Origin: Actinomycetota bacterium
GTDB lineage: Bacteria > Actinomycetota > Acidimicrobiia > Acidimicrobiales > Iamiaceae
Length of the DNA stretch: 35,498 nt
Assembly (NCBI GenBank): GCA_963169755.1
Contig: CAUJFC010000065.1
Location: 1-35,498, forward strand
Direction of reading: 5' to 3'
Under the pieces are notes generated by a model. It worked only from the letters and a program-made list of their open reading frames with translations. It searched no databases and was not told where the DNA came from. Below are positions 1 to 35,498 of this stretch, in pieces (the first letter of the stretch is position 1; each line of letters opens with the position of its first letter). The position numbers were made by a program, and so were the translations under genes.

Positions 1-1
1 C

Positions 2-391
2 CGCCGCGACGTGGATGTGGAGGTCAACGGCAAGCGGTTCTCGGTGGCCATGTGGGTGCCCGAATCCCAGATCGGTACTGCTGGGCCAGCCGCTGGAGCA
101 GGGGCCACCAAGGCCAAGCCTCGCCGCAAGGGCGGTGGGTCAGGTAGCGGCGGCGGGGCCGGCACCGGGGTGATCGTGGCCCCGATGCAGGGCACCATGT
201 TCAAGGTGAACGTGGCAGTGGGTGACACCGTCGAGGCCGGTCAGGTCGTGGCCGTACTCGAAGCCATGAAGATGGAGAACAACGTGGCCACCGATGTGGC
301 CGGCACGGTGGCTGAGGTGAAGGTGGAACCCGGCCAGGCCGTCGGTTCCGGCGACGTGCTCGTGGTCATCACCCCAGCCGCCGCCGACTGA
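2..391 (+). CDS. C-terminal part of biotin carboxylase / biotin carboxyl carrier protein (5' end outside window)
   Basis: Frame open to window edge; biotinylation motif EAMKMEN and BCCP fold 'GTMFKVNVAVGDTVEAGQVVAVLEAMKMENNVATDVAGTVAEVKVEPGQAV'. Confidence 0.9.
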   Translation, partial: RRDVDVEVNGKRFSVAMWVPESQIGTAGPAAGAGATKAKPRRKGGGSGSGGGAGTGVIVAPMQGTMFKVNVAVGDTVEAGQVVAVLEAMKMENNVATDVAGTVAEVKVEPGQAVGSGDVLVVITPAAAD

Positions 392-441
392 GCCCGACCT
401 GTCTGTGTGAGGTTGTCAGCCGGAGCTGGCAGCCTCCGCTG

Positions 442-470
442 GACGGACCGGTACGTCAGGCCGGTCCGTC
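442..470. terminator. Hairpin between convergent genes
   Basis: Perfect 10-bp inverted repeat gacggaccgg-N9-ccggtccgtc; no T-tract, so terminator function is inferred. Confidence 0.5.
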
Positions 471-825
471 AGGCCTCACCCGCACAGGACGAGAACGCTT
501 CGGTCACTTCGGCCGGCAGCTCAGCGGGGTCCGAGGTGAACTCCTCGTTGATCTCCATGAGGCGGTCGAACTCGACCCCGCTCTCCTTGTCGCTCAGTGC
601 ATCGAACGCGCACCGACAGAAGTCCGCGGGGAGGGTCTTGGCCTCGGACTTCTTGGCATCGGCCGTCGCCGTGGCCCGACATCCCTTGAGGAAGGCCGCT
701 TCCAGATCGTCATAGCTCCCGGCCTGCTTCTGACCGGTCCCACAGCCCGACAACAAAAGCGCACCAACGATCAACCCGGCCACGGCGGACGAAAGACGGC
801 GGCGGTCGAGGGATTTGGACGACAC
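469..825 (-). CDS. Putative lipoprotein, unknown function
   Basis: Signal peptide and lipobox (AGLIVGALLLSGC); GTG at 825 preceded by GGAG; ORF track start at 882 is probably too long. Confidence 0.7.
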   Translation of the reverse strand: MSSKSLDRRRLSSAVAGLIVGALLLSGCGTGQKQAGSYDDLEAAFLKGCRATATADAKKSEAKTLPADFCRCAFDALSDKESGVEFDRLMEINEEFTSDPAELPAEVTEAFSSCAGEA

Positions 826-945
826 TGAATGCTCCTTGGGCGAGCCATCCGACCGCGGTCGCGACCAGACATCGGCTGTCAAACGCTAGCGGTCCGGCTC
901 TCCACGCCCGAAGCCACCGGATCGGCTCGTCGGGCTCCGGACGCG

Positions 946-977
946 CTGAAGGGGCGGCCCTAGGGCCACCCCTTCAG
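946..977. terminator. Strong hairpin downstream of GNAT gene (- strand)
   Basis: CTGAAGGGG...CCCCTTCAG 9-bp stem with inner GGCCCTAGGGCC palindrome; no U-tract. Confidence 0.5.
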
Positions 978-1123
978 ATCCGACCAGTGCTCCCCCCGGA
1001 CCACGTGCCGGAATCTCTGGTCTTCACCCACCGGTGAAGGTGCGGTGAGGTGTGTTACCCGAAATGATCGGCTGAATGCCGCGCCAACTCCATAAGTCGT
1101 TAGACCCAAAGTTTGAGCAAGGT

Positions 1124-1852
1124 TCACCAATTGGCCGATCGTTCCGGTTCGACCCCATCTGACGACGAGCGACGGAGTCGCGTCTCTTCGAACGCCACCA
1201 CTCCCAGATCCACCGGTCGTACCCTTCCGGTGGGGAACCAGCCGTGTGAACGGTAGAACTCTTGGGCCCGCCCGTTGGACCTCAGTACCGACAACTCCTG
1301 GGTGGTCAGCCCCACATCGTCCATCCATTGTGACGCCGCACCCAACAGTCTCCCGCCGCCACCCCGGCCCTGGGCAGAGGGGTCCACGTACAGCTCCCAC
1401 ACCTCCCCCACCTCAGCCTCAGCATCGGTGCCGTCCAAGTCGTCGGGGTGGGCAGGACCACAATCGACATACCCGAACACCGTTCCCGGTCGGCCCCACA
1501 CCAACAGGCGGTGGCGACGTGACGGCGGGACCATGGCCCGACCCACCCAGAAGCTGGCGGGAGGAACCACTTCGCGTTGGTCGAGGAACTGATCGGGAAG
1601 GATCCCGTTCCGGTAGCTGGTTCCCATCGCCCGCCACTTGACTGCCGCAATCGCCGCTCCGTCGAGCGCGGTGGCAACCCGGATCGGTTCGTCACGCCCG
1701 GGTGCTACGAACGGTGGGGGGAGGGCCACCCCGAATCGTCGCCGGATCAGTTCGGCCCGAGCCTGCTCCACCGGTTCTGCACAGTCGGGCGCAGGGTCGG
1801 GCTGGCCCCGGATGAGGCCCACGAGTTCGGCAACCGGGTCGGCGACAACCAC
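1124..1852 (-). CDS. GNAT family N-acetyltransferase
   Basis: 'GEVWELYVDPSAQGRGGGGRLLGAASQWM...SNGRAQEFYRSHGWFPTGR' GNAT motifs; start GTG at 1852 avoids the long overlap with rsmI. Confidence 0.75.
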   Translation of the reverse strand: MVVADPVAELVGLIRGQPDPAPDCAEPVEQARAELIRRRFGVALPPPFVAPGRDEPIRVATALDGAAIAAVKWRAMGTSYRNGILPDQFLDQREVVPPASFWVGRAMVPPSRRHRLLVWGRPGTVFGYVDCGPAHPDDLDGTDAEAEVGEVWELYVDPSAQGRGGGGRLLGAASQWMDDVGLTTQELSVLRSNGRAQEFYRSHGWFPTGRVRPVDLGVVAFEETRLRRSSSDGVEPERSANW

Positions 1853-1865
1853 GGGAGTCTCAGCC

Positions 1866-2738
1866 TCAGCCCTGGCCCGTGGCCAGGGTGTAGACCCGTC
1901 GCCGCGCCACCATGTAGGCCGCGGCGACCTCGGCCACCGCGTCTCTGCGGCTGAGCCCAGCCGAAACACGCTCGGCTAGGGCCCGACAGATCTCGTCGTC
2001 GGTCACCTCGGCGGGTTCGGGTGCTCCCTCCAGTACCAGCACGTACTCACCGCGAGGCGGAACCTCGTTCACGAACTCCACGGCCTCCCCCAAGGTCCCC
2101 CTCCAAACCTGCTCGTAGAGCTTGGTCAGCTCACGGGCCAGCACCACCCGACGGTCTGCGCCACAAACCCCGACCAGGTCCTCGAGCGTGCGCTCCAGTC
2201 GGTGCGGGGCCTCGTACAGCACTACCGTCCGTCTCTCGGCTCCCAACTCGGCCAGCCGGCTGGTCCTGGCCGACCCCTTGCGCGGCACGAACCCCTCGAA
2301 CACGAAACGCCCCACCGCCAGTCCGCTGACCACCAGTCCGGCCAGCACCGCCGATGGACCAGGCACCACCTTCACGGTGAACCCCGCGTCGACCACCGCC
2401 GCCACCAGGCGTTCTCCGGGGTCGGACACCGCTGGCATTCCGGCATCGGACACCAGCGCGACCGTCTGTCCGGCACCCAGTCGGGCCAAGACGCCGGGCA
2501 CCACATCAGCCTCGGTGTGGTCATTGACCACCCATAGGGACGGTGCGCTCAAGCCCAGGTGGGCCAGCAGGCGGCCGGTCCGGCGAGTGTCCTCGCAGGC
2601 CACCACGTCGGCGGAGCCCAGTGCGGCAGCGGCTCGGGGGCTCAGGTCATCGAGGTTACCGATCGGGGTACCGACCAGCACCAGGCGACCGGCCGATCCG
2701 CGCTGACCGTCTCCCTCTCGACCGATATCAGTGGCCAT
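1866..2738 (-). CDS. rsmI: 16S rRNA (cytidine(1402)-2'-O)-methyltransferase
   Basis: 'LVLVGTPIGNLDDLSPRAAAALGSADVVACEDTRRTGRLL' and 'VSDAGMPAVSDPG' family signatures. Confidence 0.93.
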   Translation of the reverse strand: MATDIGREGDGQRGSAGRLVLVGTPIGNLDDLSPRAAAALGSADVVACEDTRRTGRLLAHLGLSAPSLWVVNDHTEADVVPGVLARLGAGQTVALVSDAGMPAVSDPGERLVAAVVDAGFTVKVVPGPSAVLAGLVVSGLAVGRFVFEGFVPRKGSARTSRLAELGAERRTVVLYEAPHRLERTLEDLVGVCGADRRVVLARELTKLYEQVWRGTLGEAVEFVNEVPPRGEYVLVLEGAPEPAEVTDDEICRALAERVSAGLSRRDAVAEVAAAYMVARRRVYTLATGQG

Positions 2739-3117
2739 CCGAGCCGGGCCCTCCGGACCCGCCGCCCCGGTCAGGCCGGTCGGGATGCTCGCCTCGGACC
2801 TCGAGCCGGTCACCCACGCAGAGTCCCCACCGGGCGAACGATCCGGCCTCGGCCTCGACGATGTGGCGCGCCCGAACCACCGGAACCGTTACGCGGTGGG
2901 GCAGAACGCGCATGGTCTTGATGACCACCAGATCGGCGTCGCAGAACGCCACGTCCATCGGGAATCGCATTCCCAGCGAGTGAACAGAGCGGGTGTTCTC
3001 GAACAGCAGCGCCCCCTCGAAACTGTCCCGACCCAGAAGCCCGCGACGGCGGGCGGCGGCACCCTCGGCCACCTCGAGGCTGGCCAGCACCTCGTCGTCG
3101 CGCAAGAGCCAGGGCAC
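2728..3117 (-). CDS. DUF192 family protein
   Basis: 'RRRGLLGRDSFEGALLFENTRSVHSLGMRFPMDVAFCD' typical DUF192. Confidence 0.85.
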   Translation of the reverse strand: MPWLLRDDEVLASLEVAEGAAARRRGLLGRDSFEGALLFENTRSVHSLGMRFPMDVAFCDADLVVIKTMRVLPHRVTVPVVRARHIVEAEAGSFARWGLCVGDRLEVRGEHPDRPDRGGGSGGPGSDGH

Positions 3118-3123
3118 GACGAC

Positions 3124-4200
3124 CTACACGTTGAACCGGAACTCGAGGACGTCGCCGTCAGCGACCACGTACTCCTTGCCCTCGACCCGCAGCTTCCCGG
3201 CCTCTCGGGCCTTGCTCCACGAGCCGATCTCGAGCAACTCGTCCCAGTGGATCACTTCGGCCCGGATGAAGCCCCGCTCGAAGTCGGTGTGGATTTTGCC
3301 GGCACACTGCGGAGCCTTGGATCCGGCTCGGAAGGTCCAGGCTCGGGTCTCCTTCTCTCCGGTGGTGAAGTAGGTGCGCAGGCCCATCAGTTGGTAGGCG
3401 GCGTGGATGAAGCGCTCCAGCCCGCCCTCGCCGAGCCCGAGCGCCTCGAGCATCTCGGTGCGTTCCTCTCCACTGAACTGGGCGGCCTCGGCCTCCAGCT
3501 GAACGCACATGCCGATCACCTCGGCCCGGCCGGCCAGTTCGGCCTCGACCGGGGCGATGAGCTCGGGGATGCGGTCCAGATCGTCCTCGCCCACGTTGAC
3601 CAGAGCCAGAACCGGCTTGTTGGTCAACAGGAACTCCTGTTCCAGCACCGCCCGCTGCTCGTTTGTCAGGTCTGACCGGTAGATGGGAGTTCCCTCGGCC
3701 AGTACCGCCTGGGCGGCATCGAGGGCGGCAACCACCTCGACCAGGGTCTTGTCCTGCTTGGCAGCCTTGCGGCGCTTCTCAACCCGGTTCTCAACGGTCT
3801 CGAGGTCGGCCAGAGCTAGCTCGATCTCCAAGATTCGCAAACACTCGAGGGGGTCCGAAGGCCCGGGTACGTCATCGTCGACAAAGGCCCGCAGCAGGTA
3901 GACCACCGTGTCGACCTCGCGGATGTGGGCCAGGAACTGGTTACCCAACCCTTCGCCGGTGCTGGCTCCCTCGACCAACCCCCCGATGTCCACGAACTGC
4001 ACGCTGGCGGGCACCAGCTTGCGGGTGTTCGACATGACCGCCAACTGTTCGAGTCGCCGGTCGGGCACCTTGGCCACTCCCACGTTCGGGTCAGTGGTGG
4101 CAAAGGCGTAGGGGGCGGCCAGGGCGCCGCCGCCGGCCAGGGCGTTGTACAGCGATGACTTGCCCGAGTTGGGCAGACCCACAAATCCGAATCGTTCCAT
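3124..4200 (-). CDS. ychF: Redox-regulated ATPase YchF (Obg-family GTPase)
   Basis: 'MERFGFVGLPNSGKSSLYNALAG', C-terminal TGS region 'LRTYFTTGEKETRAWTFRAGSKAPQCAGKIHTDFERGFIRAEV'. Confidence 0.95.
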   Translation of the reverse strand: MERFGFVGLPNSGKSSLYNALAGGGALAAPYAFATTDPNVGVAKVPDRRLEQLAVMSNTRKLVPASVQFVDIGGLVEGASTGEGLGNQFLAHIREVDTVVYLLRAFVDDDVPGPSDPLECLRILEIELALADLETVENRVEKRRKAAKQDKTLVEVVAALDAAQAVLAEGTPIYRSDLTNEQRAVLEQEFLLTNKPVLALVNVGEDDLDRIPELIAPVEAELAGRAEVIGMCVQLEAEAAQFSGEERTEMLEALGLGEGGLERFIHAAYQLMGLRTYFTTGEKETRAWTFRAGSKAPQCAGKIHTDFERGFIRAEVIHWDELLEIGSWSKAREAGKLRVEGKEYVVADGDVLEFRFNV

Positions 4201-4284
4201 ACCGACTGGAAACCTACCGGCCCCGCCAGTTCGGACCCCCACCTGGGATTCGGGCCTCCTTCCAGGGTGCAGTGACGACCCCAG

Positions 4285-5670
4285 TCACCGGGACCAGCGG
4301 GCGCGACCCTGGGTCTTGGCCCGGTACATGGCGGCATCGGCCTGCTCGAGCAGGGACTCGGGACTCTGTTGACCATCGTCGATGGCCACACCCACACTGG
4401 CGTCGAGGTGGGCGTCATCGGGACCGGAGATGGCCGCCAGCAGTTCATCGGCGAACTGAAGGGCGGTCTGGGTGGCTGCCGCGGCCGGCACCACGATTGC
4501 CACCGCGAACTCATCGCCGCCGAGTCGGGCGGTGAGAGCACCGCGGGAAACCGAGTTCAATCGACAGGCCAGCTCACGTAGCGCCCGGTCACCGGCGGCG
4601 TGGCCGTTGCGATCGTTGATCGACTTGAGCCCGTCGAGGTCCACGAAGAACACGGCAGTGGTCTCATCGGCACGAGCCCTCACATCTCGGACCCACGCCT
4701 GGAACTGGTCGCCGAAGCCCAGCCGGTTGAGCAGACCGGTGAGAGCATCGTGGCGGGCGGCGTGCCACATGTCGCGGTGCAGGTTCCGGCGCTCCACTGC
4801 GATGGACAGGACCTCGGTCAATTCGGGGGCGGCATGGAAGAACTCGAGGCGGGCGATGATCGTGTGGTCGAACCACACCAGCAGGCAACCATCGCCGCCT
4901 GCCCCGTCGCTGACCGGGGCGACTCCGAACCCAGCGAACCCCTGGGTCCGTGCCGCGTTCTGGAGATCGTCGGGCAGTCGGGCCCCATCGACCACGACGA
5001 CCGGCGATGCATCTCGGGCCAGCTCCCATGGTGTACCGCCGTCTTGATCACGCACGCTGCCCTCGGCATGGGCGATCAGCAGTCCATCCAAACCGGTGAT
5101 GAACACCTGGCGACTGTCGGGACCGTCCGGAATGACCACGGCCATCCCGGTGTTGGGCCAGCGTCCCAACACCGCTTCGCCCACCAGGGCCACCGTGGTC
5201 TCCAATGGCGCCCCCTCGGCAACCGAGCGCAAGGCCCGGTTCACCGCCCGTCGAGCCGAAGCCTCGCGGGCGACCACCGTCACGTAGTCGGCTCCGTCAT
5301 GGGTGATGATCCCGGTCTTGATCTCGACTTCGCGCACGTTGCCCAGAGTGGTCAGGATCCGGAAAGGGGCCACCGCGGTGCGACCCGGAAACTGCTGGGC
5401 GTAGTCGAGACCGTCGATGGCTCGGGCCAGGTCGTCGGGGTGGATGAGACCTAGACCGTTCACCCCCAACAACTCGGCCCGACTGCATTCCATCAGGTGA
5501 GCCATGGTCTCGTTGGCCCAGATCACCAGGCCGTCGGGCGCGATCACACAGATGCCGTCAGCGAGACTGGCCGCCAACTCGTGATCGAGGTCCCAGATGG
5601 TGGAGCCCGATTCACCCACCGATCCAACCTCCCCGTGGCCGATGTCCACCTGTGTCCATCGGCACATCAC
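4285..5670 (-). CDS. PAS-domain diguanylate cyclase (GGDEF)
   Basis: 'DALTGLLNRLGFGDQF' ... 'LTARLGGDEFAVAIV'; N-terminal PAS-like region. Confidence 0.9.
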   Translation of the reverse strand: MMCRWTQVDIGHGEVGSVGESGSTIWDLDHELAASLADGICVIAPDGLVIWANETMAHLMECSRAELLGVNGLGLIHPDDLARAIDGLDYAQQFPGRTAVAPFRILTTLGNVREVEIKTGIITHDGADYVTVVAREASARRAVNRALRSVAEGAPLETTVALVGEAVLGRWPNTGMAVVIPDGPDSRQVFITGLDGLLIAHAEGSVRDQDGGTPWELARDASPVVVVDGARLPDDLQNAARTQGFAGFGVAPVSDGAGGDGCLLVWFDHTIIARLEFFHAAPELTEVLSIAVERRNLHRDMWHAARHDALTGLLNRLGFGDQFQAWVRDVRARADETTAVFFVDLDGLKSINDRNGHAAGDRALRELACRLNSVSRGALTARLGGDEFAVAIVVPAAAATQTALQFADELLAAISGPDDAHLDASVGVAIDDGQQSPESLLEQADAAMYRAKTQGRARWSR

Positions 5671-5691
5671 GACGGAAGCTGAAGTACAAGA

Positions 5692-6507
5692 TCAGACCTC
5701 GAAGGCGCCGTCGAGCACCCTCTCGATGACCCGGGCCACCCCGTCCTCGTCATTGGCGGTGGTCACCAGGTCGGCGGCCGCCAGCAACGCCGGGTGGGCG
5801 TTGGCCATCGCCACCCCCATTCCCGCCCAGGTGATCATCTCCAGATCGTTGGGCATGTCTCCGAACGCCACCACCTCGGCAGCACCCAGTCCTCTCTCTT
5901 CCAGCAACCTCTCGACCGTGTGGGCCTTGTGAACGCTGGGATGGGACAGCTCCAGGAAGGACTCGTTGGTCGAATGGGTCACCAGGGCCCGCTCCCCCAC
6001 CAGTTCTTGGACCATGGCCGCCGAGCCCACCGGAGCCGGGTGGGGCAGTCGGACGATGAGCTTGGTGACCGGCTCGTCGAGGAAGGTACGCACGGGCGCC
6101 TCGCGCAGCCCCGGAATCAGCGCCCGCAGGTCCACACCGGTCTCGCGGTAGGAGGGGTCGACCCCGAACTCGAATCCCTGCTCCACCCCGAACACGGCTT
6201 CGGGAAGGTGTTTCTCGAGGTCGTCGACAATGGACAACGCCACTTCGGGGGCGATGTCGATGCGGTGGACCAGCTCGTGAGCGGCCGGGTCATAGATCGA
6301 TGCACCATTTGCGCACACCACCAGACCACGGTCGCCCAACTCGTCGACCACGGGAGCGATCCAGCGGGGCGGCCGTCCAGTGGCGATCACCACCACCAGC
6401 CCGGCATCTTCGGCTGCCAGCACTGCGTCGCGGGTGCGTGGGGAGACCGACTGGTCCGAGCGCAGGAGAGTGCCGTCCAGGTCGGTGGCGATGGCTCTGA
6501 ACCGCAT
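5692..6507 (-). CDS. HAD-superfamily Cof-type phosphatase
   Basis: 'MRFRAIATDLDGTLLRSDQSVSPRT' ... 'VVAFGDMPNDLEMITWAGMGVAMANAHP'; start set at 6507, not 6966 as in ORF track. Confidence 0.92.
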   Translation of the reverse strand: MRFRAIATDLDGTLLRSDQSVSPRTRDAVLAAEDAGLVVVIATGRPPRWIAPVVDELGDRGLVVCANGASIYDPAAHELVHRIDIAPEVALSIVDDLEKHLPEAVFGVEQGFEFGVDPSYRETGVDLRALIPGLREAPVRTFLDEPVTKLIVRLPHPAPVGSAAMVQELVGERALVTHSTNESFLELSHPSVHKAHTVERLLEERGLGAAEVVAFGDMPNDLEMITWAGMGVAMANAHPALLAAADLVTTANDEDGVARVIERVLDGAFEV

Positions 6508-6514
6508 CCACCTG

Positions 6515-6555
6515 ACGGTATCGGCAGTCCGAGGTTGACCCACGATCGGTACCCT
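6515..6555. promoter_or_regulatory. Divergent leaderless promoter pair (HAD / PHP)
   Basis: Reverse TACCGT (6515-6520) 7 nt before ATG at 6507; forward TACCCT (6550-6555) 6 nt before GTG at 6562. Confidence 0.55.
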
Positions 6556-6561
6556 GCCCCT

Positions 6562-7587
6562 GTGGGACCGATCGAGGCACTGGACCGAGTGGCGTACCTG
6601 ATGGACCGTGGCCTGATGAGTTCCTACAAGAGCTCGGCCTTCCGCCGGGCGGCCGACACCCTGCGCTCGCTTCCCGCCGACGAGTTGGAGGACCGGCTGA
6701 CCCACGGGACTCTCGGAACCTTGCCGGGCGTCGGGGCCAGTACGGCGGCCGTGGCCCAGCAGGCGGCCGCCGGCCAGGTGCCCGACAGAATCCGTGAACT
6801 GGAGAACGCCACCCGCATTCCACTTGGTGCTGGAGCCCGGCTCCGTGACCTGCTGCGCGGCGACTGCCACAGCCACTCGACCTGGAGCGATGGTCGGGTC
6901 CCGGTGGCCGAGATGGCCAGAGCGGCCGCCGCTTTGGGCCACGAGTACCTGGTGGTCACCGATCACTCACCCCGGCTCACCGTGGCCCACGGACTCAACC
7001 CTGACCGGCTCCGCGCCCAGCTCGACGAGATCGAGGCACTCAACGTCGAGCTGGCCCCGTTTCGGATTCTCACCGGGATCGAGGTCGACATATTCGACGA
7101 TGGCACCCTGGACCAGGAGGAGGACCTGCTGTCCCGGCTGGATCTGGTGGTGGCCTCGGTGCACGCTGATCTGGGCATGGACCGCGCCGCCATGACCCGA
7201 CGCATGGTCCGGGCGGCCGCCCACCCCCACGTGGACATCCTCGGTCACTGCACCGGGCGCAAGGTCAAGGGCTTCGGGACTGCCATCAAGACGGTGCGAC
7301 CGCCATCGACCTTCGACGCCGAAATCGTGTTCGCGGCGTGCGCGACCTACGGGACAGCAGTCGAGATCAACTGCCGTCCAGAACGCCAGGACCCCCCGCC
7401 GGAACTACTGGATCTGGCCCTGGAGTGGGGCTGTCTGATCAGCATCGACTCCGATGCCCACTCGCCCGGCCACCTCGAGTTCGTGGACTTGGGCTGCGAC
7501 CGGGCGGTCAGCCACGGGATCAACCCCGAACGCATCCTCAACACCTGGTCGGCCGACGACCTGCGGGCCTGGGCCTCCTCCAAGTAG
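6562..7587 (+). CDS. HhH/Pol-beta-8kDa-like + PHP domain metal-dependent hydrolase (PolX-like without polymerase core)
   Basis: 'KSSAFRRAADTLRSLP...GTLGTLPGVGASTAAVAQQAAAGQVP' followed by PHP motif 'GDCHSHSTWSDGR...YLVVTDHSPRL'; GTG 6562. Confidence 0.85.
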   Translation: MGPIEALDRVAYLMDRGLMSSYKSSAFRRAADTLRSLPADELEDRLTHGTLGTLPGVGASTAAVAQQAAAGQVPDRIRELENATRIPLGAGARLRDLLRGDCHSHSTWSDGRVPVAEMARAAAALGHEYLVVTDHSPRLTVAHGLNPDRLRAQLDEIEALNVELAPFRILTGIEVDIFDDGTLDQEEDLLSRLDLVVASVHADLGMDRAAMTRRMVRAAAHPHVDILGHCTGRKVKGFGTAIKTVRPPSTFDAEIVFAACATYGTAVEINCRPERQDPPPELLDLALEWGCLISIDSDAHSPGHLEFVDLGCDRAVSHGINPERILNTWSADDLRAWASSK

Positions 7588-7650
7588 CGGCCCGACCGGC
7601 CCGTAGACGGTTGGCCCCGGGCCCGAACCAGCCTCTAACGTCTAGCCCCT

Positions 7651-7737
7651 ATGTCGAAGAAGACCACCAAGCGCAAGATCAACGCCCGGCGCAAGAAGGC
7701 GAACCACGGCACCAAGCCCAACGCTGGCCGCGGCTGA
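7651..7737 (+). CDS. bL37-like small ribosomal protein (28 aa)
   Basis: MSKKTTKRKINARRKKANHGTKPNAGRG*, very basic, resembles the actinobacterial 50S protein bL37 pattern (K/R-rich, KxANHGxxPN); TAACGT 9 nt upstream; terminator follows. Confidence 0.75.
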   Translation: MSKKTTKRKINARRKKANHGTKPNAGRG

Positions 7738-7777
7738 CATTCCCCCCTGTCGGGCCCCCTGAGCCCGATCTGCTGAC

Positions 7778-7801
7778 CAGGCGCAGCTGAGGCTGCGCCT
7801 G
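7778..7801 (+). terminator. Rho-independent-like terminator after bL37-like gene
   Basis: Perfect 10-bp stem caggcgcagc-tgag-gctgcgcctg followed by TTT. Confidence 0.75.
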
Positions 7802-7829
7802 TTTCGCGTCCGCACCGCGGTCGCGATGC

Positions 7830-9731
7830 TCAACCGAGCGGGAACCTCCACGGTTCCAACCAGAACGATCCGGCCACCAGGGCTGTCGACACCAGCCAGA
7901 AGACGACGAGCGGTTGGCTGAGGCCACCAGTGGGAGCCAGCCACTCAGCCAGGGCGTCGAGAGCCAGACCGGTACGGAAGCGCCGGGACCCTTCCCGGGC
8001 CGACCAGGCCAACCCAGCCGCCGTGACCATACCAACGGCGCGCAGAGCGGCATCTGACACACCACGACTCACGTCGAGCTGCTCGATCCCATACCAACCG
8101 GCAGTCAACACCGCCCCGAGCCCCAGCACGGGAAGCGCCCGGACAACGCTCACCACCACATTTCGAACGAACCTGACCGGAGCCAACGCGCCTGGTCCCA
8201 TCCGTTGCTCGGCCCATCCGTCGGCTACCCCGTGCATGACCCTCAGGCGATGGGCCACCGAGTCACCGCGGGTAGCCAACAGCGGCAGCACCACAACTGT
8301 CATCAGACCGCAGGTCACCACTGGAGCTGCCCCGCCAAGGCCCAGCGCCAGCGCGAACAACGGCAGGGTCACCCGGCGCCGTGTCCGTCGCCCGCGACCC
8401 GACCCTGCTGGCAGCGCTTGATAGGCGGGAGGTGGACCGCCGAGGTGGGGCCGCAGGTCAGAGTCGATCCGAGCGTCGGAACGGGGGCCACGCACCTCGT
8501 GGCGGGTCTGATCGAACGGTGGGGATGCGTGGTGGGCGGTCAGATCCGCGCTGGGCGGCGACCACGGGGTCGCCAGGGCGCGAGTCGCATCAACCGCCGG
8601 CGACGGAGCGCTGGGCGGGCGGAGGGCCGGATCGACGACGGTGTGCAGGCCCGACACGCCCGGCGGCGCCGGGTCGTCGCCGGGCGTGTCCTGAGGCTGG
8701 GACGCGGTGGTCGACGAGGCCGGAGGAACAGTGTCGATGAGCCGGGCCCGTGGGCCTTCGGGCAGACGATCCACCCCCAGTCGAGCGAGAAAGGAGTCCA
8801 GGTCGGCGGGGCGGTGGGAGGGATCGAGTTCCAACCCGTCGAGGATGGCGTCGCTGACCGCCTTGGGCAGATCGGGATTTATCCGCGCCGGCGCAACCAG
8901 TTCGGCGCCGCCGCTGCGATCCAGCGCACTGGTGGGCACCCGGCCGGTGGCCAACCGGTACATGGTGGCGGCCAAACCGTAGACATCGGTGGGAGGACCG
9001 AACTGGCCCTCACCCATGTACTGCTCGAGCGGCGCGTAGCCGGGGGTTACCACCCTGGTCATGGGGGCGGCTGCACCAACCTCGACATCGCGTGCCATCC
9101 CGAAATCGATCACCACCACCCGGCCGTGATGGGTGAGCATGAGGTTCGACGGGTTCACGTCCCGGTGGAGCACTCCCGCGGCGTGCAGGGGCCGCAGGGC
9201 GGCCGCCACTCTCCCGGCCAGGTCCAACAGGTCATCGGTGGGGAGCGGACGACCATGGGCCTGCAACACCTCCACCAGGGTGCGGCCCTCGATCAGCTCC
9301 ATGACCAGGTAGGCGGTGGCGTGCTCCTCGAACACCTCGAACACCCGCACCACACCGGGATGAGTGAACCGGGCCAGGACTCGGGCCTCTCGCATGAAGC
9401 GTTCCCGGGCGGCCGCGAACGCCAGCCGTTCGGCGGGTGGGGTCAGGACCGTCGAGCCGTGGCGGACAGCGCTGGAGGGAAACAGCTCCTTGATCGCCAC
9501 GCGGCGCTCGAGGCGGGAGTCGAAGCCCTCATAGGTGATACCGAACCCTCCCCTCCCCAGAATCCCGTCGATCCGGTAGCGCCCACCGGCCAGCTCGGCG
9601 CCCACCGGCAGTTCGGCCGGCGCTGCCAGTTGTCGTCCGCACCACGCGCACACCAGCCATGCGTCACCCACCTCGTGCTTACAGCCCGGGCAGATGTCGA
9701 CAGCCGAGGTCGCGTCGGTCAACGTCTCCAC
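7830..9731 (-). CDS. Hanks-type serine/threonine protein kinase with N-terminal zinc ribbon and C-terminal TM segments
   Basis: 'CPGCKHEVGDAWLVCAWCG', 'ILGRGGFGITYEGF', 'AIKELFP', 'LHRDVNPSNLMLTHHGRVVVIDFGMARD', 'GYAPLEQY'. Confidence 0.9.
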   Translation of the reverse strand: METLTDATSAVDICPGCKHEVGDAWLVCAWCGRQLAAPAELPVGAELAGGRYRIDGILGRGGFGITYEGFDSRLERRVAIKELFPSSAVRHGSTVLTPPAERLAFAAARERFMREARVLARFTHPGVVRVFEVFEEHATAYLVMELIEGRTLVEVLQAHGRPLPTDDLLDLAGRVAAALRPLHAAGVLHRDVNPSNLMLTHHGRVVVIDFGMARDVEVGAAAPMTRVVTPGYAPLEQYMGEGQFGPPTDVYGLAATMYRLATGRVPTSALDRSGGAELVAPARINPDLPKAVSDAILDGLELDPSHRPADLDSFLARLGVDRLPEGPRARLIDTVPPASSTTASQPQDTPGDDPAPPGVSGLHTVVDPALRPPSAPSPAVDATRALATPWSPPSADLTAHHASPPFDQTRHEVRGPRSDARIDSDLRPHLGGPPPAYQALPAGSGRGRRTRRRVTLPLFALALGLGGAAPVVTCGLMTVVVLPLLATRGDSVAHRLRVMHGVADGWAEQRMGPGALAPVRFVRNVVVSVVRALPVLGLGAVLTAGWYGIEQLDVSRGVSDAALRAVGMVTAAGLAWSAREGSRRFRTGLALDALAEWLAPTGGLSQPLVVFWLVSTALVAGSFWLEPWRFPLG

Positions 9732-9798
9732 CAGTCAGCGATCGTAGAGTCGACCCCTGCACCGGGACCGGTCACCTCGGTACGCCGGCCCGCGATTC

Positions 9799-10377
9799 TC
9801 AACCGCTCCGACCCCTGAGCGATCCGGGCTCGGGCCCATCGCGACCGTCGTCTCCCACCGAGTCCTCCACACCGACCTCGGACGCCTCAGCGGCATCGGC
9901 TGCCTCGACGATCTCCCCCAGTTCCAGGGGAGTCATACCAACATCGAAGGCCGACCAGATGGTCCGGGCGAATGGGTAGAAGAGGATAGGGGCCACCACT
10001 CCGATGGATATTCCGATCACCACCGGAACCACCACCCCGGCATCGGGATGCTGGTCCTTCCAGAAGACGAAACCCATGACCAGGACGAAGAGCATCCCCT
10101 CGGTGATGGCGAAGTTGATCAGATATGCACCGACAAAGAATCCAGGCTCACGCTCGAACCGCATCCCACAACCCGGACACCGCTCCTTCATCTTGAACCA
10201 GCCCCGGTAGAGGTGGCCGGCGCCGCACCGGGGGCACCGCTTGGTGGCGCCACGACGCAGAAGGGTCCCCCAGGTCGGCTTTCCCTGAATCACATCCTCG
10301 ACGCTCAGCTCCCGGGTCACGCTCCAATGATCGCGGCGCTGACCGCGCTTCCCAACTCTGGCTCCGCCCTGAGGCAT
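9799..10377 (-). CDS. DUF983 family membrane protein with zinc ribbon
   Basis: 'CPRCGAGHLYRGWFKMKERCPGCGMRFEREPGFFVGAYLINFAITEG'; start ATG 10377. Confidence 0.85.
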   Translation of the reverse strand: MPQGGARVGKRGQRRDHWSVTRELSVEDVIQGKPTWGTLLRRGATKRCPRCGAGHLYRGWFKMKERCPGCGMRFEREPGFFVGAYLINFAITEGMLFVLVMGFVFWKDQHPDAGVVVPVVIGISIGVVAPILFYPFARTIWSAFDVGMTPLELGEIVEAADAAEASEVGVEDSVGDDGRDGPEPGSLRGRSG

Positions 10378-10399
10378 GGGTGTGGAGTTCGATGGAGTA

Positions 10400-10418
10400 A
10401 TTGAGAATGATTCCCAAT
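10400..10418. promoter_or_regulatory. Fur/Zur-type operator
   Basis: ATTGAGAATGATTCCCAAT, 19 bp; reverse complement ATTGGGAATCATTCTCAAT, so only one mismatched pair around a central base; immediately upstream of metal ABC importer. Confidence 0.75.
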
Positions 10419-10429
10419 ACCATGAAGAA

Positions 10430-11419
10430 ATGTTCTCGCCCGGCCCCCTCCAGCCCACCTCTCGGCGGCGAGAACCAACAGCTCCCCGCTCAAGAGCTCT
10501 GACCGCGATCATCGTGGCCCTCGTTGTGGCGACCAATGTGGCCTGCGCACAGTCCAAGACCGTTGGTGACCGACCTCTGGTGGTGGCCACCACCACCCAG
10601 CTGGCCGACTTCGCCCGCACCATCGGCGGAGACGCCGTCGAGGTCCGAGGCCTGCTCTCGCCCAATCTCGATGCCCACGACTACGACCCGACGCCAGCAG
10701 ACCTCGACGCTCTGGCCCGGGCAGAAGTGATCCTGGCCAATGGAGTTGGGTTGGAACCCTGGCTCGACGACGCCGCAACTGCCGCCGAGGCAACCGCCCC
10801 GATCACCGACACGTCACAGGGAACCGAGCTGCTCGACCCCGGGCCCAACCCCCACATATGGCTCGATCCCCACAACGCCCGAGTCATGGCAGCCAACGTC
10901 ACCGACGCCATCGCCGATGCACTGGCAGCCCGGGCCGCCCCCTCGACCCGATCCGAACCGACCACCCACACCGATCCGGTCCGGGCCGTCCGACAGCGAG
11001 GCGCCGCATACGACCGTCAGTTGGTCGAGCTGGACGGTGAACTGGAAGCGAAGTTGGCCGACCTGGACAGTCGGAAACTGGTCACCGATCACGATGCCCT
11101 GGCCTACTTCGCCCACCGATACCGCCTGGAGGTGGTGGGCACCATCATCCCCAGCTTCGACTCGTCCGCCGAGGTCTCAGCCGGTGACCTCCAAGACCTG
11201 GCATCCACCATCGCCCGCACCGGAACCCGGGCGGTGTTCACCGAGCAGTCCCTGCCCGACGACGCGGCCCGGACCCTGGCCGACCGAGCGGGGGTCCGGG
11301 TGGTCAGCGGTGAGCAAGGCCTCTACACCGACTCGCTCGGGCCCAGCGGCTCCCCCGCCGCCACCTACCTCACCATGATGCGTGACAACGCCTCGACCAT
11401 CGCCGAGAACCTGCGATGA
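10430..11419 (+). CDS. Metal (Zn/Mn) ABC transporter substrate-binding lipoprotein, cluster A-I
   Basis: 'LLSPNLDAHDYDPTPADLDALARAEVILANGVGLEPW', 'NPHIWLDPHNA', 'TDHDALAYFAHRY', 'GLYTDSLG'; lipobox VATNVAC; start 10430 (TACCAT-N6-ATG) rather than 10376. Confidence 0.92.
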   Translation: MFSPGPLQPTSRRREPTAPRSRALTAIIVALVVATNVACAQSKTVGDRPLVVATTTQLADFARTIGGDAVEVRGLLSPNLDAHDYDPTPADLDALARAEVILANGVGLEPWLDDAATAAEATAPITDTSQGTELLDPGPNPHIWLDPHNARVMAANVTDAIADALAARAAPSTRSEPTTHTDPVRAVRQRGAAYDRQLVELDGELEAKLADLDSRKLVTDHDALAYFAHRYRLEVVGTIIPSFDSSAEVSAGDLQDLASTIARTGTRAVFTEQSLPDDAARTLADRAGVRVVSGEQGLYTDSLGPSGSPAATYLTMMRDNASTIAENLR

Positions 11420-12180
11420 CAGCCACGGCCGCCCCAGCTCTCCGCTTGGAGGACGTGACCGTCACCTACGGAGCGCGGACCGCTCTGGTGGGTGTCACCG
11501 GCCACGTGGACGAAGGCGGATCAGTGGCCCTGATCGGACCGAACGGGGCGGGCAAGTCCACTCTCCTGCGGGCAATCCTGGGCCTGGTTCCTCTCGAGCG
11601 GGGAACCATCGAGGTTCTCGGGCAGCCGCCGATACAGGCCCGACGGCAGGTGGCTTATGTGCCCCAGTCCGATGCCCTGGACCCCGAATTCCCCATTGAT
11701 GCCCTGGGCGTGGTGCTCATGGGGCGCTACCGCGAGATCGGCTGGATCAGACGGCCGGGCCGGTCCGACCGGGCTCTGGCGGCCGAAGCCCTGGACCGTG
11801 TCGGGCTGGCCGACCGGGCCCGGGACCGCTTCGGAACCTTGTCGGGTGGTCAACGACAACGGGTCCTGTTGGCACGCGCCATCGCTCAGAGTGCCCGACT
11901 TCTGCTACTCGACGAGCCGTTCAACGGGGTCGACCACGCCACCCAGGATCTGCTGTTGGAGGTACTGGCCGAGCTTCGGGCCGAGGGGACCGCGGTCGTG
12001 ATGTCAACCCATGACCTGGCGGTGGCCCACCTGGCCTGTGGCGACGCCTGCGTGCTCAACCGGCACCAGATCGCGTTCGGCCCCACCGAGGTGACCCTCA
12101 CTCCCCGCCACCTCCAAGCCGCCTTCGGTCCCAACGCCGCTGCCCTGGCTGGCGACACGGCCATCGTGGCCGAGCCCTGA
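11416..12180 (+). CDS. Metal ABC transporter ATP-binding protein
   Basis: Walker A 'GPNGAGKST', signature 'LSGGQRQRVLLARAI', Walker B 'LLLLDEPFNGVD'; ATGA overlap with upstream gene. Confidence 0.95.
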   Translation: MTATAAPALRLEDVTVTYGARTALVGVTGHVDEGGSVALIGPNGAGKSTLLRAILGLVPLERGTIEVLGQPPIQARRQVAYVPQSDALDPEFPIDALGVVLMGRYREIGWIRRPGRSDRALAAEALDRVGLADRARDRFGTLSGGQRQRVLLARAIAQSARLLLLDEPFNGVDHATQDLLLEVLAELRAEGTAVVMSTHDLAVAHLACGDACVLNRHQIAFGPTEVTLTPRHLQAAFGPNAAALAGDTAIVAEP

Positions 12181-12181
12181 G

Positions 12182-13039
12182 ATGGAACTGCTGCTCCAAG
12201 CGTTCTCGGTCGGGTTCATGCAACGGGCCATGGTCGTGGCGGTGTTGTTGGGGGCCCTCACGGGAGTGGTCGGGGTGCACGTGGCGCTGCGTCGCCTGGC
12301 CTTCATGGCCGACACCTACACCCACACGGTTTTCCCGGGAATGGCGGTGGCCTTCGCCCTGGGTTGGTCGATAGTCGGTGGTGCCCTGGTGGCCGGGCTG
12401 TTGTCGGCGGTGGCGTTCACCGCTTTGGACCGCAGCCGCCGGATCACCTCTGACGCCGCCCTGGCGGTTCTGCTCACCTCGTTCTTCGCGGTCGGGGTGA
12501 TCGTGATCTCGCGAACCGAGCGGTACTCGGCCGATCTGACCGGGCTGTTGTTCGGACGAATCCTGACCGTTGATGGCCCCCAACTCTGGGAGGTCGCTTC
12601 GGTTCTGGCGGTGGTGGGCGTCGTGCTGGTTGCCACCCACAAGGAGTTGGTATTCGGAGCTTTCGACCCTGAAGGGGCCCGCGCCGCTGGCTACCGGGTG
12701 GCCGTCTTGGATCTGGTGGTGAACTTGCTCATCGTGGCCGCGGTGGTGGCAGCGGCCCGATCGGTGGGAACGGTACTGACCGTGGCGCTCCTCATAACCC
12801 CCGCCGCCGCCGCTCGGGCGGTCTCGCCCTCGGTTGGGGCCATGTACTGGGTGGCCGCCGCGGTCGGGGCCGCCGGTGGCTGGCTGGGGCTGATGGTCAC
12901 CTACCAGGCCTCCATGCTCCACGACCTGCGTCTGCCCCCCGGGGCCACCATGGTTCTCACCACCACCGCGTTGTTCGGCTCAGTCCTGGCCGGCCGCAGC
13001 GTGGTGCGCTCGTTCCGACGGCCGAGGTCCGTCCGATGA
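12182..13039 (+). CDS. Metal ABC transporter permease (ABC-3 family)
   Basis: 'FMQRAMVVAVLLGALTGVVGVHVALRRLAFMADTYTHTVFPGMAVAF', multi-TM. Confidence 0.93.
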   Translation: MELLLQAFSVGFMQRAMVVAVLLGALTGVVGVHVALRRLAFMADTYTHTVFPGMAVAFALGWSIVGGALVAGLLSAVAFTALDRSRRITSDAALAVLLTSFFAVGVIVISRTERYSADLTGLLFGRILTVDGPQLWEVASVLAVVGVVLVATHKELVFGAFDPEGARAAGYRVAVLDLVVNLLIVAAVVAAARSVGTVLTVALLITPAAAARAVSPSVGAMYWVAAAVGAAGGWLGLMVTYQASMLHDLRLPPGATMVLTTTALFGSVLAGRSVVRSFRRPRSVR

Positions 13040-13884
13040 CCGCCTGGATCATCGATACCTTCGGCTCGGTCGAGGCATTGGCCCAGGTGACGTTGGCCGC
13101 CGTGGTCGGCGGGGTCATCGGGGTGCACATCGTGCTGCGCCGCCTCCCGTTCCTGGTCATGGGGTTGACCCACGCCACCTTCCCCGGCCTGGTCCTGGCA
13201 GCACTGACCGGTGTCAACCTGCTGGGGGGCACCCTGGCATTCGGGGTCGTCGTGGTGATCCTCATCTCCCTCCTGGGAGCGACGGATCAGGTCGAGTCGT
13301 CATCTGCCATCGGGGTGGTGCTGGCGGCCGGGTTCGCACTGGGGGTGGTATTGGTCTCGCTCTCAGACGAGACGGCCCGCAAGCTTCCGGCCTTTCTGGT
13401 TGGTTCGCTGGCCACGGTTTCCACTACCGATGTGGTGATGACCGCCACGGTGGGGGCGGTCGTGCTCGCCCTGCTCATTGGCTTGCACAAAGAGCTGACC
13501 CTCGGCGCTTTCGATCCGGCCTCGCTGGCGGCGCTGGGCTACCGGGTGGCGGTGATCGATCTGGTGTTGCTGGTGGCGGTGGAGGTCACCGTGGTGACCG
13601 CCCTTCCGGCCATGGGCACGGTGCTGTGCGTTTCGCTGTTGGTGGCTCCGGCGGCCGCCGCCCGTCTGTGGAGCGACAACCTGGTGGCCACCATGGTGCT
13701 GGCCGCCACCATCGGGGTGATGTCGCGTGCCGGAGGACTGGCGCTGTCGGTCCGGGCAGGCACCTCGACAGGTGCCACCGTCGCCTTGGTGGCCGCGGCG
13801 GTGTTCGCGCTGTCCGCCGCCGTCCGGGGCCGTCGTCAACCCGGACCAGTCCGTCAAAAGCCGGGCTTGAACACCATGGCGTAG
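13036..13884 (+). CDS. Second metal ABC transporter permease (ABC-3 family)
   Basis: 'GGVIGVHIVLRRLPFLVMGLTHATFPGLVLAALTG', paralogous to preceding gene, ATGA overlap. Confidence 0.93.
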   Translation: MTAWIIDTFGSVEALAQVTLAAVVGGVIGVHIVLRRLPFLVMGLTHATFPGLVLAALTGVNLLGGTLAFGVVVVILISLLGATDQVESSSAIGVVLAAGFALGVVLVSLSDETARKLPAFLVGSLATVSTTDVVMTATVGAVVLALLIGLHKELTLGAFDPASLAALGYRVAVIDLVLLVAVEVTVVTALPAMGTVLCVSLLVAPAAAARLWSDNLVATMVLAATIGVMSRAGGLALSVRAGTSTGATVALVAAAVFALSAAVRGRRQPGPVRQKPGLNTMA

Positions 13885-14324
13885 AGCGAAACGAACAGGA
13901 TCAGGTGAAGGATGCCACCGAACATCGAGAGCTTCTTCTCGGCGGCGGCATCTCCGGCGGCTGCTGCCTTCTCGGCCGGGCCCATCAGCCCGAACATGAT
14001 TCCCAGCCCGGCGATCCAGCCCACCGCGGCGATGCTCAGCCAGAGCTGGCTCATCTTGTAGATGTTCTCGCCATTGATCTCACCGGCCATGCCCGCGAGC
14101 CCGAAGCCCAACAGGCCGGTCACCGCGTAAGCCGGACCGTGAATCTTCACGGTGTTGCCACCCGCCAGACGGGCGATGTTGGGGCCCACCGGCTCTCCGG
14201 CGGCCTTGAGCCGAACCGCCACCATCGGCCACACGAACGAGGGACCGAACGCCACGAAGGCCGAGCCGATGTGGAGCAGGAGCATCACGTTGTAGCCGGT
14301 GCTGCCGATGGCGGCGGTGATCAT
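13854..14324 (-). CDS. DUF2269-like small membrane protein
   Basis: 'MITAAIGSTGYNVMLLLHIGSAFVAFGPSFVWPMVAVRLK', several TM segments. Confidence 0.65.
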   Translation of the reverse strand: MITAAIGSTGYNVMLLLHIGSAFVAFGPSFVWPMVAVRLKAAGEPVGPNIARLAGGNTVKIHGPAYAVTGLLGFGLAGMAGEINGENIYKMSQLWLSIAAVGWIAGLGIMFGLMGPAEKAAAAGDAAAEKKLSMFGGILHLILFVSLYAMVFKPGF

Positions 14325-14568
14325 GAGGGGGGCCTCCACATGGAGTCGGGGGTTCGGACAGGTCGGTGTCCCGGCCAATGACGGGATCAGTGTCGGCGAC
14401 GCTAGCCAGCACATCACACCCGCCCCCGATTCCATCGGTGATCCTCGGCTCCTGGACAGCACGGACCGGGTTCACTCGCCGCTCGCCTGGCACTGGCCCG
14501 GTGGCCACCGAGCGCGACCACAGATGGGATCTGCGTTGCGAACGACGGGCCGACTACCTTTCGCAGGC

Positions 14569-15054
14569 GTGGTTACCCAGGTGAGCGAAGACGTCACATT
14601 GGCGGCAGTCGGGGGCGAGTCCCGTCCGATCCAGGAGTGGCTGACCACGTTCCAACTCCTCACGGTGGTGGTCGACCCCTACGCCTACGAGAGTGCCTGG
14701 ATCCTGCCCACCGCCCGGCGGGTACTGAGCACCTTCCAGGGCGCCGACTGTCGGGTGGCCTGGACAGTCCTGGCCGACGAGCGCGATGCCACCCGTTTCC
14801 TCGGGCCACTCGCCGAGGAGATCCTCACCTTCTGTGATCCCGATCACACAATGGTCAAGGGTCTGGATCTCAAGCATCTTCCCGCTTTGGTGTACCTCCG
14901 TCAGGACCTGGCGGTGATGGGCCAGGCCGAGGGCTGGGACCCCGACGAGTGGGACAGGGTCTGCGCGCTGGTGGGCAAAGTGACCTCGTGGAAGCCTCCC
15001 AAGCTGCCAGCCGCTGACGACCCCGGCCCCTTCGAGGGTGCAGCCGTCGGCTGA
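14569..15054 (+). CDS. Hypothetical protein, possible thioredoxin-like fold
   Basis: 'VVTQVSEDVTLAAVGGESRPIQEWLTTFQLLTVVVDPYAYESAWILPTARRVL...LKHLPALVYLRQD'; start GTG 14569 supported by TACCTT-N8-GTG. Confidence 0.65.
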   Translation: MVTQVSEDVTLAAVGGESRPIQEWLTTFQLLTVVVDPYAYESAWILPTARRVLSTFQGADCRVAWTVLADERDATRFLGPLAEEILTFCDPDHTMVKGLDLKHLPALVYLRQDLAVMGQAEGWDPDEWDRVCALVGKVTSWKPPKLPAADDPGPFEGAAVG

Positions 15055-15057
15055 CGG

Positions 15058-16503
15058 TCACTGCGGCGGCAGGCCTCCGCGGGTCAGGGCCAGGGCATCG
15101 AGCGCCCGATCCACCTCGTCGGGAGTCAGCTGACCGGTGGCCTCCACCAGGTCTCGGATCGGTGTGCCGCTGTTGAGACTGGCCTTGATCAGTTCGGCCG
15201 TACGCTCGTAACCCAAATAGGGGTTGAGCGAGGTGGCGATCGCCGGTGAGAGTTCGGCGAACGCCCGGCATCGGTGGATATCGGCGCCGATTCCCGCCAC
15301 ACACCGTTCGGCGAACAGGGTGGTGACCGAGGCCAACAGGTCGATGGACTCCAACACGTTGCGGGCGATCACCGGTAGGTAGGTGTTCAACTCGAAGCTC
15401 CCCTGGCTGGCGGCGAAAGCCACCACGGCGTCGTTACCGATCACCTGGGCCCCGACCTGGCACACCGCCTCGCACAGAACCGGATTCACCTTGCCGGGCA
15501 TGATCGACGAGCCGGGCTGGAGATCTGGCAGGTGGATCTCGGCCAATCCGGCGCGGGGCCCCGATGCCATCCACCGCACATCGTTGGCCACCTTGATCAG
15601 AGCCACCGCCGCCCCTCGCAGCTGACCCGAGAGTTCCACCAATGCGTCGGGAGCGGCCTGGGCGGCGAAGTGATCGGCAGCCTCGACCAACCTCAGTCCG
15701 GTTCGGTCCGCCAGCCTGGAGGTCACCGCCGCCCCGAAACCATCGGGGGCGTTGAGGCCGGTTCCCACCGCCGTCCCACCAATCGGCAGGGCTCCGAGCC
15801 GGTCCAGCGTGGCGGCGATCCGCTCGGCCGCCTGTTCGACCTGGGTGGCGTAACCACCGAACTCCTGGCCGAGGGTCACTGGGACCGCGTCCATCAGATG
15901 GGTGCGACCAGCTTTCACGACCGATGCGAAACGTTGGGATCGTTCCCTCAACCGAACCGCCAGTGATTCCAGGGCAGGGAGCAGATCGGTGACCACCCCC
16001 TCGATGGCGGCCAACTGAACGGCCGTGGGGAACACGTCGTTGGACGACTGTGATGCGTTGACGTGGTCGTTGGGATGCACCCCATCGGGCTCGCCGAGAG
16101 CCTCAGATGCGAGGTGAGCGATGACCTCGTTGACGTTCATGTTCGACGACGTTCCCGACCCGGTCTGGAACACGTCCACCGGGAACTGGTCGATCAGGTC
16201 ACCGCTGGCCACCCGTTCCGCCGCGGCGACGATGGCGTGGCCCCGTGACTCATCCACGGTTGGCACCTGGGGAGATGCGGCATTGACCTCGGCAGCGGCC
16301 GCCTTGACCATGGCGAGCGCCCGGATCAACCGAGGATGGATCGGCCGGCCCGAGACCGGGAAGTTCTCGATCGCCCGTTGAGTCTGGGCCCCCCAACGCG
16401 CCCGAGCGGGCACGGCCACCTCCCCCATGGTGTCGTGCTCGACCCGCACCGAGTCACTCAGGCCGTCGTGATCCGGGCCCGGCCCGGGTGAGTTGTGGTC
16501 CAT
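15058..16503 (-). CDS. fumC: Class II fumarate hydratase
   Basis: '[17 protein letters not shown]', '[19 protein letters not shown]', '[19 protein letters not shown]'. Confidence 0.96.
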
Positions 16504-16621
16504 ACCTCTGGTCTACCGGTCGGCGGCCGCGATTGCGGGCCGGACGGGCTCTGGCGCTGTCCAGAGGTCTCTGGTGGTCCAGATGGCCGCCCGGCGTTGC
16601 CGAGACGTACCCTCAGAGTCG

Positions 16622-18262
<1,641 letters not shown>

Positions 18263-18275
18263 TCGGAACCAGCTG

Positions 18276-18821
18276 ATGGTCGAGCGGATCATCACCGTCG
18301 TCGCCCTGGTGGCAGCGTTGGTGGGGGCGGCCGCTGTCTTGGCTGTCACCGGGTTCGCCATGCCAACCGGTCTGGGCTGGGCAGTGGGCCTGGCTCTGGT
18401 GGTGGTGGGCGGTATCTGTGCCACCAGCTTCGCCGGCCCCAACCTGGCGGCCATCGGGGTCACCCCCGACGATCGGCTGCTGGTTCGCCCGGTCGGCTTC
18501 ATGCGGTTCTGGGCTCTGAGTTCGGGTGTCGATGTTCCTCTCGGGGCGGTCACCTCGGTGGGGGTGGCCGAGCGTCGGGCGGTGAGGCTGGGATTTCGGG
18601 CACCGGGCACCTATCTGCCTGGAGTCATGACCGCCGGCACCTACCGCTCGCACGGCGAACGAGATCTGTGGATGGTGGGCCGCGCCCCGCGGGTGGTGGT
18701 TATATCGCTGCACGGTCAGCGATTCACCAACGTGGTGGTGCAGGTCGAGGACCCCGAGGCGGCGGTCGAGGCCCTCAAGGCGGCATTGAACCGCGAGCAT
18801 CGCCTTCCGCCCGGTGGTTGA
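18276..18821 (+). CDS. Hypothetical membrane protein
   Basis: Two N-terminal TM segments then soluble beta-rich region; good coding context. Confidence 0.65.
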   Translation: MVERIITVVALVAALVGAAAVLAVTGFAMPTGLGWAVGLALVVVGGICATSFAGPNLAAIGVTPDDRLLVRPVGFMRFWALSSGVDVPLGAVTSVGVAERRAVRLGFRAPGTYLPGVMTAGTYRSHGERDLWMVGRAPRVVVISLHGQRFTNVVVQVEDPEAAVEALKAALNREHRLPPGG

Positions 18822-18830
18822 CTCTCATCC

Positions 18831-19268
18831 ATGCCTGCCATTCCCGAGCCGTTCTTCAAGGCCATGAACGCCACCCACCGGTTTCTGATCGCTGTCAGTG
18901 GTGGACGGATCGGGCGTCGGTTCGGGGGAATGCCGGTGCTCGAGTTGACCACCGTTGGCCGGCGCAGCGGCCAGCACCGCACGGTCATGCTCACCGCCCC
19001 GGTGGTCGAGGGCGACGACGTGATCATCGTGGCCTCCAAGGGCGGCAACCCGGGCCACCCCGCCTGGTATTTGAACCTGCGCGACAACCCGCAGGTGGAG
19101 ATACTCATGGGCGGAGTCCGCCGGACCATGACCGCCCGCACCGTCAGCGACGAGGAGAAGGCCACTCTGTGGCCGGCCATCACCCGTTCGTACCGGGGCT
19201 ATCAGGGGTATCAGAACCGGACCGACCGGGATATTCCCGTGGTTCGACTGTCTCCTGCCGCTCTCTGA
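18831..19268 (+). CDS. Deazaflavin (F420)-dependent nitroreductase/DDN-family protein
   Basis: 'VLELTTVGRRSGQHRTVMLTAPVVEGDDVIIVASKGGNPGHPAWYLNLRDNPQVEI' hallmark. Confidence 0.9.
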   Translation: MPAIPEPFFKAMNATHRFLIAVSGGRIGRRFGGMPVLELTTVGRRSGQHRTVMLTAPVVEGDDVIIVASKGGNPGHPAWYLNLRDNPQVEILMGGVRRTMTARTVSDEEKATLWPAITRSYRGYQGYQNRTDRDIPVVRLSPAAL

Positions 19269-19332
19269 GCACCTCCGGGGCACCCGGCACGGCCTGGGAC
19301 TTTCGACTCGGACCGCAGGTGAACTGTGGCAC

Positions 19333-19356
19333 CTTTGCGTACTTTTGCAAGCAAAG
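19333..19356. promoter_or_regulatory. Inverted repeat bracketing a -10-like TACTTT
   Basis: CTTTGC-N12-GCAAAG with TACTTT at 19340-19345, upstream of cNMP-binding gene. Confidence 0.4.
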
Positions 19357-19400
19357 TGGGGCAATGTGGAGGGTGAGTTTCCAGCGCTGGGAGGCGAATC

Positions 19401-19826
19401 ATGTCCGAACCCGACGATCTCCGTGACCTGACCCTGTTCACCGACTGCACCGATGTGCAGCTCCAGGTCGCCGGAAAACTCCTGACCCCCATCGACGCAT
19501 CGCCCGGTCGGGTGCTGATGGTGCAGGGCGGCACGGCCCAGCAGTTCGTGGTGGTGGAGACCGGCGAGGTGGAGGTGGTCCACCACCAGCCTGACGGCGC
19601 CGACCACGTGGTCACGCTGGGCGCCAACTCCTGGGTGGGAGAGGTCGGGCTGCTCGACCACGTGCCCTGTACCGCCACCGTGCGCACCCCCGCCGGGGCC
19701 CGGGTCCACGTGGCAGGGGCCGCTGAGTTCCGCCAACTCATCGAACTGGAGCCCGTGGCTCGCCAACTGCGATTCTCGGCCAACCAACGGCTGGCCGAGA
19801 ATCAGTTGGCCGACGCCTCTGCCTGA
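19401..19826 (+). CDS. Cyclic nucleotide-binding domain protein (no HTH)
   Basis: 'QQFVVVETGEVEVVHHQPDGADHVVTLGANSWVGEVGLLDHVPCTATVRT'; GGAGG 6 nt before ATG. Confidence 0.85.
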   Translation: MSEPDDLRDLTLFTDCTDVQLQVAGKLLTPIDASPGRVLMVQGGTAQQFVVVETGEVEVVHHQPDGADHVVTLGANSWVGEVGLLDHVPCTATVRTPAGARVHVAGAAEFRQLIELEPVARQLRFSANQRLAENQLADASA

Positions 19827-19892
19827 CGTCGCCTGGTCCCTCTCCCTTCACCAACCCCCACGAGCGAGGGCACAGGTTGCCAGCCCGGTCGA

Positions 19893-20621
19893 TCAGCGAA
19901 GATCGCCCCGCTTCGACCGGCGGTCCGCTTCGGCGGGCTTGTTCCCTTTGAACACGTTGTGGCTGTCCACTGGGGCCGCCATCCGCACATCGCTACGGAG
20001 CTCACAGACGGCTGACCCCAGGGAGCCGAAGGCCAGACCCGCTCCCTCGGCGTCAGGCTGCCAGGCCTGTACCGACCCAGCGGCGTAGCCGAATGACGTG
20101 GCCTCGTCGTAGGCATCGAGTCCGGCAGACAGATACACGAACGTCCAACCGGCGCTCTCGCGCTCACCCACCATCTCACGGATGTCGGAGCGGGTGAACT
20201 CGCGGCTGGCGTTCTCGAGGCCGTCGGTGATGGTCACCACCACCACTCGGTGCGCTTGGTCGCCGTCGGGCACAGCCTGGCGGGCCTTGGCGATCAGGTG
20301 GGCGGTGGCATCCAGCAGCGGGGTACCGCCCCGGGGCTGGAAGCGGGCCCAGTCGAGCGGCTTCACGTTGCGGATCGGTTGATCCCACGCCACCACCTCA
20401 GCAATGTCAGCAGTGTCGAACTGAACCAGGCTGAATCGGGCATCCTCGCCGCTGACCTGCTGGCCGGCCACGAAAGCGTTGAAGCCTCCGATCACTTCTG
20501 AGCGGATCGACTCCATCGAGCCGGAACGGTCCAGCAACACGAACAGATGGACGGTGGGGGCCGCTACCTCATCCTGGTTGGGACGAGAGGTGGAGCGGGT
20601 GGTCTCTTTCTTGGTAGTCAT
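19893..20621 (-). CDS. von Willebrand factor type A domain protein
   Basis: MIDAS 'FVLLDRSGSMESI', 'PRGGTPLLDATAHLI', 'VVVTITDGLENASREF'. Confidence 0.9.
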   Translation of the reverse strand: MTTKKETTRSTSRPNQDEVAAPTVHLFVLLDRSGSMESIRSEVIGGFNAFVAGQQVSGEDARFSLVQFDTADIAEVVAWDQPIRNVKPLDWARFQPRGGTPLLDATAHLIAKARQAVPDGDQAHRVVVVTITDGLENASREFTRSDIREMVGERESAGWTFVYLSAGLDAYDEATSFGYAAGSVQAWQPDAEGAGLAFGSLGSAVCELRSDVRMAAPVDSHNVFKGNKPAEADRRSKRGDLR

Positions 20622-20709
20622 GCCCCTTCGACGGTGACTACTCCGGTTGTCAGGGGTGGGAACCAGAAATTTTCGATGGCACTGAACATTTTGGGCCTAC
20701 GTTGAGCCG

Positions 20710-21453
20710 GTGGAGGAGAAGTCGATCGCCTCGGAGCGGCTCTTCGAACTCGAGCAGTTCTGCCTCGGCCCCGCAGGCCGGGCCGCCGCGCGTGCCGACC
20801 TGACCCGATACGGCCTACCAGCCGACGCCGATCACGTGGACGACATCTGCCAGCAGGTCCTGGTCGGGATCTGGGCCCGGCTCTCGACCGCTCGGGACGA
20901 CGAGCCCTCAGAGGATCACCTCACCAACGTGGCCGCCTACGCCCGCCGATCCATCCGCAACGCCGTGGTCGATCTGCTGAGGGGCCGCAGTGGGCGTGAG
21001 AGGCTGGCCCTCGGCAACCGGGCCGGCGGCGCCGAGGCGGACTATCCGACCGAGGACGGGGGAAGCGGCCTCCCCGACGATCGGGACCCCGAGGCGTGGA
21101 CCGATGCAACCAGCGACCGGCGCGTGGCCGATGAGTTGCGATGGGCGATCCAGTCGGCATCTACCTGTATGCCCGATCGCGATGGCTGGCTGGTGTCGGC
21201 CACCCTTGCCCTGACCCATCTGGCCGATCACCCCGATCTGGAACCACCAGATGGTGCCCCTCTGCCGGACCCACGTTCACCGGCGGCCGGTCACGCCAGT
21301 CGTTGGGTAGCTCTCTTCTACGCCGGCCGGCTCGACTGCTTCGACAGGCCCGAGACCGGAGCAGTGCGTGAACGGCGTTCTCGGGCCCTGAAGCGGGTGG
21401 AACGAATGTTCCTCGATGGCCTCTCCCGCTCCGGGGAAGGAGGGGTCCGATGA
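20710..21453 (+). CDS. ECF sigma-factor-like protein with atypical C-terminal half
   Basis: Region 2-like 'ADHVDDICQQVLVGIWARL...HLTNVAAYARRSIRNAVVDLLRGR'; C-terminal 'ETGAVRERRSRALKRVERMFLDGL' resembles end of region 4; GTG 20710. Confidence 0.65.
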   Translation: MEEKSIASERLFELEQFCLGPAGRAAARADLTRYGLPADADHVDDICQQVLVGIWARLSTARDDEPSEDHLTNVAAYARRSIRNAVVDLLRGRSGRERLALGNRAGGAEADYPTEDGGSGLPDDRDPEAWTDATSDRRVADELRWAIQSASTCMPDRDGWLVSATLALTHLADHPDLEPPDGAPLPDPRSPAAGHASRWVALFYAGRLDCFDRPETGAVRERRSRALKRVERMFLDGLSRSGEGGVR

Positions 21454-22763
21454 ACGCGACGCTGGAGATCCACTTGGCCGACGGGCTGGTCGTGATCTCA
21501 ACCGGTCGACCACCGGGTCCGGCGGGCGTCAGCGCCCTCTGGCTGAGTGACGGAGCCGTCGAGTTGCTCGTCGACACCGCCGAGCCCCACCGACTGGTGT
21601 CTGTGACCACCGACCTCGGGGACCTGGATCGTAGCGAGCCATCCCTCCACTCGCTGTTCGGTCCGATGGTCACCGACTCGATCGCCGCCTGGGCGGCCAC
21701 CGCGTCCGACGGAGCGCCACCGGCGAGTGTCGGGACCCACGACCCGACCCTCACGGTGATCGGCCCGATGTCGCGGCTGGGGAGGTTGGCGGTGGGACTC
21801 GACGAAGTATCCAGCGAGGATCCGAACCCACTGGTCGAGGCCCTGGCCATGGTCGACCTCGGATGCGACATCATCAACCTGGTCGGCGACCTACGGGTGG
21901 ATCCCGCGGGACAAGCCCTGGTCGAAACAGGCCTGGACCGCTTGGAACACCTCCGGGATGAGGATCGGGAGCCCCCGGGGGGCCGCCTCTGGCAGCAGAT
22001 CCTCAGGCGACGGCCAGGCTGGATCGAGACCATCTCGGATCGCCGCCCTGACCTGAGTGACCGGTTCTCGTCCCTGTGGGATCGGATCCTGGCACCCTAC
22101 GGTGAGACCGACAGGCGCCAGACCACCGTCGATGATCTGACCATGGTCGACCATGCGCGTTTGCTGATGATGCCAGCGGCCGCACCGATGGCCGCGGCTG
22201 AGATGGCCGCGGCTGAGATCGCCGACGCGGCCGAGGCATCAGCCGCCGCCCCTCGGACCCCTCAACTCGAAGTGCTGTTCCCACCGGGGGTGAGCGGGCG
22301 GAAAGTCTCGGCAACTCTCGAACGCCACCATCTGGTGACTCACCTTGGTGGGCTGCCAGATGGCTCCTGGTGGCTGCGGGCCTTCCGGGTCGATGCCACC
22401 GGCGGTCCGCCTCGTCTCCTGGCGGTGGCACCGTTGGTTGGGGACACCTGGGGTCACTCGGGCATCGCTCTGGTGGGTCCCGACGTCAACTCGGCTGATC
22501 TGCTGGTGGACGTCAGTCGCCACCCGGCCGAGCCGTGGACGTCCACAGCCACTCGGGCCAGTACCGAGGCGGTGATTCTCGGTCGACGGGCCGCCCGCAC
22601 CAGCCGAGCCGGAGCCCGGAGCACCGAGAGCTGGGAGGAGTGTGCCCGGGCCTGGACCGACGCCGGAGATCCACAGCGGGCCCTACAGGCTCAATCGTTC
22701 GCTGACCGGCCGCCGTTTCCCATCTGGGCCGACACCGATCCGCTACTCACCGACCTGGCCTGA
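21450..22763 (+). CDS. Orphan hypothetical protein (437 aa), translationally coupled to ECF-like gene
   Basis: ATGA overlap with upstream ORF, GGAGG-type SD; no family recognised. Confidence 0.75.
   Translation: MNATLEIHLADGLVVISTGRPPGPAGVSALWLSDGAVELLVDTAEPHRLVSVTTDLGDLDRSEPSLHSLFGPMVTDSIAAWAATASDGAPPASVGTHDPTLTVIGPMSRLGRLAVGLDEVSSEDPNPLVEALAMVDLGCDIINLVGDLRVDPAGQALVETGLDRLEHLRDEDREPPGGRLWQQILRRRPGWIETISDRRPDLSDRFSSLWDRILAPYGETDRRQTTVDDLTMVDHARLLMMPAAAPMAAAEMAAAEIADAAEASAAAPRTPQLEVLFPPGVSGRKVSATLERHHLVTHLGGLPDGSWWLRAFRVDATGGPPRLLAVAPLVGDTWGHSGIALVGPDVNSADLLVDVSRHPAEPWTSTATRASTEAVILGRRAARTSRAGARSTESWEECARAWTDAGDPQRALQAQSFADRPPFPIWADTDPLLTDLA
22188..22217 (+). repeat. 15-bp in-frame tandem duplication
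   Basis: atggccgcggctgag x2, followed by a degenerate third unit (MAAAE MAAAE IADAAE). Confidence 0.85.
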
Positions 22764-22827
22764 CCCCCGCCGCGTTCACTCACTGGACCCCGAGTGGACC
22801 GGTACCGCTGGCTCGGTCGGCTCCGGC

Positions 22828-24435
22828 TCAGGCCAGTGTCACCAACTCCAGGAGGTCATCGCTCCAGTGGTCGATGGTGGCGTCGGGCATCAACAGTGCC
22901 CGGTCGGGATCGAGGGCCTCCACGAACTCGGCATCGTGACTGACCACGATGAGGGTGCCCGACCAGTTCGACAACGACTCGGCCACCGCCGTACGCGACC
23001 CCGGGTCGAGGTTGTTGGTGGGTTCGTCCAGCAGCAGCACGTTGTGGCGTCCCCCCACCAGCTGGGCCAAGGCCAGCTTGGTTTTCTCTCCGCCGGACAG
23101 GGTCGAGGCGTCCTGGAAGACCTTGTCTCCTACCAGCCCGAACATCCCCAGCAACCCGCGCAGGTCGCCGTCGCCCAGGTTGGGGGCGGCCTCCCTCATG
23201 TGATCCACCAGCGAGGCGCCCGCCCGGATCCCCTCGTGTTCTTGCGCGTAGTAGCCGACCGACACACCCATGCCCCATTGGAACGAGCCGATCACCGGCT
23301 CGGTGACGCCGGCCAATACCCGCAACAGGCTGGTCTTGCCGGCCCCGTTCAGCCCCATGATCATCATGCGATCACCCCGGCCGACGTCGAAGGTGACGTC
23401 CTCGAACACGTCCAGACCGGGATAGCTGACCGCCAACTCCGACGCCTCCAGCACCGTCCGGGCACAGTGCGGCGGCTCGGGCAATCGGAGCTTGAGAACC
23501 TTGCGGGCCGCGGTGGACTCCGGGGCGTTGGCCTTGAGTCGCTCGATCCGTTTCTCGAGGCTGTGAGCCATGGCGGCCTTGGTGGCCTTGGCCCCGAACC
23601 GGTCGATGATCGTCTGCATCCGGTCGATCTCTTTGGCCTGGAGCGCGATCTGACGGGCCAACCGAGCCTCGTGGGCTTCACGGGCCGAGAGGTACTGCGA
23701 ATAGGTGCCCTTGTACTCGTGCATGGTGCCGGTGGCGGTGTCGCCTCCCCGGTCCAGGTGAATCACCCGGGTGATGGCCTCGTCGAGAAGGTCCAGATCG
23801 TGACTGATCACCACCAAGGCCCCCCGGTAGGAGGCCAGAAAGTCCAGCATCCACACCTTGGCGTCGGCATCGAGGTGGTTGGTGGGTTCATCGAGCAGCA
23901 GCACGTCCGAACCGGCGAACAGAATCCTCACCACCTCGACTCGTCGGCGCTGCCCACCCGACAACGCCCCCAATGGCAGATCGAGCTTGTCATCGGCCAG
24001 TCCGATCCCGGCGGCCAGCCGGCGGACCTCTGACTCGGCCGCGTACCCGCCGTCCATCCGGAATCGTTCGATTGCCCGGGTGTAGCGGTCTATCGCCCGG
24101 GGTGTGGGATCGGCCTCCATGGCGGTCTGGAGCTTGGAGATGCGTTCGAGGGCCTCAGCGAAACCACGACCCGACAACACGTGGTCCAGGGCGGTGACGT
24201 CGTCGGGTACCAGATCCAGCCGCGGGTCCTGGGGCAGATAGCCCAGGCCCCCCTGGTAGGAAACCGATCCCCCTGCCGCCTCGGCCGCCCCTCCGATGAC
24301 CTTGAGCATCGAGGTCTTGCCAGCACCGTTTCGGCCCACCAGGCCGACCTTCTCACCGGGACGAACAGTGAACGAGACGCCGTCGATGAGGGTTACTCCC
24401 CCTACCTCGACCTTGAGCCCGTTCACCTGTAACAC
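22828..24435 (-). CDS. ABC-F family ATP-binding protein
   Basis: Two ABC cassettes: 'GRNGAGKTSMLKVIGG', 'LSGGQRRRVEVVRILF', 'LNGAGKTSLLRVLAG', 'LSGGEKTKLALAQLV'; no TM. Confidence 0.93.
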   Translation of the reverse strand: MLQVNGLKVEVGGVTLIDGVSFTVRPGEKVGLVGRNGAGKTSMLKVIGGAAEAAGGSVSYQGGLGYLPQDPRLDLVPDDVTALDHVLSGRGFAEALERISKLQTAMEADPTPRAIDRYTRAIERFRMDGGYAAESEVRRLAAGIGLADDKLDLPLGALSGGQRRRVEVVRILFAGSDVLLLDEPTNHLDADAKVWMLDFLASYRGALVVISHDLDLLDEAITRVIHLDRGGDTATGTMHEYKGTYSQYLSAREAHEARLARQIALQAKEIDRMQTIIDRFGAKATKAAMAHSLEKRIERLKANAPESTAARKVLKLRLPEPPHCARTVLEASELAVSYPGLDVFEDVTFDVGRGDRMMIMGLNGAGKTSLLRVLAGVTEPVIGSFQWGMGVSVGYYAQEHEGIRAGASLVDHMREAAPNLGDGDLRGLLGMFGLVGDKVFQDASTLSGGEKTKLALAQLVGGRHNVLLLDEPTNNLDPGSRTAVAESLSNWSGTLIVVSHDAEFVEALDPDRALLMPDATIDHWSDDLLELVTLA

Positions 24436-24541
24436 GGCGAACAAGGGTGCCAGACCCAGCCGATCACCCCAGCATCGGGATCTTCACCGACCGAGGCACT
24501 CCAGCGCCTGCCGCCGATCGGTTACGGGGCGGCCCGGCTGC

Positions 24542-24904
24542 TCACCAGGCGGGTTGCTCGCCCTGGAGGAACGTCTGATGAATCGCTTTGGCCAGCGGCG
24601 AGTCGGTCGAGACCCATTCGACTCCGTACACGGCTCTCACCCCGTCGGGGTGCATCTCCACTCGCACCACCCGCACGGTTCCCTCCACCCAGCCGAAGGC
24701 CACCGGCACCAGCGACCCCCGACCGATGCGGTCATTGACCGGGGCCACTATCCCCGCTCCGGTGACCGACACATCCTGGAGCAGCCCCACCTCGGGTTGT
24801 TCCTTGCGAATCCGCTGCTTCCAGGACTGCTGCGGCAGATTCCACCGGATCTCGCTGGAACCGACCGGCTTGCGGTCTCCGAGGCGACGGTTGGGGCGGG
24901 ACAT
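24542..24904 (-). CDS. PilZ-like domain protein
   Basis: 'MSRPNRRLGDRKP' (RxxxR) and 'LQDVSVTGAGIVAP' (DxSxxG) in PilZ order and spacing. Confidence 0.7.
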   Translation of the reverse strand: MSRPNRRLGDRKPVGSSEIRWNLPQQSWKQRIRKEQPEVGLLQDVSVTGAGIVAPVNDRIGRGSLVPVAFGWVEGTVRVVRVEMHPDGVRAVYGVEWVSTDSPLAKAIHQTFLQGEQPAW

Positions 24905-25012
24905 GGGGTTCCATCGGCCGGTAGGCATCGAGTTTGAGGCTTGTGAACCTCCTCCGGTGACCGCACCCAATCGTGGGCACACCCAGGACGAGAACCGTTA
25001 GGTTCCTGCACC

Positions 25013-26020
25013 GTGAGTGCGAGTACGGGGTCGGTACGGGTGGTGTTCTGGAATACCTGGCTGCTCCGTCCTCGCCTGTGGCCCGGCGGCCCGGCGTTTC
25101 CGTTCACAGACCAGATGTTCGCCCCAGACGTGGTCCGACGAGCCCCGCTGGTTGGACAGGCATTGAGCGGAAGATTCGATGTGTGTGCCCTGGCCGAGGT
25201 GTTCGACCCCGCCGAGCAGGACGCCGTCGCCGCTCAGTGGGACGCGGTCGACGTCCACCGGGGACCTGGACCATCCTCACCCCTCAAGCGGGTCGGGAGT
25301 GGGCTGATGACCCTGGTCGATCCACTGGCCCTCGAGGTGACCGCCACCGCCTCCCACCGGTTCGAGCGGGGTGGAGACCTGCGCGACTCCGACACCTACG
25401 CCTCCAAAGGGGTCCTCTTCGTGCGGGTCCGTCTACCGGGAGGACCTGAACTCGACGTGGCCTCGACCCACCTGCTCGCCGGAGGTGACCTCCTCCCCCT
25501 GCCCGGCGCCAACGACCACGTCCGCCACCATCGGGCCCGCATGGCCCAGGTCGCAGAGTTGGTCGAGTTCGTCCGGAGTCATCGCGATCAGCAAAACCCC
25601 CTCCTGCTGGTGGGTGACTTCAATGTGGCTGCTCACGACCCCCACCACCCCGACGGACCCACTGCGTCCCGCCGGGATCTGATGGAGATCCTGGCGGATC
25701 TCGACGTGGTCGACCTGTGGGACCGTGACGGAGTCGGGCCCGGGGCCACATGCAGCTTCAAGTCCCCCAGCGACCTACCCACCGATGCCGCCCTGCCCGA
25801 CTGCGTCGCTGATACCGCGATGGACGGGTCCGACACCACGCCCGGCGAGCGCATCGACTACCTCTGGTACAGCCCACCCTGGCGACGGTCATCGACGTCG
25901 GTGGAGCTGGACCGGCCGCGACGCTGGGCGTTCCCCCACCGTCCGGTCCGGGGTGGACCGGCGGGAAGCCTCTCGGACCACCTCGCCCTGTCAGTGACCG
26001 TCCACCTCAGACACCGATGA
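25013..26020 (+). CDS. Endonuclease/exonuclease/phosphatase family protein
   Basis: 'RVVFWNTWLLRP', 'DVCALAEVFD', 'LLLVGDFNVAAHDP', 'ERIDYLWYS', 'LSDHLALSVTV'. Confidence 0.9.
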   Translation: MSASTGSVRVVFWNTWLLRPRLWPGGPAFPFTDQMFAPDVVRRAPLVGQALSGRFDVCALAEVFDPAEQDAVAAQWDAVDVHRGPGPSSPLKRVGSGLMTLVDPLALEVTATASHRFERGGDLRDSDTYASKGVLFVRVRLPGGPELDVASTHLLAGGDLLPLPGANDHVRHHRARMAQVAELVEFVRSHRDQQNPLLLVGDFNVAAHDPHHPDGPTASRRDLMEILADLDVVDLWDRDGVGPGATCSFKSPSDLPTDAALPDCVADTAMDGSDTTPGERIDYLWYSPPWRRSSTSVELDRPRRWAFPHRPVRGGPAGSLSDHLALSVTVHLRHR

Positions 26021-27156
26021 CCGCACCCACCCCTCGCCCCTTGCCCCCGCTTCCACCTCAGCCGGCTGAGGTCCCCTGGCCCACCCGCCAATGGCCAACG
26101 GCCGGCGCGACCGACCTGGGAGCCGACGCCGATCGCCTCGGTCAGCTTCTCGACGTACTGGTCGACGACCGGCCCCATCCAGTGATGGGCCAGACCTTCG
26201 CCGCGGCCGTGGTCTGCCGGGGACATCTGGTGGAAGAACGCTACGGCTTGAGACCGGTACGAGATCTGCGAGCTCTGGAACCGGATCCGCCGATGGAACG
26301 GCTGACCGAGGCCGACGAGCTTCTGAGCTGGTCGATGGCCAAGAGCATCACGCACCTCGCGGTGGGACTGGCCGTGAGCGACGGGCTGATAGAGGTGAGC
26401 GATCCGGTCCCTGAACCCGCCTGGAGTGATCCCGATGATCCCCGCCACCAGATCACCTGGGACCACCTCCTGTCGATGCGCCCCGGATTGGCCTGGCGCG
26501 AGGAGTACGTCCTGGATCCCGAGAAGCTTCCCGACGTCGTCGAGATGCTGTTCGGCTCCGGAGCCGACGACATGGCGGCCTTCGCCGCCAGCTTCCCGCT
26601 GACCGACCCGCCCGGCTCGTCGGAGGCATACCGCTACTCGTCGGGCACCACCAACGTGGTGGCCGCCAACCTGGCCCGGTGCCTGGGTCTGGAGGGAGAT
26701 GCCACCGGGTTCGACCGTTGGCTCCACCAGCGGTTGCTCGACCCGATCGGCATGGGCGAAACCCGTCTGGAGTTCGACGCCGCCGGAACCTTCGTTGGTT
26801 CCTCCTACGCCCACGCGACGCTCAGAAGCTGGTGTCGGTTCGGTCTGCTGGCCATGCGCGACGGGGTCTGGGACGGAACCCGGCTGCTCCCAGAAGGCTG
26901 GATCGACCATGGCCGCATCCCCCGTTCACCCGACGGACTGGTGCACCACGGCGCTCACTGGTGGTCGTGGAATCAGGACGAACTGCCATTTGGGGCCCAC
27001 GGCTTCGAAGGGCAGCGGGTCATCTGCTTCCCCGCCCGTGACGTGGTGGTGGTCCGGCTCGGCAAGGTGAGCGACACCGAAGAGGCCAGCGACATGCTCA
27101 ACGTTCACCTGAGCGAGATCGCCGCCTGCTTCCCCAGGCTGGACCGGGTCGACTGA
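26017..27156 (+). CDS. Beta-lactamase-family serine hydrolase
   Basis: SxxK 'SWSMAKSITHLAVGLAV', YxN-like 'YRYSSGTTN', 'LHQRLLDPIGMGETRLEFDAAGTFVGSSYAHATLRSWCRFGLLAM'. Confidence 0.92.
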   Translation: MTAPTPRPLPPLPPQPAEVPWPTRQWPTAGATDLGADADRLGQLLDVLVDDRPHPVMGQTFAAAVVCRGHLVEERYGLRPVRDLRALEPDPPMERLTEADELLSWSMAKSITHLAVGLAVSDGLIEVSDPVPEPAWSDPDDPRHQITWDHLLSMRPGLAWREEYVLDPEKLPDVVEMLFGSGADDMAAFAASFPLTDPPGSSEAYRYSSGTTNVVAANLARCLGLEGDATGFDRWLHQRLLDPIGMGETRLEFDAAGTFVGSSYAHATLRSWCRFGLLAMRDGVWDGTRLLPEGWIDHGRIPRSPDGLVHHGAHWWSWNQDELPFGAHGFEGQRVICFPARDVVVVRLGKVSDTEEASDMLNVHLSEIAACFPRLDRVD

Positions 27157-27159
27157 GTG

Positions 27160-27957
27160 TCAGCGGATGGTCCAACCGCCGTCCACCACCAGCGTCTGGC
27201 CGATCACATAGGACGACGCCGCCGACGCCAGGTACAGCAGTGCACCGTCGAGTTCGTGGGCTCGACCCTCGCGACCCAGCGCGGTGTTGGTGACCACGAA
27301 CCGCTCCGATGCCTCGTCACCCCACATGTCGGCGGTCATCTCGCTGGGAAACCATCCGGGGGCGATGGCGTTCACCCGTACGCCGCGGCGGGCCCACTGG
27401 GCACCCAGCTCACGAGTGAGGTTGACCACCCCCGCCTTGGCGGCGCAGTACCCGGCCTGCTTCACCGGGGTACCGGCCACCAGTCCCAGGATCGAGGCGA
27501 TGTTGACGATGCTGCCGCCGCCGCTGGCCACCATGGGCTCGTAAGCGAGCTGACACAGGCGGAACACCGCGTTGAGGTTCACGTCCACCACCCGGGTGAA
27601 ATCGTCGAAGGACTCGCTCTCGGCCGGCCCGATCACCGAGATTCCGGCGTTGTTGACCAATACATCGATTCCTCCACTCCCCACGTCGGTGGCGCGGTCG
27701 ATCAGAGCACGACAAGCGTCACCGTCACTCACATCGCAGACCATCGGCACGCACCGCTCGCCGAGGTCGGCGGCCAGCGACTCGATCCGCTCGAGCCGCC
27801 GGGCCGCCACCACCACCGTGGCCCCGGCGGCATGCAGAACGCGGGCGAACCGGTCACCCAGACCAGCCGATGCCCCGGTCACCACCGCCACCTGACCGTC
27901 GAGACGGAACAGCGAAAGCGGATCGATCACCGCCGAACTCTCAGCCATGTCGAGCAC
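27160..27957 (-). CDS. Short-chain dehydrogenase/reductase (SDR)
   Basis: 'VAVVTGASAGLGDRFARVLHAAGATVVVAAR', 'LVNNAGISV', 'YCAAKAGVVNLTREL'; GTG 27957 preceded by GGAGGT. Confidence 0.95.
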   Translation of the reverse strand: MLDMAESSAVIDPLSLFRLDGQVAVVTGASAGLGDRFARVLHAAGATVVVAARRLERIESLAADLGERCVPMVCDVSDGDACRALIDRATDVGSGGIDVLVNNAGISVIGPAESESFDDFTRVVDVNLNAVFRLCQLAYEPMVASGGGSIVNIASILGLVAGTPVKQAGYCAAKAGVVNLTRELGAQWARRGVRVNAIAPGWFPSEMTADMWGDEASERFVVTNTALGREGRAHELDGALLYLASAASSYVIGQTLVVDGGWTIR

Positions 27958-27987
27958 CGATCACCTCCAGTGGACCGTTTGACGCGG

Positions 27988-28043
27988 CACCGCCCGGTCG
28001 CGGCGCCTTCCCCCTTCGGAGGCTGCCTGCTTACCGGGCGGTG
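27988..28043 (-). other. Structured element in 5' leader of SDR gene (candidate cis-regulatory RNA or terminator)
   Basis: Perfect 11-bp inverted repeat CACCGCCCGGT/ACCGGGCGGTG with 34-nt loop that itself contains CCTCCGAAGGGGG. Confidence 0.45.
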
Positions 28044-28116
28044 TCGTCTGACCAGCGAAAGCGGGTCGTGACGAGGGTCACCATACCGACATAACTGCCA
28101 TCCGTCCAGAGCCGGG

Positions 28117-29007
28117 TCAGCTCCGGAACACCTCGATGGGTTCGCCATCACCCACCAGCGATGGGAAGTACTCGGCGATGTGCATCGGTATCCGGACACA
28201 GCCGTGGCTGGCCGGCCTGTTGGGGACCGAGCCCGCCCCGTGCACCGCTATTCCACCGTTGAAGTACACCGGGTTGTACAGCCGACCCAGCGGAGCATCA
28301 CGCCAGCCCGACACCCTCCGCCCGAACGCGTACACCCCGGTGGGAGTGACCGCGCTTCCGCATCGGCGACCCTCCCTGGTTCGCTCGCAGTAGGCCACCT
28401 CGCTACCGGTGGACACATGGGTGACCAAGTCGAGCACGTTGTCTCGCCAGACCAGCATCACCTGACGCGAGAGGTCCACCTCGACATGGGTGGGCCCGAG
28501 CTCAGGGCGCAGCATCACCGGTGCCGGGCGCGACAGGATCAACGCTTCCAGCTCGGGGGTCACCACTCCGTCACGGGGAAACCCGAACAGCGCCTGAAAC
28601 GCCCATACCGCCATGACGGTCCTGACGCCGAAACGACCGTCGGCCACCCCGGGGTCGTAGGCCTGGGCGGCCAGAGCCTCCTGGAGTGCCCGAGTGCGAG
28701 TTCCCATGCTCCCGGCCTGCAAGGGACCGGGAGGCTCGGTGAGGGTCTCGGGTGCGACGGTGGTGGTGGTTACCGGCACGGTCGTGGTTGGCGCCACCGT
28801 GGTGGTCGGAGCCGTTGACGTGGTGGCAGCCGGGGCCGTCGCTGATGTCGGCGGCGCAGCGGTGGTGGACGGCACCGAGCTCGATGGTGGGGCGGTGGCC
28901 ACGGTCCGACCGGCCGTCGAGCCCGAGTCGGCACAACCCACCATCAACGCCATGGCCATCACCGATCCGATGGTCGCAGCTCTCCACGCGCCTCCCCGAA
29001 CCATCAC
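28117..29007 (-). CDS. L,D-transpeptidase lipoprotein with peptidoglycan-binding domain
   Basis: YkuD motif 'IAVHGAGSVPNRPASHGCVRIP', PG-binding 'GTRTRALQEALAAQAYDPGVADGRFG', lipobox 'MALMVGC', Thr/Pro/Val-rich linker. Confidence 0.93.
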   Translation of the reverse strand: MMVRGGAWRAATIGSVMAMALMVGCADSGSTAGRTVATAPPSSSVPSTTAAPPTSATAPAATTSTAPTTTVAPTTTVPVTTTTVAPETLTEPPGPLQAGSMGTRTRALQEALAAQAYDPGVADGRFGVRTVMAVWAFQALFGFPRDGVVTPELEALILSRPAPVMLRPELGPTHVEVDLSRQVMLVWRDNVLDLVTHVSTGSEVAYCERTREGRRCGSAVTPTGVYAFGRRVSGWRDAPLGRLYNPVYFNGGIAVHGAGSVPNRPASHGCVRIPMHIAEYFPSLVGDGEPIEVFRS

Positions 29008-29053
29008 GCCTCTCTCCCGTCTGTGGCGATCTGTCGTCAGTCTCGCGCGACCG

Positions 29054-29812
29054 TCAGGCCAGACCCAGGGCCGCCGCCAGATCCCGGTGATCGCTCACCA
29101 CCGCATCTCCCTCGATATCGAGGGTTCCGTCGTTGTGAGAGCCCTTGTCATCGGCTACCCCGCGGTAGCGCACGGCGAAGATCCCCATCGACTGAGCCCC
29201 GGCGACATCGGTACGTCTCAGATCACCGATGTGCGCAGTCTCGGCGGGAGCGAACCCACCCAGTCCCTCCAGAGCGTGGTGGAAAATCCGGGCGTCAGGC
29301 TTGAACGTTCCGACCTCGTCACTGAAGGACCAGTGGTCGAAGTACCCCATCAGGCCATGGTCGGTCAGATAGCGCCGAAGCGTGTAGGACGGCGACAGGC
29401 CCACGTCACAGATGATCCCGATCTTGACGCCGGCATCGGAGAGCGCGGCCAGAGCCATCTCCACGTGAGGCGTCGGCTCCGGGCTCCATGTCGGGTCGGG
29501 GTCGGTCACCACCTCCACCAGGGCCTTCACCACATCGGGCGGCGGAGCCAGGCCCAGGTGGGCCAGGCAATCACGAACGGCGTCGTAGGCCGAATAGGAG
29601 AGGTTGGCTTTCCACGCGGCATCGAAACGCTTCCATGCCGATCCGTAGGCGGCGTCGAGGTGAGACCGCTCCAGCGCCAGGCCCTCGCCTTCGAGGATCC
29701 CCAACCAGGCCTGGAGTCGACGGTCCCGGATCTGGCTCTGCTGGCAGATGAGGGTGTTCCAGAAGTCGAAGGTGACCGCCCGGATCGGTCTCCTCGGCAG
29801 AGTTTCAGTCAT
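29054..29812 (-). CDS. HAD-family hydrolase
   Basis: 'RAVTFDFWNTLICQQSQIRDRR', 'GIICDVGLSPSYTLRRYL', 'FKPDARIFHHALEGLG', 'AHIGDLRRTDVAGAQSMG'. Confidence 0.92.
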   Translation of the reverse strand: MTETLPRRPIRAVTFDFWNTLICQQSQIRDRRLQAWLGILEGEGLALERSHLDAAYGSAWKRFDAAWKANLSYSAYDAVRDCLAHLGLAPPPDVVKALVEVVTDPDPTWSPEPTPHVEMALAALSDAGVKIGIICDVGLSPSYTLRRYLTDHGLMGYFDHWSFSDEVGTFKPDARIFHHALEGLGGFAPAETAHIGDLRRTDVAGAQSMGIFAVRYRGVADDKGSHNDGTLDIEGDAVVSDHRDLAAALGLA

Positions 29813-29860
29813 CGGGCCATCCTCGCGGATGGGGCACCCGGTCGGTACGCTTGGTTCACG

Positions 29861-32188
29861 GTGACGGCCCCCAGCAACTCGCCCGCGCCCACCGCGCCTC
29901 CCCCCGATTCGGCCCCCACCCAGCGACCTTCAACCGTCGGTGGAGCGGGGGAATCCACCGTGTCTTCGCTGCGCACCCGCTCGGGCCCATCCGAGGTTCC
30001 GGTGAACCTGGTGATGGCCGCCCGCCGGGGTGATCCCGCCGCTTTCGCCCGAATGGTCGAGCACTGGAACCCTCACCTGCGACCGTTCGTGCACCACGTC
30101 CTGGCCGGTGATGGTTCAGTCGACCGGGCGTTGTCGGCTGCCTACATCCGGGCCTACCGGGCACTCCCCCGCTATGACGCCAGCCAGAAGCCCGGACTGT
30201 GGCTCCATCGGATCGCCTACCTGGCGGCCACCGACGAATTACGCCGCTACACCCGCGATCCGCTCCATCGGCGAAACCTGGCCGACCAGGGTCGAGCCGA
30301 GACCGCCACCGACGCCGTACGCGACCACCTGGGTCTGTCACCTCACGACATCGACGAGCTGGTGGTGAGCACCGATCCGACCCCGGAGCGAACGGTCGAC
30401 GTCGGCCCCGGCATCGAGATCGACGTCGACTCTGTCGAGGAACCCGATCTCGATACCGAGAGCGCCCTGGTCGAGGCCCGGGCCATCATGGCGCTCGACG
30501 AGGACGGTCGGCGGGCACTTGTTCCACCCGGCTGGCGGCGACTGGCACCCGACCAACGAGCCCTGGCGGTCATGGTTGATCTGTCCGGATACCGGCTCGA
30601 AGATGCCTCGGCCGCCCTGGACGCCCACCCGGCAGAGGCCGCCGCCCGCCTGGAATCGGCCCGGCGACTGCTCTGTCGGCTCCAGGGGGTGACAGTTCCC
30701 ACGGGTCCCCTCGACTCTCATCCCGAGACCCTCCGAACAGCCCACGACGTTCTGACCGCGATGGAGGTTCCCCCGGCCGACCAACGGTTCTGGTCGGTGC
30801 TGGGTCGCCGTCTGCTGGCCGAGCGCGAGGCCCCGGCCGCCGCTGCCATCGACCCCCATGAACGCCTGGCTCGTTTGCATCCGGCCGAACCCGGGTTCAA
30901 GCCGCGGGAGTCCCATCATTCCCCACCCGACGCGGCCCGCCGCCGGATTCACCAGTTGGCCGAGCAGGCCGAGGTGGCCAGCCCCGTAGACACCGGGCGC
31001 CGCCGGCCCCGGGCCGTCATTGTGCTGGCGGGGATCGCGGCGGTCGCCCTGTTGGTGGCCGCGGTGATGATCGGCACCAGCTCGCGGATTCCCGACGGCT
31101 CTCGGCCCGCCAGTGAAGTGGCCAAGGAAACCGCTACCGCCATGGCGGCTGGACCGTTCCAGAAGGTAACCGCCAACGTCTCTGAGACCGCCCCGGGCGG
31201 ACGTACGTCCACCCGGTCCTACGAGATCGTGTTGGGTTCGGATGGCTCCTGGGCGGTGTCCACCAGCGGAACCATCGACCAGACCACCTACGACGCCACC
31301 AGCGGCCTGCTGCGGCGGGTGGCCGTGGTCGGTGAAGGGGCGAGGGCCCAGGTCTACGCCACCGACTCACCCGGCCTGGCCGCCGGGGCACCCGATGCCA
31401 GTCCGACTCAACCCACCCCGCTGGACGACCTGGGGGCGGTGCCCTCCCTGCTTCGGGCCGCTGATCGAACCCGGATGCCGCGCCGCACGATCGGTGACAC
31501 CGCGGTCCGCACCCTCACCAGATCCCTGCCGACCGGAGCCGAGGGGGCCGCCGAGCAGTGGCAGGTGAGCATCTCCACCAGCACCTCGCTTCCTGTGGAG
31601 ATCGTCCGGTCCCGCGATGGCCGGGTCGTCCGCCGGATCAACATCGAGAGATGGCAGAAGGTCACCGCGGTTCCGGCCACCACCTTCTCCCAGCCCGTTC
31701 CCGACGGGGTGGAGCCAACGGTCGATGACAGCGGGTTCGCCACCACCGACCTGGCAGCCGTACCTCTGCTGGGACGGGGCGAGCCCGTAACCCCGTCGTG
31801 GCTGCCACCGGGCTTCGAACTGTCGGTGGTGGCGGTCCGCTCCGAGGCTCCCAGCAGCCGGCCATCCACGTCGGCCGGATCGAACCCCGCTGACATCGGG
31901 GTGATGTCGCTCGGCTACCAACACGGCGTCCAGCGCATAACCGTCACATCCCGGGCTGCTGGCGCCGACCCCACGGCCTGGAGTTCGCCGTTCGTGCCGG
32001 TCGCTGGAGGTGGCCGGGCTCAGGCCAGAGTCCTGGGTGATGGGCGCTACAACGGGGCCCGGGTGACAATCGACGTCGACGCCCGGGGACGCAGCCGGTT
32101 GTGGGGTATCAGCGGCGACACGGTGTTCACCGTGGCCGGTGATCTGACCCCCGATCAGGCGTTCCGGGTAGCCGCCTCGTTCAGGTGA
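29861..32188 (+). CDS. ECF sigma-like / single TM / extracytoplasmic RseB- or LolA-like fusion protein
   Basis: 'MAARRGDPAAFARMVEHWNPHLRPFV...RALPRYDASQKPGLWLHRIAYLAATDELRRYTR' (region 2-like), 'WRRLAPDQRALAVMVDLSGYRLEDASAALDAHPAEAAARLESARRLL' (region 4-like), TM 'AVIVLAGIAAVALLVAAVMIG', C-terminal 'WLPPGFELSVVAV...'; GTG 29861 preceded by TACGCT-N9. Confidence 0.75.
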   Translation: MTAPSNSPAPTAPPPDSAPTQRPSTVGGAGESTVSSLRTRSGPSEVPVNLVMAARRGDPAAFARMVEHWNPHLRPFVHHVLAGDGSVDRALSAAYIRAYRALPRYDASQKPGLWLHRIAYLAATDELRRYTRDPLHRRNLADQGRAETATDAVRDHLGLSPHDIDELVVSTDPTPERTVDVGPGIEIDVDSVEEPDLDTESALVEARAIMALDEDGRRALVPPGWRRLAPDQRALAVMVDLSGYRLEDASAALDAHPAEAAARLESARRLLCRLQGVTVPTGPLDSHPETLRTAHDVLTAMEVPPADQRFWSVLGRRLLAEREAPAAAAIDPHERLARLHPAEPGFKPRESHHSPPDAARRRIHQLAEQAEVASPVDTGRRRPRAVIVLAGIAAVALLVAAVMIGTSSRIPDGSRPASEVAKETATAMAAGPFQKVTANVSETAPGGRTSTRSYEIVLGSDGSWAVSTSGTIDQTTYDATSGLLRRVAVVGEGARAQVYATDSPGLAAGAPDASPTQPTPLDDLGAVPSLLRAADRTRMPRRTIGDTAVRTLTRSLPTGAEGAAEQWQVSISTSTSLPVEIVRSRDGRVVRRINIERWQKVTAVPATTFSQPVPDGVEPTVDDSGFATTDLAAVPLLGRGEPVTPSWLPPGFELSVVAVRSEAPSSRPSTSAGSNPADIGVMSLGYQHGVQRITVTSRAAGADPTAWSSPFVPVAGGGRAQARVLGDGRYNGARVTIDVDARGRSRLWGISGDTVFTVAGDLTPDQAFRVAASFR

Positions 32189-32792
32189 GAACCGCCGGAA
32201 CCGCCAGATCACCGAAGAACCGTTCCAACGACGCCCGGTCAGGGGCGACGCTGGGCACCACCAGTACCAACAGCACCTGGGCCAGCAACCAACTCACCGC
32301 CATCGCGGCATCGATCCCGGGCCGCAGACCATCGGCCTGGGCGACGGCCTCCAGGTACGGGCGGTAGAAGGCATGAATCGTACCGAGTACCCGCTCGTCG
32401 GGGTCGAGTTCGGTCCATGGACCCGCTACGTCGGCCCCCGCGAACAACTGGGCCAGTGACGGGGTAGCACGCACGGTCAGCACGGTGTGGACCAGGGCCG
32501 CCGTGAGCCGTTCGGTTGGGTCTCCCGGTGCATCCAGTAACTCGCGGCACTCCGTGGCCAGCCGGTTGGAGGCCCTCAGCACCAGGTGCGTGATCAGTTT
32601 CTCCCGCCCACCCATGTGACGGTGCACGGTCATCCGGGTGGTGCCGGCCGCCTCAGCCACCTGATCGAGAGTCAGGGCGAGCCCGTAGGCCTCGAAGCAG
32701 GCGTCACCGGCCGCCAGAATGCGCTCCCTGGTTCCCCGACCGCGTCTGTTCCCGGCCGAGGGAACCGACGGGTCGGGTTCAGGGGGCGTCAC
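32181..32792 (-). CDS. TetR/AcrR family transcriptional regulator
   Basis: 'TRERILAAGDACFEAYGLALTLDQVAEAAGTTRMTVHRHMGGREKLITHLV' TetR HTH; GTG 32792. Confidence 0.88.
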   Translation of the reverse strand: MTPPEPDPSVPSAGNRRGRGTRERILAAGDACFEAYGLALTLDQVAEAAGTTRMTVHRHMGGREKLITHLVLRASNRLATECRELLDAPGDPTERLTAALVHTVLTVRATPSLAQLFAGADVAGPWTELDPDERVLGTIHAFYRPYLEAVAQADGLRPGIDAAMAVSWLLAQVLLVLVVPSVAPDRASLERFFGDLAVPAVLT

Positions 32793-35172
32793 CGTTCTCC
32801 ACCGCCTGGTACCGACGGCAGGCCTGACCTCTGAGCGATGGGCATTCCCAGGTGGCTTCGGGCATGACCAGATCTGGGAGCACTCCGACCACCAGCCGGG
32901 AGGCTGACGCTCCACCCCATGCGACATCACGGGGGGTGCCGTCCTCACCGATGGTGGTGAAGGTCCAGGCCCCGAAGTTGCGACCAGGACTGGAAATGGA
33001 CACCGCCAGTCTGTCGCCTACGCGGAACGCCTGGGCGAACGACGGGAGAGCAACCGTCACCCTGGTCAGCTTGTTCTTCGGCATCGGCTCGGAGTCAGCC
33101 GCCGAGAAGGTGCGGTCGATACGAAGCTCGGTGGACGAGTCGGCTTCGGCCCGGTCGCTCAGACGCAACAGCCCCGAGGTGATCAACCATTCGGTGTCAT
33201 CGGGGCGGACCAGGCTGATGCTCACCTGAACATCAGCGTCCCCGACCGGAACCGCCATGAACAGCTCGGCGTAGCCCGGTCCTCCCAATACCGCCGGCTG
33301 AGTGAAGGGCTCGGTGATGTAGCCGAGAGAGTCGCCGTCGACGAACCGGGTCCAGTCCAGGTCCCAGACCGGGGCCAGAAGCTCATAGCCCTTCTCACCG
33401 AAGAAGTCCTCTGACCCCGAGGCCAAGTCGTTGGCGTAACGCGCCACACCATCGTCAGTCGGCGCATCGTCCACCAAGCCACCGTCGCCATCCAGGTAGA
33501 ACGATCGTGTTTCAGTGCCCTTCGGTGGCCACGACTCGTAGTTGGTCTCGACCAGTGACACCGGAGCTCCGGGTACCTGGCCTCCCGCCCCACTCTCGTA
33601 CAGAACCCGAATCGGGGGCTCGGACTGGTACGCGGCGAGGGCGTCGTCGTAGCGGTCTGGGTAGTACTGAGCGAAGCGGTCGGGCTGAAAAACGAGCCCC
33701 GGAGTACCGAAGGCGTCCTCGAAGTAGGGCGGGGCGGCAGCCCGCAGGCCGTCGTCGAGGTGAGGCACCTGATCGGCCACGTAGAACTGGAGGAACTCCA
33801 GCCAGCGGGTCAGAACCTGGGGGGCGTAACCATCGGGGTGCCGGCCGTTGTAGAGGGTCACCTTCAGGTCAGGGCTGTCGGTGAACTCGTCGAGCATGTC
33901 GATGAACTGGGGTCCGGTCTGCTCGTCCTGCCAGGCCCCAGCCAGGAACACCGGCACGTCGATACGGGGTACCAGCTTGTCCAGGGCCCGGGCGTCGGCA
34001 GACGCCGGGCGGTGGACCAGGCTCTTACCGAAAGCCTCGAAGTCGATGTTCTGCTCCCGCAGGGCCTGGTGAGCTTCGCAGGTCTCGTCGCCGGCCTCGA
34101 TTCGTTCATCGGTCCATGACATCCCTCCCGCCGAGGACTGGCGGTCACGTTCGGCCAGCCACTGCCGGGTGAAGCCGCCGTTGTAGACGCCGCCCGGCCA
34201 CTGCTGCAGCCAGGGATCCTTGATCACCGACAGTGGTGCTATGGCCGCCAGGCTCGGAGGGCGAGTGGCGGCGGTGTAGAGCTGGGTGATGCCCGAGTAC
34301 GACAGACCGACCATGCCGACCTTGGAGCCCTTGACCCAGGGTTGAGTGGCCACCGCCTCGATCACGTCGTAACCGTCCACCTGTTGAGCCCGGTTGAAGA
34401 CGTCGAACACGCCACCCGAACAGCCGGTTCCTCGCATGTTCACGCCGACAGTGGCGAATCCCAACAGACCGGCGATCATCGACCCAGGCTCGGTCGCGTC
34501 GGGATTCGAGACGGCGTAGCCCGAGTACTCGACCACCGTGGGGTAGGGGCCTTTGGACACGGGCCCAGGAAGGCGCACCGTCACGCTGAGCTGGACGCCG
34601 TCGCGCATCGTTATGTAACCGAACCAGGAGGTCTCATCTCCCGATGGTCCGATCTTGCCGGCCTGGGACTGGTACCAGTCGGGCTCGGGATGGTCCTCGT
34701 AGCCGAGGACCTGGAAGGGCTCGGACACCTGAACCGGCTCGGAGTCCTCGAGTCGGATGGTGTATCCCTTGCCGGCCTCGACCACATATCCCTGGTCGGT
34801 CGGCAGCTTGGCGCGGGCTCCGGTCTGGAACTCGGCCAGCTCATGAGGCAGGTACGAGAAGTGGGCTTGGCCGAACTTGTCGGCCTTCAGGATCACCAGC
34901 CGACGGCCATCGGCATCGACCAGTGACAGCCGCTGGCGGGGCTCGACACCGGTGACGGTGACCTCTTCGGTACCCGGGGTCACCTCGAAGGCCGCGGCGG
35001 TGGTGGGCTGATCAGGGTCGACCTCGACTGGGAGACTGGGAGCGTCCAGCCCGTCGGAACGCTCAGTTCCCTTCGCCCCGGCGTCGCTGTTGCTGCAACC
35101 GCTCACGCCGCCCATCAACAGTGCAGCCGAGACCAGCGCGGCTGCGAACCGACGTGACAACACCCTGTTCAT
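32779..35172 (-). CDS. CocE/NonD family (X-Pro dipeptidyl-peptidase S15-like) lipoprotein hydrolase
   Basis: 'YITMRDGVQLSVTVRLPGPVSKGPYPTVVEYSGY', 'VGMVGLSYSGITQLYTAATRPPSLAAIAPLSV', 'VPVFLAGAWQDEQTG'; lipobox 'LLMGGVSGC'. Confidence 0.93.
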   Translation of the reverse strand: MNRVLSRRFAAALVSAALLMGGVSGCSNSDAGAKGTERSDGLDAPSLPVEVDPDQPTTAAAFEVTPGTEEVTVTGVEPRQRLSLVDADGRRLVILKADKFGQAHFSYLPHELAEFQTGARAKLPTDQGYVVEAGKGYTIRLEDSEPVQVSEPFQVLGYEDHPEPDWYQSQAGKIGPSGDETSWFGYITMRDGVQLSVTVRLPGPVSKGPYPTVVEYSGYAVSNPDATEPGSMIAGLLGFATVGVNMRGTGCSGGVFDVFNRAQQVDGYDVIEAVATQPWVKGSKVGMVGLSYSGITQLYTAATRPPSLAAIAPLSVIKDPWLQQWPGGVYNGGFTRQWLAERDRQSSAGGMSWTDERIEAGDETCEAHQALREQNIDFEAFGKSLVHRPASADARALDKLVPRIDVPVFLAGAWQDEQTGPQFIDMLDEFTDSPDLKVTLYNGRHPDGYAPQVLTRWLEFLQFYVADQVPHLDDGLRAAAPPYFEDAFGTPGLVFQPDRFAQYYPDRYDDALAAYQSEPPIRVLYESGAGGQVPGAPVSLVETNYESWPPKGTETRSFYLDGDGGLVDDAPTDDGVARYANDLASGSEDFFGEKGYELLAPVWDLDWTRFVDGDSLGYITEPFTQPAVLGGPGYAELFMAVPVGDADVQVSISLVRPDDTEWLITSGLLRLSDRAEADSSTELRIDRTFSAADSEPMPKNKLTRVTVALPSFAQAFRVGDRLAVSISSPGRNFGAWTFTTIGEDGTPRDVAWGGASASRLVVGVLPDLVMPEATWECPSLRGQACRRYQAVENGDAP

Positions 35173-35205
35173 GGATCATCCCCTGAGGATCACACTGCCC
35201 GGTTA

Positions 35206-35236
35206 TGTGACACACAACTTTGCCATGTCACACAAC
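35206..35236. promoter_or_regulatory. Repeat element upstream of CocE-TetR operon (candidate operator)
   Basis: TGTGAC-N15-GTCACA inverted repeat overlapping two CACACAAC direct repeats with 18-nt period. Confidence 0.45.
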
Positions 35237-35284
35237 TGCGAGCAAGGACCACCCGGAGTGGGGTCGATCCTCTGGTCGAATCAG

Positions 35285-35498
35285 TCAGGGCTCGGGAGCC
35301 AACCAGTCCTCCAGACTGGCCTCGTCCCAGTCGTCAGGTCCGTACACGGTGCCGGGCATCGGGGTCATGATGTGCGTCGACCCGCCGGTCACCCACTGGG
35401 TCGCCATCTGTTCCCACTGGACCAGACGCTCGTCGGGTTCGGCCTCGTCGCTCAGGCCTCGGGCCGCATCCCGGGCGGCGCGCAGACGGGTCTGCTCG
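35285..35498 (-). CDS. C-terminal fragment of an unidentified protein (start outside window)
   Basis: Open frame '...EQTRLRAARDAARGLSDEAEPDERLVQWEQMATQWVTGGSTHIMTPMPGTVYGPDDWDEASLEDWLAPEP*'. Confidence 0.55.
   Translation of the reverse strand, partial: EQTRLRAARDAARGLSDEAEPDERLVQWEQMATQWVTGGSTHIMTPMPGTVYGPDDWDEASLEDWLAPEP

Follow-up and report, generated by a model that had tools for sequence, protein, structure and literature searches.

A probable one-chain relative of an ECF sigma/membrane anti-sigma-type operon with an RseB-like ectodomain and an eroded sigma half

Results

The fused gene and its distribution

The window, i.e. the complete stretch of 35,498 nucleotides analyzed here, encodes a protein that is, in architecture and relationship, very probably the one-chain relative of a two-gene operon for an ECF sigma factor and a membrane anti-sigma-type protein. 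A previous sequence-only reading of this DNA had described a single polypeptide of about 775 residues, and its extent was correct. The plus-strand frame is uninterrupted over 29861..32188 and gives a 775-amino acid product from the GTG codon at 29861. This start is plausible; an alternative GTG at 29960 is preceded by a G-rich stretch. A survey of genomes for the same architecture, which had been proposed together with that reading, showed that the fused gene recurs in 18 of the 24 Iamiaceae-family genomes searched, with one of the 18 copies cut by a contig end. Because of this recurrence, the frame is not a product of chance. The gene is missing from G008 and G010, two nearly complete congeners, and is therefore dispensable. 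Outside the family, no fused copies were found in the sampled 298 order, 395 class, and 397 phylum genomes, which are samples of larger groups. Named organisms were scanned with a five-member alignment, which yielded five loci, whereas the single fused protein as query gave no match. The named genus members that carry the fused protein are Aquihabitans, family Iamiaceae.

The window holds a second sigma2-like open reading frame at 20710-21453 (plus strand, 247 amino acids), where the region 2 Gln is kept and no region 4 was seen. It shares a four-base overlap with a 437-amino acid frame at 21450-22763 (plus strand) that has no Pfam match. An origin of the fused gene from a paralog within the window was rejected, as neither of these two products showed similarity to the fused protein in BLASTP.

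Sigma regions 2 and 4 in the N-terminal half

The N-terminal half had been proposed to carry ECF region 2-like and region 4-like modules, and homology to both sigma2 and sigma4 was found. Pfam Sigma70_r2 matches amino acids 65-132 above its cut-off (28 bits versus 24, E 2e-6), and sigma2 structures of the PDB are matched by this half as well. Together with the helices predicted by AlphaFold2, these matches place sigma region 2 at amino acids 48-133 (30002..30259, plus strand). Region 4 is divergent. In the single window protein it stays below Pfam detection, whereas Sigma70_r4_2 is matched by 10 of 16 homologues, and the family profile aligns with E. coli sigma-E across regions 2 and 4 (E=9e-21). 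Region 4 was assigned to amino acids 224-274 (30530..30682, plus strand), with an eroded recognition helix at amino acids ~255-274. In the full AlphaFold2 model sigma2, sigma4, and the ectodomain are all confidently folded. The best 50 Foldseek matches listed for the full model concern the ectodomain only, so the assignment of the sigma half rests on sequence profiles and not on the fold search.

Loss of sigma signature residues

The fused sigmas lack residues by which canonical ECFs dock on the beta' clamp, wedge the -10 element, and read the -35 element. Residue counts were compared between 16 fused sigmas and 23 other ECFs, the latter encoded in these genomes or in related ones. The suspicion of a degenerate region 2.2 was borne out. 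The peptide SVDRALSAAYIRAY occupies amino acids 86-99 of the fused protein and lies in the region 2.2 helix (amino acids 86-104, SVDRALSAAYIRAYRALPR; 30116..30172, plus strand), where the window protein has S92, A93, and R89 at the positions expected to hold Gln, Glu, and the second acidic residue. The Gln is present in none of the 16 fused sigmas versus 20 of the 23 other ECFs, and the second acidic residue (Asp or Glu) in 3/16 versus 22/23. In M. tuberculosis sigma-H, the contacts to the beta' coiled coil are conserved among ECFs, and Asn-88 acts as the -10 wedge, the alanine variant of which impairs transcription (PMC6411747). The wedge Asn is absent from all 16 fused sigmas, one of which has Arg, versus 18 of the 23 other ECFs with Asn and the remaining 5 with Arg; the window protein has Leu121 at this position. 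Most recognition-helix residues are lost as well, the Gly-Thr pair is mostly gone, and the helix is the least conserved part, with 24% identity over the 16 sequences. The erosion is incomplete, since the window protein still has the -10 pocket residues W114 and I118; the pocket Trp is additionally lost in the lineage comprising L015, L016, L019, and L021. Also persistent in the genus of the window are Y95 and Y99 in the 2.2 helix and a single recognition-helix Arg, which together with W114 and I118 make residual sigma activity possible.

Selective constraint on sigma2

Despite the loss of signature residues, sigma2 is the most constrained part of the chain and is under strong purifying selection. 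The dN/dS ratio was 0.11-0.21 for sigma2 versus 0.25-0.48 for the ectodomain; with synonymous sites near saturation these values are rough, and the ranking of the regions is what counts. Within the genus, conservation was highest in sigma2 (75% versus 42-58% in the ectodomain), and sigma2 exceeded the ectodomain in every subgroup compared. The same ranking was obtained for the split pair L060/L061, with 74% for the sigma factor and 53% for its partner.

The membrane helix and the RseB-like ectodomain

A single membrane anchor followed by a sensor of the RseB/MucB/LolA type had been claimed, and both features were recovered. The transmembrane helix spans amino acids 385-406 (31013..31078, plus strand), with a Kyte-Doolittle value of 3.06 compared with 0.76 for the runner-up segment, and AlphaFold2 predicts a helix with the same borders. 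Positive charge on the N-terminal flank indicates an N-in orientation. In each of the 16 homologues examined, one hydrophobic segment dominates, and its N-terminal flank is likewise positively charged.

In the predicted structure the ectodomain has the RseB/MucB fold, composed of a LolA-like large domain (amino acids 413-602; 31097..31666, plus strand) and a small C-terminal domain (amino acids 623-775; 31727..32185, plus strand), both delimited by AlphaFold2 and Foldseek. Modeled alone, it reached a pLDDT of 90.6 and a pTM of 0.88. The top Foldseek matches were MucB (E 1.7e-12) and RseB (E 3.1e-12) with both domains aligned, LolA came next, and LprG ranked lower. For the full-length model RseB and MucB (E 4.5e-10) and LolA were again first. 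Whole-chain TM-scores against RseB and MucB were low (0.26-0.35 on the query), and the two domains are therefore probably arranged otherwise than in RseB. In the ectodomain of the window protein and of the 16 homologues, MucB_RseB had no match and no other Pfam family exceeded its cut-off; weak similarity to DUF4367, in the small C-terminal domain, was seen in 9 of the 16. A PDB sequence search with the ectodomain profile gave no match, and the RseB likeness is seen by fold comparison only.

Split relatives and the FW element

Elsewhere in Actinomycetota, the ectodomain profile matches a membrane protein that has a gene of its own. At loci L045, L051, L060, L061, and L105 the transmembrane protein with the ectodomain is encoded directly behind a canonical ECF sigma gene, its start overlapping the sigma stop by 4-8 bases. 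These partners begin with a motif that is also present in the fused protein, a conserved two-helix element (VPxxxxFWxxLxRRLxAE, hereafter FW element) that the sequence-only reading had overlooked. In the fused protein it lies between sigma4 and the membrane at amino acids ~284-330 (30710..30850, plus strand), and AlphaFold2 predicts its helices, 288-300 and 310-323, with high confidence. The element is common to the fused proteins and the N termini of the separate membrane partners; in the genome of the window, a convincing copy occurs in the fused protein only.

At L107, L110, and L113 a zinc-finger-like anti-sigma N terminus precedes the RseB-like ectodomain, and ECF genes adjoin. Conversely, L023 and L026 carry the FW motif on membrane partners where no RseB-like ectodomain was detected; the contig of L023 stops inside the partner gene. 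N-terminal elements and ectodomain are thus swapped as modules, and for this reason the FW element is read as the sigma-binding part. From gene pairing and domain exchange we infer that it is a candidate anti-sigma clasp, and the fused chain probably holds its own restraining partner as well. A precedent is CnrY, a class II anti-sigma factor in which two helices clasp sigma4 and sigma2 (PMC7406223).

In a tree of 38 sigma domains, the 16 fused sigmas form one side of one branch (98/96). This clade lies near the split-pair sigmas of L045, L051, L060, and L061, with 89/88 for the wider grouping. A gene for an L,D-transpeptidase (YkuD, by Pfam; 28117..29007, minus strand) is a conserved neighbor of the fused gene, is retained in many genomes of the family, and at L099 is found just ahead of the split pair. 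Its presence beside both the fused copy and the L099 pair supports common descent, and it hints at a role in the cell wall. In summary, the split pairs of Actinomycetota share with the fused protein the ectodomain, the FW element, a related sigma, and in L099 the YkuD neighbor, but they consist of two overlapping genes and have a canonical sigma with the region 2.2 Gln.

Proteins with an RseB-like ectodomain are also encoded at L063, L064, L108, and L109, where no sigma gene was detected in the available flanks. In Aquihabitans sp. G128 (L091, reverse strand), a finished genome, the fused gene shifts frame, apparently twice. The frame changes are located in the GC-rich linker, the sigma4-to-FW stretch; they may stem from sequencing error, a broken gene, or a real split, and were excluded from the evidence for a split form.

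Discussion

Relation to known systems

Fusions of sigma and anti-sigma factors are a known kind of protein (PMC8999054). The fused protein has the domain order of this single-chain type, represented by IutY and ECF52, with the FW element as its putative anti-sigma part. In IutY of Pseudomonas putida (ECF243), an ECF sigma, a membrane helix, and an exported anti-sigma part are likewise combined in one polypeptide. Cleavage by Prc and RseP yields an active sigma, and the system serves iron-carrier signaling (PMC5411451); the fused protein differs by its RseB-like ectodomain and its eroded sigma. Extended ECFs of the ECF52/ECF53 type had been named as a precedent, and the literature agrees. Members of ECF52, ECF53, and ECF48 of Actinobacteria (e.g. 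SCO4117) are sigma factors with a C-terminal anti-sigma domain, a transmembrane segment, and an extracellular extension (PMC8999054, PMC5826349). For ECF52, proteolytic release of the active sigma has been proposed (PMC5826349). ECF52 proteins combine a carbohydrate-binding module with a zinc-finger domain, neither of which had a Pfam match in the fused protein; instead, this protein has the FW element, which is zinc-free, and the RseB-like ectodomain.

The systems RpoE-RseA-RseB of E. coli and AlgU-MucA-MucB of Pseudomonas also unite a sigma, a membrane anti-sigma, and an RseB-fold sensor in one pathway, but as three separate proteins, whereas the actinobacterial protein described here is one chain with an eroded sigma. 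PhyR of Alphaproteobacteria resembles it in having a sigma-like domain with degenerate contacts to RNA polymerase and promoter (PMC8103513). Unlike the fused protein, PhyR is a response regulator that titrates NepR and has neither a membrane anchor nor an extracytoplasmic sensor. In the ECF reviews consulted, which are not an exhaustive source, we found no characterized ECF group with this sensor and no description of an RseB-like sensor combined with a zinc-free FW element and an eroded sigma. Novel, as judged from these sources, are the RseB-like ectodomain, an FW element without zinc, and the loss of sigma signature residues throughout the family. They offer a clear split-versus-fused case of the way in which a two-gene stress pathway may turn into one receptor, with erosion of the sigma perhaps following fusion, and they place an RseB-type sensor on ECF anti-sigma-type proteins across Actinomycetota.

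A possible mechanism and its alternatives

The following explanation, taken as a whole from the operon relationship and the eroded sigma to ectodomain gating and a pseudo-sigma output, has in our estimate an even chance of being right. The split operon would have been fused first, and erosion of the sigma would have followed. In the fused chain, the FW helices may clasp the sigma half in cis. The RseB-like ectodomain would respond to a signal from the envelope, which could be a lipidic cue or one from the cell wall by analogy with the RseB and LprG folds, and would gate the exposure or the proteolytic release of the sigma half. Proteolytic release is possible, as a site-2 protease (PF02163) is encoded in the same genome. 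The sigma half would then most likely act through the retained protein-protein surface of sigma2 and not by reading a promoter. A decoy or pseudo-sigma function of this sort, with a complete sigma/anti-sigma/RseB pathway in one membrane protein that is gated by its sensor, has ceased to read promoters, and signals through the sigma2 surface, is proposed tentatively and is somewhat less likely than not. If it is true, PhyR-type sigma mimicry would have its transmembrane equivalent in this protein. If the sigma half no longer starts transcription, this would be a second route to such mimicry, wired to an extracytoplasmic sensor.

As the main alternative, the sigma could be tethered but still active, with intramembrane proteolysis triggered by the ectodomain freeing a sigma that has altered RNA polymerase contacts and uses an unusual promoter. 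We consider this somewhat unlikely. The layout is that of ECF52 and of IutY, the closest well-studied analogue, which releases an active sigma after cleavage by Prc and RseP (PMC5411451). The strong constraint on sigma2, the retention of W114, I118, Y95, Y99, and a basic LRR region, and the site-2 protease would all fit. These points are opposed by the loss of the Gln and the wedge Asn in 16/16 and of the second acidic residue in 13/16 fused sigmas, by the poor conservation of the recognition helix, and by the further loss of the -10 pocket Trp in one lineage.

It is improbable that the sigma half works as PhyR does, titrating on signal the anti-sigma of another ECF and thereby switching that ECF on indirectly. 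The sigma-like domain of PhyR, with its degenerate contacts, sets the precedent for such titration (PMC8103513), and the fused proteins retain the sigma fold while the signature residues are lost. However, a search of the genome of the window for FW-type elements revealed no second one and hence no obvious target anti-sigma. A Pfam match to the PhyR_sigma-like model in 4 of the 16 members was not counted in favor of mimicry, since the canonical sigmas of split pairs match the same model.

A purely vestigial sigma half, kept as a relic for folding in a protein that is only an envelope sensor or scaffold, would agree with the lost signature residues and with the two nearly complete congeners that lack the gene, but it is disfavored by sigma2, whose dN/dS points to the strongest purifying selection of any region of the chain and whose conservation exceeds that of the ectodomain in all subgroups compared, and we regard it as very improbable.

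Apart from the fused proteins, a free-standing ECF-like sigma positioned near the fused clade (L026, 1561-2085, plus strand) lacks the Gln of region 2.2 as well (LHAAY), and its gene adjoins that of an FW-type membrane partner.
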